Assembly: GCF_004375085.3 (NCBI RefSeq)
Contig: NZ_SNAQ03000006.1
Span: 1-64,000, forward strand
DNA from: Lewinella sp. W8
Lineage (GTDB): Bacteria; Bacteroidota; Bacteroidia; Chitinophagales; Saprospiraceae
Length of the DNA stretch: 64,000 nucleotides
Direction of reading: 5' to 3'
Part shown: positions 1 through 64,000 of the stretch, in pieces
Numbering within the stretch: position 1 is the stretch's first letter
How the letters are laid out: each line of letters starts with the position of its first letter
Program-made: the position numbers and the translations under genes
Notes under the pieces: generated by a model
Seen by the model: the letters and a program-made list of their open reading frames with translations, nothing else
Databases searched by the model: none
What the model was told of the DNA's origin: nothing

Positions 1-16
1 AGAGCCTGGGACCGTC

Positions 17-80
17 CTTTCCACATTCTCCGCGCCGAAATAAATCCCCGAAGGGGTTTCTTGCGGGAGAATGTGGAAAG
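17..80. repeat. 64-nt inverted repeat with nested hairpin
   Basis: A 15-bp perfect inverted repeat (CTTTCCACATTCTCC at 17-31 with its complement at 66-80) encloses a small CCCC-GAA-GGGG hairpin at 46-56. It could be a structured RNA end, a terminator of a gene left of the window, or a cruciform. No long T-run follows on the + strand. The function is unknown. Confidence 0.5.
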
Positions 81-127
81 CACTCAGGAATAACTTTTAA
101 CCAGACACAGTTTATTGAACTATCCCT

Positions 128-236
128 GATGAAACACCAAACTATAATACTAACGAACTAAAATTACTAAAAGACTAAATTACTAACAGACTAACGAACT
201 AAAATCACTAACAGACCAAATTACTAACAGACAACG
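128..236. repeat. Imperfect tandem simple repeat (CTAACAGACTAAA type)
   Basis: Units such as ACTAACGAACTAAAAT, CTAACAGACTAA and ACTAACAGACC follow one another irregularly. The block begins GATGAAACACCAAACT, as does the related block at 2171. Together with the next element it is a diverged duplicate of the region downstream of rimM. Confidence 0.7.
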
Positions 237-243
237 CCTCCAC

Positions 244-313
244 CCCTGCGGCAGCCGCATCTTGAGTTACCTGGCACCTGCGGCCTCGCCCAAAATCAGG
301 CATACTGCAGCGG
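244..313 (-). pseudogene. Decayed duplicate of the rimM 3' end
   Basis: Read on the minus strand this stretch translates as LILGEAAGAR-stop-LKMRLPQG. That matches the last codons of the intact rimM in this window (LILGEDAGAR-QIKMQLPQG), with one sense codon turned into TAA. The adjoining simple repeat is shared with the DNA just downstream of rimM, so the copied unit spans the gene end and its 3' flank. There is no start codon and no upstream coding part, so this is a fragment and not a gene. Confidence 0.7.
273..297 (+). repeat. Dispersed GGCACCTGCG repeat, copy 1
   Basis: GGCACCTGCG is followed by a 4-nt variable part and CGCCCAAAATC. It is nearly identical to the copy inside rimM (2288-2312) and related to intergenic copies near 9.8, 24.5, 33.2, 47.4 and 57.5 kb. 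Confidence 0.6.
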
Positions 314-371
314 TAGGACGATTCCTTACCCCGAGGCCCCAATCCCCGGAAGCATAATAATTATTTGCAAT

Positions 372-851
372 ATGTATGAAGAGACCGAACACCGCAAGGT
401 CCTTTTCCGATACTACAGCCCGGTCCTGGAACGGGAAGTTGTGGAAACCCTATGGGCCATCGTTCTGGATGAAGTCAAGGGTCTTTATCAATTAGATAAC
501 AATCCTTTTTATGGCCTCCAGCTCGCACCCGGAGATCATTTTTATGCCGAAATTGACCCGGTGGAGGAGGCCTACGTCTTCCGCCATCTCGTCAAAGCAT
601 CGGGCAGTTCGGTGATCCTGGTGGTCATCATGCTGGCCGGATACGACGAGAGCGCGTTGAGAAAAGCTTTCCGGAGGCTCGGTTGTGAATCCGAAGGATT
701 TGGGGATGGCTATCTTTCGATGGAAGTCCCCGAATACACCAACTTCCAAATCATTCAGGAGCGGTTGAACCTCCTGCAGGAAAAAGGCATCATCGATTAC
801 GCAGTACCTTGCTGCTCAAGTAAGCACAGACATGACGTTAAACAAAACTAG
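372..851 (+). CDS. DUF4265 domain-containing protein
   Basis: This 159-residue cytosolic protein shows the DUF4265 pattern. An N-terminal segment reads VETLWAIVLDEVKGLYQLDN and is followed by NPFYGLQLAPGD and an acidic strand. The C-terminal half alternates strands and helices (SSVILVVIMLAGYD, then ALRKAFRRLGCE). The molecular role of the family is not established. There is no signal peptide or membrane segment. Its last 20 bases overlap the start of the amidohydrolase gene in another frame, so translational coupling of the two is plausible. The ATG at 372 is chosen because it is the first in frame and gives the usual family length. Confidence 0.75.
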   Translation: MYEETEHRKVLFRYYSPVLEREVVETLWAIVLDEVKGLYQLDNNPFYGLQLAPGDHFYAEIDPVEEAYVFRHLVKASGSSVILVVIMLAGYDESALRKAFRRLGCESEGFGDGYLSMEVPEYTNFQIIQERLNLLQEKGIIDYAVPCCSSKHRHDVKQN

Positions 852-2109
852 GGCTTCCCTCCTCTTGCTGATTTCCGTGGCCTGGGCTTCTATGGCCTTC
901 GCCCAACCTCCCTCCCATACCCTCATCACCGCAGCCTACCTCTTTGATGGCGAGACCATGCTGGCCGATCGGGCCGTGCTGATTCGGGGAGACCAAATCC
1001 TGGCGGTGGGCAAAGTAGGGGAAATGGAACTACCGGAGGAATACGAACGGCTGGACTTCCCCAGCGGAACCCTGTTGCCCGGCATGATTGAGGGGCATTC
1101 CCACATGCTCCTCCACCCCTACAACGAGACGGGCTGGAACGACCAGGTGCTCAAAGAATCCTGGGCCGAGCGGGCGATCCGCGGCGGAGAACACGCCAAA
1201 AAAACACTTCGGGCGGGCTTCACTACGGCGCGGGACCTCGGTTCAGAGGGCGCCGGATACGTAGACGTGGGACTAAAAGAAACCATTGAAAAAGGGGTGA
1301 TCCCCGGGCCGCGACTGATCGTGGCGGGAAAGGCCATTGTGGCTACGGGAAGTTATGGTCCCAAGGGGTTTGCCGAGCACGTGAAGGTTCCGCTGGGTGC
1401 CGAACCTGCCGACGGTCACGATGACCTCATCCGGGTAGTCCGGGACCAGATCGGGCACGGCGCCGACGTCATCAAGGTGTACGCCGATTACCGCTGGGGA
1501 CCGGAGGGCACCGCGGAAGCGACCTTTACCCAGGAAGAGTTGGAGCTGATCGTAGCAATTACGGAAAGTAGTGGGCGATACGTAGTGGCCCACGCCGCCA
1601 GTCCGGAGGGCATGCGCCGCTCGGCCCTGGCGGGTGTACGGACCATTGAGCACGGCGACGGCGGCACGCCGGAGATCTTTGCGCTTATGGCAGAAAAAGG
1701 AGTGGCCCTCTGCCCCACCCTGGCCGCCGGAGACGCCATCATGCAGTACCGGGGCTGGAAGAAGGGCCAGGACCCCGAACCGGAGCGGATCGTCAATAAG
1801 CGGAAGTCCTTCGGGGCGGCCCTGAAAGCCGGGGTGACGATCGTCGCCGGTGGCGACGTGGGCGTCTTTCCGCACGGAGACAACGTCCGGGAACTGGAAA
1901 TGATGATTGATTACGGCATGACACCCCTGGCGGTCTTGCGGTCGGTTACTTCCGTCAACGCAGACGTATTTGGGCTGCAAAACAAGGTTGGCAGAGTGAA
2001 GAAGGGGCTACTCGCGGACCTGATCGTAGTGGAGGGTAACCCGCTGGAAGCAATCAGCAACCTGCGTAAGGTGATCCTGGTGATGAAGGGAGGGAAGGTG
2101 GTTCGTTAG
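832..2109 (+). CDS. Secreted amidohydrolase family protein (metal-dependent hydrolase)
   Basis: This 425-residue member of the amidohydrolase superfamily starts with a Sec signal peptide that ends near AFAQ (residue 25), so it should act in the periplasm or outside the cell. The metal ligands of a binuclear amidohydrolase are in place: H89-x-H91 in GHSHM, K215 in DVIKVYADY, H254 in VVAHA, H274 in IEHGD and D342 in GGDVG. The C-terminal strand (ADLIVVEGNPLE) closes the small composite domain. Nearest functional relatives are imidazolonepropionase-like enzymes and Xaa-Pro dipeptidase-type amidohydrolases. The substrate cannot be named from sequence. The start overlaps the DUF4265 gene by 20 bases. 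A converging simple-repeat block and rimM follow. Confidence 0.85.
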   Translation: MTLNKTRASLLLLISVAWASMAFAQPPSHTLITAAYLFDGETMLADRAVLIRGDQILAVGKVGEMELPEEYERLDFPSGTLLPGMIEGHSHMLLHPYNETGWNDQVLKESWAERAIRGGEHAKKTLRAGFTTARDLGSEGAGYVDVGLKETIEKGVIPGPRLIVAGKAIVATGSYGPKGFAEHVKVPLGAEPADGHDDLIRVVRDQIGHGADVIKVYADYRWGPEGTAEATFTQEELELIVAITESSGRYVVAHAASPEGMRRSALAGVRTIEHGDGGTPEIFALMAEKGVALCPTLAAGDAIMQYRGWKKGQDPEPERIVNKRKSFGAALKAGVTIVAGGDVGVFPHGDNVRELEMMIDYGMTPLAVLRSVTSVNADVFGLQNKVGRVKKGLLADLIVVEGNPLEAISNLRKVILVMKGGKVVR

Positions 2110-2250
2110 TCTGTTGGTCTTTTAGTCTGTTGGTCTGTTGGTCTGTTGGTCTGTTAGTCTGTTAGGGGAATGATGAAACACCAAACTAAAATACTAACGA
2201 ACTAAAATCACTAACAGACTAAAATACTAACGAACCAACAGACTAAATCT
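2105..2250. repeat. Inverted simple-repeat block between convergent genes
   Basis: The left arm (about 2105-2166) consists of TTAGTCTGTTGGTCTG-type units. The right arm (about 2171-2250) has the complementary CTAACAGACTAAAAT and ACGAACCAACAGACTAA units, so transcripts from either side could fold into a long imperfect hairpin. It lies between the stop of the amidohydrolase gene and the stop of rimM. It may act as a two-way terminator (inference). The right arm is the duplicate of the block at 128-236. Confidence 0.65.
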
Positions 2251-2335
2251 CCAACAACCCCTGCGGCAGCTGCATCTTGATTTGCCTGGCACCTGCGTCC
2301 TCGCCCAAAATCAGGTTTTCGTGCAGCGGAATGAG
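2171..2335. repeat. Parent copy of the rimM 3'-end duplication
   Basis: This block runs from the simple repeat (GATGAAACACCAAACT) into the last codons of rimM. It corresponds to the block at 128-313. The two copies agree closely through the gene end and lose similarity after GCAGCGG. Confidence 0.65.
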
Positions 2336-2743
2336 GATGCTTTTTCCTTCGTGCTCCAGCTCCGCCAGATAGTGTTCGGGAAGGTCCATAATGCCACTGA
2401 TGGGGCCCAGCTCCGGGTAATGTTCGGCGATGATGTGGTAGCCCACCAGATGATCAAAGGGCGTGTCTCCGGTGGGTGCCTCGGCGGTCACCTGATGCGC
2501 TTGCAGGAACAGCGGCTGATTAGACAGCAGATTAAGTTGCTCCCGCTGATCAAGGTTTTCAAACTTGGCAATGATCGCCCCGCCACCGCGAAAATACTCC
2601 ACGAAATACGGGATCGGGGGATCTCCGATCAACAGGCTCTTGGCTTCCAGGAGATCGTCCTCGAAGTGCTCGGCGACCCGCAGCTTGATCTCGCCCTTAA
2701 GGCCGTGGGCCTTACCCGTCCATCCGATTTCAACTAAATCCAT
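2243..2743 (-). CDS. rimM: Ribosome maturation factor RimM
   Basis: RimM binds ribosomal protein S19 and helps process 16S rRNA and assemble the head of the 30S subunit. This 166-residue protein has the expected length. The N-terminal domain opens with the family motif IGWTGKAHGLKGEIKL (residues 6-21). A PRC-barrel domain follows from about residue 95 and ends in the Bacteroidota-type LPQGLLEI. In many genomes rimM follows rpsP, but no rpsP is present here and the upstream neighbour on the same strand is a lipoprotein gene. Codons for ILGEDAGAR near the C-terminus coincide with a copy of a 25-bp repeat that is otherwise intergenic. Confidence 0.93.
   Translation of the reverse strand: MDLVEIGWTGKAHGLKGEIKLRVAEHFEDDLLEAKSLLIGDPPIPYFVEYFRGGGAIIAKFENLDQREQLNLLSNQPLFLQAHQVTAEAPTGDTPFDHLVGYHIIAEHYPELGPISGIMDLPEHYLAELEHEGKSILIPLHENLILGEDAGARQIKMQLPQGLLEI
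2288..2312 (+). repeat. Dispersed GGCACCTGCG repeat, copy inside rimM
   Basis: GGCACCTGCG-TCCT-CGCCCAAAATC lies antisense within the rimM coding sequence and encodes ILGEDAGAR on the gene strand. It is the closest match to copy 1 at 273-297. Confidence 0.6.
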
Positions 2744-2781
2744 GCGTTTCTGCTTTCTGCAATTTTAGCCAGGGGCAGCCC

Positions 2782-3564
2782 TCAATTTTCGAGTCGCCGC
2801 TGATAAATGATGAATCCTTTTTCGGCCTTGGTGTCCCAGCTTAGGTCAAAACACCCCTGCGTGTCTCCGTTGCAACACACTCGGCACTGGGTATGGCGCG
2901 CATCGAGAAAACGCTCGATCAGCCCTACTCCCGGAGCGTAGCGTTCGTAGGCCTGCCGGTAGTCGATCAGGTTGTCAATGTTCGCCTGGTCCACCAGGAG
3001 GCTTTCGGTAAAGGTCAGGTTCAGGGTATCCCGGGGAGTGTCCACTTCCGAATACCGGTAATCCCAGCCCGCAAATACGTCCAGCAGCTCTCCGCCGGTG
3101 GGAATCTGCCGGAATTCGTCGAAGCCGACGTTACCGTTCCAGCGCCGGCCCTCCCGGACGGGAAAAACCAGCTTCACGAAGGGCAAATTATCCTCGCGGC
3201 GGATGGCCTGATTATTCTGGAGGCTCACGTCAAAGCCCTCCACCGGCCGCCAACTCGTCTCCCCGACGTAGCGTTCCGACCGCTCCCCCCGGTACCAGAG
3301 GTGCCCATCGGGCGTCCGGAAAGTATCCACCAGCGTCTCCCGTACTTCCAGTCGGGTGGTATCGTAAATGACGCCCCCGACGGTGTTGAAGAGCACGATG
3401 CTGTCCAGGCGATAAAAATCCGTTTGCCCGATCGCCAGGGGAAAGTAGGCGAAGTCCGCCGAAAAGTTGCGGGGCTCCAGCACCTCCTCTTCACAACCCG
3501 AAAAACTCAGGAGGGAGGCCAGTAAGGCCAGAAGACACAGCGAGCGGGTTATCATCAGGGACAT
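2782..3564 (-). CDS. Predicted lipoprotein of unknown function
   Basis: This is a 260-residue predicted outer-membrane or periplasmic lipoprotein. I choose the start at 3564 because it puts a compact signal peptide (SLCLLALLASLLSFSGC) directly at the N-terminus with a lipobox FSGC. Upstream in-frame starts would add about 33 residues of low-complexity sequence. The mature part begins with acidic EEE and is rich in beta-strand patterns (FAYFPLAIGQTDFYRLDS). It carries a cluster of cysteines (CRVCCNGDTQGC) near the C-terminus. I recognise no domain. A good -7 box (TATCTTTG) lies about 40 bases upstream. The gene is divergent from the S4-domain gene. Confidence 0.75.
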   Translation of the reverse strand: MSLMITRSLCLLALLASLLSFSGCEEEVLEPRNFSADFAYFPLAIGQTDFYRLDSIVLFNTVGGVIYDTTRLEVRETLVDTFRTPDGHLWYRGERSERYVGETSWRPVEGFDVSLQNNQAIRREDNLPFVKLVFPVREGRRWNGNVGFDEFRQIPTGGELLDVFAGWDYRYSEVDTPRDTLNLTFTESLLVDQANIDNLIDYRQAYERYAPGVGLIERFLDARHTQCRVCCNGDTQGCFDLSWDTKAEKGFIIYQRRLEN

Positions 3565-3605
3565 TGGTTTTTCTTGCGGCATAGGGGGCGACGTTGCGCG
3601 GGATG

Positions 3606-3613
3606 CAAAGATA
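3606..3613 (-). promoter_or_regulatory. Candidate -7 box for the lipoprotein gene
   Basis: TATCTTTG on the minus strand matches the Bacteroidota -7 consensus TAnnTTTG exactly and lies 41 bases before the chosen start at 3564. No clear TTTG -33 element is seen at the standard spacing. Confidence 0.45.
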
Positions 3614-3720
3614 ATCAGTGTAGCCAGGCCGTGGGTACCCCGAGATTGACCGGCTCCCGGCATTTCGGCAATAGTTTCATCACAAATGGGCCCAGCTTCC
3701 TCCTGGCTTGGCGTGATACC

Positions 3721-3728
3721 TATCTTCG
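3721..3728 (+). promoter_or_regulatory. Candidate -7 box for the S4-domain gene
   Basis: TATCTTCG (seven of eight to TAnnTTTG) lies 22 bases before the ATG at 3751. This supports that start over the longer in-frame reading. Confidence 0.4.
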
Positions 3729-3750
3729 CGGGGAAATTGCCGCAGAAAAC

Positions 3751-4161
3751 ATGGAAAAAGTTCGCATTGATAAATGGCTCTGGGCCGTAAGAATTTTTAA
3801 AAGCCGTACCCTTTCCGGGGATACCGTGCGTCAGGGGAAGGTCCGGCTTAACGGCAGTCCGGCCAAACCAAGCACCAAAATCGAGGTTGGTGACCGCATC
3901 CAGGTGGCCAAGAATGGTTTTAACCTCGAATTTGAGGTGTTGCGGTTACTGGAAAAGCGCGTGGGTGCGCCCATTGCCGTCACCTGCTACGTCAATCACA
4001 CTCCGGAGTCGGAGATGAACAAATACAAAGACTGGTTCATCGGCAAGCGAGGTGCCGAATTCCGGGAGAAGGGGACCGGCCGGCCCACGAAGCGCGAACG
4101 TCGGGAAATTGATTCTTTTAAGGAAGACTTCTTCGCAGAGTTCGATGAGTTCGACGAGTAG
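3751..4161 (+). CDS. S4 domain RNA-binding protein (Hsp15-like)
   Basis: This 136-residue protein belongs to the Hsp15/HslR type of S4 RNA-binding proteins, which in E. coli bind stalled 50S subunits that carry nascent chains. The S4 domain occupies about residues 1-65: RIDKWLWAVRIFKSRTLSGD, then VRLNGSPAKPSTKIEVGD. A basic linker (KRGAEFREKGTGRPTKRERRE) and an acidic tail (FFAEFDEFDE) follow. I use the ATG at 3751 because the S4 core begins right there and a -7-like box lies just before it. The longer reading would add 59 residues unlike any S4 protein. It is followed closely by gpsA on the same strand. Confidence 0.85.
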   Translation: MEKVRIDKWLWAVRIFKSRTLSGDTVRQGKVRLNGSPAKPSTKIEVGDRIQVAKNGFNLEFEVLRLLEKRVGAPIAVTCYVNHTPESEMNKYKDWFIGKRGAEFREKGTGRPTKRERREIDSFKEDFFAEFDEFDE

Positions 4162-4197
4162 CGTACCTTGCGGCTCGCAAAACCTTTCTCCCATATC

Positions 4198-5238
4198 ATG
4201 GCCCAACTGGAACCCGTAGGGATTATTGGTGCCGGTTCTTTCGGCACCGCAATGGCAAACCTGCTGGCCCTCAACACCGAGGTCCTGGTCTACAGCCGTA
4301 ATCCCCAGCTGGTCAAAAAACTGGAAGCGGACCGCTTCCACTTCGGCGTGCGGCTGCACGACCGGGTGAAGGTCGTCAATGACTTTGGCGTGGTGGCCGA
4401 TCGCTGTCAGCTGATCCTGCCCATCGTGCCTTCGGATAATTTTCGCGCCATGATGCGCAGCGTCACGGACTACCTCGACCCTTCCCACGTGTTGATTCAC
4501 GGCACGAAGGGCTTCGACATTTCCGGAGTTAAACTGGAGGACATTCCCGAACGGGGACTGGACCGGAAGCAGGTCCACACCATGACGGACGTGATCCGGC
4601 AGGAAAGCGTCGTCGTCCGGGTGGGCGCGCTTACGGGTCCCAACCTAGCCAGGGAGTTGCTGGACGGGCAGCCCAGCGCCTCGGTCATCGCCAGTAAGTT
4701 TGACGAGGTGATCCACCGGGCGGATGCCGTCCTCGGTTCGGAACAGCTGCACGTTTTTCATACCCACGACCTGTTGGGGGCCGAGCTTGCGGGGGTACTT
4801 AAAAACGTAATCGCCCTGGGCTCGGGTATTCTGAAGGGATTCGGGTTGGGCAAAAACGTCCAGGCCATGCTGATCACCCGGGGGTTGCACGAAATGATTC
4901 ACTTCGGCCGGGTACTCGGCAGCGATAATCGTGCGTTCTTCGGTACGGCGGGGATCGGTGACCTGATCGCTACGGCTACCTCCAAGAAAAGCCGTAACTA
5001 TATGTTCGGCTTTCGTCTGGGGTCCGGAGAGAAGCTCGACGAGGTGCGGGCCACCAGTCAGGAGCTCGCCGAGGGCGTCCGGACGCTGATGATCACCCGG
5101 CACCTGGCTAAGAATATCCGGCTGCGGGTTCCCATTACGGAAATGCTCTACCGCATTGTTTTTGAGGACTTTCCCATCGCCGAAGCCATGAAATACCTCA
5201 TCACCTATCCCTACGAAGTCGACGTCGACTTCCTTTAA
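4198..5238 (+). CDS. gpsA: NAD(P)H-dependent glycerol-3-phosphate dehydrogenase
   Basis: GpsA reduces dihydroxyacetone phosphate to sn-glycerol 3-phosphate, the entry to phospholipid synthesis, in the cytosol. The 346-residue protein starts with a Rossmann motif GIIGAGSFG (G11-x-G13-xx-G16). It has the lysines expected in the active site (K104 in HGTKGF, K202 in GVLKNVIALGSG). The substrate motif FFGTAGIGDLIATATSKKSRN is present, including D255 and R266-N267. The ATG at 4198 is preferred. A TTG at 4168 would add ten residues ahead of the usual N-terminus. The gene is 36 bases behind the S4-domain gene, so the two may share a transcript. A YfhO gene follows after 25 bases. Confidence 0.93.
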   Translation: MAQLEPVGIIGAGSFGTAMANLLALNTEVLVYSRNPQLVKKLEADRFHFGVRLHDRVKVVNDFGVVADRCQLILPIVPSDNFRAMMRSVTDYLDPSHVLIHGTKGFDISGVKLEDIPERGLDRKQVHTMTDVIRQESVVVRVGALTGPNLARELLDGQPSASVIASKFDEVIHRADAVLGSEQLHVFHTHDLLGAELAGVLKNVIALGSGILKGFGLGKNVQAMLITRGLHEMIHFGRVLGSDNRAFFGTAGIGDLIATATSKKSRNYMFGFRLGSGEKLDEVRATSQELAEGVRTLMITRHLAKNIRLRVPITEMLYRIVFEDFPIAEAMKYLITYPYEVDVDFL

Positions 5239-5250
5239 ACCAAGTGTATA

Positions 5251-5258
5251 TACTTTTG
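5251..5258 (+). promoter_or_regulatory. Candidate -7 box for the YfhO gene
   Basis: TACTTTTG matches TAnnTTTG exactly and ends five bases before the ATG at 5264. If it is used, the mRNA would be nearly leaderless. No obvious -33 element is seen. Confidence 0.4.
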
Positions 5259-5263
5259 AGCGT

Positions 5264-7729
5264 ATGAACTTTAAGAACCTGCTTCCCCACCTCGTGGCCC
5301 TCGCCGTTTTCTTCGTAACGGTGTTCTTCAACTTCGCGCCCCAGTTCTCCGGAAAAAGCCTCCGGATGGGTGACATCGACAACTACAAGGGAGCCACTAA
5401 AGAAATGCGGGATTACCAGGCGGCGACGGGAGAGCGGACCAACTGGACGGGCTCCATGTTCGGGGGGATGCCTACCTATCAGCTGTCCACCATTTCCGAG
5501 GGTAACCAACTCCGGGTCGCCCAGCCCGTGGTACAGGGCTTCCTGCCCCGGCCGGCCGGATACTTCTTTGCGGGGATGCTGTGCGCTTATCTGCTGTTAA
5601 TCTGCCTGGGGGTCAACCCCTGGCTCAGCATCGCCGGCGCCCTGGGCGCGGCGCTGGCCACCAACGGGTTCATCCTATTCGAAACCGGCCACACCAGTAA
5701 GATTCTGACCGTTTTCTACCTGCCCCTCGTGGCCGCGGGAACGGTACTTGCCTTCAGAAAAAAATACATTCTGGGGGGATTGCTCTTTGCCTTCGGCATG
5801 GGGCTGGCCATCCTGGCTAACCACCTCCAGATGCTGTATTATTTTGGATTGACCTTCCCCATTCTCGGTATTGTCTACCTGGTGGAGGCCATCCGGGAAA
5901 AAACGCTCCCCCATTTCGGCAAGGCCATCGGGGCCTTGGTGGTGGGCCTCCTGATTGCGCTGGGCGCCGGTTCGAATAACGTGATCCCCACCAAGGAGTA
6001 CTTATCCTCCACCTCCCGGGGCGGTCAGGTGCTGGAAACCCCCGTCGGCGTTGCCGACGCCGAGGACGCTCCGGAAACGGGGTTGGAATGGGAGTACGCC
6101 ATGCAGTGGAGCAACGGGATGAAGGATTTGCTGGCCAGTTATGCTCCTCTTGCCGCCGGTGGCGGCAGTGGGCAGAGCGTGGAAAACAATTCTGATCTGG
6201 GCAAATCCATCCGCCGGGCGGGATTCCAACTTCCCGCCGAGTTTCCGGCCCCCACCTACCACGGTGCCCTGCCCTTTACCGAAGGCCCCAGCTATCTGGG
6301 GGCGGTAGTCTGGGCGCTGTTCCTCTTCGGACTCTTTTCCGCACGGATGAGCATTCGCTGGTGGCTTGGCCTGGGTACCCTGTTCGTTTTTGCCCTCAGC
6401 ATGGGCAAAAACCTGGAAGGATTCAACCGCTTCCTCTACAATACCCTCCCCCTGCTCGAGCAGTTCCGGGCCCCAAGCTCGGCCCTCAGCATTTCGAGTT
6501 TCATGATGATCGCCCTGGGTATGGTGGGCGTTCATGACTGGCTGCAAACCCGGGAAGAAGATGAGGGAAAGGCTAAAACCCAACTGCTGCGGGCCGGTAT
6601 CACGGCGGCGGTACTCGGACTTGCCGTCATCTTTGTATTTCCCGGCTTCATCAACTTTTCCCTTCCCACCGACGCCGCCCAACTGCAGCGGTACTTCGGC
6701 AGCCAGGTTGACGTGAATACCTTCCTGGGCCCCCTGGAGGATACCCGCGCAGCGCTCTACAGTGCGGATGCCTGGCGGAGTTTTCTTTACGTCGGTTTGT
6801 CTTTCGGGGTCTTGTTCCTGCTTTACCGCAAGACCATCACGCCCCTCATTGCGGGACTGGCACTGGCGGCCCTGTTGGCCGTCGATTTCGGGGGCATTAA
6901 CGGTCGCTACCTGAAGAAGGAGGACTGGCGCCGTACCCCGCGAAACGCTCAGACCTTCACTCCATCCACCGCGGACCAGCAAATTCTGGCGGACAACGAC
7001 CCTAATTTCCGGGTCTTTAACCTGACCGTTTCTCCCTTTCGGGATGCTTCCACTTCTTACTTTCACAAGAGTATCGGGGGGTACTCCCCCGTGAAGTTGC
7101 GGCGGGTGGATGACCTGATCAGTGGTTACCTCATGCAGCGTGATCCGGACGTCCTGGACATGCTGAACACCAAGTACTTTATCCTACCCGGCCAGGATGG
7201 CCAGCCGGCCGCCCAGCGGAACCCCAACGCGTACGGGAACGCCTGGCTGGTGAGCAACATTCAGCTGGTCAACAGCAACGACGCAGAATTCGCGGCCCTG
7301 GGCAGCGTGGATCCCCTCCGCCAAACGGCCATCGTTCATGAAGAATTCAGCGATGCGGTCAGTGGCCTCCAACCCACCGGCCAGGGAAGCATCACCCTCA
7401 CCGAATACCAACCGAATGCCCTGACCTACTCCTTCCAGAGTAACGCCGAACAACTGGCGGTATTCTCCGAAATCTGGTACGGTCCGGACCTTGGCTGGGA
7501 AGTCACCATTGATGACCAGCCCGCTGAATTGATCCGGGCCAATTACGTGCTGCGGGCCCTGCGGGTTCCCGCCGGCCAGCACACCATCAAAATGACCTTT
7601 ACGTCCTCCAGCTATCAGGCGGGCGTGAGTATTTCGTGGGTGTCCAGCCTGCTGATTCTTCTGGGTCTGGTGGGGTACCTTGGCTACCAGCTCTGGCAGA
7701 GCAGGAAGGAGGGAAGCACGGAGCAGTAG
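5264..7729 (+). CDS. YfhO family membrane protein
   Basis: This is an 821-residue polytopic inner-membrane protein of the YfhO family. The N-terminal helix (LLPHLVALAVFFVTVFFNFAP) is followed by a family-typical extracytoplasmic stretch with GDIDNYKGATKEMRDY and FGGMPTYQL. About ten further hydrophobic segments run to residue 550. A soluble region then shows FNLTVSPFRDASTSYFHKSIGG and MLNTKYFILPG, and a last helix ends the protein. Bacillus YfhO takes part in glycosylating lipoteichoic acid with a GT-C-like fold. In Bacteroidota the substrate is unknown, so a role in lipid-linked sugar transfer at the membrane is only inferred. It lies 25 bases behind gpsA. Confidence 0.85.
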   Translation: MNFKNLLPHLVALAVFFVTVFFNFAPQFSGKSLRMGDIDNYKGATKEMRDYQAATGERTNWTGSMFGGMPTYQLSTISEGNQLRVAQPVVQGFLPRPAGYFFAGMLCAYLLLICLGVNPWLSIAGALGAALATNGFILFETGHTSKILTVFYLPLVAAGTVLAFRKKYILGGLLFAFGMGLAILANHLQMLYYFGLTFPILGIVYLVEAIREKTLPHFGKAIGALVVGLLIALGAGSNNVIPTKEYLSSTSRGGQVLETPVGVADAEDAPETGLEWEYAMQWSNGMKDLLASYAPLAAGGGSGQSVENNSDLGKSIRRAGFQLPAEFPAPTYHGALPFTEGPSYLGAVVWALFLFGLFSARMSIRWWLGLGTLFVFALSMGKNLEGFNRFLYNTLPLLEQFRAPSSALSISSFMMIALGMVGVHDWLQTREEDEGKAKTQLLRAGITAAVLGLAVIFVFPGFINFSLPTDAAQLQRYFGSQVDVNTFLGPLEDTRAALYSADAWRSFLYVGLSFGVLFLLYRKTITPLIAGLALAALLAVDFGGINGRYLKKEDWRRTPRNAQTFTPSTADQQILADNDPNFRVFNLTVSPFRDASTSYFHKSIGGYSPVKLRRVDDLISGYLMQRDPDVLDMLNTKYFILPGQDGQPAAQRNPNAYGNAWLVSNIQLVNSNDAEFAALGSVDPLRQTAIVHEEFSDAVSGLQPTGQGSITLTEYQPNALTYSFQSNAEQLAVFSEIWYGPDLGWEVTIDDQPAELIRANYVLRALRVPAGQHTIKMTFTSSSYQAGVSISWVSSLLILLGLVGYLGYQLWQSRKEGSTEQ

Positions 7730-7810
7730 CCCCACCATTTTCCTGGCAGTACGAACGACCGGATTGCGCAGCAAGCGGACCGACGCGGATTCAGGATAGA
7801 ACCAACTGTA

Positions 7811-9748
7811 CTACTTGGTTCGCTTGACCTTCAGGACCACCTGACGTTTGTCGGCCTTGGCCACGTCGACGAAGAACTGCCGGTAATCTTCATATGTATC
7901 CGCCGGAAGTTCTACCGGGATGAGCTTAAAGGTGCGGATCCAGGTAATCAGATTCCCCTCCTGCTGGAGCTTGCTGGAGTAGTTGCCGACGGGGTGACTG
8001 AACGCTACTTCGGTATCCCCCATACTTTCTACCTCCATGTTTTCCGGCAGGGCCAGCTGGACGGTATCCACGAGGAACCGGCTGCTGAGCGAATGGATGT
8101 CGTGGTGCCGGGTTTCCAGCTGGTCGGGAATCCATTCGAAGCGATAAAACTTATTCAGGGGGACGAACATCCTGGTACCCAGTTTGCGGCCGTAGGCTTT
8201 CAGACTGGTCCGGTAGTCAAGCTCGGCGATGGGATCGTCGGGGTTACAGTTCAGTACCAATCCTTCCCCGGTGATGTTGGGCACGAATTCGCTTGACGCC
8301 AGGTACTTCAGTCGTTCTCCCTGATCCTCTTCCTGGTGAAGCAGACCCCGAAGCCATTCCTGCTCCGTTCCGAAAAAGCGTCCACGGGTCGAAAAGGCCG
8401 CCGAACCATCGGGCTGAATTTCCACAGTGGTGTGTCGTACGTAGCCGTTTTCGGAGGGCACCAGGGCGGGTGTTCGGGCCAGTTCTCCGCCGGATTCGCT
8501 GAGCAGCAGCACGTTACGATCTGACGTACTGGAACCCAGGTAGCCCGGAGGGGCCGTGCTACTGGTACATTCCAGAAACATGTCTTCCGAAGGAACGTAC
8601 AGGATCATGTGGTTGAAGGCATTGGTTGTAAAGGAAGCATCGACGGGAAAAAACTGTCGGTGCCCCGAATAGATCAGTACCGGCTGGGACGCGATACCCA
8701 CCTCGGCGAGCATGGCCCCCATGTAGTTGGAGAGCGCCTTGCAGTCGCCAAATCGGTTTTCTTCCACGTAATCGGCGGGGAAAGGTTGCCAGCCCCCAAT
8801 GCCCAACTGGACGCCCACGTAGCGGGTACGTTCCTGCAGGAGGCGGTAGAGGACGTTGATTTTTTCCCGATCCGTGGATAGCCCGGCCGTTTTTTCCTGC
8901 ACCAGGGCCCGCAGCTGCTCGGGGAGTTCGCTGCGGCCCTCCATCAGTTTGGCGATGAAGGCACCAAAGGATTGCCAGTCGTTCAGGGACCCGACGTAAT
9001 CTCCGAGGTCGAAGGTTCGCAGTCCCGTGCGGAGGTAGGGCAGCACCCGGGAAATGGGCGGACATTCGACCTCCTTGACTACCGCTTTGAGGTTCTCTAC
9101 TTCCCAGAAGTACCGCCGATCGTTGCCCTCCTCGGTAATATTCGCCTCGGGCAGTTGGTTGCCGAAGTAGAGGAGTTCATTGGAGGTTGGAAGCGTGGCC
9201 GTGAAGGAGGAATATTCAACGGCCTGATTGAAGTCCTGAGGCATCCAGGAAGGAAACCCGAAAACCCCCACGTCCGTTTGCTTGATTTCGTATTCGAACT
9301 CAATGGTGTAGGGATAGGACGAATGATTCAGGGTGGTGGTTTGAATGCGGGCGTCCGTATAAAATTGGCCCCCGGTGAGGTAACGTACGTCCTCAATTTC
9401 GGACTTTTTCGCCGAGCGCACCTTTTCCCCCGCCGCGTCGTACAACACCGCTTTGAACTGCGTAATCCGGGTATCGCCGTCGTAGGGAACCACGAGTACA
9501 TTGTCACGATCATGATTACTATTCAACAAAGTAATCACTTTTCGATGACGCACGAAGGCCACCCGGTCAGAATTCACCCGGTACTCAATGGAATGGTGAC
9601 GCACTACGGAGGTTGCTCCGGAAAGCAGTTCCGGATTGATGTTGACCACCGCGTAGGCACCATCATCCTGGGCGACCACGACCTCAGGCAGGGTGCAGGC
9701 CAGCAAAAAAAGAATCAGGCCAAAAAGGCTAGGGTTTTGTTTGAGCAT
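7811..9748 (-). CDS. DUF3857 transglutaminase-like secreted protein
   Basis: This 645-residue secreted protein has a signal peptide (LFGLILFLLACTLPEVVVAQ), a DUF3857 beta domain at about 45-240 and a transglutaminase-like papain fold at about 270-400. The candidate catalytic Cys is C336 in NRFGDCKALSNYMG and the His is H380 in FNHMILYV. The third position is E393 in FLECTSS instead of the more usual Asp, a variant that I believe occurs in this group. The C-terminal third is beta-rich. Such proteins may cut or rearrange peptide bonds in the envelope, but no substrate is known. It follows a paralogous gene on the same strand after 161 bases that contain a dispersed repeat copy. Confidence 0.85.
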   Translation of the reverse strand: MLKQNPSLFGLILFLLACTLPEVVVAQDDGAYAVVNINPELLSGATSVVRHHSIEYRVNSDRVAFVRHRKVITLLNSNHDRDNVLVVPYDGDTRITQFKAVLYDAAGEKVRSAKKSEIEDVRYLTGGQFYTDARIQTTTLNHSSYPYTIEFEYEIKQTDVGVFGFPSWMPQDFNQAVEYSSFTATLPTSNELLYFGNQLPEANITEEGNDRRYFWEVENLKAVVKEVECPPISRVLPYLRTGLRTFDLGDYVGSLNDWQSFGAFIAKLMEGRSELPEQLRALVQEKTAGLSTDREKINVLYRLLQERTRYVGVQLGIGGWQPFPADYVEENRFGDCKALSNYMGAMLAEVGIASQPVLIYSGHRQFFPVDASFTTNAFNHMILYVPSEDMFLECTSSTAPPGYLGSSTSDRNVLLLSESGGELARTPALVPSENGYVRHTTVEIQPDGSAAFSTRGRFFGTEQEWLRGLLHQEEDQGERLKYLASSEFVPNITGEGLVLNCNPDDPIAELDYRTSLKAYGRKLGTRMFVPLNKFYRFEWIPDQLETRHHDIHSLSSRFLVDTVQLALPENMEVESMGDTEVAFSHPVGNYSSKLQQEGNLITWIRTFKLIPVELPADTYEDYRQFFVDVAKADKRQVVLKVKRTK

Positions 9749-9837
9749 ACTTTCATGGGGTGTAGACGAAGAAAAAAGGGTTACGGGTGCATTCCGGAAT
9801 TGGCATAACTATACATACGGCTATCCGGGATAACCGT

Positions 9838-9863
9838 GGCACCTGCGCGCGAGCGCCCAAATC
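9838..9863 (+). repeat. Dispersed GGCACCTGCG repeat, intergenic copy
   Basis: GGCACCTGCG-CGCGAG-CGCCCAAATC lies between the two DUF3857 genes. The centre GCGC-GCGA-GCGC can form a small hairpin. Confidence 0.55.
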
Positions 9864-9909
9864 TTCCGCTCTAAATAAGAGTGCTTACTCCTTAAGAAGA
9901 TGGGAGAGA

Positions 9910-11874
9910 TTATTTGGCGCGTTTGAGCACGATGGTCGAGGCCTGCATGTCAATGATCCGGCGGAACATATCCCGCAGAATGGGGTATTCCCGGGCTTCG
10001 TATACCGTGCGGGCCACGTCGACGGTGAAGTTGATTGAAACGGCATTTTGTCCATTATCGGAAGCCGCAAAGGTGCAGCTCATCGTGCCATCTTCGGAAC
10101 GCATGCGGATAGACTCGGGTAGCTCTTCTACCGCATATCCTTCGGGTAGGTTAATGGTGGTGATGTAGCGTTGCTGCCAGGGGTAGGCAAAATCAACGGG
10201 ATAAATTCTTTGCTCCACTTCGGCCAGTTCTTTGTCCAGTACGGGAATGAGCACGGGTTGAACGTAAAGGAAATCATCCAGTGACTGGCCCATGGGCACC
10301 TTCATCTCAACGTCCATTTCCAGCGGACCGCCCGCCACTTCCGGATCCTTGATGGAGTGGTTGAGGAGTTCCGCTTCGGGGAATACTTCAATGATGTCGG
10401 TAACGAGGGGAATCTCTGTGTTTTCTTCCTTTTCCCGCAACTGATTCCGGCCACCGATGGCAAAGTAGCTTTTCATCCGGCTCTGGATTTTCACGTTGCC
10501 CATGCCCTGGTCGTCCAGGTCCACCTCCGCCATGACGGTCTGCGTGGACTTGGGCACGCGCACGTCAATCCAGTAGGGCTGGTCGGGATCGGCCACGAAA
10601 GCCCGGTGGTTGAGGGCCGATACCCGGGGAAGGCCCGCCGGGCGGACGGGAGAATTTGCGTCGAGGAGCATTCCGCCACCATTCAATTCCGCGAGGACCA
10701 TCATGTGATCAAACTGGGTCATGATGGGATACAACTCCACCGGAGCCCCGCGGTTACGCAGGGAGACGAGGACCGGTTGGGCGTTAATGCCGGCCTCCTG
10801 CAGCAGACCCAGCAGCAGCAAATTCATTTCTCCGCTGGTTCCCGAAGAATTATCAAAGACTTTGTTCAGCGACTGATAGGCCTGGAAGGTATAGGTTCCG
10901 TCCCAGGAAATGCGGCCGGCCACGAAGTTATAGGCGGCCTGGATTTTTTCCTCATCGGTCGAAAGTCCGGCGACGATGGGCTCAAACTCCTTCCAGGCCC
11001 GGTTGAAGTTACCCCGGTTGCGGTAGGCCTTTCCGAAGCTGGCCGAGCCGTCCAGCTCGCTCACCGTTTCCTTCCAGTCGCTGAAGACCTTGTACACGGG
11101 TCTGCCGGGGTACTGAACGGACTGCAGTTGCAGGCGGACCTGGGGAATGTAATCCGAAAAATTATTGGTGTAGGGTTGGTATTCGTAGGCGGGTAGGTCG
11201 GCGTAAGCCCAGTCGATGAGGGCGTGGTCTACTTCCTCGCTGCCGTAGGTACGGGTGCCCCGGTCCAGGCGATTGATGGTGTAGTCTCCCGAGGAAGTGG
11301 CCAGACTCACGTAATTAAAGTACATGGGAATCTGTGCCTTGTATTCCGCCCAGCGCACGGGGATATCTTCCTGGAAGTAGTAGCGGCTGGGAACCGTCGG
11401 ATAGTCGTCGTAAGTCACGTAGGAGTATTCAATCACGGCTCCCTCGGTCACCTGGGGGAAGGTGAACTTGAAGATGTCGCGGTCGTCATCGTAGCGTTCC
11501 CGGATGAAGTCACTGCGCTTCAGGGTAATGGTGCCCCCGGTGGGCAAATGGATGGCTGCCTTGAGGTTGGTTACCTTTTCGTAGTCCCGGTTGTAGATAA
11601 TTTCTACGTCGGCACGCTCAAAGCTGGAGGGCTTGAGCAGTTTTACGCGGCGGTGACGGAATTCGTTGAGCATGGGCGCTCCTTCCGGACTTTGGATGAC
11701 CCGCAGGTAAAGGAGATCGTACAGGACGTAGGCCTCGGCGGAAGAATCTACCGGACAAACCATCATTTGGCGGTCTTCTTTGGAGATTTTTCCCAACTTG
11801 ACATTGGGGGATTCCTGGGCGTTTAGGGTAAAGGAGAGACAAAGGATGGCTACAAACAGCAATAGTCTTATCAT
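9910..11874 (-). CDS. DUF3857 protein with degenerate transglutaminase site
   Basis: This 654-residue secreted paralogue of its neighbour has a signal peptide (LLLFVAILCLSFTLNAQ), DUF3857 at about 45-250 and a transglutaminase-like fold at about 290-410. Aligning SGTSGEMNLLLLGLLQEAGI with FGDCKALSNYMGAMLAEVGI of the neighbour places S347 where the catalytic Cys should be. H390 and D405 are kept. It is therefore probably not a cysteine protease or transglutaminase and may be a binding or structural partner. Cys-less members are, as far as I recall, a recurrent subgroup in Bacteroidota. The pair may form a two-gene unit expressed from the promoter at 11912-11942. Confidence 0.85.
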   Translation of the reverse strand: MIRLLLFVAILCLSFTLNAQESPNVKLGKISKEDRQMMVCPVDSSAEAYVLYDLLYLRVIQSPEGAPMLNEFRHRRVKLLKPSSFERADVEIIYNRDYEKVTNLKAAIHLPTGGTITLKRSDFIRERYDDDRDIFKFTFPQVTEGAVIEYSYVTYDDYPTVPSRYYFQEDIPVRWAEYKAQIPMYFNYVSLATSSGDYTINRLDRGTRTYGSEEVDHALIDWAYADLPAYEYQPYTNNFSDYIPQVRLQLQSVQYPGRPVYKVFSDWKETVSELDGSASFGKAYRNRGNFNRAWKEFEPIVAGLSTDEEKIQAAYNFVAGRISWDGTYTFQAYQSLNKVFDNSSGTSGEMNLLLLGLLQEAGINAQPVLVSLRNRGAPVELYPIMTQFDHMMVLAELNGGGMLLDANSPVRPAGLPRVSALNHRAFVADPDQPYWIDVRVPKSTQTVMAEVDLDDQGMGNVKIQSRMKSYFAIGGRNQLREKEENTEIPLVTDIIEVFPEAELLNHSIKDPEVAGGPLEMDVEMKVPMGQSLDDFLYVQPVLIPVLDKELAEVEQRIYPVDFAYPWQQRYITTINLPEGYAVEELPESIRMRSEDGTMSCTFAASDNGQNAVSINFTVDVARTVYEAREYPILRDMFRRIIDMQASTIVLKRAK

Positions 11875-11911
11875 CAGAAAATGAAGGGTTTTGGGGTAAA
11901 TGGGTTGGCCC

Positions 11912-11942
11912 GTAAGTTACGCAAAAGCGCTACGTAAACAAA
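11912..11942 (-). promoter_or_regulatory. Candidate promoter of the DUF3857 pair
   Basis: On the minus strand TTTG (11942-11939) is followed by exactly 19 bases and TAACTTAC (11919-11912). The -33 part and the spacing fit the Bacteroidota consensus, and the -7 box matches only partly. The start at 11874 lies 37 bases further on. Confidence 0.4.
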
Positions 11943-12129
11943 GTGTTACGACACCTATCTTGGGCTACACGCAGACAATCCTGTCCCTCATTTCCTGGCC
12001 CGAAACTGCATCCTGCCACCTTCCTTTACGGTCATGACCAGAACCCCAAGTTCCCCTGAATCAGCGCGCTCGGGGTACAGTATCCGCGGATTGCCCGACC
12101 GCTTTAACGTCATTAATTATTTCCCGTTC

Positions 12130-12137
12130 TATCTTTG
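12130..12137 (+). promoter_or_regulatory. Candidate -7 box for accD
   Basis: TATCTTTG is an exact match to TAnnTTTG and lies 19 bases before the accD start. A TTTA at 12103 is the nearest -33-like element, at a longer spacing than usual. Confidence 0.5.
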
Positions 12138-12156
12138 CAGCGCATAAAGTGATTAC

Positions 12157-13014
12157 ATGGGATGGTTTAAGCGCCTGAAAGATGGCATTCAAACAGCAAC
12201 ACGAAACAAGAAAGAGGCCCCGGAAGGTCTGTGGTATAAGTGTAAGCGTTGTAGCGAAACGGTTACCCGTAAGGACCTGAGGGAGAACTATTACAAGTGC
12301 CCCAACTGCAACTACCACGATCGAATCGGTTCAGAGGCCTACTTTGATATCCTCTTCGACGGAAACTTTGAAGAGTTCCATCCGGATATGGCGGCAGTGG
12401 ACATTCTCAAGTTCAAGGATCTGAAGACCTACGAGGAGCGCCTGAAGAGCGCCCGGAAGAAAACTGGTCTGAACGATGCAATTCGCGTGGCGCGTGGTAA
12501 GATCAACCGTCGGCCGATCATCATTGCCTGCATGGACTTTTCCTTCATCGGGGGCTCCATGGGCTCCGTAGTGGGGGAGAAAATCTCCCTGGCGATCGAC
12601 GAGGCCCGGACCAGCCGCACCCCGCTGCTGATCATCTCCAAGACGGGCGGAGCGCGGATGATGGAGGCGGCCTTCAGCCTGATGCAGATGGCCAAGACGA
12701 GCGTTAAGCTCAGTCAGTTGGCCAGGGCTGGCGTACCCTACTTCAGTCTCATGACGGACCCCACCACCGGTGGGGTGACGGCCAGCTATGCCATGCTCGG
12801 CGACATCAACCTCGCCGAACCCGAGGCCCTGATCGCCTTTGCCGGACCGCGGGTGGTCAAAGAAACGATCAAGAAGGATTTACCCCCGGGTTTCCAGACC
12901 TCCGAGTTCTTGCTGGAGCACGGATTCCTCGATTTCATCATCGATCGCTCGGAGTTGAAGCAGCGCCTCGGCGACCTTCTGCACCTCTTCGAAACCGCCA
13001 CCAAGCGTGCCTAG
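12157..13014 (+). CDS. accD: Acetyl-CoA carboxylase carboxyltransferase beta subunit
   Basis: AccD is the beta half of the carboxyltransferase that moves CO2 from biotin to acetyl-CoA to make malonyl-CoA, the first step of fatty-acid synthesis. The 285-residue protein has the usual length. An N-terminal zinc ribbon uses C29-xx-C32 and C48-xx-C51 (WYKCKRCSE, YYKCPNCNYHD). The crotonase-like core shows SKTGGARMMEAAFSLMQMAKT and MTDPTTGGVTASYAMLGD, which form the oxyanion and CoA sites. Its partner accA is not in the window. The last eight bases overlap the start of the next gene. Confidence 0.95.
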   Translation: MGWFKRLKDGIQTATRNKKEAPEGLWYKCKRCSETVTRKDLRENYYKCPNCNYHDRIGSEAYFDILFDGNFEEFHPDMAAVDILKFKDLKTYEERLKSARKKTGLNDAIRVARGKINRRPIIIACMDFSFIGGSMGSVVGEKISLAIDEARTSRTPLLIISKTGGARMMEAAFSLMQMAKTSVKLSQLARAGVPYFSLMTDPTTGGVTASYAMLGDINLAEPEALIAFAGPRVVKETIKKDLPPGFQTSEFLLEHGFLDFIIDRSELKQRLGDLLHLFETATKRA

Positions 13015-14026
13015 TAAGCTAGCGGGCATATTATTTTGTCTCCTGCTTGCTTACGTGGCCAGCTACGCCCTGGAGCAATGGCTGGAGGACGGAATCAGCA
13101 TCTGGACGCCCCCTACCGCAGTGGTGGATGGTTCGACGCTGAATACCAGTCAGTACTTCACCGCTCAGGCAAATTCCGATACTGTTCTGGCCCTGCGGCC
13201 GGATCAGGAGGCCCTGCTCGATTTTTACGCCTACCTCGACGGTGGCGGTGCGGACAACTACCGGCGCTGGCAAACTTCCAGCCAGGAACTCCGGGCCGTG
13301 GGTACCCCCTACATGGCCCAGGCCCTCGCGCAGGCCGAAGCGACGGCTACCGTTAAGTTTCTGGCGCTGCTCCTGCTCATCGTGACGCTGCTGCTGCGCT
13401 TCGGGGAAGTCTTGAAGGAAAATTACTGGACTACTCCCCTACTCTGCGGGGCCATAATTGCTGGCACGGCCGTCCTCTATGGTGGCCTGGCGGCGCCCTT
13501 TGCCACCATCCTGTTGGTGGTGATTACGGTACTGTACTTTGGGGGAATCCGGCTGTTTCTCCCCATTTACCACAGTGAGTGGTCGCGGATCATCCGCCCC
13601 ATCCTGACGCCCTGCGTCTTTCTGCTGGCCGTCATGAGCTGGCGGGGCCAGGAATTGGTGGATTACTGGTTCTGGACCAGCGCCCTCTTCCGGTTCTTCC
13701 TGGTGGTGGTCATCTTACTGATGCTCTTTTTCCACCTGAGCATCCTGAGTAAGGTGTTGCAAAAGGCCAACATCGACAGTGCCGCCCGCATCTTTGCCTA
13801 CGGCATGCCCCTGGGCATCACGGCAATCGTGGCGGGATTGGCGGTCGGCCTTTTCGGAGAAGAAACGGGGGCGGGCCTGCAACGCCTGAACTACGAGTTG
13901 CTCCCCCTGGGACCGGACACCGCGGCGGCCTTCTCGGACAGCGCGCCCTTCACGCTATTTTTTGCCGGCGTTGCCCTCCTGATTCTGGGCGGGATCGGCT
14001 ACTTCATCCAACGCATCGCCCGCTAG
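13007..14026 (+). CDS. Multi-spanning membrane protein of unknown function
   Basis: This 339-residue protein begins with a GTG that overlaps the accD stop by eight bases, so translational coupling with accD is likely. One helix (ILFCLLLAYVASYALEQW) is followed by an extracytoplasmic stretch of about 90 residues. Roughly seven more hydrophobic segments follow (for example VKFLALLLLIVTLLLRFG and PFATILLVVITVLYFGGI). I recognise no family motif or catalytic residues. The coupling to accD could mean a lipid-related role, but that is only a guess. Confidence 0.7.
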   Translation: MPSKLAGILFCLLLAYVASYALEQWLEDGISIWTPPTAVVDGSTLNTSQYFTAQANSDTVLALRPDQEALLDFYAYLDGGGADNYRRWQTSSQELRAVGTPYMAQALAQAEATATVKFLALLLLIVTLLLRFGEVLKENYWTTPLLCGAIIAGTAVLYGGLAAPFATILLVVITVLYFGGIRLFLPIYHSEWSRIIRPILTPCVFLLAVMSWRGQELVDYWFWTSALFRFFLVVVILLMLFFHLSILSKVLQKANIDSAARIFAYGMPLGITAIVAGLAVGLFGEETGAGLQRLNYELLPLGPDTAAAFSDSAPFTLFFAGVALLILGGIGYFIQRIAR

Positions 14027-14115
14027 TAAGCACCACCAGATCATAACAATTGGAGCGGCGTCGGCGTTGGTCCTCTCGGTTTGGAATTTAAAATCCCCAA
14101 GAAAATCTAATCCTG

Positions 14116-14772
14116 ATGAAACACATTCTTCTCGGCATTGTATTATGCCTTTGTATCGGGCCGATCGCTGCCCAAAATACCCCCACCAAGATGGATACCA
14201 TTTCCTACGCCCTGGGCGTAGTTCTCTCCCAGAACCTGAAATCACAGGGCTTCACCGAAGTAAACGCCAGTGAACTTGCTAAAGGATTTGAAGAAGGCCT
14301 GAGCGGCGCGGCCAGCATGGATGTTGCCGCGGCCAACAGCTTCATTCAGAAGTTCCTGCGCGAGAAACAAGAACTGGCCGGAGCGGAAGCCCGCAAAGCC
14401 GGAGAAGATTTTCTGGCCGAAAACGCCAAGCGCCCCGAAGTGAAGGTCACCGACTCCGGTCTGCAGTACGAAGTCCTCACCGAAGGAACGGGCGCCAGCC
14501 CCTCCGCCACCCAGACGGTAAAGGTACACTACCACGGCACCCTCATTGACGGTACCGTTTTTGACTCCTCCGTAGAGCGTGGTGAAACGATCGAATTCCC
14601 CCTCAACCGCGTAATTTCCGGTTGGACCGAGGGACTGCAACTGATGAAGGAAGGAGCAAAATACCGCTTCTACATCCCCTACGATCTTGCCTACGGTCCC
14701 CGTGGCTCGGCTCCGAAGATTCCTCCCTACGCTGCGCTGATCTTTGACGTGGAACTCTTCCAGGTGAAGTAA
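14116..14772 (+). CDS. FKBP-type peptidyl-prolyl cis-trans isomerase
   Basis: This 218-residue exported isomerase of the FkpA/Mip type helps fold proteins in the periplasm. A signal peptide ends near PIAAQ (residue 20). A helical dimerisation region with SYALGVVLSQNLKSQGF and a long charged helix follows. The FKBP domain covers about 115-218 and shows VKVHYHGTLIDGTVFDSS, VISGWTEGLQLM, IPYDLAYGPRG and IPPYAALIFDVELF, which line the proline pocket. It stands alone and is closed by a strong terminator 27 bases after the stop. Confidence 0.92.
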   Translation: MKHILLGIVLCLCIGPIAAQNTPTKMDTISYALGVVLSQNLKSQGFTEVNASELAKGFEEGLSGAASMDVAAANSFIQKFLREKQELAGAEARKAGEDFLAENAKRPEVKVTDSGLQYEVLTEGTGASPSATQTVKVHYHGTLIDGTVFDSSVERGETIEFPLNRVISGWTEGLQLMKEGAKYRFYIPYDLAYGPRGSAPKIPPYAALIFDVELFQVK

Positions 14773-14799
14773 GCGTTCAGCATCAAACAACGTAAACGG

Positions 14800-14834
14800 A
14801 AAGCGGCCGCTCCTGCATCAGGGGCGGCCGCTTT
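14800..14834 (+). terminator. Intrinsic terminator after the FKBP gene
   Basis: A perfect 11-bp stem (AAAGCGGCCGC paired with GCGGCCGCTTT) carries an inner CCTG-CAT-CAGG hairpin and ends in a short T stretch. It may also serve the convergent small gene. Confidence 0.75.
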
Positions 14835-14863
14835 GTTGTTCTTGTAGAACTCGTTCGGGTCCG

Positions 14864-15049
14864 TTAGGCATTGGCAACGGGTGCATCATTCACCTCCGCA
14901 TCCTGGAACAGTTCAAAGATTTCGGGCAGTTGGTCCAGCAAGCCGGAAGCGTAGGCAAAGGACGCCAGCAAACTGGCCGTAACCAGGAAGGTAATGAAGC
15001 GGGCCTTACGGCGCCGACGACGGTCATTGGAAAGTGTTCGATAATTCAT
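14864..15049 (-). CDS. Small single-span membrane protein, unknown
   Basis: This is a 61-residue protein with a basic N-terminus (SNDRRRRRKAR), one hydrophobic segment at about residues 17-37 (FITFLVTASLLASFAYASG) and an acidic tail (FQDAEVNDAP). The positive-inside rule puts the N-terminus in the cytosol. I recognise no family. It is divergent from the YggS-family gene. The 98-bp space between them holds a 14-bp palindrome. Confidence 0.55.
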   Translation of the reverse strand: MNYRTLSNDRRRRRKARFITFLVTASLLASFAYASGLLDQLPEIFELFQDAEVNDAPVANA

Positions 15050-15106
15050 CTCTCAGAGCGGGTTATGTAGAGGTACAACGAAACAACGCGCCGCTATTGT
15101 GTATTA

Positions 15107-15120
15107 GTTTCCATGGAAAC
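15107..15120. promoter_or_regulatory. 14-bp perfect palindrome in a divergent promoter region
   Basis: GTTTCCATGGAAAC is its own reverse complement. It lies 28 bases before the YggS-family start and 58 bases from the start of the divergent small gene. It could be an operator for a dimeric regulator (inference). Confidence 0.35.
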
Positions 15121-15147
15121 CTTAAGTGAATTTAAAATTTTGATAAA

Positions 15148-15816
15148 ATGGCCATCGCCCAGGACGCCTATGACCGCCTTCGCTCCGTCACCGAATCCGC
15201 TAACGCCCGCCTGATTGCGGTTTCCAAAACCAAACCCATAGCGGACATCATGGCGCTCTACGAGCAGGGACATCGGGATTTTGGCGAGAACCGGGTCACC
15301 GAGCTCGTGGATAAGTACGAGGCATTACCCAAAGACATCAACTGGCACTTCATCGGTCACCTGCAGCGCAACAAGGTGAAATACATCGCCCCCTTCGTCC
15401 ACCTGATTCACGCGGTGGATAGCCTGCGCCTCCTGCGGGAAATCAATAAGCAGGCCGCGAATAATGAGCGGAGTATTCCCGTGCTGCTCCAGCTTCACAT
15501 CGCCGAGGAAGAGAGTAAGTACGGACTGACTAACGCAGGTGCCAACGACCTCCTGACGGCCATGCGATCAGATCCACTCCCCAGCGTCAGCATTCGGGGC
15601 GTCATGGGGATGGCTACGTACACCGATGATGAAGAACAGGTCCGCGGGGAGTTCCGTCGACTGCGGACGATTTTCGATCAGCTAAAAACGCAGTCTTTCA
15701 ATGACCAACCGGAATTCCGGGAAATTTCCATGGGGATGTCCGGCGACTACCCCATCGCGCTGGACGAAGGAAGCACCATGATCCGGGTGGGGAGTATGCT
15801 ATTCGGGGAGCGGTAG
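15148..15816 (+). CDS. YggS family pyridoxal-phosphate homeostasis protein
   Basis: This 222-residue protein is of the YggS/PROSC family, which binds pyridoxal phosphate without known catalysis and keeps vitamin B6 and amino-acid pools balanced in the cytosol. K27 in LIAVSKTKP is the expected Schiff-base lysine. Other family motifs are FGENRVTEL, WHFIGHLQRNKVK, GLMGMATYTD-like GVMGMATYTD, ISMGMSGDYPIAL and the terminal GSMLFGER. The start is the first ATG ahead of the conserved N-terminal helix. It is divergent from a small membrane-protein gene. A run of hairpin repeats follows it. Confidence 0.9.
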   Translation: MAIAQDAYDRLRSVTESANARLIAVSKTKPIADIMALYEQGHRDFGENRVTELVDKYEALPKDINWHFIGHLQRNKVKYIAPFVHLIHAVDSLRLLREINKQAANNERSIPVLLQLHIAEEESKYGLTNAGANDLLTAMRSDPLPSVSIRGVMGMATYTDDEEQVRGEFRRLRTIFDQLKTQSFNDQPEFREISMGMSGDYPIALDEGSTMIRVGSMLFGER

Positions 15817-15879
15817 GTGGACGCTTTGAGGGCCCCCACCGGCTCAGTTACGCTTAGCCTAAGCCTTCTTTTGGCACTG

Positions 15880-15903
15880 ACGACCGGCTTGCGCTTGCCT
15901 GAC
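15880..15903 (+). repeat. Degenerate copy of the hairpin repeat
   Basis: ACGACCGGCTTGCG begins like the three full copies that follow but diverges after it (CTTGCCTGAC) and has lost the perfect stem. Confidence 0.4.
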
Positions 15904-15951
15904 TACTCGTCGATGAGGCGGGGAGCAAGCCTCTTACGGATACGTCACCTT

Positions 15952-15988
15952 ACGACCGGTCTGCGGAGCAGACCTGTTCCGGTTTTTT
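15952..15988 (+). repeat. Hairpin repeat copy 1 (with T-run)
   Basis: ACGACCGGTCTGCGGAGCAG continues as ACCTGTTCCGGTTTTTT. The stem GGTCTGC/GCAGACC has a GGA loop. This copy alone ends in six Ts, so it could terminate + strand transcription. It sits at the 3' end of the orphan gene on the other strand. Confidence 0.6.
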
Positions 15989-15993
15989 GGGGT

Positions 15994-16236
15994 TTATCTA
16001 AACCTATTGAGGTGCAGGTTCAAATCGTACCATGCAGAACCTCCAGACTCGATTAAGCCGTTCACTGAATCATAAATGGCGACAATCGATTCACCTTCCC
16101 GCTCAGGGTCAAACTGCTCGTGAGCAATGATGGAACAAATCAGTCTGGCCGCGTTGGACATTATTTCGTCGTCTCGGCTTCCCTGAAGGCACTCCACCCG
16201 TTTAAGCACAATCGATAACCGCTCCCAATAATCCAT
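15994..16236 (-). CDS. Orphan 80-residue protein between hairpin repeats
   Basis: This is a soluble, acidic, helical protein of 80 residues (for example ERLSIVLKRVECLQGSRDD and IIAHEQFDPEREGESIVAIY). I recognise no family. Its base composition looks less GC-rich than its neighbours. It is framed by copies of a 33-bp hairpin repeat at 15952 and 16253. Possible readings are a small acquired gene, such as an immunity- or antitoxin-sized protein, or a lineage-specific gene. The sequence alone does not decide. Confidence 0.5.
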   Translation of the reverse strand: MDYWERLSIVLKRVECLQGSRDDEIMSNAARLICSIIAHEQFDPEREGESIVAIYDSVNGLIESGGSAWYDLNLHLNRFR

Positions 16237-16252
16237 GATTTACGTAGTATTG

Positions 16253-16285
16253 ACGACCGGCCTGCGGAGCAGACCTTTTCCGGTT
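16253..16285 (+). repeat. Hairpin repeat copy 2
   Basis: ACGACCGGCCTGCGGAGCAG continues as ACCTTTTCCGGTT. It lies just upstream of the orphan gene start and matches copy 1 at most positions. Confidence 0.6.
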
Positions 16286-16323
16286 ATTCAGCAGGGAATT
16301 CCAGTCAGTTTGGGTGGGCACCG

Positions 16324-16356
16324 ACGACCGGTCTGCGGAGCAGGTCTGTTCCGGTT
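16324..16356 (+). repeat. Hairpin repeat copy 3
   Basis: ACGACCGGTCTGCGGAGCAG continues as GTCTGTTCCGGTT. It runs into the stop codon of the small membrane-protein gene on the minus strand. Confidence 0.6.
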
Positions 16357-16543
16357 ACCCCGGCAGGTTAACGATTTTGTTGATCTGGATGATCAGCAGT
16401 GCCGCGCCACACACCAGGGCCAGGATGCCGGGGGCGAGGGCTTTCCAGTCAGTATCCGTGCCGGCGGCCCGTTGCTTTTTGATCAGATCGTAGAGGTGGT
16501 AGCCACCGAACAGGAGGAGGAGTACGCCCAGAATAAAGTCCAT
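16355..16543 (-). CDS. Small two-span membrane protein, unknown
   Basis: This is a 62-residue protein with two hydrophobic helices at about residues 2-20 (FILGVLLLLFGGYHLYDLI) and 36-54 (LAPGILALVCGAALLIIQI), joined by a charged loop (KKQRAAGTDTDW). The start at 16543 is chosen because the upstream in-frame extension overlaps pncA and reads as another frame of it. It lies 43 bases downstream of pncA on the same strand and is probably cotranscribed. No family is recognised. Confidence 0.6.
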   Translation of the reverse strand: MDFILGVLLLLFGGYHLYDLIKKQRAAGTDTDWKALAPGILALVCGAALLIIQINKIVNLPG

Positions 16544-16586
16544 AGAAAGAGATTGAGCCGCGAACGGGAAGGGGACAAAAATACGA

Positions 16587-17234
16587 TTAAGCCTCGAGGC
16601 CCGCGGTGGCCAGTAGCTCGGAAGAAGTTTGCACCTGCGCTCCGGCGCCCTGCATGTCCACCACCGCCCGGTCCACGTCTCCCTCCGTAAGGTCCACACC
16701 ACGGGTCGCATCCCGGATGAGGGTAACGGCAAAGCCCTCTTGCAGGCCGTCCAGCACAGTAAATTTGACGCAGTAGTCGGTGGCCAACCCGAGTACGTGC
16801 ACCTCGGTGATGCCCCGCTCCTTCAGCCATTCGGCCATCCCGGTACTTTTGCGGTGCCCGTTATCGTAGAAGCCGGAATAACTGTCGATTTCCGGATCGG
16901 TCCCCTTCTGGAAAATCCTGGTGATCGTCTGCTGATCCAGCTCGTCCACCAGTTCGGCGCCCCAGGTGCCCTGCACGCAATGGATCGGCCAGAGGATCTG
17001 GGATAATCCATTCAATTCGATAACCTGCCCTGGCTTCCTCCAGGGATGGTTGGCGGCAAAGCTGCCGTGATTGGCCGGGTGCCAGTCTTGGGTGGCCACC
17101 ACCGTCCGGTAGGCCGGAATCAGCGTATTGGCCACCGGAATCACCCGGTCGCCTTCGGGAACGGGCAACATGCCGGTCGGCAAAAAATCGTACTGCAAAT
17201 CCACCAGGATCAGGGCAACGTGAGCGGGGAGCAT
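16587..17234 (-). CDS. pncA: Nicotinamidase
   Basis: PncA hydrolyses nicotinamide to nicotinate and ammonia for NAD salvage and belongs to the isochorismatase-like hydrolases. The 215-residue protein has the catalytic triad D12 (LVDLQYDF), K110 (IFQKGTD) and C155 (ATDYCVKFT). It has metal-ligand candidates D50 and H52 (TQDWHP) and H85 (LWPIHCVQGT). The cis-peptide region GLATDYCV is typical. A near-consensus Bacteroidota promoter precedes the gene. The C-terminal segment (MQGAGAQVQTSSE) lies over a sequence that resembles the dispersed repeat. Confidence 0.93.
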   Translation of the reverse strand: MLPAHVALILVDLQYDFLPTGMLPVPEGDRVIPVANTLIPAYRTVVATQDWHPANHGSFAANHPWRKPGQVIELNGLSQILWPIHCVQGTWGAELVDELDQQTITRIFQKGTDPEIDSYSGFYDNGHRKSTGMAEWLKERGITEVHVLGLATDYCVKFTVLDGLQEGFAVTLIRDATRGVDLTEGDVDRAVVDMQGAGAQVQTSSELLATAGLEA

Positions 17235-17255
17235 GGGCTTAGTTTATGTTTAAAA

Positions 17256-17286
17256 CAAAGATAATGCCAGGCGAACACTCCGCAAA
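17256..17286 (-). promoter_or_regulatory. Near-consensus promoter of pncA
   Basis: On the minus strand TTTG (17286-17283), exactly 19 bases and TATCTTTG (17263-17256) reproduce the Bacteroidota -33/-7 consensus TTTG-N19-TAnnTTTG. The pncA start lies 21 bases downstream. This is the best promoter match in the window. Confidence 0.7.
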
Positions 17287-17303
17287 GGAAAAAGCTAGGC
17301 TGA

Positions 17304-17585
17304 CTAATACTTCTTCTTACTGATCTTGTTGTAGGTAATTTGTCGCTGCGCCTTCGATTTAAAGCGATTGACGTCCGCACCCCGAAGTTTTGCGTGCTTG
17401 GTTTTTCGTCCCTGCACCCGGGCCCGCCAGCGCTTCCAACTGCCCAGCTTCATTTCGCGCTTCATCAGGCGGATTACTTCAGCTTCGGAGAGCCCAAACT
17501 GGAACTCAATGGCTTCAAAGGGCGTGCGGTCTTCCCAGGCCATGGCGATAATGCGATCAATATCTTCCGGCGTCAATTCCTCCAT
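17304..17585 (-). CDS. TIGR03643 (DUF2805) family small basic protein
   Basis: This 93-residue protein has an N-terminal helix-turn-helix-like part (DIDRIIAMAWEDRTPFEAIE, then FGLSEAEVIRLMKREMK) and a strongly basic C-terminus (WKRWRARVQGRKTKH, SKAQRQ, ISKKKY). This matches the TIGR03643/DUF2805 family, whose function is unknown. The basic tail and HTH-like start suggest nucleic-acid binding (inference). It lies 39 bases behind the double-thioredoxin gene and may share its transcript. Confidence 0.8.
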   Translation of the reverse strand: MEELTPEDIDRIIAMAWEDRTPFEAIEFQFGLSEAEVIRLMKREMKLGSWKRWRARVQGRKTKHAKLRGADVNRFKSKAQRQITYNKISKKKY

Positions 17586-17624
17586 GACCGTTAAATGGTC
17601 CTGGAGAAAAAATTGTTCGCAGGT

Positions 17625-18848
17625 CTAATAGTACCGCCCCATCATTTCGTGGTCCACGATGGCTCGTTTCAGGGCAAGAAAATCGACTTCACTCTGATGG
17701 CGCCACACCACTTCTCCGTCCGGCGCCAGCAGGATGGTATACGGCAGGGCGGCGTTCCAGTCCGGGTCCACGGCTTCCACCAGTTCGTAGATGTCCTCAC
17801 CGTCAAATTGATAGTTCCTGACCGGGGAATGTATTTTTTCCAGGAAAGCCAGCGCCTTATCGTGCTGACCGGGTTTATCCGCAGAAATGCTGATGAACTC
17901 AAAATCCCGGGCGCCGTACATCCGCTGCAGGACCATGAAGTCGGGATATTCCAGCACGCAGGGGCCGCACCAGGTAGCCCAGACGTTGATGAGCCGTAAC
18001 TTGTCGGAATCCTCGTTCCGCATTAATTCTTTGACCCCCTCGACGTCAATCATCTCCAGCGCCACGGGTTTGGCCCGCCATTCTTCCTCCACTTTATCCC
18101 GGTAGGCCGTTTTCCAGGCCCACTTGGTGGAGCAGCCGAAAGTCTTGGTGGTGGGTTCCTCCACTTCCCGCCCCGCCAGGAGCGCATCGACCGCCTGCCG
18201 TAAGTCTTCGGCGTTGGCCGTACCGGGCTTTTCCGTCTTGTCGAGTCGACCGGTATACCGAAGTTTTCTATCCTCGTCAAATACGAACACGTGGGGAGTA
18301 GCTACGGGGCCGTACTGGAGTGAGGCAGCGTGGTCGTCTCCGTCGTAGAGGTAGGGAAAATTGTACTCCGCGTCTCGGTGCCGGATCTGCATGTCCACGA
18401 AATCATCGTTGAGGTCGGAGTAGCCCAGTTCTTCGTAAAGGAGGCCCAGGGGACTGTTGGGCGAAATGGCCACGAGCTGGACGCCCTTTGCGCCATAATC
18501 ACTGGCAAATTGCTTGATTCTTTCCTCATACGCCTGGGCGGTGGGACAATGGTTGGCCGTGAAAACGAGTACCAACACCTCGGCCTCTGCGAAGTCTTCC
18601 AGGGAGTAGAATTGACCATCCGTGCCGGCGAGGCGGAAATCCGGTGCCGATGCACCGATCTCTAGCGTACCGACTTCCCGCTCCGTAACGGGTTGGGGAT
18701 TTGCGACAAATTCTTCGGCAACCGAAGCCTCCCCGACCTCGGTTTCTGCCTCGGGGGCCGTTTCGGTGCCACAGTTCCAGAACAGCAGGGAAACCAGTCC
18801 CAGGGAATACATCAAGCGCATGGGAAATATTTTCTTAATGGAGTGCAT
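17625..18848 (-). CDS. Lipoprotein with peroxiredoxin-like and TlpA-like domains
   Basis: This is a 407-residue envelope lipoprotein with two thioredoxin folds. The signal peptide ends in the lipobox LLFWNC (C26). The first domain (about 60-230) is peroxiredoxin/AhpC-like with C101 in FTANHCPTAQAYEER, and C239 (FGCSTKW) may resolve it. The second (about 265-400) is TlpA-like with a complete WATWCGPC motif (C294, C297) and a cis-proline near P369. It probably reduces or repairs thiols in the periplasm. The fusion could join a peroxide-sensing or reducing part with its own reductase, but the partner is not visible. TIGR03643 follows on the same strand. Confidence 0.82.
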   Translation of the reverse strand: MHSIKKIFPMRLMYSLGLVSLLFWNCGTETAPEAETEVGEASVAEEFVANPQPVTEREVGTLEIGASAPDFRLAGTDGQFYSLEDFAEAEVLVLVFTANHCPTAQAYEERIKQFASDYGAKGVQLVAISPNSPLGLLYEELGYSDLNDDFVDMQIRHRDAEYNFPYLYDGDDHAASLQYGPVATPHVFVFDEDRKLRYTGRLDKTEKPGTANAEDLRQAVDALLAGREVEEPTTKTFGCSTKWAWKTAYRDKVEEEWRAKPVALEMIDVEGVKELMRNEDSDKLRLINVWATWCGPCVLEYPDFMVLQRMYGARDFEFISISADKPGQHDKALAFLEKIHSPVRNYQFDGEDIYELVEAVDPDWNAALPYTILLAPDGEVVWRHQSEVDFLALKRAIVDHEMMGRYY

Positions 18849-18882
18849 ACTTAGGTAGACGGTAGAAAGGACAATTAATCCC

Positions 18883-18890
18883 TACTTTCG
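18883..18890 (+). promoter_or_regulatory. Candidate -7 box for the SDR gene
   Basis: TACTTTCG (seven of eight to TAnnTTTG) lies 19 bases before the ATG at 18910. Confidence 0.35.
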
Positions 18891-18909
18891 GAGCCGCATC
18901 CATCCTTCC

Positions 18910-19671
18910 ATGAGTTCAACCGATCCACCGCAAATATTTCGGGACAAGGTGGCCATCGTTACCGGTGCCGGTACGGGCATTGGCCGGGCGGTAGCCCTCG
19001 CCCTTGCCGAAAGCAGCTGCACCGTTTACGTCAACGACCTCGATGAAGCCCCCCTTAAGCAGCTCCCCGACACCCCCCTACTCATTCCCCATCCGGCGGA
19101 TGCAGCGGATCCGGAGGCGATGCGGTCATTGGTGGGACGGGCAATCAGAGACTTCGGTCGCCTGGACTATGTGGTCGCCAATGCCGGCACCACCCGCTTT
19201 GCCTCCTTCCTTTCCGCTTCGGAAGAGGATTTCGATGCGGTCGTCAAGCTAAACCTACGGGGGACCTTCTTCCTCGTACAGGCGGCCGCCAACGCCATGG
19301 CGGGAACGGGAGGGAGTATTGTACTGATGTCGTCCAACATCAGCCACCGCGCCTATCCCAATCTGACGACCTACAGCATGACGAAGGCCGCCATCAACAT
19401 GATGGCCAGAAGCCTTGCCCTCGAACTGGGGCCACTGGGCATCAACATCAATGCGCTGGCCCCCGGAGCCACCCTGACCGAAAGGACGGCGCAGGAAGGG
19501 GAGGATTACGAAGGTACCTGGTCAGCCCTCATTCCCACCGGTCGGGTGGCCCAGCCGGAGGACATTGCCCGGGCGGCAACCTTCCTGCTCAGCGAGGCGG
19601 CCCGACAGATCAGCGGGACGGTCCTGGTGGTGGACGGTGGCTGGTCCGGCGTCGGTCGCCACCCCGGATAG
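18910..19671 (+). CDS. SDR family NAD(P)-dependent oxidoreductase
   Basis: This is a classical short-chain dehydrogenase/reductase of 253 residues, cytosolic. The cofactor motif is TGAGTGIG (residues 18-25), NAG is at 91-93, and the active site is S142 with Y155-xxx-K159 in YSMTK. D43 and D45 in VNDLDEA at the end of the second strand favour NAD(H) over NADP(H) (inference). The C-terminus VDGGWSGVGRHPG is usual for the family. The substrate cannot be told from sequence. The gene has its own -7-like box and is followed by a PSD1 gene 79 bases on. Confidence 0.9.
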   Translation: MSSTDPPQIFRDKVAIVTGAGTGIGRAVALALAESSCTVYVNDLDEAPLKQLPDTPLLIPHPADAADPEAMRSLVGRAIRDFGRLDYVVANAGTTRFASFLSASEEDFDAVVKLNLRGTFFLVQAAANAMAGTGGSIVLMSSNISHRAYPNLTTYSMTKAAINMMARSLALELGPLGININALAPGATLTERTAQEGEDYEGTWSALIPTGRVAQPEDIARAATFLLSEAARQISGTVLVVDGGWSGVGRHPG

Positions 19672-19750
19672 CCAACGGATTGTAAGCGTAGTCCCCCCGT
19701 GTTTACGTCCTAAATTACGGTGAGAACCCAAACGTCAAGCCCAATTTCCG

Positions 19751-22700
19751 ATGCGATTACGGACTCCCTGTTTATTGCTCTGCCTCCTTCCGCTGATCTT
19801 TTCCTCCTGCGGATCGGACCTCCCACCGGCCGTCCTGGCCATGGAGGACCACATTCCGGAAACCGTCGACTTCAACCAGCACATCCGCCCTATTCTGAGT
19901 GACCGCTGCTGGAGTTGCCACGGTCCCGACGCCGAGGCGCGTACGGCTTCCCTGCGGCTGGATACGGAAGAAGGTGCCTTTGCCAGCCTGGCCTCCGGAG
20001 CGGGGCATGCCTTCGTTTCCGGACGTCCCGGAAAGAGCGTTGCGCTGGCCCGCATGGTCAGTACCGACCCCGAAACGGTCATGCCTCCCCCGGAGAGCAA
20101 GATGAGCCTGACGGCCCGGGAAATTGCCCTGGTTAACCGGTGGATTGAGCAGGGTGCGATCTGGAAGGACCACTGGGCGTTCCTACCCATCGAAGCTCAC
20201 GAAGTGCCCGACAATCCGGCGGGTTATCCGGCCGAAAACGCCCTGGATCACTTCATCAATGAGCGGCTCCGGCAGGAAGGACTTACGGCCAACCCCCGGG
20301 CGGACCCTGAACGTCTCCTCCGCCGGGTGTACCTTGACCTGACCGGTCTTCCCCCCAGTCCGGAAGTGATGGACCGGTGGCTGGCGGAACCCAGTGACGC
20401 GGCCTACCGGCAACTCGTGGAAGAACTACTGACCTCCGAAGCCCACGCTGAGCGCCTCGCCATGGACTGGCTGGATGTAGCGCGCTACGCCGACAGCCAC
20501 GGACTGCACGCCGACGGATGGCGGATGGCCTGGCCGTACCGTGACTGGGTAATTGAGGCTTTCCAGCGTAACCTGCCCTACGATCAATTCATTACCCAGC
20601 AAATCGCCGGCGACCTCCTGCCGGAACCCAGTCGGGGAAGCCTGGTGGCTTCCGCCTTCAACCGTATGCACCCCATGACGGCCGAGGGCGGCGTGATCGC
20701 CGAAGAGTTTCGCCTGGGTTACGTCGCCGATCGCGTCAATACGGTGGCCACCGGTATGTTGGGCCTGACGATGGACTGCAGCCGCTGCCACGACCACAAA
20801 TTCGACCCCATTTCCCAGAAGGAATACTACGGCTTCTCCGCTTTCTTCAACAACTTCCGCGAACTGGGCATGACCGGTGATGACGGGAATTTCGGCCCCT
20901 ACCTGCTCCTTACCGACGAGGTGCAGGACAATATCCTGGCGGCGTACGAACAGCAATTGGGCATCCTGCGGCAGGACAAAGGATCGGTCACCGTATCCGA
21001 CCAGGAGCTGGAAGCGTTTCTACGTAACGCCGGCCCGCAGCCAGTCCGGGCAGACCATACGTTTACCTTTGATCGGATCGCTTCGGATGGACAGGGCCAT
21101 CGCATTGACCGCCACGCCTGGGCCACCGAAGAGACTACCTTCCCCACCGTACCGGGCCGGGGCCGGGTGGCCCAGTTTGATCACCCCTATGACGATATTT
21201 ACCTCGATGAAGGGATCGCGGGCATCCAGTCTCATGATCCCCTGTCGGTGAGCCTCATGATCCGGACCACCAAACGTGACAGCAGCCTGATGCAAACCTT
21301 GCTGGGTAATGCCGGTGGCAAAAATGAGGCCTGGCAGGGCACGGAATGGTACCTCGACGACGAGAACTACCTGCACCTTCGCCTCATCCGGACGATGCCG
21401 GACGACCTCCTGCACGTGGTTTCGCGGGACAGCATCAAGGTCAATACCTGGACCCAGGTGGGCTTTACCTACGACGGCTCCGGAGAGGCCATCGGGGTAC
21501 AACTGTACCTCAACGGCAGGGCCGTGGAACAGGAGACGCTGGTGGACAACCTTCGCGGAGCGATCTATCCCGTCAATCACGAAGCCTGGCGCAACGTCAG
21601 CTCCCGCAAAACGCGACTTGGTCAGGCCTATCGCGCCTTTACCGGCGAAAATGGCATCTTCCTCGGACAGATGGACGATCTGCGGATCTTCAAGCGTCCG
21701 CTTACCCAACTGGAAATGGCCCAACAGGTGAATGCCCCGCCCCCAATCTCCCGGGACGTGGCCACGGAGCACCTGCTCCGGACCGCTCCCCGATACCGGG
21801 AAACGATGGAAAAATTCCGGAAAATCCAGGGCGAACGCCTGGCGCTGCTGGACAGCACGCCACGACTGATGATCAGTGAGGACATGAACCGCCCCCGGAC
21901 CACTTTCGTCCTGGATCGCGGGGCCTACGATGCGCCGCTGGAGCCCGTGCAGCCGCAAACCCCGGCCAGTATCCTTCCCTATTCGGAGGACTTGCCCCCC
22001 AACCGGCTCGGTCTGGCCCGCTGGATTTTTGACGACCGAAACCCACTGACCGCCCGGGTGGCGGTGAACCGATACTGGCAGCTGATTTTCGGCCAGGGAA
22101 TCGTGAAGACACCCCACGATTTTGGCAGCCAGGGGGCCCTGCCCTCTCACCCTCATTTGCTGGACTACCTGGCGGTTCAGTTCCGGGATAATGGGTGGAA
22201 CGTCCGGGATTTGCTCCGGATGATGGTACTCTCAGATACCTACCGGCGGGAAAGTCACGCTGAGCGGGAGCAACGCGAAGCGGACCCCGAAAACGTGCTC
22301 CTCGCCCGGGGGCCTTCGGTGCGATTGCCGGCCGAAATCATCCGGGACAATGCCCTGGCCGCCGCGGGGCTACTGCATCGGGAAGTGGGTGGACCGAGCG
22401 TAAAACCCTACCAACCCGCCGGACTGTGGATTCAGTCCAATAACTTCTCCAGGATGTTGCTTACCTACGAAGCAGACACGGGGAATAAACTGTATCGCCG
22501 CAGTATGTATACCTTCATCAAGCGGACGGCGCCCCCACCCTTTCTGATCAACTTTGATGCTAGCGGGAGGGACGTGTGTACGGTGAAACGCTCCACGACC
22601 AACACGCCCTTACAGGCCCTGAACTTGCTCAATGACCCGCAATTTGTGGAAGCGGCCCGGGTACTGGCCCAACGGGTACAACACGAGAAAAGCGGTCCGG

Positions 22701-22948
22701 ATCAGCAACTCGCCCACGCCTTTCGGCTGGTGGCCGGCCGGCGGCCGGCACCGGAGGAAACGGAAATCCTGAAGCGGCTGTACGTAGAAGAGTTAGCCCG
22801 TTACGCCGAGCATCCCGCGCTGGCGGATAGCTTGCTGCTCGTCGGAGAATATCCCGTCCCGGAAGAACTTGACCGCAGTACGACTGCCGCCCTGACCAGC
22901 GTGAGCAATATGCTCTTCAGCTTCGATGAAGCCTACGTAAAACGATAA
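19751..22948 (+). CDS. PSD1 planctomycete cytochrome c domain lipoprotein with LamG
   Basis: This is a 1065-residue predicted lipoprotein (lipobox ending at C20). Domains in order are a planctomycete cytochrome c-like domain with the haem motif C53-WS-C56-H57, PSCyt2/DUF1549 (about 140-370), a LamG/concanavalin-like insert (about 440-660) and PSD1/DUF1553 (about 740-1040). A second [13 protein letters not shown] motif lies in DUF1549. These proteins are encoded with DUF1501 partners, as here after 2 bases. They are abundant in Planctomycetes and in some marine Bacteroidota, where a role in handling complex polysaccharide or sulfated material is suspected but unproven. It is paralogous to the gene at 39510. 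Confidence 0.88.
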
Positions 22949-22950
22949 GT

Positions 22951-24384
22951 ATGGACTGCCATCACTACGAGAAAATTCACAGCCGCCGGGATTTCCTGAA
23001 CAAACTGGGTATGGGTTTGGGGGCCATGAGTTTGTCCGCCCTCATGAACCCGTTAAAGGCCGGGAATTCCCTTCTCTCCGGAGGTCCCTTCATCGTTCCC
23101 CGGGCCAAGCGGATCATTTACCTGTTTCAGTCCGGGGGGCCGAGTCAGCAGGATCTATTTGACTACAAACCCATGCTGCGGAAAATGCACGGCGAGGAGT
23201 TACCCGCCAGCGTGCGGCAGGGGCAACGGCTTACCGGGATGACGGCCGGGCAGGGGGCACTTCCCCTGGCCGGATCCGTATTCGACTTTAAGCAGTACGG
23301 TCAGTCGGGAAAATGGCTATCGGACCGGGTGCCCTACCTGGCGCAGGTGGCGGATGAATTGTGCTGGATTCAGAGCATGCAGACCGATGCGATCAATCAC
23401 GACCCGGCGGTAATGTTTTTACAAACCGGCTCGCAATTCCCCGGTCGCCCGAGTATGGGGGCCTGGGCCAGTTACGGACTGGGATCGATGAACGAGAACC
23501 TGCCCGCCTTTGTCGTGCTGCTCAGTCGCGGCAGCAATGGCGGGGCTCAGCCCCTTTATCCGCGATCCTGGGGAGCGGCCTTTCTGCCCAGCCAGCACCA
23601 GGGCGTTCAGTTCCGCGCGGGGGTAGATCCCGTACTGTACCTGAACAACCCCGCCGGCATCACGGCCGCCGCCCGCCGCAACCAACTGGACAAACTACGG
23701 GAGCTGCAGGAACTTCAGCGAGAAGCCAGTAAGGACCCCGAAATTGACGCCCGGATCGCCCAGTACGAAATGGCCTACCGGATGCAGACGAGCGTCCCGG
23801 ACCTGATGGAAACGGACGATGAGCCGGACTACATCTACGAAATGTACGGCCCCGATAGCCGGAAACCCGGCACCTACGCGGCCAACTGTTTGCTGGCCCG
23901 AAGGCTGGCGGAAAAGGACGTTCGTTTCATCCAGTTGTACCACCGTGGGTGGGACGCCCACGGCAACGCACCGGGTGTAGTCACTAATCAGGCCCGGGAC
24001 ACCGACCAGGCCAGTGCCGCCCTCATCAAGGACCTTAAACAACGTGGCCTGCTGGAGGACACCCTCGTCATCTGGGGCGGAGAATTTGGCCGGACGGCCT
24101 ACAGTCAGGGCAAGCTCACCGTGGACAATTACGGTAGGGATCATCACCCAAAATGCTTCACCATGTGGATGGCCGGCGGTGGCGTTAAACCTGGTCTGGT
24201 GTACGGCAAGACGGATGACTTCAGCTACAACATCCTGGAAAATCCCGTTCACGTACACGATTTCCAGGCCACCGTACTGCATTTACTGGGCATCGATCAC
24301 GAAGCCCTGACCTTTAAACACCAGGGCCGCCGCTTTCGACTCACGGACGTGCATGGGCACGTGGTCAGGGACTTACTGGCGTAG
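22951..24384 (+). CDS. DUF1501 protein with Tat-type N-terminus
   Basis: This 477-residue protein of the DUF1501 family has a fold related to alkaline phosphatases and sulfatases. A twin-arginine motif SRRDFL (residues 11-16) and a hydrophobic stretch (GMGLGAMSLSALMNP) indicate export in folded form. Conserved metal-site-like motifs are FQSGGPSQQDLFDYKP, QLYHRGWDAHG, IWGGEFGRTAY and GRDHHPKCFTMWMAGGG. Catalytic activity has not been shown for the family as far as I know. It starts 2 bases behind its PSD1 partner, so the two are surely one operon. Confidence 0.9.
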   Translation: MDCHHYEKIHSRRDFLNKLGMGLGAMSLSALMNPLKAGNSLLSGGPFIVPRAKRIIYLFQSGGPSQQDLFDYKPMLRKMHGEELPASVRQGQRLTGMTAGQGALPLAGSVFDFKQYGQSGKWLSDRVPYLAQVADELCWIQSMQTDAINHDPAVMFLQTGSQFPGRPSMGAWASYGLGSMNENLPAFVVLLSRGSNGGAQPLYPRSWGAAFLPSQHQGVQFRAGVDPVLYLNNPAGITAAARRNQLDKLRELQELQREASKDPEIDARIAQYEMAYRMQTSVPDLMETDDEPDYIYEMYGPDSRKPGTYAANCLLARRLAEKDVRFIQLYHRGWDAHGNAPGVVTNQARDTDQASAALIKDLKQRGLLEDTLVIWGGEFGRTAYSQGKLTVDNYGRDHHPKCFTMWMAGGGVKPGLVYGKTDDFSYNILENPVHVHDFQATVLHLLGIDHEALTFKHQGRRFRLTDVHGHVVRDLLA

Positions 24385-24515
24385 CATCTGGAGGGAATAA
24401 AGTTTTGGGCAACGCGTGCGGGTGCAAAGTTGATTCGGGTACCGGCAAGGTGGTCTGGTTGCTCCGGAGAGGATGACGGTTTCAGTTCCCAATTTCACGG
24501 CCACAACCCAAAGCT

Positions 24516-24540
24516 GGGCACCTGCGCTTGCGCCCAAAAG
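24516..24540 (+). repeat. Dispersed GGCACCTGCG repeat, intergenic copy
   Basis: GGGCACCTGCG-CTTG-CGCCCAAAAG is followed by GTCGTCTCCC. The extension AAAAGGTCG is also seen at the 47361 copy. A direct repeat AAGGTCGTCTCC follows within 32 bases. Confidence 0.55.
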
Positions 24541-24626
24541 GTCGTCTCCCTTCCCTTCGTGTACATAAGGTCGTCTCCGTAGATGGGGTGCGGGTGTTGC
24601 TGGCGAATAGTTTAGTACCGTTGGTT

Positions 24627-24634
24627 TATATTTG
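24627..24634 (+). promoter_or_regulatory. Candidate -7 box for the propeller protein gene
   Basis: TATATTTG matches TAnnTTTG and lies 19 bases before the ATG at 24654. Confidence 0.4.
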
Positions 24635-24653
24635 ATCGTTTTTAATATTTCTC

Positions 24654-27600
24654 ATGCGATCGCTCACGACCTTATTCCTACTCCTGCTATTGCCCGGTTT
24701 TCTTACCGCCCAATCCAGCCTGGCCGAGATTCTGCGGTCTTCAAATGACTTCAACTCCCTGGTGGAACGTGGAGAGGCCTATTTCCGGCAAAAACACAAA
24801 AACACGCCCTTTAATGAACTCGGTCTGGGGGTTAACCGGGACGGCGAATTCGTCAAATTCATGCGCTGGCGAAAATTCTGGCAGGACCGGCTGAATCCGG
24901 ACGGAACGCTGGGCGATATTTCCGCCTACGGCAGAAAACGGGTGAAGCGCAACGAGCGAAAAAACAGCAACCCCTACGCCAACGTTCCGTGGACTAACAT
25001 TTCCTACGAAGATTACATCATCTCACAGATCGGCCTGGGGCGCACCACTTCCATGGTTTTTCACCCCTCCAACCCCAATATATTCTACGTGGGAGCCGCC
25101 ATCGGGGGCGTCTGGAAAACCACAGATGGCGGGCAGAGCTACGTCCCGATCGGTGACAACCTTCCCTTCCTGGCCGTCAGTGCCCTGGTGCTTGACGGGA
25201 ATACGCTCTACGTGGCCGTGAGTGACCACGTATGGTACGGACCGCCCAGCATTGGCGTCTATAAAACCAACGACGACGGACAAAACTGGGAGCCGACCGC
25301 TCTTTCCTTCGACTTCACCAGTGACCGGAGAATTTATTGGATGGAGCAGCACCCCAGCGCCCCCAAAACCATTCTGGTGGGCACCCAGGCGGGGCTCTAT
25401 AAAACCACCGATGGTTTCAGTTCCGTCACCAGCGTCAGCAACAGCAACACCTTTTCGGTCCGGTATAAAACGGACGATGCTAACGTAGTCTTTCAGGGGA
25501 CCTCCAATGGGCAACTACGCAGAAGCACCAACGGAGGAAATAGCTTTTCTACCCTACACGACTTTGGTAATGGTAACGTCTACATCATCCTTAGCCCTAC
25601 TGACGGTGATAAAGTGTTCGTTCGAAACAACGAAACCCTTTACCGCAGCTACGACGGTGGACTGACCTTCGATAACGGAACACCCCTACCCGAGAGCAAC
25701 CAGGTAGTCTTGTTTGCGCCCACTGACGATGACATCTTATTGTCCGGCAACTTCGAAACGCACCGATCGGATGACGGGGGGAACACCTTCAGTGCCACCA
25801 GCCAGTGGCTGGGCAACAATGGCCTGCCCGACATCCACGTTGATCAGCGCAACATGTTCTTCAACCCCCTCGAACCGAACGCGGTGTACTACACCAATGA
25901 CGGCGGGGTGTACCGCTACCTGATTGCCCAGGGTCAGTTCGAGAACCTGAGTAACGGGCTGGCCATTACCCAGTTTTACGACATCGCCGTGGCCCAGAAT
26001 GACCCGGCGGTGCTGAGCGGCGGCTCCCAGGATAACGGGAACGTGTTCCGGGGAAGCAACGGCAGCTGGATGCAGCACGCCCGCACGGGCGACGGGATGA
26101 ATCAGGATATCGACCCTACGGACGCTAACGTCCGCTACTGGTCCTACCAGTACGGGGCGATGCGCCGCTGGGAAAACGGGTTCAACCGGGGCATCGCTCC
26201 TCCGGGACAGGACGGAAACGGCGCCTGGGAGACGCCCTTTAAACTGGACCCCTCAAACCCTTCGCGGCTCATCGTTGGGTACGACCGGGTGTATGCGTCC
26301 AACGACCGGGGTAATTCCTGGACTGACATCAGTGGTTCCCTCGCTAATGGCGGCGACCTCAACGAGCTAGCCATCGCGCCGTCGGCTCCCGAAAGGATTT
26401 ACGCCACGCGGGGAGGAACCCTGTACGTGCGCGACCCCAATACCCTGACCTGGAGCAGTAAAAGTCTGCCGGGTCCCGTATCGGACCTCGAGGTGGACTT
26501 TAACAACGATCAGCTCATTTACGTTACCGTGCCGGGGTACAGCAGTGGCCAGAAAGTATTCCGCTCCGCTGATGCCGGCGACAACTGGGAGAACATCAGT
26601 GGTAGCCTGGCCAACGTTTCTACGGGAGCACTGGAACTGCTGCCGGGAAGCAATCACGGCATCTTTGTCGGCAACGACTATGGGGTCTTTTACCGGGACG
26701 ATAACAACCCGGACTGGCTGCAGTACGGCCAGTTGCCCAGCACCCGGGTGGAGGACATTGAGATTCAGGTATCCGCCCAGCTGATCCGGATCGGCACCCA
26801 CGGTCGCGGTGTCCTGGAAGCACCCATTGATATTCAGACTTGTTCGGCCAGTTCGGCCGACGGAGATAATGACGGCGTTTGCGATCTCTTCGACGCCTGC
26901 CCGGGATTTGACGACGGCCTGATCGGGACGCCATGCGAGGATGGAGATCCCTACTCTTCCGGGGAAAGGTTTACCACCAATTGTGCCTGTGAAGGCGGGA
27001 TGGCCAATCTGGAATACTGCGCGGCCGCGGGCAGTCCGGGAACCGGTAGTGACTACATTAACCTGGTGAATCTCCACACCATTCAGAACAGTTCGGGACA
27101 AACCGCCTACAGTGATTTCCGATCCATATCCACGGAACTGGAACAGGGCCGTGGCTACCCCATTGAAGTCAGACTTGCGGCCGTTTTCTCCCCCGACCGC
27201 GTACTCGCCTGGATAGATTATAATCGGGACGGGCAGTTTTCCACCGAGGAGTCTATTCCCATGTCGGTGCCAGATTCCGGAACGAGGATCAGTTCCGGCA
27301 CCGTAACGGTGCCCGTGGATGCTGACCTCGGTGCGACCACCTTGCGGGTCAGGGTCGTGTACTCGACCACCTTCGACACGCCCTGCGGGGATGCGTTCGG
27401 GGAAGTGGAGGACTATACCGTCTGGATGCTCTGTGGCGAAGGAAGTACCAATACTGCCTGTACCGGACTACCCCTAGAATGGGTAGGTTTTTCGGCCGAA
27501 CGGCAATCCGAAAAATCGGCTCGGCTCCGCTGGACTACCTCGCAGGAAGAAGGCCTGGACAAGTTTGAGGTGGAGCGGTCCGTGGACGGCATCGCCTTTG

Positions 27601-28013
27601 ATCAAATTGCCCAGGTAACCGCGCGGAACCTTTCCGAAGAAGGCAGCTACGTATACGTCGACGAAAATATTCAGGCTTCCGGTTACTATTATCGGGTTCG
27701 GGCGATGGAACACGACGGAAGCAGTAGCCTGACGGAGGTAAAACGAGTGTTGTTTCCATCCCATGCGAAAGCGTCCTTTTACCTTACCCCAAATCCCGCC
27801 AACGATTTTTGCACGCTTAACTGGCGGAAGGATGCTGGTCCCTTCACCTGGCAACTTTGGGAAGTAAACGGTAAAATGCTACGTACCCAGCGGGTTACTG
27901 ATTCCCAGCCGGGGAGCACCAGGATTCCCCTGGACGATTTACCACCGGGGATGTACCTCCTCAAAGTGAAACACTCACGGGAGACGGAGACGTTGACGCT
28001 CATCAAGCAGTAA
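24654..28013 (+). CDS. T9SS cargo: beta-propeller (sortilin/BNR-like) with GEVED domain
   Basis: This is a secreted protein of 1119 residues. After the signal peptide (LLLLLLPGFLTAQ) comes a large beta-propeller region (about 120-720) with Asp-box-like repeats such as VWKTTDGGQSYVPIG, YKTNDDGQNWEP and FRSADAGDNWENISG. A calcium-binding, Cys-containing stretch (DGDNDGVCDLFDACPG) follows, then a GEVED domain ending in FGEVEDYTVW near 915 and a fibronectin III-like domain. The last domain (from about 1040) is a type A T9SS sorting domain with YLTPNPAND and LPPGMYLLKV. It should be exported by T9SS and anchored on the surface. The ligand is unknown. Confidence 0.87.
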   Translation: MRSLTTLFLLLLLPGFLTAQSSLAEILRSSNDFNSLVERGEAYFRQKHKNTPFNELGLGVNRDGEFVKFMRWRKFWQDRLNPDGTLGDISAYGRKRVKRNERKNSNPYANVPWTNISYEDYIISQIGLGRTTSMVFHPSNPNIFYVGAAIGGVWKTTDGGQSYVPIGDNLPFLAVSALVLDGNTLYVAVSDHVWYGPPSIGVYKTNDDGQNWEPTALSFDFTSDRRIYWMEQHPSAPKTILVGTQAGLYKTTDGFSSVTSVSNSNTFSVRYKTDDANVVFQGTSNGQLRRSTNGGNSFSTLHDFGNGNVYIILSPTDGDKVFVRNNETLYRSYDGGLTFDNGTPLPESNQVVLFAPTDDDILLSGNFETHRSDDGGNTFSATSQWLGNNGLPDIHVDQRNMFFNPLEPNAVYYTNDGGVYRYLIAQGQFENLSNGLAITQFYDIAVAQNDPAVLSGGSQDNGNVFRGSNGSWMQHARTGDGMNQDIDPTDANVRYWSYQYGAMRRWENGFNRGIAPPGQDGNGAWETPFKLDPSNPSRLIVGYDRVYASNDRGNSWTDISGSLANGGDLNELAIAPSAPERIYATRGGTLYVRDPNTLTWSSKSLPGPVSDLEVDFNNDQLIYVTVPGYSSGQKVFRSADAGDNWENISGSLANVSTGALELLPGSNHGIFVGNDYGVFYRDDNNPDWLQYGQLPSTRVEDIEIQVSAQLIRIGTHGRGVLEAPIDIQTCSASSADGDNDGVCDLFDACPGFDDGLIGTPCEDGDPYSSGERFTTNCACEGGMANLEYCAAAGSPGTGSDYINLVNLHTIQNSSGQTAYSDFRSISTELEQGRGYPIEVRLAAVFSPDRVLAWIDYNRDGQFSTEESIPMSVPDSGTRISSGTVTVPVDADLGATTLRVRVVYSTTFDTPCGDAFGEVEDYTVWMLCGEGSTNTACTGLPLEWVGFSAERQSEKSARLRWTTSQEEGLDKFEVERSVDGIAFDQIAQVTARNLSEEGSYVYVDENIQASGYYYRVRAMEHDGSSSLTEVKRVLFPSHAKASFYLTPNPANDFCTLNWRKDAGPFTWQLWEVNGKMLRTQRVTDSQPGSTRIPLDDLPPGMYLLKVKHSRETETLTLIKQ

Positions 28014-28070
28014 ACCAAACACCAGGTGTTGGTTGAGGTCCTCATTTAATTTTTTAAAAAGTATTGTACC

Positions 28071-28439
28071 ATGTGGCAACATCCCTTCTACGGTCCTTCG
28101 GAGGACCAGGAATACTATTTCAAAGAAAGGTGTCACATCCTGGAGGTCATCAACCACCCGGAGGCTCCGGCCATCTCCCTTGCCCGGGCCCGGGTGGAGC
28201 CGGGCGTCACCACGGTGCTCCACGCCGTTGCCCGCACCGAGGTCTATTACGTTCTGGAAGGTCGGGGAGTCGCCCGGGTCGGTGATCAGGAGTATACCCT
28301 TGGCCAGGGTCAGGCGGCATACATTTCGCCCGGAACTCCCCAACAAATCAGCAATACGGAAGCCACTGATTTAGTCTTTCTGGCCATCTGTAGCCCCCGC
28401 TTCACCCCCGAATCCTACACCGACTTAGGGGAGAAATAA
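28071..28439 (+). CDS. Cupin domain-containing protein
   Basis: This is a 122-residue single cupin barrel in the cytosol. Motif 1 reads TTVLHAVARTEVYYVLEGRG and keeps one His and the Glu of the usual HxH-E set. Motif 2 reads YISPGTPQQISN, with Gln in place of the usual His. Metal binding may therefore be reduced or different from classical dioxygenase-type cupins. A small sugar- or effector-binding role is possible. It stands between two T9SS cargo genes but has no signal peptide. Its own 57-base upstream gap contains an AT-rich stretch. Confidence 0.8.
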   Translation: MWQHPFYGPSEDQEYYFKERCHILEVINHPEAPAISLARARVEPGVTTVLHAVARTEVYYVLEGRGVARVGDQEYTLGQGQAAYISPGTPQQISNTEATDLVFLAICSPRFTPESYTDLGEK

Positions 28440-28577
28440 CACTAAGTAAACGCGATATTTTGGAGAAAAATCCCAAAAGGATGTTGGGATGATTACCAAA
28501 TGTGCCGCCACAGACCATACAATATTCTGAATTTTGGTTTTTTTTGGGCGAATTGTTCACGTTACTGATTTTTTACA

Positions 28578-28585
28578 TAGCTTTA
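28578..28585 (+). promoter_or_regulatory. Weak -7 candidate for the S8 protease gene
   Basis: TAGCTTTA resembles TAnnTTTG. TTG at 28553-28555 lies 22 bases upstream. The 231-bp gap before the protease is T-rich and likely holds its promoter, with an mRNA leader of about 85 bases. Confidence 0.3.
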
Positions 28586-28670
28586 GCGCAGCTTTAAAGC
28601 GGTATGTCCAAATAATCATTCACGAGACTAGTGCATATCGGCGTTTCTCACAACCAACTAACACGCATTC

Positions 28671-31600
28671 ATGAAAAGACTTTTTCTCTTAGGAGCATTG
28701 TGCCTCCTCGGGCTTTCTTTTGTCCAAGCCCAAGCTACCTACTACTGGAGTACGGAAGGAAAAATTTCGGTTACCGCTTCAGATTACCAGTTCATCGTCA
28801 CGGCTAACGAGGGTGTTTCGTTAGACCAGGTGAGACTCGACAACGTGAAGCAATACGAAAGTTTTGCGCACAAAAACTACGCCGTTTTCGAGTCCGTTCG
28901 TCCGCTTTCTGCCGATCAGGTAGCGGCAACGCTCGGATTCGACACCGACGAAATCCAGGTGAGCCCCGGATTCCAGTACGAGGATGGTTTCACCATTTAC
29001 CCCACCCGTAAAATCGTGGTTCAACTCAACCGTAAGGAAGACGTTGGCGCCATGATGGACCTGGTAAACCAATACGGGGTAAAGGCCATCACGGACAAGA
29101 ACGGTATCTTCCGCATCGAGCTTGCACAGCTCGACGACGCCTTCGCCCTGTCCAACAAACTCTACGAGAGTGGCATTACGGCCTTTGCGCATCCTGATTT
29201 CTACGCGCCCATTGAGCGCTACCAGATCAACGATCCGCTCTTTAATCAGCAGTTCCAGATGAACAATACCGGCCAGACCATTGACGGTGTTGCCGGTCAG
29301 CCAGACGCCGACTGTAATGCATTGGAAGCCTGGAACATCAGTTTGGGTTCCAGCTCCATCACCGTTGCCGTAATCGATGACGGTCTGGAAGATCACGAAG
29401 ACTTTAACGACGGTACCGGAGCCAGCCGCTACATTGGCGGTTTCACGCCGGCCAATAACGGCAATGGTGACGCCATCAGCGGCAGTAACCACGGCGTAGC
29501 CTGTGCGGGTAGTATTGCGGCCAGCCATAACAACCTCGGTGTTCGTGGTGTTGCACCACTGGTCAAAATGCTGTCCGTAAACATCTTTTTCGGTGGTGAA
29601 TCCACCCAGGATATCGCCGACGGTATCAGCTGGGCCAAGAACAACGGCGCCGACGTACTGAGCAACAGCTGGGGATACACCAGCTGTACGGCCAGCTTTT
29701 CCAACATCCGTAACGCCATCGCTGATGCTGACGCCAACGGCCGTGGCGGTCTGGGTAGTATCGTCATCTTTGCTTCCGGTAACGGCTACAAAGACTGCGT
29801 CGACTTCCCCGCCAATGACCAGAATGCAGTAGCCGTAGGGGCCTTTGCCAACACGGGTATTCGTTCGGCCTACTCCAACTACGGTTCCGACCTCGACATC
29901 ATGGCTCCCTCCAACAACGTCGGTGGCCCCGGTGCCGGCGTACGTACCACGGACCGCATGGGAAGCCCGGGTTACACCAGCGGTAACTACACCAGCAGCT
30001 TCGGTGGTACTTCTTCTGCCTGTCCTACCGCAGCGGGTGTTGCCGCCCTTGTACTGGGCTACGACCCCAGCCTGACCACGACGGCCCTGAAGAACCTGCT
30101 CTACAGCACGGCCATCGACATGGGTCCCGCCGGTGTTGACGCCGAGTACGCCAACGGTCGGATCAACGCCCTGGGTGCCCTGCAGCAGCTCAGCGGTGGC
30201 GGCGGTGGCCCCACCTGTGACGACGGCATCCAGAACGGTGACGAAACTGGCATCGACTGTGGTGGTGCTAACTGTCCCGCTTGTCCTCCCGTTACCTGTA
30301 ACGGTACGGAAGTCACGCTGACCATCGTACTGGACAACTACCCCGAAGAAACCAGCTGGACCATCACCGCCGACGGCGGTGGCATCGTGGCCAGCGGCGG
30401 AACCTACGGCTTCCTGGCCGACGGTAGCACCTACACGGAAGACATCTGTCTGGCCGACGGTTGCTACACCTTCACCATCAACGACAGCTACGGCGACGGT
30501 ATCTGCTGTTCCTACGGTAACGGATCTTACTCCCTCACCGACGGAGGTACGGTGCTCGCCAGTGGTGGCGCTTTCGCTTCCTCCGAAGCGACCGCATTCT
30601 GTGTCGGCGGTGGTGGAGCAGACACCGAAGCCCCCACCACGCCCACCAACCTGACGGCCTCCAACATCACGACGAGCTCCATGGACCTTTCCTGGAATGC
30701 TTCTTCCGACAACGTTGGCGTTACCGGCTACAATGTCTACCAGGGTAGCACCCTGCTCGGAACCGTAACCGGAACCTCCGCTACGATCACGGGCCTGGCC
30801 GAAGGCACGACCTACACCTTCTCCGTGACGGCTACGGATGATGCCGGTAACGAATCCGGTGCCGCTTCCGTAACGGCGACCACCCTGACGGCCGGAGACT
30901 CTTCTCCGCCCACCACGCCCACCAACCTGGCCGCGTCCAACATCACGACCAGCAGCCTGGACCTGACCTGGAATGCCTCTTCCGATAACGTTGGCGTAAC
31001 CGGCTACAATGTCTACCAGGGTAGCACCCTGCTCGGCTCCGTAACCGGAACGGCCGCCTCTATTACGGGACTGGCCGAAGCCACGACCTACACCTTCTCC
31101 GTGACGGCCACGGACGCCGCCGGCAACGAATCCGGTGCCGCTTCCGTAACGGCAACCACGCTCTCTAGCGGTGGTGGTGGCCAGACCGAGACGATCTTCG
31201 CCTCCTTCTTCGAGACGGGATGGGACAACTGGAACGACGGTGGCTCAGATTGTTACCGCTACCGCGGCAGCCGCAGCTACGAAGGACAGTACTCCATCCG
31301 TATCCGCGACAATAGTGGTACGGCCAGCTCGATGACCTCCGACCCCGTTAACCTGACCAACTACGCCAGCGTAGATATGGAGTTCTACTTCTACCCCAAC
31401 AGCATGGAGAACGGCGAGGACTTCTGGCTTCAGTATAACGACGGTAGCGGCTGGCAGACGGTAGCGACCTACGCCAGCGGCAGTCAGTTCAGCAACGGAA
31501 GTTTCTACACTTCCACCGTAACCCTGGACCGCAGCCAGTACAACTTCTCGGCGAACGCCACCTTCCGCTTCCGCTGTGATGCCAGTGCCAATGCTGACCA

Positions 31601-31964
31601 GATCTACATCGACCAGGTGACCCTGACGGGTACCACCCTCGGCGGTGCCAACATCGGCGGTGACGGTACGACGGTTACCATTGAGCAGCTGCCCACCCGT
31701 ACGACCTTCGACATTGAGGACGAAAGCGAGTTCGATATCCGCATCTCCCCCAACCCCGCCACCGACCTGGTGACGGTCCGGGCCGACGAAGCCATCGAAA
31801 GCGTGACCGTGACCAGCATCGACGGTCGCCAGCTCCTTTACCGGAAAGTTGGTAACGTAGACCAGGCACAACTCGACGTCAGCGACTTCCCCGCGGGTGT
31901 TTACCTGATCAGTATTCAAACTACTGAAGAGCTCCTGACCGACAAGGTGGTAATCCGGCGCTAA
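28671..31964 (+). CDS. T9SS cargo: S8 (subtilisin) protease with FnIII repeats
   Basis: This is a secreted 1097-residue subtilase. Signal peptide residues 1-20 are followed by a prodomain-like part to about 190. The catalytic triad is D236 (VAVIDDG), H274 (GSNHGVACAG) and S448 (GGTSSACP), with N371 (ASGNG) as oxyanion residue. A Cys-rich beta domain with NDSYGDGICCSYGNGSYSLT lies near 545-645. Two nearly identical fibronectin III repeats (about 655-838), a jelly-roll-like domain and a T9SS type A sorting domain (ISPNPATDLV to DKVVIRR) follow. It is probably a surface or released protease. A strong terminator follows the stop. Confidence 0.92.
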   Translation: MKRLFLLGALCLLGLSFVQAQATYYWSTEGKISVTASDYQFIVTANEGVSLDQVRLDNVKQYESFAHKNYAVFESVRPLSADQVAATLGFDTDEIQVSPGFQYEDGFTIYPTRKIVVQLNRKEDVGAMMDLVNQYGVKAITDKNGIFRIELAQLDDAFALSNKLYESGITAFAHPDFYAPIERYQINDPLFNQQFQMNNTGQTIDGVAGQPDADCNALEAWNISLGSSSITVAVIDDGLEDHEDFNDGTGASRYIGGFTPANNGNGDAISGSNHGVACAGSIAASHNNLGVRGVAPLVKMLSVNIFFGGESTQDIADGISWAKNNGADVLSNSWGYTSCTASFSNIRNAIADADANGRGGLGSIVIFASGNGYKDCVDFPANDQNAVAVGAFANTGIRSAYSNYGSDLDIMAPSNNVGGPGAGVRTTDRMGSPGYTSGNYTSSFGGTSSACPTAAGVAALVLGYDPSLTTTALKNLLYSTAIDMGPAGVDAEYANGRINALGALQQLSGGGGGPTCDDGIQNGDETGIDCGGANCPACPPVTCNGTEVTLTIVLDNYPEETSWTITADGGGIVASGGTYGFLADGSTYTEDICLADGCYTFTINDSYGDGICCSYGNGSYSLTDGGTVLASGGAFASSEATAFCVGGGGADTEAPTTPTNLTASNITTSSMDLSWNASSDNVGVTGYNVYQGSTLLGTVTGTSATITGLAEGTTYTFSVTATDDAGNESGAASVTATTLTAGDSSPPTTPTNLAASNITTSSLDLTWNASSDNVGVTGYNVYQGSTLLGSVTGTAASITGLAEATTYTFSVTATDAAGNESGAASVTATTLSSGGGGQTETIFASFFETGWDNWNDGGSDCYRYRGSRSYEGQYSIRIRDNSGTASSMTSDPVNLTNYASVDMEFYFYPNSMENGEDFWLQYNDGSGWQTVATYASGSQFSNGSFYTSTVTLDRSQYNFSANATFRFRCDASANADQIYIDQVTLTGTTLGGANIGGDGTTVTIEQLPTRTTFDIEDESEFDIRISPNPATDLVTVRADEAIESVTVTSIDGRQLLYRKVGNVDQAQLDVSDFPAGVYLISIQTTEELLTDKVVIRR
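30632..31183 (+). repeat. Tandem 276-bp duplication encoding two FnIII domains
   Basis: Two units of 276 bp encode FnIII repeats that begin TPTNLTASN and TPTNLAASN and share GVTGYNVYQGSTLLG and TYTFSVTAT. They remain very similar at the DNA level, which suggests recent duplication or gene conversion. Confidence 0.7.
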
Positions 31965-31985
31965 GCTCTGGAATTACCTCCTGAA

Positions 31986-32024
31986 CAGCCCGCCTCCCTA
32001 CCCTGGGGGGCGGGCTTCTTTTTT
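31986..32024 (+). terminator. Intrinsic terminator after the S8 protease gene
   Basis: AGCCCGCC is paired with GGGCGGGCT and followed by TCTTTTTT. It is a GC-rich stem with a U-tract, 22 bases after the stop codon. Confidence 0.8.
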
Positions 32025-32105
32025 GGATATTAGAAATAATGTTCCAAGCGTTCCAAAATTTATGTTTTTTAACGAATCAGCTTTTCATACTTCGTTTCTC
32101 AACAA

Positions 32106-32113
32106 TATATTTA
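32106..32113 (+). promoter_or_regulatory. Candidate -7 box for the two-repeat secreted protein
   Basis: TATATTTA, with TTTT 20 bases upstream (32082-32085), roughly fits the Bacteroidota promoter form. The leader would be about 80 bases, in a notably AT-rich stretch. Confidence 0.35.
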
Positions 32114-32192
32114 CACAGTTTTAACTCGGTTTACACTCACCCCGTACAGTTTCAAAAAGCACTTCAATCTGTACACCTAATACTTAATCGCT

Positions 32193-33218
32193 ATGCAAAA
32201 ACTTTTTACGCTCTGTTTTTTCCTGTTACTGGCCGGATGGGTCCAGGCACAAATGGTGGAGGTCACCTTCGCCGTAGACATGAACGACGCCGGCGAAACG
32301 GTGGAAGCGGCCTTCGTGGCCGGAGAATTCCAGAACTGGACCCCCGCCGACGGTGCCCTGGATGACGCTAACGGAAATGGCGTCTGGGCCCGCACCTACA
32401 TGCTCGCCCCGGGTACTTACCTGTACAAATTCGGCATTGGCTCCGACTGGGGCAACAACGAAGGCGGTGGCCTCGGCGACTGCGGTGTCGACGACGGCAA
32501 CGGTGGCTTCAACCGGACCGTCACCGTGGAAGCAGGTAGCCCACAAATCATTGAGGTCGTCTACAATGGCTGTGATGAATCCAGCCTCACCTTTGACGGT
32601 AAGGTAGCCGTCACCTTCGGCGTTGACGTTAATGACGTCAACGGGTTTGATCCCGCCGGTGGTGCCTTCGTGGCCGGTGAATTTCAGGGTTGGACGCCCG
32701 GAGACGGTGCCCTTGCCGACGAAGACGGTGACGGTCTCTGGACGCGCACCTACCGCCTGTTCCCCGGCGCCACTTCCCCCTACAAGTTCGGTCAGGGAAG
32801 CGACTGGGGTAACAACGAAGGTGGAGGCCTGGCCGACTGCGGCACCGACGATGGTAACGGCGGCTTCAACCGTAACTTCGAAGTTCCTAACGATGGTTCC
32901 AAGGAGGTCACCTTCGCCTTCAACTACGACAGCTGCGAAACTTCCGACCTGGTTTCCGTAAACGACCTCTCCACCCTGAGCGGCGTGTCCATCTACCCCA
33001 ACCCCATGACCAACGTAGCCAGCATTCGCTTCGAGGATGAAGGCAACAGCCACGACGTATTTCTGAGCAACATGGCCGGCCAGGTCGTGCGCCAGTACCA
33101 CGACGTACGCGGCAATGGCGTAGACATCGAGCGGGGCAACCTCGCTCCCGGCCTCTACTTCGTGACCTTCCGCAACCAGGTAGGACAAATTGGCTCCGCT
33201 AAATTGATGATCCAGTAA
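32193..33218 (+). CDS. T9SS cargo with two CBM-like glycogen/starch-binding-type repeats
   Basis: This is a secreted 341-residue protein. A signal peptide (residues 1-20) precedes two homologous beta domains at about 22-127 and 138-248. Each has VTFxVDxND, AFVAGEFQxWTPxDGAL, WxRTY, YKFGxGSDWGNNEGGGL, a DCGxDDGNGGFNR motif and a closing Cys. They resemble the immunoglobulin-like carbohydrate-binding modules (CBM20/48-like, E-set) of glycan-active proteins. The C-terminal T9SS type A sorting domain starts near 265 (VSIYPNPMTN). No catalytic domain is present, so surface binding of a glycan is the likely job (inference). Confidence 0.82.
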   Translation: MQKLFTLCFFLLLAGWVQAQMVEVTFAVDMNDAGETVEAAFVAGEFQNWTPADGALDDANGNGVWARTYMLAPGTYLYKFGIGSDWGNNEGGGLGDCGVDDGNGGFNRTVTVEAGSPQIIEVVYNGCDESSLTFDGKVAVTFGVDVNDVNGFDPAGGAFVAGEFQGWTPGDGALADEDGDGLWTRTYRLFPGATSPYKFGQGSDWGNNEGGGLADCGTDDGNGGFNRNFEVPNDGSKEVTFAFNYDSCETSDLVSVNDLSTLSGVSIYPNPMTNVASIRFEDEGNSHDVFLSNMAGQVVRQYHDVRGNGVDIERGNLAPGLYFVTFRNQVGQIGSAKLMIQ

Positions 33219-33227
33219 CGGAGAATA

Positions 33228-33250
33228 TTTGGGGCGATTCCGCAGGTGCA
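33228..33250 (-). repeat. Dispersed GGCACCTGCG repeat, reverse copy
   Basis: On the minus strand it reads TGCACCTGCGGAATCGCCCC followed by AAA. It lies in opposite orientation to a degenerate copy 48 bases further on. Confidence 0.5.
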
Positions 33251-33297
33251 ACGCTCATCCGTGATCAGCCAGTAACCCTGGCCAGACCCGAGATGCC

Positions 33298-33320
33298 GGC
33301 ACCTGCCTCCGGCCAAACGC
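33298..33320 (+). repeat. Dispersed GGCACCTGC repeat, degenerate forward copy
   Basis: CGGCACCTGCCTCCGGCCAAACG keeps the first half of the repeat and a weaker second half. It makes an inverted pair with the copy at 33228. Confidence 0.4.
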
Positions 33321-33353
33321 CAGCATACCGCCCCCAATACTGACCTTACGCTG

Positions 33354-33387
33354 AGTGGCTCGTTCCGGCAGGGGCGAGCCACTTTTT
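33354..33387 (+). terminator. Intrinsic terminator between two T9SS cargo genes
   Basis: A 9-bp perfect stem AGTGGCTCG/CGAGCCACT ends in TTTTT. It separates the two-repeat protein from the Gly-rich/PKD protein. A -7-like TATCTTTA (33394-33401) follows for the next gene. Confidence 0.75.
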
Positions 33388-33423
33388 CGTGGTTATCTTT
33401 AGGGAATCCTAAAAACAAACACC

Positions 33424-35922
33424 ATGCGCGCAGCCTTCGTGCTAACCCTGTGCCTTTGCCTGAATTTCTTTCTCCGGAGTCAAAATAGCTACCATGAAGT
33501 GCGGGAGATTTCCTCCGCCGAACGATGGGTACGGCTAAACGACATCGGCTCCGTTAAAGCCGGGCAACACCTCCTGCTCTATCAGGCTACGGGGGCCACC
33601 CTCGCTACCACCGGCGGGAGCATCGGTTCCGTGGAAGTAAACCAGGGTGCGGGACTGTTTGGCTTACTCAAGGTGACGCGGGTCTCCGGCGATACCGTTT
33701 TCTCTGATTACCCAATCTCCCCAGGCTTCCAGCCCGCGCTGACCCAGGCCATCATCTCCGCGGGCCGCGACACCCTGGAAACCAACGCTACCCACACGGC
33801 CAACAACTATGATGGCCGATTGGGGGGCGTGCTGTTTCTTTCGGCCAACGAGCGGCTAATCATAAGGGATTCCCTGATCGCCTCCGGCGCCGGCTTCCGG
33901 GGTGGTCAGGGGCAGGAGGCCGACAGTGACTGTAACCGACTCAACAGTTTCAGCGGGGAGCTGTATAGCGGAACGGACTGGCGGAGTTCCCGGCGTGGGG
34001 AAGGCATTGCCGGAGTCCTGCTTAGCTTCCCGAACGGCAGGGCACCCGCCGCCAACGGCGGCGGTGGAGGCAATGACCACAACGCCGGTGGAGGCGGAGG
34101 TGCAAACGTTTCCCGGGGCGGAACCGGCGGCATCAACGTCGTGGAGGGCCTCCTTAATTTTTCCTGCCGCGGGAACTTCCCGGGACGTGGCGGTCTGGGA
34201 CTAAACGCCGACAAGGATCGTATCTACCTGGGTGGCGGAGGCGGAGCGGGACACGCCAACAACACGATCACCGCAGGGGGTGGCAATGGCGGTGGCCTGA
34301 TTGTCCTCTGGGCCCCTGTGATCGAATTCCGTCCTGGCGGAGCCATCGTTTCCGACGGACAGCCCGGCGCCTCCGTGGATGGCGACGGAGCCGGTGGTGG
34401 CGGTGGTGGAGGCAGCCTGCTGATGTTGGCCGACAGCATTTTCGGTGCCGCCACGATGAGTCTCACCGGCGGGCGGGGAGGTGACGTCACCAATATGTCC
34501 GATCGCTGCTTTGGTCCCGGAGGCGGAGGCAGTGGCGGTCGGGTGCTCCTGGCCGTTCGCTCCGGCGGCAATCAACTGGACGCCGAATTCCACCTGGATG
34601 CCGGAGGTCCGGGATTACGGCTGAACTCTGACGTTTGTGCTCCAACCGATGCGCCCGCCGGCACCGGAGATCCCGGGAGCCTGCAACCCATCATTATTCC
34701 CGTTCCCTTCCCCGGCATCCAGCTGTCGGCGGACACCCTTTGCAGCGATCAACGACTGACGGTACTCAACACCAGCGCCGGCGTAAATACCGTAACCTGG
34801 GAAATACTCGGAGCGGATTCTACCCTGATCATTGAGCCCCTGGGTCCCAACCTTCGGGTAAGTTTTACCGACCGGGCGGAAGGGACCTATCGCGTGGTAC
34901 AGACCCTCTTTGTCGGGGAAACCGAGTTTCCGGGAGACACCGCCGTCTTTACCGTGGTCGCGGCCCCCGGACTGGAGCGTGCGGAAGTTTTACGAAACGG
35001 AGCCACGATTTCGGTAAACCTGGAGGAAGCCACGGGGTATTCCAGCGTTACCTACGATTTCGGGGATGGCTTCGCGCTTGACACCACGGCCACCTTCGGG
35101 TCACACACTTATGCCGCCGGGGGGGGCTACCCGGTCAGGGTCAGCCTCATCAATGAAGTATGCGGTAGCCTGACGGTACTTGACACCACGATAATCATTC
35201 CGGAATTTGCCGAGGCCATTACCGACATCAAAGAAAGCTACGGCTGCACCCCCTACACCCTTACCGTGGCGGACCTGAGTCTTGGCACCTACCGGGGCGT
35301 TTTGTGGTCCTTTCCCGGCGGTAACCCGGACACCTCCAGCCTGGCGACCCCCACGGTCACCTACGCCGATTCCGGTAATTACGTCATCACCCTACGGCTG
35401 CTCGGTGCCGTTGGACCGGATAGCCTGGCCACCATTACCGTCCGGGTGGACCCTACGCCCACGGCCGATTTTTCCTTTGCGGTCGACACCGCCACCGTTT
35501 CCTTCACCAACCTCAGTGAAGGGGCCACGGTGTATTTGTGGAATTTTGGTAACCGCACCGTTAGTCAGGAGGAAAATCCCACCGTAACGTACGACAGTAC
35601 GGGGACCTACACCGTGTTCATGACGGCCACCTACCGTGGGTGCTCCAGCCGGGTGGAACGAACGGTCACCGTTAGTCTCCTGAGTGACGTTACCGAACTC
35701 AGCCAGTCGGGCGTGAGGGTTTTTCCAAATCCGACCACCGGCGTGGTTAATCTAGTTGGTCCAGGGGTACCGCTGGCGGTGAGGGATATGTCCGGACGCC
35801 AAATGGCCGTCCCCATGACGAATGATCAGGTAGACCTGAGTACTCTGCCACCCGGAATCTATTTAGTGAGCCTGCGCGTAGCACAACAGCACTACACCAT
35901 CCGGGTTGCCGTCAGTCGTTAG
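33424..35922 (+). CDS. T9SS cargo: Gly-rich and PKD-domain surface protein
   Basis: This is a secreted 832-residue protein with a short signal peptide (FVLTLCLCLNFFLRSQ). The N-terminal third includes an extended Gly-rich region (about 200-385; NGGGGGNDHNAGGGGG, GAGGGGGGGSLLML) that could form a repetitive beta or adhesin-like structure. Then come PKD/Ig-like domains (about 520-755) with SSVTYDFGDGFALDTT, GVLWSFPGGNPDTSSLATP and VYLWNFGNRTVSQEENP. It ends in a T9SS type A sorting domain from about 760 (VRVFPNPTTGVV, LPPGIYLVSL). It is likely a surface adhesin or structural protein. The stop overlaps the stop of the convergent PorE-like gene by 4 bases. Confidence 0.83.
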   Translation: MRAAFVLTLCLCLNFFLRSQNSYHEVREISSAERWVRLNDIGSVKAGQHLLLYQATGATLATTGGSIGSVEVNQGAGLFGLLKVTRVSGDTVFSDYPISPGFQPALTQAIISAGRDTLETNATHTANNYDGRLGGVLFLSANERLIIRDSLIASGAGFRGGQGQEADSDCNRLNSFSGELYSGTDWRSSRRGEGIAGVLLSFPNGRAPAANGGGGGNDHNAGGGGGANVSRGGTGGINVVEGLLNFSCRGNFPGRGGLGLNADKDRIYLGGGGGAGHANNTITAGGGNGGGLIVLWAPVIEFRPGGAIVSDGQPGASVDGDGAGGGGGGGSLLMLADSIFGAATMSLTGGRGGDVTNMSDRCFGPGGGGSGGRVLLAVRSGGNQLDAEFHLDAGGPGLRLNSDVCAPTDAPAGTGDPGSLQPIIIPVPFPGIQLSADTLCSDQRLTVLNTSAGVNTVTWEILGADSTLIIEPLGPNLRVSFTDRAEGTYRVVQTLFVGETEFPGDTAVFTVVAAPGLERAEVLRNGATISVNLEEATGYSSVTYDFGDGFALDTTATFGSHTYAAGGGYPVRVSLINEVCGSLTVLDTTIIIPEFAEAITDIKESYGCTPYTLTVADLSLGTYRGVLWSFPGGNPDTSSLATPTVTYADSGNYVITLRLLGAVGPDSLATITVRVDPTPTADFSFAVDTATVSFTNLSEGATVYLWNFGNRTVSQEENPTVTYDSTGTYTVFMTATYRGCSSRVERTVTVSLLSDVTELSQSGVRVFPNPTTGVVNLVGPGVPLAVRDMSGRQMAVPMTNDQVDLSTLPPGIYLVSLRVAQQHYTIRVAVSR

Positions 35923-37880
35923 TCCAGAATGCGGAAGGTCGTTCGCCGGTTTTCCTGATGCTGCTCTTCCGAGCACCGCTCACAGATGCATTCGGCGATG
36001 GGGGCCGTTTCCCCGTAGCCGCGTGCCGACAGTCGGGTTACATCGATCCCCTGCTGCACGAGATAATCCACCGCCGCCTGGGCCCGTTGCTGGCTGAGGC
36101 GTTGGTTGTAGGGGTCGGGACCGCGGCAATCCGTGTGGGACCCCATTTCGATTCTGATATCGGGGTTACGTTCCAGCGTTTCGGCCAGTCGGTTTAGCGT
36201 TGGTTTGGCGTCGTCGCGGATGAAACTCTGGTCAAAATCGTAGTAAATATTGTTGAGCACGATTTCCTGGTTCCGGAAGATCTTTTCCAGTTCTAGCTCC
36301 AGTTCGTACCGTTGTTCGGGTGCCCGTGGGTCCTGGGGTAGATCGGTACTGGAAAAAGCGCCTTCCGCGGCCAGGTACTCCTCGCGCTCGGCGCGGAAAT
36401 TGTATTGCTGGTCGTCAACGAGGACCAGGCTGAGTTTACCCTCCTCATTGGCGTTTACCGTTCGGCTCTGGTCCCCGATACTGGCGATGATGGTAGCGTT
36501 GGGCACCGGCCGCCGCCCCAGTACTCTACTGCGGGGATTGGTCGGGTCTTCGAGAATTTTCTCTACGACGTAAACGTCCAGGATGTTGCGATAAGCGATT
36601 GGGGTGGTATCCTTAGGCGGCGGCGGAAGGGTACGTTTTTCATAGGAATAGATATCGTCGCTGCCGGACCCACCGGGTCGGGCGCTGCTAAAGTACCCCT
36701 TTACGGTAGCAGCTAATCCCGTGCCCTGACGCCTCACAACGGTGTAGGCAAAATCATCGGAGCCGCTGTTGACCGGAGGTCGGAGATTTTCCGGGGCGCT
36801 GTAGCGGCCGTTGGGCATGAGATAGGTCCGGTAAATATCGAGTCCCCCCATGCCCTCCAGACCGTCACTGGAGAAATAGAGGGTATCGGCGTCGAAGGAA
36901 GGAAATTGCTCGTTACCCTGGGTATTGATTGATCGGTTCAATAGAAAGGGCTCCTTCCAGTTGCCATCCTCCAGGCGATCGCTGACGTACAGATCGTATC
37001 CCCCCCAGCCGTCATCGAGCTTGGCGCTGAAGAAAAGCCGCTTGCCGTCCGCGCTCAACGCGGGGTGCATGTAGTTGAACCCGGGGCGGATGAAGGACAG
37101 CTTCCGGGCCGGTGACCAGCCCTCGCCCAGTCGCTCGGAGACGTAAAGTGCACAGTAGGCATCCTCCCGTTGCCCGGGAGGGCTACAGCGCGTAAAGATC
37201 ATCTCTTTCCCGTCGGCGCTGAAGGTGGGCGTTCCTTCATGGTCGGCAGAATTGATGCCACTGTCGAAGCTGGTCACGGAGCTCGTTCCCTCCGCAGAAG
37301 TCACGAAAAGATCGGTGAATCCCCTACCCGTCCAGTTGAAGGTTTCCTCCCCCGTGCTGGCCTGACGGTCGCTGGTGAAGACCAGCTGGTCTCCCAGAAG
37401 CACGGGGGCGTAGTCTGCCTGACGGCTGTTGAAATCGCTGGGAGTTACGGTGTACGCGGGTTCCCGTTCGGCCCATTCCTGGGCCAGTTCGGCGCCGCGG
37501 ATGTCTTTGCGGAATTCGTACTTGGACCCAATTTCAAAGCCCAGATCAGTGTAGGTTTGGATGGCTTCATCGTAGCGCTCCAGGCGCTTGAGCGCCGCAG
37601 CTTTTTCGCGCAATGCCTCGGGACCAACGCTGTTATCGTAGGCCGTCTGGAACCACTGCAGGGCATCTTCGTCCCGACCGGTTTCCCGCAACGCCAGCCC
37701 TAGATTCATGGCAATTTGCCCCCGCTCCGTTCTCGTTTTTGCCCGTTTGTATTCCCGCTGCAGCATGGGAACCGCTACGTCATACTGTTTCCGGTCAATG
37801 GCGGTGGCGCCATCCGTGATTTTGGCGGTGTAGGTGCAAGAAGCAATCAGGAGAAAAAGCAAAAAGTAAGCTTGGCGCAT
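35919..37880 (-). CDS. OmpA-family lipoprotein with TPR and WD40-like propeller (PorE-like)
   Basis: This is a 653-residue outer-membrane lipoprotein. The start at 37880 gives a compact signal peptide with lipobox LIASC (C16). Domains in order are TPR helices (about 25-120), a PD40/WD40-like propeller (about 140-420, e.g. PTFSADGKEMIFTRC and HPALSADGKRLFFSAK), a carboxypeptidase regulatory-like beta domain (about 440-540) and an OmpA peptidoglycan-binding domain (about 545-653; IYYDFDQSFIRDDA, HTDCRGPDPYNQRLSQQRA, NRRTTFRIL). That order is the one known for the T9SS protein PorE of Porphyromonas, which links the secretion machine to peptidoglycan. Many Bacteroidota carry several paralogues, so exact orthology is uncertain. 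Confidence 0.85.
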   Translation of the reverse strand: MRQAYFLLFLLIASCTYTAKITDGATAIDRKQYDVAVPMLQREYKRAKTRTERGQIAMNLGLALRETGRDEDALQWFQTAYDNSVGPEALREKAAALKRLERYDEAIQTYTDLGFEIGSKYEFRKDIRGAELAQEWAEREPAYTVTPSDFNSRQADYAPVLLGDQLVFTSDRQASTGEETFNWTGRGFTDLFVTSAEGTSSVTSFDSGINSADHEGTPTFSADGKEMIFTRCSPPGQREDAYCALYVSERLGEGWSPARKLSFIRPGFNYMHPALSADGKRLFFSAKLDDGWGGYDLYVSDRLEDGNWKEPFLLNRSINTQGNEQFPSFDADTLYFSSDGLEGMGGLDIYRTYLMPNGRYSAPENLRPPVNSGSDDFAYTVVRRQGTGLAATVKGYFSSARPGGSGSDDIYSYEKRTLPPPPKDTTPIAYRNILDVYVVEKILEDPTNPRSRVLGRRPVPNATIIASIGDQSRTVNANEEGKLSLVLVDDQQYNFRAEREEYLAAEGAFSSTDLPQDPRAPEQRYELELELEKIFRNQEIVLNNIYYDFDQSFIRDDAKPTLNRLAETLERNPDIRIEMGSHTDCRGPDPYNQRLSQQRAQAAVDYLVQQGIDVTRLSARGYGETAPIAECICERCSEEQHQENRRTTFRILD

Positions 37881-38022
37881 AACGGGTAGGCTTTGACAAA
37901 AAACGGGTGAATACGGGCTTTGTTGCTGCTGGATGCTAGCGCGCCCGCATTTGCACAATAAACGACGGATTTTGTCCGCGAGCCGTTGCTAAAAATCTTC
38001 GGGAAGGAAAGATTTCTTCCTC

Positions 38023-38910
38023 CTACTTTTTCTCGCACACATAAATCACCGAACTACCGCGCTCCGGCGTGCTCAGACTGGTGGCAAATGATTGCAGTCC
38101 GCGGAGGCCGCCCTTGAGCAGTCCCCCTCCGGAAGCGTAGCGTTCGCTCATGATGGAAACGTAGAAGGGATCCAGCGGCATATGGCGCTGTTCGGTGATC
38201 CGGAAGCCCGTTTGCTCCATGATGGTGGCCATTGTCGTCGGGGAGAAATGCCAGAGGTGACGCGGAACATCGTAGGCCGCCCAATGAGCGCCGTAGGCCT
38301 GGGCGTCCTTACTGGTATGGTTAGGGACCGCTACGATCAGGATGCCCCGGTCATCCAGGATTTCGTGGAAGCGCCGCAAATACCGCTGAGGATCGTACAG
38401 GTGTTCCAGCACATGCCAGAGGGTAATCACGTCGAAGTGGTCCTTTTCGTACCCGTCAAAGAGGTATTGGGGGGCATGGACGGAAATACCGAAGCGCTGG
38501 ATGCCATACTGACGCGCGCCCTCATCAATTTCAATGCCCTCCGCCTGGTACCCTTGCCGGACCATAAAGTCGGTAAAGTAGCCCGTTCCGGTGCCGTAAT
38601 CCAGGAGTCTTTTCCCCGTGGCCAGTCGGTCTACCAGCCGAAACTTTTGGGCCAGCATGAAGTCCCGGGCCCGGTGGTAGAGCTGGTTGACAATCCCCCG
38701 TTGGTTGTCGCTGTGACTGATGTAGTCTTCACTCTGGTAGTAACGACCGGCAGATTCCGGACTTGGGGGGTCCTGGGTAAAGAGGAAATCACACCTCCCG
38801 CAACGCCACAATTCAAAGACCTCCTTGGTAATGCTGTGGTCCTTGACGGTCATCGAGGACGCAAGATCACTTGATCCGCACAGGGGGCAGGAATTGTGGT
38901 GGAGTTTCAT
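38023..38910 (-). CDS. Class I SAM-dependent methyltransferase with zinc-finger N-terminus
   Basis: This 295-residue cytosolic protein starts with a four-Cys zinc-binding module (C8-xx-C11 in SCPLCGSSDL and C37-xx-C40 in WRCGRCDFLF). A Rossmann methyltransferase domain follows, with the SAM-binding motif LLDYGTGTGYF (about 101-111), an acidic residue in GIEIDEGA and motif IV-like VITLWHVLEHLYDP. The architecture resembles methyltransferases of sugar and surface-glycan pathways and a common Bacteroidota family of unknown substrate. It is 142 bases upstream of the PorE-like gene on the same strand. Confidence 0.85.
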   Translation of the reverse strand: MKLHHNSCPLCGSSDLASSMTVKDHSITKEVFELWRCGRCDFLFTQDPPSPESAGRYYQSEDYISHSDNQRGIVNQLYHRARDFMLAQKFRLVDRLATGKRLLDYGTGTGYFTDFMVRQGYQAEGIEIDEGARQYGIQRFGISVHAPQYLFDGYEKDHFDVITLWHVLEHLYDPQRYLRRFHEILDDRGILIVAVPNHTSKDAQAYGAHWAAYDVPRHLWHFSPTTMATIMEQTGFRITEQRHMPLDPFYVSIMSERYASGGGLLKGGLRGLQSFATSLSTPERGSSVIYVCEKK

Positions 38911-38972
38911 GAAGACCAGATTTCATCCGCGAAGGTAATATTCCGGGGCATAAGGGGAAACCCCATAGAGGA

Positions 38973-39440
38973 TCAGGCCAGCTCAAGGATGATAAACTCC
39001 ACGCCGTTAAAGACGAGTTCTTCCCCGACGCCTTTTCCCAGCATGGCCCGCGCAATGGGTGCCACGGGCGAAGTGCAGAAAAAGGGACGGCCGTCCAGCG
39101 TTACTTTTCCGATACCGGTGGCGATGAAAAAGTTCCCCCGGTTGGTGCCCACCAGGGCACCCGCCCCCGCGCTTTGGCGCGGGGTGGCCAGATCAATAGC
39201 CAGCAAACGATCGTAGGCTTCGCCGGCTTCGGCCAGCTGCCCCCGGAGCTTGGCTTCTTCCAGCTGCATCATGGCCCTGCCCGTTTCGAACTTGTCACCG
39301 GCACTGCTCTTGGTTTCTCCGTCGCGGGACTCCACGATGTTCCGCAGGGCGTCCTCCAGTTTTTCGGTCCGCTCCCGGAGTTGGCGTTTACATTCGGCGA
39401 ACAGACGGCGCTTGAGCTCCGGGACATCTACTGAGGGCAT
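38973..39440 (-). CDS. GreA/GreB-like C-terminal domain protein
   Basis: This 155-residue protein has an N-terminal coiled-coil-like helical hairpin (ELKRRLFAECKRQLRERTE, EAKLRGQLAEAGEAYDRL) and a C-terminal FKBP-like beta domain. That domain shows ALVGTNRGNFFIATGIG, FFCTSPVAPIARAMLGKGVG and FNGVEFIILEL. This matches a Bacteroidota family related to GreA-type transcript cleavage factors that is often mislabelled as 3-oxoacyl-ACP synthase. The ATG at 39440 is preferred over a TTG at 39491. It may bind RNA polymerase, which is inference from the fold. It is divergent from the second PSD1 gene. Confidence 0.7.
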   Translation of the reverse strand: MPSVDVPELKRRLFAECKRQLRERTEKLEDALRNIVESRDGETKSSAGDKFETGRAMMQLEEAKLRGQLAEAGEAYDRLLAIDLATPRQSAGAGALVGTNRGNFFIATGIGKVTLDGRPFFCTSPVAPIARAMLGKGVGEELVFNGVEFIILELA

Positions 39441-39509
39441 ACGGGGGTAATTTTCGTCCAAACTTAGGGCATTACTGCTTCTCGTTACCAAATGCTACCT
39501 TTAAAGTTT

Positions 39510-42197
39510 ATGATCAGGTTCTGGGTAAGGCGTTGGAGGCTGTTCCTTGTGGGGCTTAGCCTACTTTGGCTCGGAGGATGCGGGCATCAGCCGACCGTGA
39601 GCTTCAATGAAGACATCCGGCCCATCTTCAACGAGCGCTGCGTTTCCTGCCACGGCGGGGTCAAGCAATCGGGCGGCTTCGGGCTGGTATTCCGGGAAAA
39701 CGCCCTGAAGGAAACGGCTTCCGGGAAGTTTGCCATTGTGCCCGGTAAGCCCGGCCAGAGCGAGTTGCTCAAGCGCATTCGCCACGACAATCCGGAATGG
39801 CGGATGCCCCTGGAGGAAGCTCCCCTGACGAACGAAGAAGCCGATCTGATTGAGCGCTGGATTTGGGAGGGGGCGGCCTGGGCGCCCCACTGGGCCTACC
39901 AACCTCCCCGGGAGATCGCCCCGGAAGAAAGGGCTCCCCACGGACATAACCTCATTGACGATTACGTTTACGGCCGGCTCGTCGGGAAAGATTTGGCACC
40001 CGCGCCCCGCGCCCAAAAGAGCGTCCTGTTACGACGGCTCAGCCTCGATCTGACCGGCTTGCCGCCCTCCCCTGCCCTGATGGAGGATTTTTTGCAGGAC
40101 GACACCCCCGGGGCTTACCAAAGGATGGTGGATAGCCTGCTGAACGCTACTGCCTTCGGCGAACGCTGGGCCAGTATGTGGCTCGATCTGGCGCGCTACG
40201 CGGACAGCCGCGGCTACGAACGGGACCGGGACCGCAGCATCTGGCAATACCGCGACTGGGTCATCGACGCCTTCAACCAGGACCTCCCCTTTGATCGGTT
40301 TACCATCGAACAGCTTGCCGGAGACTTACTGAACGAAAGCAACGATAACAACCTGATTGCCACTGCCTTTCACCGCAACACTTTAAGTAATGGAGAAGGC
40401 GGCACGGAAAATGAGGAGTACCGGGTGGCGGCCGTCATTGATCGGGTGAATACGACCTGGGAAGTCTGGCAGGGCACAACGATGTCCTGCGTGCAGTGCC
40501 ACAGCCATCCCTACGACCCCATTAAGCACGAAGACTTTTACCGATCGTATGACTTTTTCAACCAGACCCTCGACCACGATCACGTTTCCGAGTTCCCGAG
40601 TCTGATCACCCACACTAAGGTCAATCAGGCAAAACTGGAGAACATCCTGGGCCACATCGCCATTGCGGGCGACGGCGCGCAGGTGCAGGCATGGCGAGAC
40701 CGTCTGCTCCTCCAGGAACCCCGTTGGCGTCCCCACAGTTTTACTTCCGTCCAAAACGCCGTCTTCACCGATCGTGCCGACGAAGACTACCTCTTCGTGC
40801 GGAATGGAGCGCAGTTTCAACCGCCCACCCCGGACATTCCGGAAGTAGCCGCCCTTCACCTCAGCTACCGGGCCAGAACCGGGGCGGACCTGACCGTGCA
40901 CCTCGACCGGGTGGACGGACCGGTGATCGGAAGTCTCCGCCTGAGCGACCGGTCGTGGCAATCCCGTACCGACGTCATTCCCCTGACCACCAATCCCGGG
41001 ACCCGGCCAATTTTCCTGACCTTCTCCGGCCAGGAGGGTCCCATTCTCGCCGACGTTTACGGAATCCATTACCAACCTCCACTCCCCGACGCCAACGCCC
41101 CCGCTACGGAGGAAGTACGGGAAATGATCGTCCAACTGCTGAATACCCGCGACTCCGTACGCACCCCCGTGATGGTGGAAGCGCCGCCGGCGATGCGGCG
41201 GACCACCCATCTCTTTGTGGGCGGCAATTGGTTGGTACACGGCCCGCCCGTCAGGGCAGGAATCCCGAAAGTGTTTAGCGGCCTCGACCAAGAAGAAACT
41301 GCCGATCGCCTCGCCCTGGCCCACTGGTTGGTCAGCGATAATAACCCGCTGACCAGCCGGGTAACCGTTAACCGTATCTGGGCCCAGCTCTTTGGGCGGG
41401 GCATCGTGGCGACCCTCTCCGACTTCGGCAGTCAGGGGGCACCACCCTCCCACCCTGAGTTGCTGGATCACCTGGCGGTGAGGTTTCGTGAAGACTTTGC
41501 CTGGAGCCTCAAGGCATTGTTGCGCTACATCGTTTCTTCGGCTACCTACCAGCAAAGCAGTAGCATTGATCCGGAGCTTTACGCACTGGACCCCGACAAC
41601 GTCTACCTGGCCCGGGGGCCTCGCCTCCGGCTCAGCGCAGAGCAAATCCGCGACCAGATGCTCGCCCAGTCGGGTCTGCTCAGTCGGAAAATGTACGGCC
41701 CCGGTGTGATGCCGCCCCAGCCCGATGGGCTCTGGGACGCCATCCCCTACAGTGGTCGGCGCTGGGTGACCAGTACGGGGGAAGACCGGTACCGGAGGTC
41801 GGTGTACACCTACTTGCGGCGGTCCGTCCCCTTTCCCGGCCTCACCACCTTTGACGGTCCGAACCGGGAATTCTGCCTCTCCCAGCGAACGACCACCAAC
41901 ACCCCGCTGCAGGCCCTGCACACCCTGAATGATCCCATCTTTCAGGAGGGAGCCGCGTTGCTGGCCCGGGAGCTCATGACCGAATTCGATGATCCCCGTG
42001 CCCGCATTGACGGGCTTTTCCAACGCCTCTTGTTCCGCAAGGCAAGTTCCCTGGAACAGCAGCAATTGCTGGACCTTTTTATGGAAGCCCGCGGGCAGTT
42101 TCAGCGGCAGGAAAATCAGCTAAACCCGGAAATTGCCGCCATGACCTTAGTGGTGAATACCGTGTTTAACCTGGACGAATACCTAAGCAAAACCTAG
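39510..42197 (+). CDS. PSD1 planctomycete cytochrome c domain lipoprotein
   Basis: This is an 895-residue predicted lipoprotein with lipobox LWLGGC (C24). The cytochrome c-like domain holds the haem motif C44-VS-C47-H48. DUF1549 follows (LARYADSRGYERDRD, CVQCHSHPYDPIKHEDFY), then a middle beta domain without a clear LamG signature, and PSD1/DUF1553 ([35 protein letters not shown]). I use the ATG at 39510 because it follows a -7-like TACCTTTA and leads straight into the signal peptide. An ATG at 39492 would add six residues. It pairs with the DUF1501 gene one base downstream and is paralogous to the gene at 19751. Confidence 0.87.
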   Translation: MIRFWVRRWRLFLVGLSLLWLGGCGHQPTVSFNEDIRPIFNERCVSCHGGVKQSGGFGLVFRENALKETASGKFAIVPGKPGQSELLKRIRHDNPEWRMPLEEAPLTNEEADLIERWIWEGAAWAPHWAYQPPREIAPEERAPHGHNLIDDYVYGRLVGKDLAPAPRAQKSVLLRRLSLDLTGLPPSPALMEDFLQDDTPGAYQRMVDSLLNATAFGERWASMWLDLARYADSRGYERDRDRSIWQYRDWVIDAFNQDLPFDRFTIEQLAGDLLNESNDNNLIATAFHRNTLSNGEGGTENEEYRVAAVIDRVNTTWEVWQGTTMSCVQCHSHPYDPIKHEDFYRSYDFFNQTLDHDHVSEFPSLITHTKVNQAKLENILGHIAIAGDGAQVQAWRDRLLLQEPRWRPHSFTSVQNAVFTDRADEDYLFVRNGAQFQPPTPDIPEVAALHLSYRARTGADLTVHLDRVDGPVIGSLRLSDRSWQSRTDVIPLTTNPGTRPIFLTFSGQEGPILADVYGIHYQPPLPDANAPATEEVREMIVQLLNTRDSVRTPVMVEAPPAMRRTTHLFVGGNWLVHGPPVRAGIPKVFSGLDQEETADRLALAHWLVSDNNPLTSRVTVNRIWAQLFGRGIVATLSDFGSQGAPPSHPELLDHLAVRFREDFAWSLKALLRYIVSSATYQQSSSIDPELYALDPDNVYLARGPRLRLSAEQIRDQMLAQSGLLSRKMYGPGVMPPQPDGLWDAIPYSGRRWVTSTGEDRYRRSVYTYLRRSVPFPGLTTFDGPNREFCLSQRTTTNTPLQALHTLNDPIFQEGAALLARELMTEFDDPRARIDGLFQRLLFRKASSLEQQQLLDLFMEARGQFQRQENQLNPEIAAMTLVVNTVFNLDEYLSKT

Positions 42198-42198
42198 C

Positions 42199-43665
42199 AT
42201 GGACCACCAAAGTGAAGCACAAATTCGTCGGGCGGCCCTCAATACCCGCCGGCTGTTCCTGCGGCAGGGCCTACTGGGGATGGGGGGACTGGCGCTGGGC
42301 ACCCTGATGGGTTGCGGAACCAAAACACCACCATCTTCCTCCACGGCCGCCTCCCTTGCGCAGGCATACCGGTTTGCGCCCCGGGCGCGTCGGGTCATCT
42401 ACCTCCACATGGCCGGGGCACCTTCCCAGCTAGAACTCTTCGATTACAAACCCACCCTGGCCAAATTACACGGGCAGGATTGTCCGCCCTCCCTGCTGGA
42501 CGGAAAACGCTTTGCGTTCATTCAGGGAACCCCCAAGATGCTGGGCCCCCAGGCCACCTTCGGGCAGTACGGACAGAGTGGCGCCTGGGTCAGTGATTTG
42601 TTACCGCATTTTCAACAGGTGGTAGACGAGGTAGCCTTCCTCAAGGCCGTGCACACCGAGGAGTTTAACCATGCACCCGCCCAGCTTTTGTTTCAGACCG
42701 GAAGTCCGCGCGTCGGGCGGCCTTCCATGGGCTCCTGGGTGACCTACGGTCTGGGGTCCGAGAACGACAACCTACCGGGCTTCATCGTCCTGGCGTCGGG
42801 CGGACAAATCCCGAGTGCGGGCAAGAAGCTTTGGGGAAGCGGTTTTCTGCCCTCCATCCACCAGGGTGTACAGTGCCGGACGGAAGGCGACCCGGTATTG
42901 TACCTGCAGGATCCGGACGGGATATCCCGGAACCTGCGCCGGGAAAGCATTGAGACCATCAACGCCATTAACCGCGCCCAGTACGAACAGCTCGGGGATC
43001 CGGAAACCCTGACCCGGATCGCCCAGTACGAGATGGCCTTTCGGATGCAGACTTCCGTCCCCGAGGTTATGGACATCAGTAAGGAGCCCGACTACATCCA
43101 CGAACTCTACGGCACGGAGCCCGGCAGAGCCTCCTTCGCCAATGATTGTCTCCTGGCCCGACGCCTGGTGGAATCCGGCGTCCGCTTCGTCCAACTGTAC
43201 AACTGGGGCTGGGACGATCACGGCACCAACCGGGACACGAGCCTCCGGCACGGACTGGTGGAGCGCTGTAAGAAAATTGACCGTCCGATCACGGCCCTGA
43301 TCCTTGACCTCAAGCAGCGGGGACTGCTGGAGGACACCCTCGTGGTCTGGGGAGGAGAATTTGGCCGTACCCCAATGCAGGAAAATCGTGGAGGAGTAAC
43401 GATGCCCTTCTTCGGTCGGGATCACCACGGGGAAGCCTTTACCATGTGGATGGCGGGCGGGGGCGTCAAACCCGGAGTCAGCTACGGGGAAACGGACGAC
43501 ATCGGATACCGGGGCGTAAAAAATCGCCTGCACGTTCACGACGTACAGGCGACTATTTTACACTTGCTCGGCTTACAACACGAGCGCTTTACCTATCCCT
43601 TTCAGGGGCGGGACTTCCGCCTTACGGACGTCAGTGGTCAGGTGGCGGAAGCCATCGTTGGTTGA
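42199..43665 (+). CDS. DUF1501 protein, second copy
   Basis: This 488-residue exported protein has a twin-arginine-like start (TRRLFLRQG, R17-R18) and a hydrophobic stretch that ends in LMGCG, so it may be a Tat-exported lipoprotein. Alkaline-phosphatase-like motifs match the first copy: MAGAPSQLELFDYKP, QLYNWGWDDHG, VWGGEFGRTPM and GRDHHGEAFTMWMAGGG. It is translated one base behind its PSD1 partner. The stop lies 3 bases from the stop of the convergent lipoprotein gene. Confidence 0.9.
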   Translation: MDHQSEAQIRRAALNTRRLFLRQGLLGMGGLALGTLMGCGTKTPPSSSTAASLAQAYRFAPRARRVIYLHMAGAPSQLELFDYKPTLAKLHGQDCPPSLLDGKRFAFIQGTPKMLGPQATFGQYGQSGAWVSDLLPHFQQVVDEVAFLKAVHTEEFNHAPAQLLFQTGSPRVGRPSMGSWVTYGLGSENDNLPGFIVLASGGQIPSAGKKLWGSGFLPSIHQGVQCRTEGDPVLYLQDPDGISRNLRRESIETINAINRAQYEQLGDPETLTRIAQYEMAFRMQTSVPEVMDISKEPDYIHELYGTEPGRASFANDCLLARRLVESGVRFVQLYNWGWDDHGTNRDTSLRHGLVERCKKIDRPITALILDLKQRGLLEDTLVVWGGEFGRTPMQENRGGVTMPFFGRDHHGEAFTMWMAGGGVKPGVSYGETDDIGYRGVKNRLHVHDVQATILHLLGLQHERFTYPFQGRDFRLTDVSGQVAEAIVG

Positions 43666-43668
43666 TGA

Positions 43669-44862
43669 CTATATCACCCGGTAGCTGTTGGCCAACCGTT
43701 CCTGAAGTTTGGGTTTCAGCACCGAAGCGGCGTCCAGGATCAGGGCCTCATTACTCGGGAAGGGAATGGGACGGTTCCCGATTCTGCGGCGGGTGTCGCT
43801 GCTGAGGGCCCGGCGATCTCCCCGGAAAGTACTGGCGTAGTTTTCGAAGATGGCTTCCGCGGTAAGCTGGTCTTCGTCGACGATGCGCCGGAGGCGATTA
43901 TCGTACAGTACCAGACTACCCGTCACGATGGCCGTTTTGGTCTGAAGGACTTCAGTCACTTCGGCCCGCACGACAACCTGGCGCGGCCGGGTGATGTCGT
44001 TGCCCAGGGTATCCTTGGCCACGTTGCCGTTTTCATCGAGCACGTATTCTTCGCCGTCGGTGATTTCCTTCTCGTCGATGTAGTTGCGCTCACTGACGCG
44101 TTCGGGGCTCACCTGGATGTCGTGGATGACGATGCGGGCGTTGTAGTCGTAGTCACGGTCGCGACGGGGGGTGAAATCGTACACCCTCCACCGGTCGTTC
44201 ATACCGCTGGTACGTACGCGGAGCAACTCATCTTCAAAACCACGGGGCAGGTAACCGCCGGTTTCGTTGACCATACTGACGATGACGAACACGCGGCCAA
44301 GTTCTTCGGCCTCGGCGGCCAGCGCGTAGGCATCACGGTAGTTGCGGCGGTAACGGTCAATCCGTTCAAACTGCATGACGGCGTCCCGGGCGGCGGCCTT
44401 ATTGCCGTTACGACCTTCGGCCAGCAGGCGCAGGGCATCCTCATAGATTTGAGCCGCAGCGTTTTCGCTGGCCCGCACCATCAGGTCATCGACGTTGGCG
44501 AAGCGAAATTCGGCCTGGCGCCCCCGCTTGTCCACCAGCGGCAGGAGTGGACGCAGGGCGTCCTGACGACGCTGAATGCGCTCATAGATGCCGAACACCT
44601 GGGGCCAGTCGGCGTTTCCACTTTCCGCAATTCTGCGGGCACGGGCCATGTCTTCTGCCGTGACCCGGTTAAAGGCCTGCTCCAGGGCAGCGACTAATTT
44701 TGGGTTTTTCTTTTGCTTTCCGGTAAGGCGACGCTGGGCTACGTCAATGGTCTGTTCGTAGTTACCAGACTCCACCAAATCCTGCACTGAGGTGCAGGAA
44801 GGCAGCGTCAGAAAAACGACGGCCAGAAAGCAGATCAGGGAGGTGATTGGTAACTGTTTCAT
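43669..44862 (-). CDS. Predicted lipoprotein with helical repeats, unknown function
   Basis: This is a 397-residue lipoprotein with lipobox LTLPSC (C23). The first half is helical and TPR-like (DLVESGNYEQTIDVAQRRLT, YEDALRLLAEGRNGNKAAA). The second half is strand-rich (RIVIHDIQVSPERVSERN, VVVRAEVTEVLQTKTAIVTG). No known domain is recognised. A -7 box TACTTTTG lies 17 bases before the start. It is convergent with the DUF1501 gene at a 3-base gap and lies downstream of ilvN on the same strand, with its own promoter. Confidence 0.78.
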   Translation of the reverse strand: MKQLPITSLICFLAVVFLTLPSCTSVQDLVESGNYEQTIDVAQRRLTGKQKKNPKLVAALEQAFNRVTAEDMARARRIAESGNADWPQVFGIYERIQRRQDALRPLLPLVDKRGRQAEFRFANVDDLMVRASENAAAQIYEDALRLLAEGRNGNKAAARDAVMQFERIDRYRRNYRDAYALAAEAEELGRVFVIVSMVNETGGYLPRGFEDELLRVRTSGMNDRWRVYDFTPRRDRDYDYNARIVIHDIQVSPERVSERNYIDEKEITDGEEYVLDENGNVAKDTLGNDITRPRQVVVRAEVTEVLQTKTAIVTGSLVLYDNRLRRIVDEDQLTAEAIFENYASTFRGDRRALSSDTRRRIGNRPIPFPSNEALILDAASVLKPKLQERLANSYRVI

Positions 44863-44879
44863 AATAGTGGGTTTATACT

Positions 44880-44887
44880 CAAAAGTA
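44880..44887 (-). promoter_or_regulatory. Candidate -7 box for the lipoprotein gene
   Basis: TACTTTTG on the minus strand matches TAnnTTTG, 17 bases before the ATG at 44862. A second TACTTTTG lies 35 bases further upstream (44922-44915). Confidence 0.4.
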
Positions 44888-45001
44888 CGAGCACGCCAGA
44901 CCGGAGATGCCTACCAAAAGTATAAAAGAACTTAAGAAGTGTTAAGATCCGTCCATCACCATTTCTCCGAGAAGGAAGCCCTCCTCAACCACTTTGGCTG
45001 A

Positions 45002-45544
45002 CTACACAGTTTCCTTCGCCGCCAATTCCTGCAGGTAGTTATTGAGGCGTTCCATCGGTTTTACGATGGCGACCCGCCCGGAGCGCACGAACTCGTAAAT
45101 GCCGTAGGTTTTTAGTTCCTGCAGTAAGGCTCCCGTTTCGGATTCGTGTCCCGTTTTCTCAATTACCACGAATTCTTTCTCGATCAACAGCACGCGTGCA
45201 TTGTGCTTCCGGATAATTTGCTCCACGGTACTACCGTTGTTGAAGGCTTCCGTGGGAACCTTGTAAAGCGCAATTTCCTGGAAGACGATATCCTTCTCCT
45301 CGTAATAAAAGGCTTTGAGCACGTCAACCTGCTTATCGAGCTGGGCGATCAGCTTTTCCACCATGTCGTGGCTAACCTGGACCACGATGGTGAAGCGATG
45401 AATGCTTTCATCACTACTGGCGCTGGTGGTGAGGCTGTCGATATTGATATTCCGGCGATTAAAAATCCCCACTACCCGGGAGAGCAGTCCGGTCTGGTCT
45501 TCGGTGAACACCGTGATGGTGTAGGCTTGCGTGGCGGTAGTCAT
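45002..45544 (-). CDS. ilvN: Acetolactate synthase small (regulatory) subunit
   Basis: IlvN binds the catalytic acetolactate synthase and confers feedback inhibition by valine. The 180-residue protein begins with an ACT domain (YTITVFTEDQTGLLSRVVG, FNRRNINIDSLTTSASSD), followed by the C-terminal acetolactate synthase small-subunit domain (about 85-175). The length is usual for the longer type of small subunit. It starts 30 bases after ilvB on the same strand, so it is the last gene of the ilvD-ilvB-ilvN operon. No clear terminator is seen behind it. Confidence 0.93.
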   Translation of the reverse strand: MTTATQAYTITVFTEDQTGLLSRVVGIFNRRNINIDSLTTSASSDESIHRFTIVVQVSHDMVEKLIAQLDKQVDVLKAFYYEEKDIVFQEIALYKVPTEAFNNGSTVEQIIRKHNARVLLIEKEFVVIEKTGHESETGALLQELKTYGIYEFVRSGRVAIVKPMERLNNYLQELAAKETV

Positions 45545-45574
45545 GGTCCTAAATTTTTTGAGATCCGAGATCGA

Positions 45575-47329
45575 TTACAGGTCTTCGGGCGAGAGGATGA
45601 CCTCATGGACGCCCTTTCCGCTGGGTACCATGGGGAATACATTGTCTTCCTTGGCCACGTGCACGTGCAGGAGGTACGGGCCGTCATGGGCCAACATTCT
45701 GGCCACGGCAGGTGCAATATCTTTCGGGTCACGGATGGATTCACCGGCCACCCCGAAGCCCCGGGCGATGGTCACAAAATCAGGATTCTGGAGTTCTACC
45801 GAGCTGTAGCGCCTTTCGTGGAAGAGCTGCTGCCACTGCCGCACCATGCCGAGGAAATTATTATCCAGCAATACGATTTTGACGCCAACGTGCCACTGGG
45901 CGCAGAGGCCGAGTTCCTGAAGGGTCATTTGAAAACCTCCGTCGCCGATGAAGGCGACCGTTTCCCGTGCGGGATCGGCGTACTTGGCACCAAAGGCAGC
46001 TGGGAGTCCGTAGCCCATGGTTCCGGCTCCGCCGGAACTCACCCACTGATCATGACCTTTGTACTCGTAATACCGGGCGGCCATCATCTGGTGCTGCCCC
46101 ACGTCGGTGGCCACGATGGCCTGCCCGTCGGTTTGGTCAGACACCTCCCGGATGACTTGTCCCATCCGGATTTCCCCCTCGGCGGTTGGCAGTAATGCCT
46201 CCCGGATGACCCGGTCTTCTTCGATCCGACGGCACTCCCGGAATCGCTCGGCCCACTCCGGGTGGCGCTTTTCCGTCACCATGGGGAGCAGGGCTTCGAG
46301 GACGTCCCGGGCGTCACCCAGCACCGGTGCCTCCGCCTTCACGTTTTTATTGATTTCTGCCGGGTCGATCTCGATGTGGACCACCTTACTGTCGGGGAGG
46401 TATTTGGACAGGTTACCCGTTACGCGATCGTCGAAGCGCATCCCAATGGCGATGATGACGTCCGCTTCGTTTTGCAGGAGGTTCGGCCCGTAGTTACCGT
46501 GCATCCCGAGCATACCGGTGAAGAGCGGATGGTCGTTGGGCAGGGCCGAAAGCCCGTGGCAGGTGGCTCCGACGGGGATACCGGTTTTGTCCACGAACTG
46601 CCGAAAGACCTCCTGGGCGTGGGCGATGTGGATACCGTGTCCGGCGAGGATCATCGGGCGCTCGGCGCCGTTGATGAGGTTCGCCGCGGCCGTCAGTTGG
46701 GCCTTCTTGGGCTTATTGTAGGGAGAATAGCTCCGAATCTTCAGCTTCTCCGGGTACCGGAAATCGACTTCCGCCAGCTGAGCGTCTTTGGTGATGTCGA
46801 TAACGACCGGTCCGGGCCGACCGCTGTTGGCGATAAAAAAGGCCTTCTTGAAAACCCAGGCGATTTCTTCCGGATCGGTGATCTGGTAGTTCCATTTGGT
46901 CACCGGAATAGTACAGTTCACCACGTCCGTTTCCTGAAAAGCATCACTGCCCAGCAGGAAGCTGGGCACCTGCCCGGTGATGGCCACCAGGGGAAGGGAA
47001 TCCAGTTGGGCGTCGCACAGTCCGGTGAGGAGGTTCGTGGCTCCGGGTCCACTGGTAGCCATGCAGACCCCGGTTTTACGCCTGATTCTGGCGTAGCCCT
47101 CGGCGGCGTGAATGGCCCCCTGTTCGTGACGCGGGAGGATGTGGGTAATCTTGTCTTCCACGTCCACCAGTGCGTCATAGACGGGCATAATGGCACCTCC
47201 GGGGTAGCCGAAAATAGTATCGACGCCCTCGGCGATGAGGCATTCCAGTACGGCGCGTGCTCCGTTCATTCTTACCGTTTTGGGAGCCTGACCATTGATG
47301 GTGGCGGAAGTGGTAGTATTGGTGGCCAT
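45575..47329 (-). CDS. ilvB: Acetolactate synthase large (catalytic) subunit
   Basis: IlvB uses thiamine diphosphate to join two pyruvates to acetolactate, or pyruvate with 2-oxobutyrate, in valine, leucine and isoleucine synthesis. The 584-residue protein shows the activating Glu E69 in [17 protein letters not shown]. It has the central FAD/Rossmann domain and the ThDP motif [15 protein letters not shown] near residue 460, ending in NN for metal binding. The N-terminus (first ~18 residues) is a short Thr/Asn-rich extension. The gene lies between ilvD and ilvN. The 107-bp gap to ilvD holds a degenerate dispersed-repeat copy. Confidence 0.95.
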
Positions 47330-47360
47330 GATTAACGTACATTTTGCGTTACCGGGGAGC

Positions 47361-47385
47361 TTGCACCTGCGTCCGCGACAAAAGG
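47361..47385 (+). repeat. Dispersed repeat, degenerate copy in the ilvD-ilvB gap
   Basis: TTGCACCTGCGTCCGCGACA continues as AAAGG. It shares GCACCTGCG and the AAAAGGTCG extension with the copy at 24516. Confidence 0.45.
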
Positions 47386-47436
47386 TCGGGACCCTCGTGC
47401 TCTGCCGGGGCTCCTTCGGCTAATTCATCTTTATTT

Positions 47437-49119
47437 CTACAAATCGGTCACACAGCCCAGGGAAGCGCTGCTTACCGATTTTGCGTATTTCTTCAAAATG
47501 CCAAAACTGGCGTTGAGCGGTGGCGCTTCCCAGCGGGCCCGCCGCTCGGCAATGGTCGCCTCATCGAGTTCGGCCTCCAGCACGTTGGCCTCCGCATCGA
47601 TCCGGATGATGTCTCCGTCTTCGAGCAGGGCCAGCAGTCCACCGACCTGGGCCTCCGGACTGATGTGTCCCACCACAAAACCGTGGGTGCCGCCGCTGAA
47701 GCGACCGTCGGTGATCAGGGCGACTTTCTTGCCCAATCCCTGCCCCATGATCTCGCTGGTGGGCTTGAGCATTTCGGGCATGCCGGGTCCACCCTTCGGA
47801 CCACAATAACGAATGACGATTACCTCGCCCTCCTTAATGGTTTTTGCACCAATAGCGGCGTTGGCCTCCACCTCTGAGTTGAACACCCGCGCCGGCCCCA
47901 TGAACTGGGTACCCTCCTTTCCGGTGATCTTCGCCACCGACCCTTCCGGGGACAGATTGCCGTAAAGAATCCGCAGGTGACCGGTTGGCTTTATGGGCTG
48001 ATCAAAGGGCTTGATGATGTCCTGCTCCTCCCGCAGGGGAGGCACTTCGGCCAGGTTCTCGGCCAGTGTTTTACCGGTGACCGTCATGCAGTCTCCGTGG
48101 AGGTAACCGTTGTCCAGCAGCAACTTCATCACGCCGGGGACACCCCCCGCGTAGTAGAGATCTTCCATGACGTACTTACCACTCGGTTTGAGGTCCGCGA
48201 TGAAGGGTACGCGGTCACTGATGCGCTGGAAGTCATCGATGGTGATGTCCAGTCCGGCGGCGTGACTCATCGCCAGCAGGTGGAGCACGGCGTTGGTGCT
48301 GCCCCCCAGGGCGATGAGGGTGACCATGGCGTTCTCGAAGGATTTCCGGGTGAGGATATCCAGCGGCTTCAGGTCCTTAACCAGCAGGTTTTTCATGTAT
48401 TCCCCCACCCGCTTAACGTCAGCCTGTTTGTCCGGATGGTTCGCGGGGATGGAACTGTTGTAGGGCAGGGCCATGCCCATTGCTTCGATGGCCGTGGCCA
48501 TGGTGTTCGCCGTATACATACCTCCGCAGGCGCCCGAGCCCGGGCAGGCGTGGCGAATCACGCCACGGTAGGTTTTTTCATCCACCTGCCCCGTGCGGTA
48601 CTTCCCAAGCACCTCAAAGGCGGAAACGATGTCCAGCTTCTGGTCTTCGTAGCAGCCGGGGCTGATCGTGCCCCCAAAGAGCAACAGCGAGGGCCGGTTC
48701 AGGCGCGCCAGGGCAATCATGGCTCCGGGCATATTTTTATCGCAACCCACTACGGTTACCAGTCCGTCGTACCACTGGGCTCCGGCCACCGTCTCGATGC
48801 TGTCGGCAATCACGTCGCGGCTGGGTAGGGAATACCGCATCCCGGCCGTCCCCATGCTGATGCCGTCGCTCACGCCAATGGTGTGGTAGATCAGGCCGAG
48901 GATGTCGTCCTGTTCGTTGATGCCGGCCTTGACCCCTTCGGCCAACCCGTTCAGGTGCATATTACAGGGATTGCCTTCCCAGCCCGTGGAGACCACCCCG
49001 ATCTGGGCCTTCTCCATATCCTCATCGCTCAACCCGGTGGCGTACAACATCGCCCGGGCGGCGGGTTGCTCGGGGTTGCTCGTTACGTTTTTACTGTATT
49101 TATTCAGGGGATTCGACAT
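47437..49119 (-). CDS. ilvD: Dihydroxy-acid dehydratase
   Basis: IlvD dehydrates 2,3-dihydroxy-isovalerate and -methylvalerate to the 2-oxo acids of valine and isoleucine, with an iron-sulfur cluster. The 560-residue protein has the three cluster cysteines C52 (GNPCNMHLN), C126 (GCDKNMPG) and C198 ([15 protein letters not shown]). K128 is the expected carbamylated metal ligand. The C-terminus has [19 protein letters not shown]. It is the first enzyme gene of the operon. A leader peptide and terminator just upstream suggest attenuation control. Confidence 0.95.
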
Positions 49120-49154
49120 GTGATCTGTTGAACTTTTTTGGGAGGGGATAAAGC

Positions 49155-49190
49155 AAAAAAGCCGCTTTCCGGGCTGGAAAGCGGCTTTTT
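49155..49190 (-). terminator. Attenuator terminator hairpin upstream of ilvD
   Basis: On the minus strand a 15-bp perfect stem (AAAAAGCCGCTTTCC paired with GGAAAGCGGCTTTTT) with a 5-base loop ends in a run of six Ts (49160-49155). It is 35 bases before the ilvD ATG and 15 bases after the leader ORF stop. If it forms, it should stop transcription before ilvD. Confidence 0.85.
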
Positions 49191-49219
49191 CGAGTTGATG
49201 GCAAATTATGCAGCTTTCC
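49176..49219 (-). promoter_or_regulatory. Candidate antiterminator pairing for the ilv attenuator
   Basis: GGAAAGCTGC (49219-49210), which is part of leader codons 26-29, can pair with GCCGCTTTCC (49185-49176), the 5' arm of the terminator, with one mismatch in ten. The two pairings exclude each other. A ribosome at the leader stop would cover the upstream strand and let the terminator form, while one stalled on the Leu/Val/Ile codons would leave it free. A direct repeat CCATCAACTC (at 49231-49222 and 49201-49192) flanks this part. Confidence 0.6.
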
Positions 49220-49295
49220 GTGAGTTGATGGGCTCACCCACCACCAGCACAATAAGCACCACAATTACCAGTAACTGAGACATAGGATGTACCAT
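49206..49295 (-). CDS. Branched-chain amino acid leader peptide of the ilv operon
   Basis: This is a 29-codon ORF (ATG at 49295, TAA at 49208-49206). Codons 8-19 read [12 protein letters not shown], that is 12 consecutive branched-chain residues (4 Leu, 6 Val, 2 Ile), followed by [11 protein letters not shown] second in-frame ATG at 49283 would give 25 codons. A terminator hairpin follows 15 bases after the stop and ilvD 86 bases after it. This is the form of the leader peptides that govern ilv operons by ribosome stalling in enterobacteria. The alternative reading as a tiny membrane peptide is possible but does not explain the placement. Confidence 0.75.
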
Positions 49296-49303
49296 TAACT
49301 TCA

Positions 49304-49311
49304 CTAATGTA
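49304..49311 (-). promoter_or_regulatory. Candidate -7 box for the ilv leader transcript
   Basis: TACATTAG on the minus strand fits TAnnTTTG at six of eight, with a TTTT 20 bases upstream. It lies 8 bases before the leader ATG and would make a very short 5' leader. Confidence 0.3.
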
Positions 49312-49368
49312 CCCAGCTCATGGCTACTGATAAAAGCCCACTTCAGGGGCATTTACGACGGCAAAACC

Positions 49369-50013
49369 TCAATAACGTCGCTTGTCCAGACGGAAAGTAG
49401 CCTGTAAGCCAAGTTGATACGCCAGGGATTTGGGACTCCCATCAACGGGTTCCCCGTTTACGTCGGTAAACCGAAAATCCACGAATGGCCCCGTGCCGTA
49501 CCTGGCGGAAACCAGGGGCGTAAGGGTGAGCAGGTTGCTGATACCAAAATCAATGCCCACGCCACCACCGAAGGTAAAGGCACTCGTATTTTCCACGTTC
49601 AGCCCATTATCCCATCGGTAAAATGCGTAACCCGGACTCAGCTGCACAAAGAAACCCTTCTGCAACTGGGGTCCCTGTTTACCGAAGGTCGGGCAATCAC
49701 AGTCGGTTCCGAAATCGAAGAGGTAAATATTGGTTTTGAACTGGAAACCATACTCACCGTACCGGCCGTCGGCAAGGGCGGTATTGGCGGCGGCGTAATA
49801 AAGGGTTGGTTGAAATTCTACCCGTTTCTGGGGAAGGCGAAACCAGTAGTGGGCCGCGAACTCAATGCCATTATCCAGGAGCTCAGCATCCGTCAACTGA
49901 TCTGCCGGTCCGGACCAGACGGTCTGATTCAAATTATAAAAGGAAGACACCCCAAACTGGGCCTTAGCGAAAAGTCCCGTACACAGCAGCAGGACGAGTA
50001 ATGGGAAGCGCAT
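49369..50013 (-). CDS. Predicted outer-membrane beta-barrel protein
   Basis: This is a 214-residue exported protein. The start at 50013 leads straight into a signal peptide (RFPLLVLLLCTGLFAKAQ). The mature part alternates polar and aromatic residues as in outer-membrane barrels (GIEFAAHYWFRLPQKRVEF, GYEFQFK-like GEYGFQFKTNIYLFDFG, SPGYAFYRWDNGLNVEN) and ends LGLQATFRLDKRRY. It contains a CDC pair. No specific transport role can be assigned. It lies upstream of the ilv leader on the same strand, with 73 bases between. Confidence 0.72.
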   Translation of the reverse strand: MRFPLLVLLLCTGLFAKAQFGVSSFYNLNQTVWSGPADQLTDAELLDNGIEFAAHYWFRLPQKRVEFQPTLYYAAANTALADGRYGEYGFQFKTNIYLFDFGTDCDCPTFGKQGPQLQKGFFVQLSPGYAFYRWDNGLNVENTSAFTFGGGVGIDFGISNLLTLTPLVSARYGTGPFVDFRFTDVNGEPVDGSPKSLAYQLGLQATFRLDKRRY

Positions 50014-50282
50014 AAAGATCATTTTAAGGGTCAACGGAAGCCCGCAAAGAGAATTGCCCGGCAAGGATTTTTTTGACCGTTGTCTGCGGTACTTTCGGTG
50101 GGTCGTTTTACGGCACGCTCCCCAGAATACACCACGAATACCACCAGCGTTCACTTCGAAATTGATTGGGCATAATGGATTCTCCGTGGCGGAAAACCCC
50201 AAAAAGCAAAACATAGCCGACGACGACTGGTTAAAGACACGTTAAGTCCGCCCCGAAGAGGTACTGATTTCGGAGGGGTTCC

Positions 50283-50290
50283 TATCTTCT
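50283..50290 (+). promoter_or_regulatory. Weak -7 candidate for the TlpA-like gene
   Basis: TATCTTCT resembles TAnnTTTG and ends 5 bases before the ATG at 50296. The 282-bp divergent gap (50014-50295) holds nothing else I can support. Confidence 0.25.
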
Positions 50291-50295
50291 CCCTT

Positions 50296-51363
50296 ATGCC
50301 GACCATCAACCAATACCGAACTGCTTTCTTTTTTCTTTTCCTCAGTATCGCTGCGGTGCTTTCCGGTCAGAAAAACTATCGACTCACCCTGATTAAGGGA
50401 GAGACGGGAATTCTCATCGACAGCGTTACCGTGAACAGCACCCTGCCAAATTCAGCAAGGGCGCTCGCCTTTCCCGGTGACTCCGCTACCCTGACCGTCC
50501 CGGTGTACGTGCCCTCCGATAAATTGCTCATCAATACCTACGCCGAAGGTAATTACCTCGGAACCGTGGAATGCTGGGTGGACGAAGGCAAGGCAAGAGT
50601 ATTTCTTTCCGTCGATTCCGGCCGAACCATGATTGACTCCATCCGGGGTTCTACCCTGGATGACTGGGTCCTTGCCGTCACCCGGGAATTTAATGCCCGG
50701 GAAGACATTACCTCGGGCGATGGCTTTTATGACCTGCTCACGCTAGCATCCAACTACGCTTACGAATTGGTGTCCGCCCCCTTCGTGAGAATGTGCCTTG
50801 AAGTGTGGCCGAATGATTACCGTAAGATGATGTCTTTACGCAATGCCCTCTACGACCAGCCGGGTTGGCTAAGGCGACACCCCTACTATAAACCACTGCT
50901 GGCGCGGATCAATCTGGTAACCTACAATAAATCGGTCAAGCTCAATTCGTTTAACCTCATTGACCGGGGCGGAAACCCCGTAAACCAACCCTTACCCAAT
51001 ACTCCCTACACGGTGCTGTATTTCTGGAGCCTGAACAGTCCCTCCTCCGACGTCGATCACCAGCGCATGGCGGCGGAACGAGAGGCGGAGGTCTTCCCCA
51101 AAGGCGTACCCTTCATCGGCGTCTGCGCACCGGCCGATCAAACGGTATGGAACAACTACCTACGGGAAAGAGACATTCCCTGGATCAGTTTTATGGAAGT
51201 AGCCGAGGACAATAAACTTAACTCCGATAAACTGGGTATTCTCGTGTACCCCACCTACTTCCTGCTCAACCGCCGCGGCCGGGTGATGGGTATCTTCAAT
51301 AATTACGACGCCTTGCGAAAAACCCTCGAAGCGGTGGCCGATGCCCCGAAAAGGGGGCAATAA
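50296..51363 (+). CDS. TlpA-like thioredoxin-fold protein without catalytic cysteines
   Basis: This is an exported 355-residue protein (signal peptide FFFLFLSIAAVLSGQ). It has an N-terminal beta domain, a helical middle and a C-terminal thioredoxin fold (about 215-350). Where TlpA proteins have W-xx-W-CGPC, this one reads YFWSLNSPSSDVD, so both cysteines are serines (S248, S251). The cis-Pro region ILVYPTYFLLNRRG is kept. It should be unable to do disulfide chemistry and more likely binds a partner. The general layout is like Bacteroidota TlpA/DUF4369-type proteins. Confidence 0.75.
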   Translation: MPTINQYRTAFFFLFLSIAAVLSGQKNYRLTLIKGETGILIDSVTVNSTLPNSARALAFPGDSATLTVPVYVPSDKLLINTYAEGNYLGTVECWVDEGKARVFLSVDSGRTMIDSIRGSTLDDWVLAVTREFNAREDITSGDGFYDLLTLASNYAYELVSAPFVRMCLEVWPNDYRKMMSLRNALYDQPGWLRRHPYYKPLLARINLVTYNKSVKLNSFNLIDRGGNPVNQPLPNTPYTVLYFWSLNSPSSDVDHQRMAAEREAEVFPKGVPFIGVCAPADQTVWNNYLRERDIPWISFMEVAEDNKLNSDKLGILVYPTYFLLNRRGRVMGIFNNYDALRKTLEAVADAPKRGQ

Positions 51364-51371
51364 CCCATTGC

Positions 51372-51719
51372 CTAATCCTCGCGGTCAAGTACTTTCCAAT
51401 TCCTTTCTCCGCTGACGATTGACTGAATGAACAAGGTAAGTCCCACCAGGAAAAGGATACGCCCCACCATGGAGGCGACCGACGTATAGGCCATTATCTC
51501 CAGGTAGAATCCACGGTCGGTGTCCTCGGCGGGTCCAAGGGGAGCAGAATAAGAAAGGTAGGAAGTTATGGAGGCGTGTACGAGCATCAATAGGGAGCCC
51601 ACTACCATCAGATTGCTTCCAGTATTCTTCTTCTTTTTCTGGGCGTAGATGCTGATGAACAATTGCACCGTAGCAAAGGCAGGACTGATTAAAAATGCAA
51701 GAACGGTCAACATTTCCAT
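51372..51719 (-). CDS. Small three-span membrane protein, unknown
   Basis: This is a 115-residue protein with three hydrophobic segments (VLAFLISPAFATVQLFISIY, NLMVVGSLLMLVHASITSYLS, SMVGRILFLVGLTLFIQSIV) and a basic loop KKKKNTGSN after the first. I recognise no family. It is convergent with the TlpA-like gene and has a less GC-rich, more ordinary codon pattern than the enzymes nearby. Confidence 0.6.
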   Translation of the reverse strand: MEMLTVLAFLISPAFATVQLFISIYAQKKKKNTGSNLMVVGSLLMLVHASITSYLSYSAPLGPAEDTDRGFYLEIMAYTSVASMVGRILFLVGLTLFIQSIVSGERNWKVLDRED

Positions 51720-51821
51720 TTGGAATGGTTTAAGCGAGTAAGCATATTTAGCTTGCCTAAGCTACGGGAGATCACCCATTCCTCCCGATTGAGCAAATAC
51801 TGACCTCCCCAAAACAACCCC

Positions 51822-52532
51822 ATGAAGACCTTTGTGCTCTTCGACATCGACGGCACCCTACTCTATTCCAACAAGGTAGACAGTCAGTCATTTGCCACAA
51901 GTTATGAGCGGATTTTCGGACGGGAGTTCCCCACCATTGACTGGACGCGCTTTCCCTCGGTAACCGACCACGTAATTTTCCGGACGGCCTTCCATGATCA
52001 CTTTGGGCGCTATCCCTCAGAGGAGGAACGCCAGGTTTTCGAAGACGATTACGTGGCCAATTTACAACGACAGCGGGTGTCCGCTCCCGAGGACTTTCGG
52101 GAAGTTCCCGGCGCAGCCGCCCTCTGGCGGCGGCTTGCCGAAGAAGATGACCTCGTCACGGGGATTGCTACGGGTGGCTGGAAAACGCCGGCCTCCATCA
52201 AATTGGCCCACGTCGGCATCCCCGAAAATCCACCCTACGCCGGATACGCCAACGGTCATTTCCGCCGGGAGACCATCCTACAGACCGCCATCGATCGCGC
52301 AAGTGCCGAACACGACGTGCAGCGGGTCGTGTACATTGGCGACGCCATCTGGGACGTGAGCACCACACGGGCCATGAAAATCCCGCTCATCGGCATCCGC
52401 CGACAGGGCGACCACCACGTGCTCCACCAGGCCGGAGCGGACACGGTGATTACCGACTTTCAGAATCAGGATAGCTTCCTGGAAATTCTGCGGAAAAAGG
52501 CGTCTGAATCCGGGCAAATTCACCCGACCTAA
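51822..52532 (+). CDS. HAD family hydrolase
   Basis: This is a 236-residue haloacid-dehalogenase-type phosphatase, cytosolic. Motif I is FDIDGTLL with D8 as nucleophile and D10 as acid. Motif II corresponds to GIATGGWKTPASIKLAHVGI and motif III/IV to VVYIGDAIWDVSTTRAM. A helical cap lies between residues about 18 and 85, as in phosphoglycolate-phosphatase-like members. The substrate is unknown. The end of the gene contains a 19-bp sequence that recurs 52 bases after the first copy, outside the gene. Confidence 0.87.
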   Translation: MKTFVLFDIDGTLLYSNKVDSQSFATSYERIFGREFPTIDWTRFPSVTDHVIFRTAFHDHFGRYPSEEERQVFEDDYVANLQRQRVSAPEDFREVPGAAALWRRLAEEDDLVTGIATGGWKTPASIKLAHVGIPENPPYAGYANGHFRRETILQTAIDRASAEHDVQRVVYIGDAIWDVSTTRAMKIPLIGIRRQGDHHVLHQAGADTVITDFQNQDSFLEILRKKASESGQIHPT

Positions 52533-52595
52533 AAAATGTTATTAGTCCGTTCTTTCCTTCTTCCAACGATTATCCTGAATCCGGGCAAATTCAGG
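52504..52595 (+). repeat. 19-bp direct repeat at the end of the HAD gene
   Basis: CTGAATCCGGGCAAATTCA occurs at 52504-52522, inside the last codons, and again exactly at 52575-52593. The second copy extends to an inverted repeat CCTGAAT-N8-ATTCAGG (52574-52595). Confidence 0.6.
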
Positions 52596-52799
52596 GATAA
52601 AGCAATTTAAACCGATAAAATTCAGAACATAATTTTTCAACACGGCCAATCAAGGAGCCCGTACCAATAATTATTTCGCAAACTATTGTTTGATATGAAA
52701 ATTACCCCGATCTTTGCGGCGCAAAACGGAGGTACTCCAACTTGCACGGATTGAATTTGATTATTGCCGGGCCTTCCGGCACCCCAAAAACGTTGAAAT

Positions 52800-53009
52800 A
52801 TGCGTGCATCCCAGAACATTGACTTAGGTCGCAACACCAAAATCACTCCCGCCCAACTCCGGCTTTCCGCCGGCGCAAATGGCCCTGCCGGCATGCGTTT
52901 TCGCGCTCGTCGCAGTGCCCTTCCCCGCGCCCGTCGCGCCGAAGTAGCTGCCGCCCTCACGGGTGCGGTACTCATCGTTAGCCTGATCCTGGGTTTGATG
53001 GCGATTTAG
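52800..53009 (+). CDS. Small tail-anchored membrane protein, unknown
   Basis: This is a 69-residue protein with a basic N-terminal half rich in Arg (MRFRARRSALPRARRAE) and one C-terminal hydrophobic helix at about 48-69 (VAAALTGAVLIVSLILGLMAI). The arrangement suggests an inner-membrane tail anchor with a basic, possibly nucleic-acid- or ribosome-contacting, cytosolic part. A strong terminator follows 24 bases after the stop, which supports a real transcript. It could also be spurious, because no family is recognised. Confidence 0.5.
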   Translation: MRASQNIDLGRNTKITPAQLRLSAGANGPAGMRFRARRSALPRARRAEVAAALTGAVLIVSLILGLMAI

Positions 53010-53033
53010 ACCAGCAACCTTAACCGAACAGAG

Positions 53034-53073
53034 AAAATGGCCTGTCCCCGAAGTACCGGGGGCGGGTCATTTT
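53034..53073 (+). terminator. Bidirectional intrinsic terminator
   Basis: AAAATGGCC-TGTCCCCG faces CGGGGGC-GGGTCATTTT with one wobble pair. A-tract and T-tract flank the stem, so it can serve both the small + strand gene and the convergent response-regulator gene. Confidence 0.7.
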
Positions 53074-53076
53074 ATT

Positions 53077-53829
53077 TCACCCTACGAAGTACCGCATAAA
53101 TTCTGCCTTCCGCCGACGGCTGACGTCGAGATGGTGCCCCTGCGCCAGGCAGACTACCCCACCCTCGCCCCGCTGGTAGGATTTAACGTGCGTGAGGTTG
53201 ATCAGGTAGGACTGATGAATGCGGCAAAAACCGGAGCCATCCAGTAAGCGCTCATATTCCTTCAGGGTTTTGCTGGTCAACAATTCCGTTCCGTCATCCA
53301 GAAAAAAGCGGGTGTAGTTAATCTCCCCGCGAAGGAAGATAATTTGTGACAGGGAGAGCACCCGAAAGCCGCTCAGATCGGGCACCACCAGCCGCGATTG
53401 CTTTCCTTGCTGGTTGGTGAGAAAAGTTTTGAGGCGATGGTCCGCAGGTGCCGTGGCTTCCCGTCGTCTGGCGAAGCGCTGAACGGCTTCGCGCAGCTCT
53501 GAGATACGCAGGGGTTTCAGCAAATAGCCCAGGGCCGCAAAATCGAACGCCCGGATGGCGTACTGATCGTAGGCGGTAGCAAAAATCACCTCCGCTTCCA
53601 GGTCGGGCAATTGGTTCAGCAAATCAAAGGCGGTTCCGCCCCGGAGGTTGATGTCCAGAAAGATCAGCTCTGGCCTTTCTTTCCTGATGAGCGCCACTCC
53701 TCCCGACACGTCGTCGGCCTCCCCCACGATTTGTAGGGGAAATTCCATGTCCATCAATAAACTGGCCAGCAGTTGGCGGGCGCTGGCTTCATCTTCAATC
53801 AATACCGTGCGGATGGTGCCCATGGTCAT
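53077..53829 (-). CDS. LytTR-family response regulator
   Basis: This is a 250-residue two-component regulator. The receiver domain (about 7-125) has acidic residues in LIEDE, the phospho-acceptor D59 (IFLDINLRGG) and K103-like LLKPLRI. The LytTR DNA-binding domain (about 150-250) shows RVLSLSQIIFLRGEINYT, LLTSKTLKEYERLL and FCRIHQSYLINLTHVKSY. It should bind direct repeats at target promoters when phosphorylated by the kinase encoded upstream. The linker codons (APADHRLKT) overlap a sequence that resembles the dispersed repeat. Confidence 0.92.
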   Translation of the reverse strand: MTMGTIRTVLIEDEASARQLLASLLMDMEFPLQIVGEADDVSGGVALIRKERPELIFLDINLRGGTAFDLLNQLPDLEAEVIFATAYDQYAIRAFDFAALGYLLKPLRISELREAVQRFARRREATAPADHRLKTFLTNQQGKQSRLVVPDLSGFRVLSLSQIIFLRGEINYTRFFLDDGTELLTSKTLKEYERLLDGSGFCRIHQSYLINLTHVKSYQRGEGGVVCLAQGHHLDVSRRRKAEFMRYFVG

Positions 53830-53910
53830 GTTTTGGTTAAAGTGTCTACGGTCATTCAGTAATGCTCCCCTTACTATATCGTGCGGACAAAGATTCCCTT
53901 ACCCCCTGGC

Positions 53911-55836
53911 CTACTCCCAGAGCGGAATGACCAACTCGGTACGTACCCCCGTCTGGGCCAGGTCAATGTCTTTGCGGTTCCGGATGTTTACCCTGCCCTT
54001 ATCGCCCAGCCGTTCGCGGGTGATTTCTACTCCCCGGGAGCGGTGCCCCTCCTGCTGGGGAGGTCCCCCCGACATCCCTAAGCCATCATCTTCTATCAGG
54101 CAGACCAGCGCATCCAGATCTTCATCGTAATCTACGCAGATGTCGATTTTCCCCGGTCTTTTTGAGGGGGCAATACCGTGCCAGATCGCATTCTCTACGA
54201 AGGGTTGAAGAATCAAAGGGGGTACGCGGACCAGATCGGGTTCCACCTCCTCCGTGAGCCGGAAGGCGAACTGCAGTCCCGTACCCAGTCGCTGCTGCTC
54301 CAGCCGCAGGTACAGTTCCAGCGTTTCCAGTTCCTCGGCCAGACTGATCCTCTTCTGGCCCGTTTGCTCCAGCACCCGCCGGACCAGCTGGCTGAAGGCC
54401 CCCAGATACTCGTTTCCCTGCGCAAACTTCCGGGAAGAGAAAAAGCTCTGAATCGCGTTGAGGGAATTAAAGATAAAGTGCGGGTTCATCTGTGCCCGTA
54501 GCAGGTTGTAGCGAAGTTCGGCCTGCCGCTTGGCGTATTCGAGATGCTTGCGTTTTCTTCTCGCCCGCACGATCAGCGTCCCCCCCAGCGAAGCAATCAT
54601 CAGAGTACCAAAGCCTCCCAGGGTAAGCCGCTGCCGGGTGCGGGCCGCACGTTTCTCCCTGTCCAGTTCCATTTGGGCGAGGGTATACTCCCGCCAGGCC
54701 CGGTTCGCTTCCAGTTTGGCGGCCATTTCCTCTACCCGCTCGGCCTGCCGACGTTCCTGCAGGCTGTCCTGAATCACGTAGGACCGACTGGCGAATTCAT
54801 AGGCCTCCTGATACCGGTCCAGCCCCGCATAGCTTCTAGACAAGGCCGCGTAGGCCTCCATCAACTTACCGGCATCGGCCCGCTTTTCAAAGTACGGGAG
54901 GGCATCCTCAATGAGTTGCACGCTTTCGGTGAAGTTGCCCCGCTCACTCTCAATGATGCCCAGGTTCATTTCCTTGAAATTCTCGGAATCTTCCAACCCC
55001 TGTTTCCGGGCGGACGCAATGCCAAGGTTCAGTAATTCTGCGGCACGGTCCAGATCTCCCAGGTCGTGGTACACGGATGCGGCGTTGGTGTAAAAAGAAG
55101 AGTTCAGCGCCTTGGACTGGGTGTACTTCAGCACCGGGCTCATGCGGTTGACGTAGACCAGGGCGCTGTCCAGTTCCCCCAAGTTGCGGTAAGCAATGAT
55201 GAGCCGGTTATACAAGCTGGCCTCCAGACGGTACCACTTTTCTTCCCTCACCTCATCAAGGAACTCCTTGGCCAGTCGGGGAATCAAGTCGTATTGCCCA
55301 CAATCACCGAGGGTAGCACAGTAAGTGTTTCGTGACTTCACCCGGTTCATCAGGTTGGTATTGTTTTTGGCCATCAAAGAGTCGGCCAACGCCAATGCTT
55401 CAATGGCTTCTCCACACCTTCCCGCCGAGGACAACTGGTAGCCCAGGTTAGAAAGAATCACCAGTTCACCCATCAGGTGACCCGCCGCCCGGTAGTAAAT
55501 GGCGGCAGAATCAGAATCGGCCAGCGAAGCATCAAAGGCCCCCTCCCGCCGGTCGATGATGGACAAACTCCGAAACCCGTGCCCGATCAGGGTATCGTGA
55601 CCGATCATCCGGCCCAACCGCAACGTTTCCATCGCGTAGAACCTGCAGCTGTCGTAGTTAGCGTTCCGGAAGTGGAACTCCGAGAGCTTATCCGCCGTAA
55701 ACCCCCTTTCCCGAACGTCCGTTTGGATGAGGTAAACCCGCTGCAGGCTATCCAGGGTTGCCCGAACGTCCATCTCCTGCCCCCTTACGGTCGATACACA
55801 ACCGATCAGAAACAACACCATAAATCCAGCTTTCAT
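53911..55836 (-). CDS. LytS-type sensor histidine kinase with TPR sensor region
   Basis: This is a 641-residue membrane kinase. A signal-anchor (GFMVLFLIGCVSTVRGQ) is followed by a periplasmic TPR-like helical region (about 25-390) and one membrane helix (about 400-425; GTLMIASLGGTLIVR). The His_kinase domain carries the LytS motif QMNPHFIFNSLNAIQSFF (His near 452). The ATPase part shows PFVENAIWHG and DDGLGMSGG. The start at 55836 is preferred over an ATG 36 bases upstream because it leads into the signal segment. It phosphorylates the LytTR regulator 81 bases downstream. The stimulus is unknown. A TAGATTTG box lies about 95 bases upstream. Confidence 0.88.
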   Translation of the reverse strand: MKAGFMVLFLIGCVSTVRGQEMDVRATLDSLQRVYLIQTDVRERGFTADKLSEFHFRNANYDSCRFYAMETLRLGRMIGHDTLIGHGFRSLSIIDRREGAFDASLADSDSAAIYYRAAGHLMGELVILSNLGYQLSSAGRCGEAIEALALADSLMAKNNTNLMNRVKSRNTYCATLGDCGQYDLIPRLAKEFLDEVREEKWYRLEASLYNRLIIAYRNLGELDSALVYVNRMSPVLKYTQSKALNSSFYTNAASVYHDLGDLDRAAELLNLGIASARKQGLEDSENFKEMNLGIIESERGNFTESVQLIEDALPYFEKRADAGKLMEAYAALSRSYAGLDRYQEAYEFASRSYVIQDSLQERRQAERVEEMAAKLEANRAWREYTLAQMELDREKRAARTRQRLTLGGFGTLMIASLGGTLIVRARRKRKHLEYAKRQAELRYNLLRAQMNPHFIFNSLNAIQSFFSSRKFAQGNEYLGAFSQLVRRVLEQTGQKRISLAEELETLELYLRLEQQRLGTGLQFAFRLTEEVEPDLVRVPPLILQPFVENAIWHGIAPSKRPGKIDICVDYDEDLDALVCLIEDDGLGMSGGPPQQEGHRSRGVEITRERLGDKGRVNIRNRKDIDLAQTGVRTELVIPLWE

Positions 55837-55931
55837 GCTCTTCGCAATTTCTGACGGCCCCTCATACATCAATCAATTTACGACCGCCGCGCATGCCACC
55901 CGTAGTAGTTGGCCTGCTCAAAATAATCTTC

Positions 55932-55939
55932 CAAATCTA
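55932..55939 (-). promoter_or_regulatory. Candidate -7 box for the two-component operon
   Basis: TAGATTTG on the minus strand fits TAnnTTTG exactly, about 95 bases before the kinase start. A TTTG lies upstream at only 14-base spacing, shorter than the consensus. Confidence 0.3.
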
Positions 55940-56104
55940 CGCATCACCCCTCCCAAAGACCAGCGGCACTGATTTTTTGGTAGTCGGCAATGATTAAGTG
56001 GCAATCGAAGCGATACGGATTCCGCCAATTGTCCGGCGATTATGTAGGAAACCAGGAAGTTAGCCCCATTGATCCTTTGGTTGAAACCATATCAAGGAGG
56101 TATT

Positions 56105-57112
56105 TTACTCCCCTTCCTTCAGCCTCAGGGGCACCAATTTGCCGTCCGGGGTTACCATGAAGTACTGCTGTTCGTAAATCTTTTGGGTGGGGATTTTCCG
56201 CTCGGGCAGGACAAAGCGCACCTTCAGACTATAACTGAATTGCGCGGCGGGGGCCAGCAAATCCGGATTAATGACCAGATCGTAGTCGTTGGCGGGGATG
56301 GGGTCGTAAAACCGCAGGGTAGGTTTGTCAATCTTGTCCACCACCGCTTCGTCCCGCTCCTGGGCGGTGAGTTGCTGGGCGGCGAAGGCGGTGTAGGATT
56401 TGTAACGGTCGGCCGGATAGGCCACCCAGGCGTTTTCGGCGGTGATGACGTAAGCACTGTCAAGGCCGATACCCTGCTCGCTGTAGATTTGCGTCAGGGT
56501 GTCCAGGTAGGCGAAGGTCATTTGCCGTAGCTCGGTGTAGATGTCCTGCGGCCGGTCTACCTGATAATCTACCTTAATGATGTCGTACACTTCCTGGCCC
56601 GCGGCGGCCGTGACGATCTGATCCAGAAGGGCCGGGTCGCGGTAGCGGACGTGGATGTTCTTCTGTAGCTGAAACCCGGTGGGCACTTCGGTGAGCGTCT
56701 TACGGGAGAAGATTTTCTTCTCCGAGGCAAAGGCGTAGGTGGGCAGGAAGTTGACCATGTCGATGTAGATGTCCGCTTCGGGTACCCCAAGAGAACGCAG
56801 GGCCGTTTTGACGCCGCTGATGCGGTCGTTCATCTGTTCGTTGGTACTGGAGACCGTCTTGCCGGCCTGGAAAACGCTAAACACCGCCACGTAGCTGCTG
56901 GCGGGTTGGTTGGACAGGGCGTTGATGGTGATCTCCACCTCGTTGGAGGCATCCAGGAAAGTAGCGGCCCGCTGCACGCCCCGGAAATTGGCGCGATAGT
57001 TGATCGCCGTGTTGTTGTTCTGCTGCTGATAGTTGCCCATGACCTGAGCGGGAAGAGAGGTTGCTCCCAGGAGGAAACCCAGGAATAGCATAGACAGGGT
57101 GAAAGTTTTCAT
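56105..57112 (-). CDS. SIMPL (DUF541) domain exported protein
   Basis: This is a 335-residue exported protein with signal peptide TLSMLFLGFLLGATSLPAQ. The start at 57112 is chosen because upstream in-frame codons give no signal-peptide-like start. The SIMPL domain is seen in EVEITINALSNQPASSYVAV, MNDRISGVKTALRSLGVPEADI and FQLQKNIHVRYRDPALLDQI. In other bacteria such proteins affect envelope integrity or oxidative stress, without a defined reaction. The C-terminus carries a beta-rich tail (QYFMVTPDGKLVPLRLKEGE). Confidence 0.8.
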   Translation of the reverse strand: MKTFTLSMLFLGFLLGATSLPAQVMGNYQQQNNNTAINYRANFRGVQRAATFLDASNEVEITINALSNQPASSYVAVFSVFQAGKTVSSTNEQMNDRISGVKTALRSLGVPEADIYIDMVNFLPTYAFASEKKIFSRKTLTEVPTGFQLQKNIHVRYRDPALLDQIVTAAAGQEVYDIIKVDYQVDRPQDIYTELRQMTFAYLDTLTQIYSEQGIGLDSAYVITAENAWVAYPADRYKSYTAFAAQQLTAQERDEAVVDKIDKPTLRFYDPIPANDYDLVINPDLLAPAAQFSYSLKVRFVLPERKIPTQKIYEQQYFMVTPDGKLVPLRLKEGE

Positions 57113-57517
57113 AACCAGGCTTTGGTGAGTGATCGGAGACGAAACGCCCCGTAAGGTGTAACGCAAGGAGGCGATCAATCTTATTTCAAGGTGGAGATTG
57201 CCACTTCCAATAGCGGGGAATAAGGGCACGGAGTGCGGGTGCCGAGTGTACGGGAAAGGAGCCAAGGTCACCCTCCTGGTGGTGCCATTCCCCGAATGGC
57301 AGCCGAATCAACTCTACCTATGGAATCGCACCATCTCTAAATTCCATTGGTGCCTGAAGAATGGTATCGCCCCACCTCAGTGGGCCGTGGAGACTTTTCG
57401 GCGAAAAGTCACACCAGTAGGTAGATTACCTTGCCGTCATTCAATTCATGGCACCCGCGCCGCGTCGCCCAAATTAAATCCTAAATCCTATAGCCTTGAT
57501 CCTAAGTCCTCAAACTT
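57113..57517. other. 405-bp intergenic region with repeat elements
   Basis: No gene is supported here. It holds a copy of the dispersed repeat at 57450-57475, followed by an AT-rich simple repeat (AAATCCTAAATCCTATAG) to about 57513. The same kinds of element occur side by side at 128-297 and 2171-2312. The rest shows no clear structure. Confidence 0.6.
57450..57475 (+). repeat. Dispersed GGCACC repeat, diverged copy
   Basis: GGCACCCGCG-CCGCGT-CGCCCAAATT differs at one position in the first block. A CTAAATCCTA simple repeat follows directly. Confidence 0.45.
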
Positions 57518-58819
57518 CTACCCCTCCGTCAGGGTCTCACCGATGTCCGTGCGGGCCGCCTGTATGGCCGGAATGACCGCCGCCAGGAAACCCAGGGCGA
57601 GGGCTCCCAGGAACATCCAACCCTCTTCGGGCAAGAAGCGCCAGGCGTCTAGCTGATAGCGAAAATCGTCCCGGATGTTGTTGGCCATCACGGCCAGGAT
57701 GCCGTGGGAAAGCAGCAGTCCGGCCAGGGCGCCGATGGCCGCGACGAAGAGCCCCTCCAGCACGATCAAACCGAATAGGCCACCCCGACCAGAGCCCATC
57801 ACCCGGAGCATCGCCAGCTCGTAGCGACGGTCGCGGAGGGAGGAAAATAGGGAAATGAAAATGCTGAGGGCAGATACGATGATGATCGCAATGACCAGGA
57901 TGCGCAGAATCCGCTGCCCGTTGTCGAATTGTCGCCGGACTTCATTAATCTGGTAGGGTGGCTCGGCGGCCAACAGATCGGTATTGTCGTTGATGTTGCG
58001 GGCAAAACTCATCGTACGGGCGTTGATGCCCTTGTATCGTACCAGTATACTCGTCAACTCTTTATCCTCGGCGGCTTCCAGTAATTGTTGAATGCCTCCC
58101 ACGTGGTTATGGTCCGCATGATCTGCGTGCTCGTGGTCATCATGGTCGTGGTCTGCATGGTCATCTTCCTGATGATCTTCCGCACCACCGCCGTGATCGT
58201 GCGTATGCCAGTAGGTAGGATTGGTGGTTAGGATGACGTCGTCCAGCACCGTGCCGCTTTCGGCCAGGATGCCAACTACTTTAAATTCCCCTTCGTGCTC
58301 CATCGCGTCTTCGCCCTCGTCCACGATGCCGTGGGCGGAGCGGAAGGTGTCCCCCATTTTCAGCCCCGTATTCGCTACGACGTTGGGCCCGACAACCACC
58401 TCGAAATCGTGCTGCCAGACTTCTCCCCGCCCGATCTCCGCACCGTACCAGTCGAGGATGTCCGGCACCGTACCCACAATCCGGTAGCCCCGGTAGCCAT
58501 CCCCGAGCGAAAGCGGCAGGGCCGCTTCGATTAGGGGGTGCCTGGGGTTCAGGAAAGCCCGGACTTCCCCCAGGGAAACGTTGCCGTTGGGGTATCCGAG
58601 GTGATACATGCTGTTCAGGACCAGGTTCAGCGGACTACCCTTCGCCCCCACCACCAGGTTCACCCCGGCCAGGTTGGCGTCAAATTGTTCGTCGGCCTGT
58701 TTTCTCAGGGAGAGCAACAGGGAGACCAGTCCCACACTCAGCGCAAAGAGCAAAATACCCAACAGGGCATTCAGTGGTTTATAGGTCAGGTTTTTCCAGG
58801 CGAGGCGTATTAGGTTCAT
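57518..58819 (-). CDS. ABC transporter permease (FtsX/MacB type) with His-rich loop
   Basis: This is a 433-residue inner-membrane permease of the LolC/FtsX/MacB type. One helix (LNALLGILLFALSVGLVSLLL) precedes a large periplasmic domain (about 40-300). Three C-terminal helices (ILVIAIIIVSALSIFISLFS, LIVLEGLFVAAIGALAGLLLS, FLGALALGFLAAVIPAI) follow. The periplasmic domain carries an insert with 12 His in residues 205-239 (HTHDHGGG, HADHDHDDHEHADHADHNH). Such stretches bind zinc or similar metals, so transport or sensing of metal or of a metal-dependent substrate is suggested. It overlaps the ATPase gene by 4 bases. Confidence 0.87.
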   Translation of the reverse strand: MNLIRLAWKNLTYKPLNALLGILLFALSVGLVSLLLSLRKQADEQFDANLAGVNLVVGAKGSPLNLVLNSMYHLGYPNGNVSLGEVRAFLNPRHPLIEAALPLSLGDGYRGYRIVGTVPDILDWYGAEIGRGEVWQHDFEVVVGPNVVANTGLKMGDTFRSAHGIVDEGEDAMEHEGEFKVVGILAESGTVLDDVILTTNPTYWHTHDHGGGAEDHQEDDHADHDHDDHEHADHADHNHVGGIQQLLEAAEDKELTSILVRYKGINARTMSFARNINDNTDLLAAEPPYQINEVRRQFDNGQRILRILVIAIIIVSALSIFISLFSSLRDRRYELAMLRVMGSGRGGLFGLIVLEGLFVAAIGALAGLLLSHGILAVMANNIRDDFRYQLDAWRFLPEEGWMFLGALALGFLAAVIPAIQAARTDIGETLTEG

Positions 58820-59442
58820 AGCCGTATCTGTTGGTCGATGATCCGGGTCAGGCGGTTGTCGTGGGTTACAATGAGGAGAGTGGCGTTCACGGCGGCGGCC
58901 TGTTCGCGCAGCAGGTCAATCACCCGGTGGGTATTGGCGTCGTCCAGAGCGGAAGTAGGCTCATCGGCCAGAATAACCGAGGGCTGATTGATGATGGCCC
59001 GAGCGATGGCCGCCCGCTGCTGTTGGCCCACCGAAAGTGCAGCGGGTGCCGCATCCGCCTTGTTTCCGATGGAGAGCTGATCGAGTAACTGCTGGATCCG
59101 GTCATGATCCACGGCGTTACCCGCCAGGCGCTGGGCCAGGGCCAGGTTTTCGGCCACCGAAACGGAACGCACGAAGTGGGCCGTCTGAAAAATGATGCCC
59201 AGTTGCTTTCCCCGGAAACGATCCAGGTCGCTTCCGCTGAGCTGGCCAAGGACCTGATTGTCCACTACGACCTCGCCACTGCCGGGCGTTCGCAGTCCCG
59301 CCAGCAGTTGGAGCAGGGTGGTTTTTCCGCTTCCGGAATCGCCCAGTAACAACCACGTTTCTCCGCGGGCGCAGGAGATGTCGGGAAAGGTCAGTTGTTC
59401 CCCGCCGGGATACTGATACGTTAAAGCGCGGGTAGCTAACAT
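58816..59442 (-). CDS. ABC transporter ATP-binding protein (LolD/MacB type)
   Basis: This is a 208-residue ATPase subunit that drives the permease encoded next to it. Walker A is GDSGSGKTTLLQLL (about residues 34-47), the signature is LSVGQQQRAAIARAI, Walker B is VILADEPTSALD and the switch His is in LIVTHDN. The length and similarity fit the small ATPases of lipoprotein- or MacB-type exporters. Its 3' end overlaps the permease start by 4 bases, so the two are translated together. A -7 box TATGTTTG (59493-59486) lies about 44 bases upstream. Confidence 0.92.
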   Translation of the reverse strand: MLATRALTYQYPGGEQLTFPDISCARGETWLLLGDSGSGKTTLLQLLAGLRTPGSGEVVVDNQVLGQLSGSDLDRFRGKQLGIIFQTAHFVRSVSVAENLALAQRLAGNAVDHDRIQQLLDQLSIGNKADAAPAALSVGQQQRAAIARAIINQPSVILADEPTSALDDANTHRVIDLLREQAAAVNATLLIVTHDNRLTRIIDQQIRL

Positions 59443-59861
59443 GAATTGGGGTTCTTGGATTAATCGACGGCCGGTGCCCGGAAGACAAACATACTAAATA
59501 AGGTTTCGGCTCCGGGAATGATGGTTTAACGCACAAACCGGATTTTGGATGCACCCGGGGCGAGATCAGAGTAGCGGTGGACGTGAGGATTGCAATATTT
59601 TACTCCCCTTGCCCACTAAAATCGGCCCCCATCCGGTGCCATCAGCTTGCTCCTAGGTTGCGTCTGAATAATCCTAGTACTCATCGAAATAATGTGGTGG
59701 CGGAGCTCCAAAGGCACAATTTAGCGGCATGAACGGGGTTTAGAGCTTATCTGGATTTTACCCATCGGCCGCGATGCGACCATTTTCTGGCTCAGGCCCC
59801 CGTTACCTTTTTTCTACTGCGTCCAAGCTACTCCATTGTTCAACTTGCAAAATTTTACCCC
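59443..59861. other. 419-bp intergenic region between divergent genes
   Basis: Apart from the candidate -7 box TATGTTTG (59493-59486, minus strand) for the ABC operon I see no gene, hairpin or repeat that I can support. The right end should hold the promoter of the DUF4407 gene. Confidence 0.5.
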
Positions 59862-60971
59862 ATGCAAAACCTCAAAGACTTTTTTCTCTTCTGTTCCGGT
59901 GTGGATCGCAGTATTCTTGATCGGGTTCCCTCCGACGAAAACAAATACGTCGGCATCGGGGGTACCATCTTTTTTACCGGAGTGCTGGCCTTTTTCTCGG
60001 CTGCTTACGCCCTGTTTACCATTTTTGACAGCTACTTCATGGCCATCATTTTTGGGGTGATCTGGGGACTCATGATCTTCAACCTCGACCGATATATCGT
60101 GTCCAGCATGAAAAGCAAGGGGGGCTTTTTCGGCAATTTTGCTACGGCCCTGCCCCGGCTGGCGATGGCCGTTTTGCTGGCCCTCGTCATTTCCAAGCCG
60201 TTGGAGCTGAAGATTTTTGAGAAGGAGATCAACGCGGAGCTGATCGTCATGGAGCAGGAAACCTTCAAGGTCCAGGAAGACCGCATCAGTGCCCGCTTTA
60301 ACGACCAAATCGCCGCGGCCGAAGCGGAGGCTAACCGCCTTCAGGGAGAAATTGACGCCAAAACGGCGGTACGGGACGAGAAAGTAGCCGCCGCCCTGGC
60401 CGAAGCCGACGGTAGCGGAGGCTCCGGCGTGCGCAACATGGGTCCCATCTACCGGGCCAAAAAACTGGAAGCTGATCAGGCCCAGGCGGAACTGGAGTCC
60501 CTCGTAGCCGTCAACCAACCCCAGATCATCGAAAACCGGCAGCAGGCCGCCGATCTACGCGGCCAGATCAAGGAGGAAATTTCCAGCCTGGAACGCAGTG
60601 CCTTCGGCGGCATGGCGGCACGCATCGAAGCGCTCGAAAGACTGGGCCACAAGAGCGACGCCATCTACTACGCCAGCATCTTCATCATGCTGCTCTTCAT
60701 CGCCATCGAAACGGCGCCCATCTTCACCAAACTCATTTCTCCCCGGAGTCCGTACGATCATCTGCTCCACGAGCATGAGCACGTTTTCGAAATGGCCACC
60801 AAACAAAGCACCGGAGAGCGGGGCAACGACGTCAGGAACCGCCTGAGGGTGCACACCGAGGTGGGCGTACATCAGGCCACCGCCGAGATTGCCAGGAAGA
60901 AGGCCGAAATCGACGCCGAGCTGGACCGCACCTTCAAGGGCCTCCGCAACCGCGGTTACGAGATCGGATAA
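59862..60971 (+). CDS. DUF4407 membrane protein
   Basis: This is a 369-residue inner-membrane protein of the DUF4407 family. Three hydrophobic segments lie in the first 120 residues (IGGTIFFTGVLAFFSAAYALF, FMAIIFGVIWGLMIFNLDRY, LPRLAMAVLLALVISKPLEL) and another near 270-290 (ASIFIMLLFIAIETAPIFTK). A long charged coiled-coil region lies between (QIAAAEAEANRLQGEIDAKT) and a helical tail follows. The motif FNLDRYIVSS is typical. The function of the family is unknown; four-helix plus coiled-coil proteins can act as mechanosensitive or signalling devices, but that is speculation. It stands alone with its own promoter region. Confidence 0.85.
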   Translation: MQNLKDFFLFCSGVDRSILDRVPSDENKYVGIGGTIFFTGVLAFFSAAYALFTIFDSYFMAIIFGVIWGLMIFNLDRYIVSSMKSKGGFFGNFATALPRLAMAVLLALVISKPLELKIFEKEINAELIVMEQETFKVQEDRISARFNDQIAAAEAEANRLQGEIDAKTAVRDEKVAAALAEADGSGGSGVRNMGPIYRAKKLEADQAQAELESLVAVNQPQIIENRQQAADLRGQIKEEISSLERSAFGGMAARIEALERLGHKSDAIYYASIFIMLLFIAIETAPIFTKLISPRSPYDHLLHEHEHVFEMATKQSTGERGNDVRNRLRVHTEVGVHQATAEIARKKAEIDAELDRTFKGLRNRGYEIG

Positions 60972-61053
60972 ACAGCCGGGGCTTGTCGGGAGATTTAGGA
61001 TAAGGCTGTTCCGTGAATTAATCAATGGGCAATCAAGGCCTTGAATTCCTCAA

Positions 61054-61079
61054 TAGCGGCAGGTAATTACCTGCCGCTA
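61054..61079. repeat. 26-bp perfect palindrome
   Basis: TAGCGGCAGGTAA followed by its exact reverse complement. No T-run follows. A second, 7-bp hairpin (GCGATTC-tacag-GAATCGC) lies at 61102-61120. It could be a factor-independent stop, a binding site or a relic of a mobile repeat. Confidence 0.55.
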
Positions 61080-61186
61080 CCGTTTGTCCCACTGAACTGC
61101 CGCGATTCTACAGGAATCGCTGATGAGATCTCAGGGAACCGTCTAGATTTAAAACAATAAATCGACCGACAAGGCCCCTCCCTGCT

Positions 61187-61194
61187 TATCTTCG
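61187..61194 (+). promoter_or_regulatory. Candidate -7 box for the PorV/PorQ-like gene
   Basis: TATCTTCG fits TAnnTTTG at seven of eight and lies 22 bases before the GTG start. Confidence 0.4.
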
Positions 61195-61216
61195 CCGCAG
61201 AACATCCATTCCGCAA

Positions 61217-62023
61217 GTGCGCCTGCCTACTATTTGCCTGATTCTCCTGTTGCCCCTATTCGCTTCCGCTCAGGAAGGCGTCTTTCCCACTACCGACATC
61301 CGCTCCCGCCTGATGGGCGGCACGGGACTTACGGCAACGGGGATCGACGGCATCTGGACCAACCCCGCCGGCCTGGCCGGCACCCCGGATCAGCTGCAGG
61401 CCTCCGCGACCGCCGAACAACGGTTCGGCATCAGCGAACTCAGCTTTGCCAACGTCGCGGCCGCCTACGGAACGAAGAACGGTGGCTTCGGCCTGCAACT
61501 GGCAAGCTTTGGCTTTGCCACCTACCGGGAGAACCGCATTGGGCTGGCCTACGGCCGGCAACTCACGGACAACTTCAGCATCGGCGGCGACCTGGCCGGC
61601 TTCAGCACCACCACTGACGGCTATGCCGCCACCTTCGACATCACCTTCGGATTGGGCATGCAACTGCAAATCCTCGAAGAACTGGCCATCGGCGCTCGGA
61701 TCTTTTCTCCCGTCAGAACGGAAGTCCGGCCCGATGAATACCTCACCCAGATTATTGCCGTGGGGCTCAGCTACCGCCCCAGTGATAAAATCACCCTGAA
61801 CGCCGAGCTGCATCAGGATGCGGATTTCCCCGCCCGCTTTCGGGCGGGTCTGGAGTACCTGCCCGCCGAAGAACTGAGCGTACGGCTCGGGGTGGCCACC
61901 GAAGTGGCGGAACTCTCCTTCGGCCTCGGCTACGAAGTCATTGAGCGGCTCGACATCAGCGCCGGTGCCGTGTGGCACGAGGTGCTCGGATTGTGGCCCT
62001 CGGTGGGTGTGCGGTGGCGGTAG
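61217..62023 (+). CDS. Outer-membrane barrel protein, PorV/PorQ-like
   Basis: This 268-residue exported protein begins with GTG and a signal peptide (ICLILLLPLFASAQ). The start of the mature part, SRLMGGTGLTATGIDGIWTNPAGLAG, has the NPAGL motif of the FadL-like PorV/PorQ/UPF0164 barrels that serve T9SS and hydrophobic-molecule transport. The remainder shows paired barrel strands (GFGLQLASFGFATYRENRIGL, FGLGMQLQILEELAIGARIF) and ends in an aromatic-Arg terminus (VGVRWR). Exact orthology to PorV or PorQ cannot be decided here. It is convergent with the regulator gene. Confidence 0.75.
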   Translation: MRLPTICLILLLPLFASAQEGVFPTTDIRSRLMGGTGLTATGIDGIWTNPAGLAGTPDQLQASATAEQRFGISELSFANVAAAYGTKNGGFGLQLASFGFATYRENRIGLAYGRQLTDNFSIGGDLAGFSTTTDGYAATFDITFGLGMQLQILEELAIGARIFSPVRTEVRPDEYLTQIIAVGLSYRPSDKITLNAELHQDADFPARFRAGLEYLPAEELSVRLGVATEVAELSFGLGYEVIERLDISAGAVWHEVLGLWPSVGVRWR

Positions 62024-62091
62024 AGATCCCCCACCCTTTTCGCAGCCTGGAGACTTGACTACCCAACGGTCCAGTAAGACACTGGTCGGAA

Positions 62092-63903
62092 TCAGGGGCG
62101 TTGAGTTTTCAGCCAGGCACGAGGGGTCATGCCCTCCTGCTTCTTGAAGAAATTATTGAATACCGTCTTGGAGTTGAACCCACTTTCGTAAGCCAATCCA
62201 AGCAAGGTCAGATGGCTGTTTTCCGGCAACAATGCCTTTTCTTTAAAGGTCGCCAGGCGATAGGCGTTGATGTATTCATTGAAGTTTTTACCCACCGCCT
62301 GATTCAATAACCAGGAAAGCTTATTGGGATGCACCTCGAGGGCGGCAGCCAGCGTACGCAGGGAGAGTTCGGCGTTTAGGTAAGCCCGCTCCTCCTGCAC
62401 GAGATGCGTTAGGGTACGCAAATAATGCTCCCGTTCTTCGGCGTTCAGTAGGGCCTTTTGTGGCTTGACTTTACCCAGATGCCATTCCGGGCTTGATGGA
62501 AAATCGTTTCGGTCAAGCCCAAAATTCATGCGTTGGTACAGGCGCTCAAAGCGGGGATGTTCCCGCAGGTCATCCCACACCCAATAATGCTTGAGACCTA
62601 CCATCATGGTCGACCGTTGCGTGAAAGCCAGTTCCAGGCAGTCTATCGCTTCTTCCTGCATGCCCAGTAGGGCATACAACTCTGCGGGGTCACAGGCATC
62701 GAGGTATTCGGTTTCGGCCATCGCGGCCAGGACCGTTTCCCGCTCCCCCATCAGCGCACGCACCTGTAATAAATTGTAGGCTGCGGGGCCCTTCCCCTGG
62801 CTCAGCTGTAAAGCATGTTGTACGCTGGCGATGGCTTCGGCAAACTGTCCGGTTTGGGCCAGTGCCAGGCCCCGCCAGCGGTGGGCCTCGGCGAAATGCT
62901 CGTCCAGAAGGATGGCTCTTTCAAAGGTTTTTATCGCCGCGGTGAACTGAGCGGCAAAATAGTGGCAAAGGCCCAGTTGCCAGTGAGAAATACTGTGCAG
63001 GGGGTCCTGCTCCACGACCTGTTCGGCAATGGCCAGTGCACGCTCGTAGTCCTTTTCCAGGAAAACGTAGTAGTAGGTAATGAATTCATTTTCACCGGTC
63101 AGACCGGCCGCCACCGCGGCCTCGTAAGCTTTGCGGGCGGCATTCCAGTCCCAATCGTAAAAAAAATGGATGTAGGCCATGACTTTATGGGCCCGGGCCG
63201 TCTTCGGCTGGAGACGAATGGATTTCAATGCAGTATTTCGGGCCAGTTCGTGGGCCTCCCGGGATTCCATCAAGCCAAAACCGGCCAGGTGCAGGTAGGT
63301 TTCGGCCAGGTAGGCATAAGCCTCCGCGTACTGGTCGTCTGCCGCAATCGCCGCCTTGAAGTACCGTTCCGCCAGCTGGATGTCCGCAAAGTCTTTGCGC
63401 TTGAAGTGAAAACTTCCCTTCAGGTAGCGTTCGTAGGCATCAATCCGCCTGGTCGGCGGAGAGGAAGCCGGTTCGGGGATCTCAAAGTGCCCGAATTGCT
63501 GGCGAATTTGGTCCGCAATGAGCACACTCAACTCGTCCTGTAGTCTGAAGATATCCTCCAACTCACGGTCAAAATTTTTGGACCACAGCTGACTACCCGA
63601 CTCGGTTTCGATCAGTTGAGCGGAAATACGCACCCGCCGGCCAGCTTTGCGTACGCTTCCTTCCAGGAGAGTACTGACGCCCAATCGGCGACCGACTTCC
63701 CGCGCATCAACCTGCTTATTCTTATAGGTAAAGACCGAAGAGCGCGCGATGACTTTGATGGCACCATCCTTCGCGAGTGCGTGAATGATTTCTTCCGTGA
63801 TTCCATCACTGAAATACTCGTTGTCCGGGTCCGCACTACGATTAACGAAGGGAAGTACCGCGATGGAAAACTGGGGCTTCGGAGGGGTGGAACTCAAAAT
63901 CAT
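62092..63903 (-). CDS. AraC-type regulator with TolB-like and TPR domains
   Basis: This is a 603-residue cytosolic protein. The N-terminus (about 10-145; FSIAVLPFVNRSADPDNEYFS, GVSTLLEGSVRKAGRRVRIS) is the TolB/FlgO-like domain known from adenylate-cyclase-type regulators. TPR helices fill about 150-440. The C-terminus (about 500-603) is an AraC DNA-binding domain with two HTH units (AALEVHPNKLSWLLNQAVGK and LGLAYESGFNSKTVFNNFF). The TPR part may sense a ligand or partner. No sensor kinase or membrane segment is present. A -7-like TATCTTTA (63937-63930) precedes it. Confidence 0.87.
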   Translation of the reverse strand: MILSSTPPKPQFSIAVLPFVNRSADPDNEYFSDGITEEIIHALAKDGAIKVIARSSVFTYKNKQVDAREVGRRLGVSTLLEGSVRKAGRRVRISAQLIETESGSQLWSKNFDRELEDIFRLQDELSVLIADQIRQQFGHFEIPEPASSPPTRRIDAYERYLKGSFHFKRKDFADIQLAERYFKAAIAADDQYAEAYAYLAETYLHLAGFGLMESREAHELARNTALKSIRLQPKTARAHKVMAYIHFFYDWDWNAARKAYEAAVAAGLTGENEFITYYYVFLEKDYERALAIAEQVVEQDPLHSISHWQLGLCHYFAAQFTAAIKTFERAILLDEHFAEAHRWRGLALAQTGQFAEAIASVQHALQLSQGKGPAAYNLLQVRALMGERETVLAAMAETEYLDACDPAELYALLGMQEEAIDCLELAFTQRSTMMVGLKHYWVWDDLREHPRFERLYQRMNFGLDRNDFPSSPEWHLGKVKPQKALLNAEEREHYLRTLTHLVQEERAYLNAELSLRTLAAALEVHPNKLSWLLNQAVGKNFNEYINAYRLATFKEKALLPENSHLTLLGLAYESGFNSKTVFNNFFKKQEGMTPRAWLKTQRP

Positions 63904-63929
63904 GAAAATCGGAGGGGGCTACTAAGTCC

Positions 63930-63937
63930 TAAAGATA
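63930..63937 (-). promoter_or_regulatory. Candidate -7 box for the AraC-type regulator
   Basis: TATCTTTA on the minus strand fits TAnnTTTG at seven of eight and lies 26 bases before the ATG at 63903. Confidence 0.4.
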
Positions 63938-64000
63938 AGGGCAATCGACCAGGGAATGCCCTCTATCGCGATCAAACCTCCCCCCGAAAACCCTTTATTC

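Follow-up and report, generated by a model that had tools for sequence, protein, structure and literature searches.

Ribosome-mediated attenuation as the predicted control of the ilvDBN operon in Lewinella sp. W8, with comparable leader units before ilvD in other Bacteroidota

What controls the ilv genes of Lewinella sp. W8 is a question raised by the short stretch in front of ilvD, where a small reading frame with 12 consecutive codons for Leu, Val and Ile is followed by a terminator. We analyzed this stretch within a window of 64,000 nucleotides (contig NZ_SNAQ03000006.1, positions 1 to 64,000) and compared it with the regions upstream of ilvD in other genomes. The outcome is an in silico prediction, made with high confidence, that ilvDBN is governed by ribosome-mediated transcription attenuation of the classic trp/ilv type. 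The features concerned are listed below.

45002-45544, minus strand: ilvN/ilvH, acetolactate synthase small subunit (TIGR00119, 115 bits with a cut-off of 57; ALS_ss_C and ACT domains)
45575-47329, minus strand: ilvB, acetolactate synthase large subunit (TIGR00118, 708 bits with a cut-off of 538)
47437-49119, minus strand: ilvD, dihydroxy-acid dehydratase (TIGR00110, 721 bits with a cut-off of 618)
49155-49190, minus strand: intrinsic terminator (5' arm 49190-49176, loop 49175-49171, 3' arm 49170-49156, T-run to 49155)
49206-49283, minus strand: leader peptide ORF of 25 aa, with in-frame alternative starts at 49295 and 49352 (start placed by alignment of relatives)
49210-49220, minus strand: antiterminator 5' strand CGGAAAGCTGC in the last leader codons (Arg-Lys-Ala-Ala), pairing with the terminator 5' arm; counterpart in 10 of 10 clade members
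49239-49274, minus strand: 12 consecutive regulatory codons, read codon by codon (6 Val, 4 Leu, 2 Ile)
49304-49311, minus strand: promoter-like TACATTAG
49353-49365, minus strand: conserved element TTTGCCRTCGTAA, upstream of the promoter-like site

Family profile matches above cut-off bear out the gene order ilvD-ilvB-ilvN behind the leader that was given in a preliminary description of the locus. The genes flanking the ilv genes (43669-44862, 397 aa, and 49369-50214, 281 aa) match no family of Pfam or NCBIfam at an E of 0.001.

The same description proposed a 29-residue ORF with 12 straight Leu/Val/Ile codons at codons 8 to 19, and a codon-by-codon reading confirms it on the minus strand, from the ATG at 49295 to the stop at 49206-49208. 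The frame is already open from an ATG at 49352, which gives a version of 48 aa. The start that the relatives support better is a third one, the ATG at 49283, and the leader would then measure 25 aa; in L003 the equivalent ATG is the first start codon of the leader frame. Codon numbers below refer to this start. The leader contains the sole run of at least 9 Leu, Ile or Val in a six-frame translation of the window, and 100 dinucleotide shuffles of the window yield no run of 10 or more. We also applied a loose detector (ORF below 90 aa, at least 7 Leu/Ile/Val per 10 codons, terminator of -8 kcal/mol or lower within 70 nt past the stop) to both strands of the window. It marks five places, and a density of 9 or 10 in 10 is reached only at the ilvD leader. 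Folding of the 151-nt leader gives z = -5.3, with an equally stable structure in none of 200 shuffles. The 12 consecutive codons before ilvDBN are codons for the amino acids that the operon produces.

Between this leader and the first gene lies an intrinsic terminator, which is kept in all ten clade members aligned. Its letters from 49190 to 49155 read AAAAAGCCGCTTTCC-AGCCC-GGAAAGCGGCTTTTTT, and ilvD starts 35 nt further on. The stem has 15 pairs, as the preliminary description had it; five are A-U pairs that use the T-run. The 10-bp core alone has a stability of -17.9 kcal/mol and the 15-bp form one of -23.1 kcal/mol. A simple terminator scan of the window did not list this structure.

The end of the leader supplies an element that was absent from the preliminary account and that completes the attenuation mechanism. 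Codons CGG AAA GCT GC match the terminator 3' arm GGAAAGCGGC but for one base, so that the leader end, as a near copy of this arm, can pair with the 5' arm. The resulting antiterminator has 9 pairs (duplex -14.8 kcal/mol, hairpin -10.5 kcal/mol) and is weaker than the terminator at -23.1 kcal/mol. Where the terminator has G at the mismatched position, all ten aligned clade members carry T, C or A in the leader copy; this difference should leave the antiterminator as the weaker of the two structures. Both structures are mutually exclusive, although in an unconstrained duplex scan of the window the best partner of the terminator arm is another leader segment (-15.5, p = 0.060), slightly above CGGAAAGCTGC (-14.8).

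Which structure forms in the computation depends on the position of the ribosome. With the RNA ended before the terminator 3' arm, footprint folding forms the 9 antiterminator pairs as long as the A-site is on codons 5 to 16, and loses all of them from codon 17 onwards. Over five footprint sizes the paired block begins at codon 4 to 7 and ends at codon 16 to 17. Since codons 5 to 15 comprise 6 Val, 3 Leu and 2 Ile, shortage of any one of the three could set the switch. In equilibrium folding of the complete leader the terminator forms at every ribosome position tried and no switch appears, so the switch must be kinetic. Such a kinetic decision is usual for attenuators. As a control we folded the E. 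coli ilvL leader in the same way, with a mixed result: pairing occurs while the ribosome is on early Leu/Val codons, is missing on several codons in the middle and returns at the stop. Footprint folding is therefore supporting rather than decisive evidence.

Taken together, these elements suggest the following course of events. RNA polymerase would start just 5' of the leader ORF, and a ribosome behind it would translate the 25 codons. If charged Leu, Val or Ile tRNA is short, the ribosome would stall on codons 4 to 15 and leave CGGAAAGCTGC (codons 22 to 25) free to pair with the incoming 5' arm of the terminator. The terminator would then not be ready as the polymerase passes, and ilvDBN would be transcribed. 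With all three amino acids plentiful the ribosome would reach the stop and cover CGGAAAGCTGC, the terminator would form, and transcription would end 35 nt before ilvD. The promoter, translation of the leader, coupling between ribosome and polymerase and the response to starvation are what we infer here.

A candidate for the promoter is TACATTAG. The -7 consensus of Bacteroidota promoters is TAnnTTTG, which this site resembles; TAC-N-TT is present in nine of the ten genomes and TATCTT in L008. The TTTG-like -33 site upstream of it is degenerate in the window. An E. coli-type sigma-70 scan found no promoter site for the leader. Further upstream, the element TTTGCCRTCGTAA is near-invariant in the alignment of ten genomes (L002 has TTTGGCATCGTAA); the window letters at 49365-49353 are TTTGCCGTCGTAA. 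The whole genome holds two exact copies of TTTGCCRTCGTAA. The second copy (L269:1501-1513) lies upstream of a small gene that, judged by eye, resembles a cytochrome, and consequently no link of this element to BCAA was found.

The preliminary description had suggested a search before ilvD in relatives for a conserved Leu/Val/Ile-rich ORF with a downstream hairpin. Both are found, and the antiterminator strand with them, in all ten clade members first examined. Over these ten species 130 of the 145 core residues are Leu, Ile or Val, which swap freely among themselves, and 7 of 145 are A, F, M, G, W, C or Y. An eleventh genome (G018), checked last, has the leader MNGIVLLVVLLVLVVVLSTPDRKAA, which ends in the same RKAA, and the terminator arm GCCGCTTTCC. 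Here ilvD is split over two contigs (pieces 85-86% identical). Its loci L023 and L034 were excluded from all counts, as the contig begins inside the gene; if this genome is included, the leader occurs in 11 of 21 members of the genus.

On a wider scale, an IlvD search gave a match in 35 of 60 relatives and in 91 of 296 genomes of the class, some of them only to distant dehydratases; among the named genomes the best 80 loci were kept. We examined 137 upstream regions and then 45 more. Leader plus terminator is detected in 40 of the 137 regions against 8 of 1096 shuffled ones (2 of 270 in a second shuffle set), and with at least 9 Leu/Ile/Val the figures are 20 of 137 against 0 of 1096. The 137 regions are partly non-independent: L031 (Neolewinella litorea) and L019 apparently represent the same contig, and some genomes give two loci. 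Species may also occur in both collections, and some metagenome bins (Planctomycetes, Thalassovita and others) may bear wrong titles. Broken down, the detector is positive at 10 of 20 loci of the genus (including all ten of the window's clade), 7 of 14 of other relatives, 22 of 79 named loci (from the best 80) and 11 of 69 class-survey loci; these counts keep the doubtful calls L062, L063, L108 and L213. Comparable leader units therefore precede ilvD in other Saprospiria, in Flavobacteriia and in further groups. Leaders outside the genus are rich in Ile and Val, with Asn and Ser, and keep little sequence rather than a fixed peptide. Meridianimaribacter flavus (L052), with a frame that ends in MNRQIINIISIIIVVIISHR, and L118, with MKILQSILSIIINVVSIILRN, are examples.

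Within the genus no leader was found in 10 of the 20 members first examined (L011-L019 and L030). Neolewinella litorea falls in this leaderless part; NCBI taxonomy places Neolewinella within Saprospiria. Four of the leaderless loci (L012, L013, L016 and L019) show a terminator-like hairpin at most 50 nt from ilvD, close behind a promoter-like motif; it could represent a relic, or else a hairpin of the 5' mRNA. The six others have no terminator-like hairpin within 60 nt of ilvD. The ten genus members with the leader group in one clade (100/99) in an IlvD tree built from 29 rows. The leader label requires five changes on this tree, four of which are forced by well-supported branches, so the leader was gained or lost repeatedly.

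We scanned 47 leader-terminator pairs for the best partner of the terminator arm; in 31 of them this partner pairs better than shuffled spacers do (p <= 0.05), and in 16 it does not. Six were dropped by eye (L062, L063, L108 and one extra ORF each in L039, L093 and L094), leaving 41. In these 41 systems pairing with the own arm amounts to -11.98 kcal/mol, compared to -8.29 for permuted arms (sd 0.41, lowest -9.84 in 10,000 permutations). When the genus is left out (31 systems), the values are -10.41 and -7.20. Terminator arm and antiterminator strand thus co-vary across lineages, and in the majority of systems the strand is found close to the stop codon of the leader. When the ribosome occupies BCAA codons the 5' arm makes 7.40 upstream pairs, and 0.66 when the ribosome has reached the stop. 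The mean contrast is 6.74, compared to 0.93 in shuffles, and reaches at least 4 pairs in 34 of 41 systems against 16% of 820 shuffles. It stays below 4 pairs in seven of the 41, among which are L007 (from the window's clade), L094, L120 and one of the two L077 units.

Similar arrangements occur before other amino acid operons. hisG is present in 14 of 20 genomes searched, and at 11 of these 14 loci a leader with a His run is followed by a terminator. In Lewinella sp. W8 itself the leader MTNFLHHHHAAMSCPVGER (HHHH) precedes hisG directly after a tRNA gene (L152, G000:C19), with a terminator behind it. The leader MQTMTNKNWWWLQRTFRVT (WWW) precedes trpE in the same genome (L227, G000:C33), again with a terminator following. 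We examined nine trpE-like loci of the genus, full-length matches that are all below the family cut-off. All nine have a WWW or WW leader, six with a terminator by the detector and three by pattern (leader only). Five his and six trp leaders were folded. For the own trpE leader, 9 antiterminator pairs are present with the A-site anywhere between the start and the end of the Trp codons, and none near the stop. The switch does not always line up with the regulatory codons: at the own hisG (L152) the first three His codons give no pairing and the fourth does, at L142 pairing sets in only beyond the His run, at L231 only at the third Trp, and at L153, L229 and L232 some antiterminator pairing persists at the stop. 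Upstream of leuA-like genes (14 loci, none of which reaches the family cut-off), of long aspartokinase genes taken as thrA (10 loci) and of shorter ones taken as lysC (6 fetched loci) nothing convincing was found. The detector matches at these leuA-, thrA- and lysC-like loci were rejected, as they appear to be frames antisense to or inside genes.

Several other explanations of the locus were considered. A riboswitch or T-box was rejected, given that no Rfam model reaches its gathering cut-off in the window. Rfam leader families match the leader stretch only below threshold (Trp_leader 17.1 of 41 bits, Leu_leader 13.9 of 50 bits). Across 11 related loci the matches that reach the cut-off are limited to four tRNAs and one SAM-II. 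The hairpin might instead terminate the upstream gene at 49369-50214, with the Leu/Val/Ile ORF as a chance frame. That gene, a 281-codon ORF without family match, indeed has its end at 49369 and shares the strand of the leader, and the stretch between the two yielded no sigma-70-type promoter. Yet a run of 12 stands against none of 10 or more in 100 shuffles, the ORF is kept in 10 of 10 aligned clade members, leader plus terminator recurs ahead of ilvD in 40 of 137 regions but in only 8 of 1096 shuffles, and in most systems an antiterminator strand near the leader stop co-varies with the arm. We consider this reading barely credible.

Two further readings leave the ORF a genuine gene. It could encode a functional small membrane protein, a single hydrophobic helix placed before ilvD by coincidence, as a run of 12 Leu/Val/Ile residues could span the membrane as a helix. 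In our judgement, however, the make-up of this core, where 130 of 145 residues are Leu, Ile or Val and 7 of 145 A/F/M/G/W/C/Y, is unlike that of ordinary membrane helices. The C-terminal Arg-Lys-Ala-Ala is moreover explained by RNA pairing, and distant leaders keep the richness in Ile and Val but little sequence, which makes this explanation hardly believable. Alternatively, the leader could exert control through arrest by its hydrophobic nascent peptide, or through general slowing of translation, rather than through shortage of charged Leu, Val or Ile tRNA. Hydrophobic nascent chains can in principle slow ribosomes, and the folding test tells where the ribosome must pause, not why. Against this, the identity of the leader codons fits the operon's products, the his and trp operons of the same genome carry His and Trp runs instead, and the leaders found beyond the genus combine richness in Ile/Val with Asn/Ser and form no fixed peptide. 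Control of this kind is in our view very improbable. Attenuation through stalling on BCAA codons is consequently the preferred reading.

Some relatives of Lewinella sp. W8 appear to go one step further. Whereas the window's ilvD has one attenuator unit, two leader-terminator units in tandem are apparent in L092 (Aquimarina), L093 (Gaetbulibacter), L024 and L027 (two relatives of the window's family) and L077 (an Ignavibacteriae MAG); L039 (Lutibacter) has two leaders, the first terminator being less clear. These six loci were chosen by eye from 12 with two units at a laxer threshold. For the two units, the antiterminator p-values are <=0.01 each in L093, 0.037 and 0.007 in L024, 0.083 and 0.010 in L092, and 0.754 and 0.003 in L077. 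At L024 and L093, at least, neither unit seems to lack a part. A SAM-II riboswitch (RF01726, 64 bits) is also seen at L093:1333-1392 (minus), on the opposite strand and about 600-670 nt upstream of the Gaetbulibacter ilvD. Overall, we think it probable, though well short of certain, that ribosome-mediated attenuation is a widespread and repeatedly gained or lost control of ilv, his and trp across Bacteroidota, with several lineages (Aquimarina, Gaetbulibacter, Lutibacter, Saprospirales and an Ignavibacteriae MAG) wiring two BCAA attenuators in series before ilvD.

A close classic counterpart is the E. coli ilvXGMEDA leader ilvL (MG1655 b3766), which likewise has a short Leu/Val/Ile-rich peptide (MTALLRVISLVVISVVVIIIPPCGAALGRGKA), a terminator just 3' and BCAA biosynthesis genes behind it. 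It differs in its 32-aa leader with interspersed BCAA, compared to 12 in one run in the window, where moreover the antiterminator strand sits inside the last leader codons. No sequence relation between the two is evident by eye.

The preliminary description regarded the locus as a possible new instance of attenuation in Bacteroidota. This stands insofar as no paper on an ilv attenuator in the phylum was found in searches of open-licence papers, and the same holds for tandem leader-peptide attenuators with the same signal. A survey of attenuation in bacteria, to judge by its title (Lopatovskaya, 2010), may list Bacteroidota cases already. Earlier hints exist in the phylum. For Flavobacterium psychrophilum, passages of a 2021 paper based on a transcriptome map (PMC9723704) describe strong clues that leader peptides attenuate amino acid operons, and propose the same mechanism. 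These passages name no operon, and 'ilv' is absent from the main text. Bacteroides thetaiotaomicron has sORFs called 'reminiscent of leader peptides' in a passage of PMC7366714. Leader-peptide attenuation in Bacteroidota has thus been reported, in outline as far as we found. An account from 2010 states that, to its authors' knowledge, leader peptide systems had then been shown only in Proteobacteria and Actinobacteria, to which it adds Firmicutes (PMC2965389, in the part concerned). According to passages of PMC10272879, BCAA-rich leaders control ilv operons in E. coli and Corynebacterium. The ilvB-II motif (the Corynebacterium ilvBNC uORF), ilvB-OMG and Leptospira ilvB motifs treated there resemble our case in having a BCAA-rich uORF before ilv genes and a proposed attenuation, but belong to other lineages as far as these are named there; ilvB-OMG uORFs are said to occur in 'various bacterial phyla'. 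Two ORF-driven attenuators in one leader are known from Salmonella mgtCBR. These sense two different signals (PMC3641672), whereas the double ilv units of the relatives (not of the window) would sense the same amino acids.

The ilvDBN case gives a complete and testable anatomy of leader, antiterminator and terminator for a BCAA operon in Bacteroidota. Its value lies in this full anatomy, in the set of three operons (ilv, his and trp) in one genome and in the series units of relatives. It also offers ready-made reporters for BCAA starvation. Because an attenuator of this type works only if the ribosome closely follows RNA polymerase, its conservation in the clade predicts coupling of transcription and translation there. 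If attenuation is indeed that widespread, such coupling would be required in Bacteroidota, and BCAA attenuators in series, if true, would be expected to give a steeper and less leaky response.
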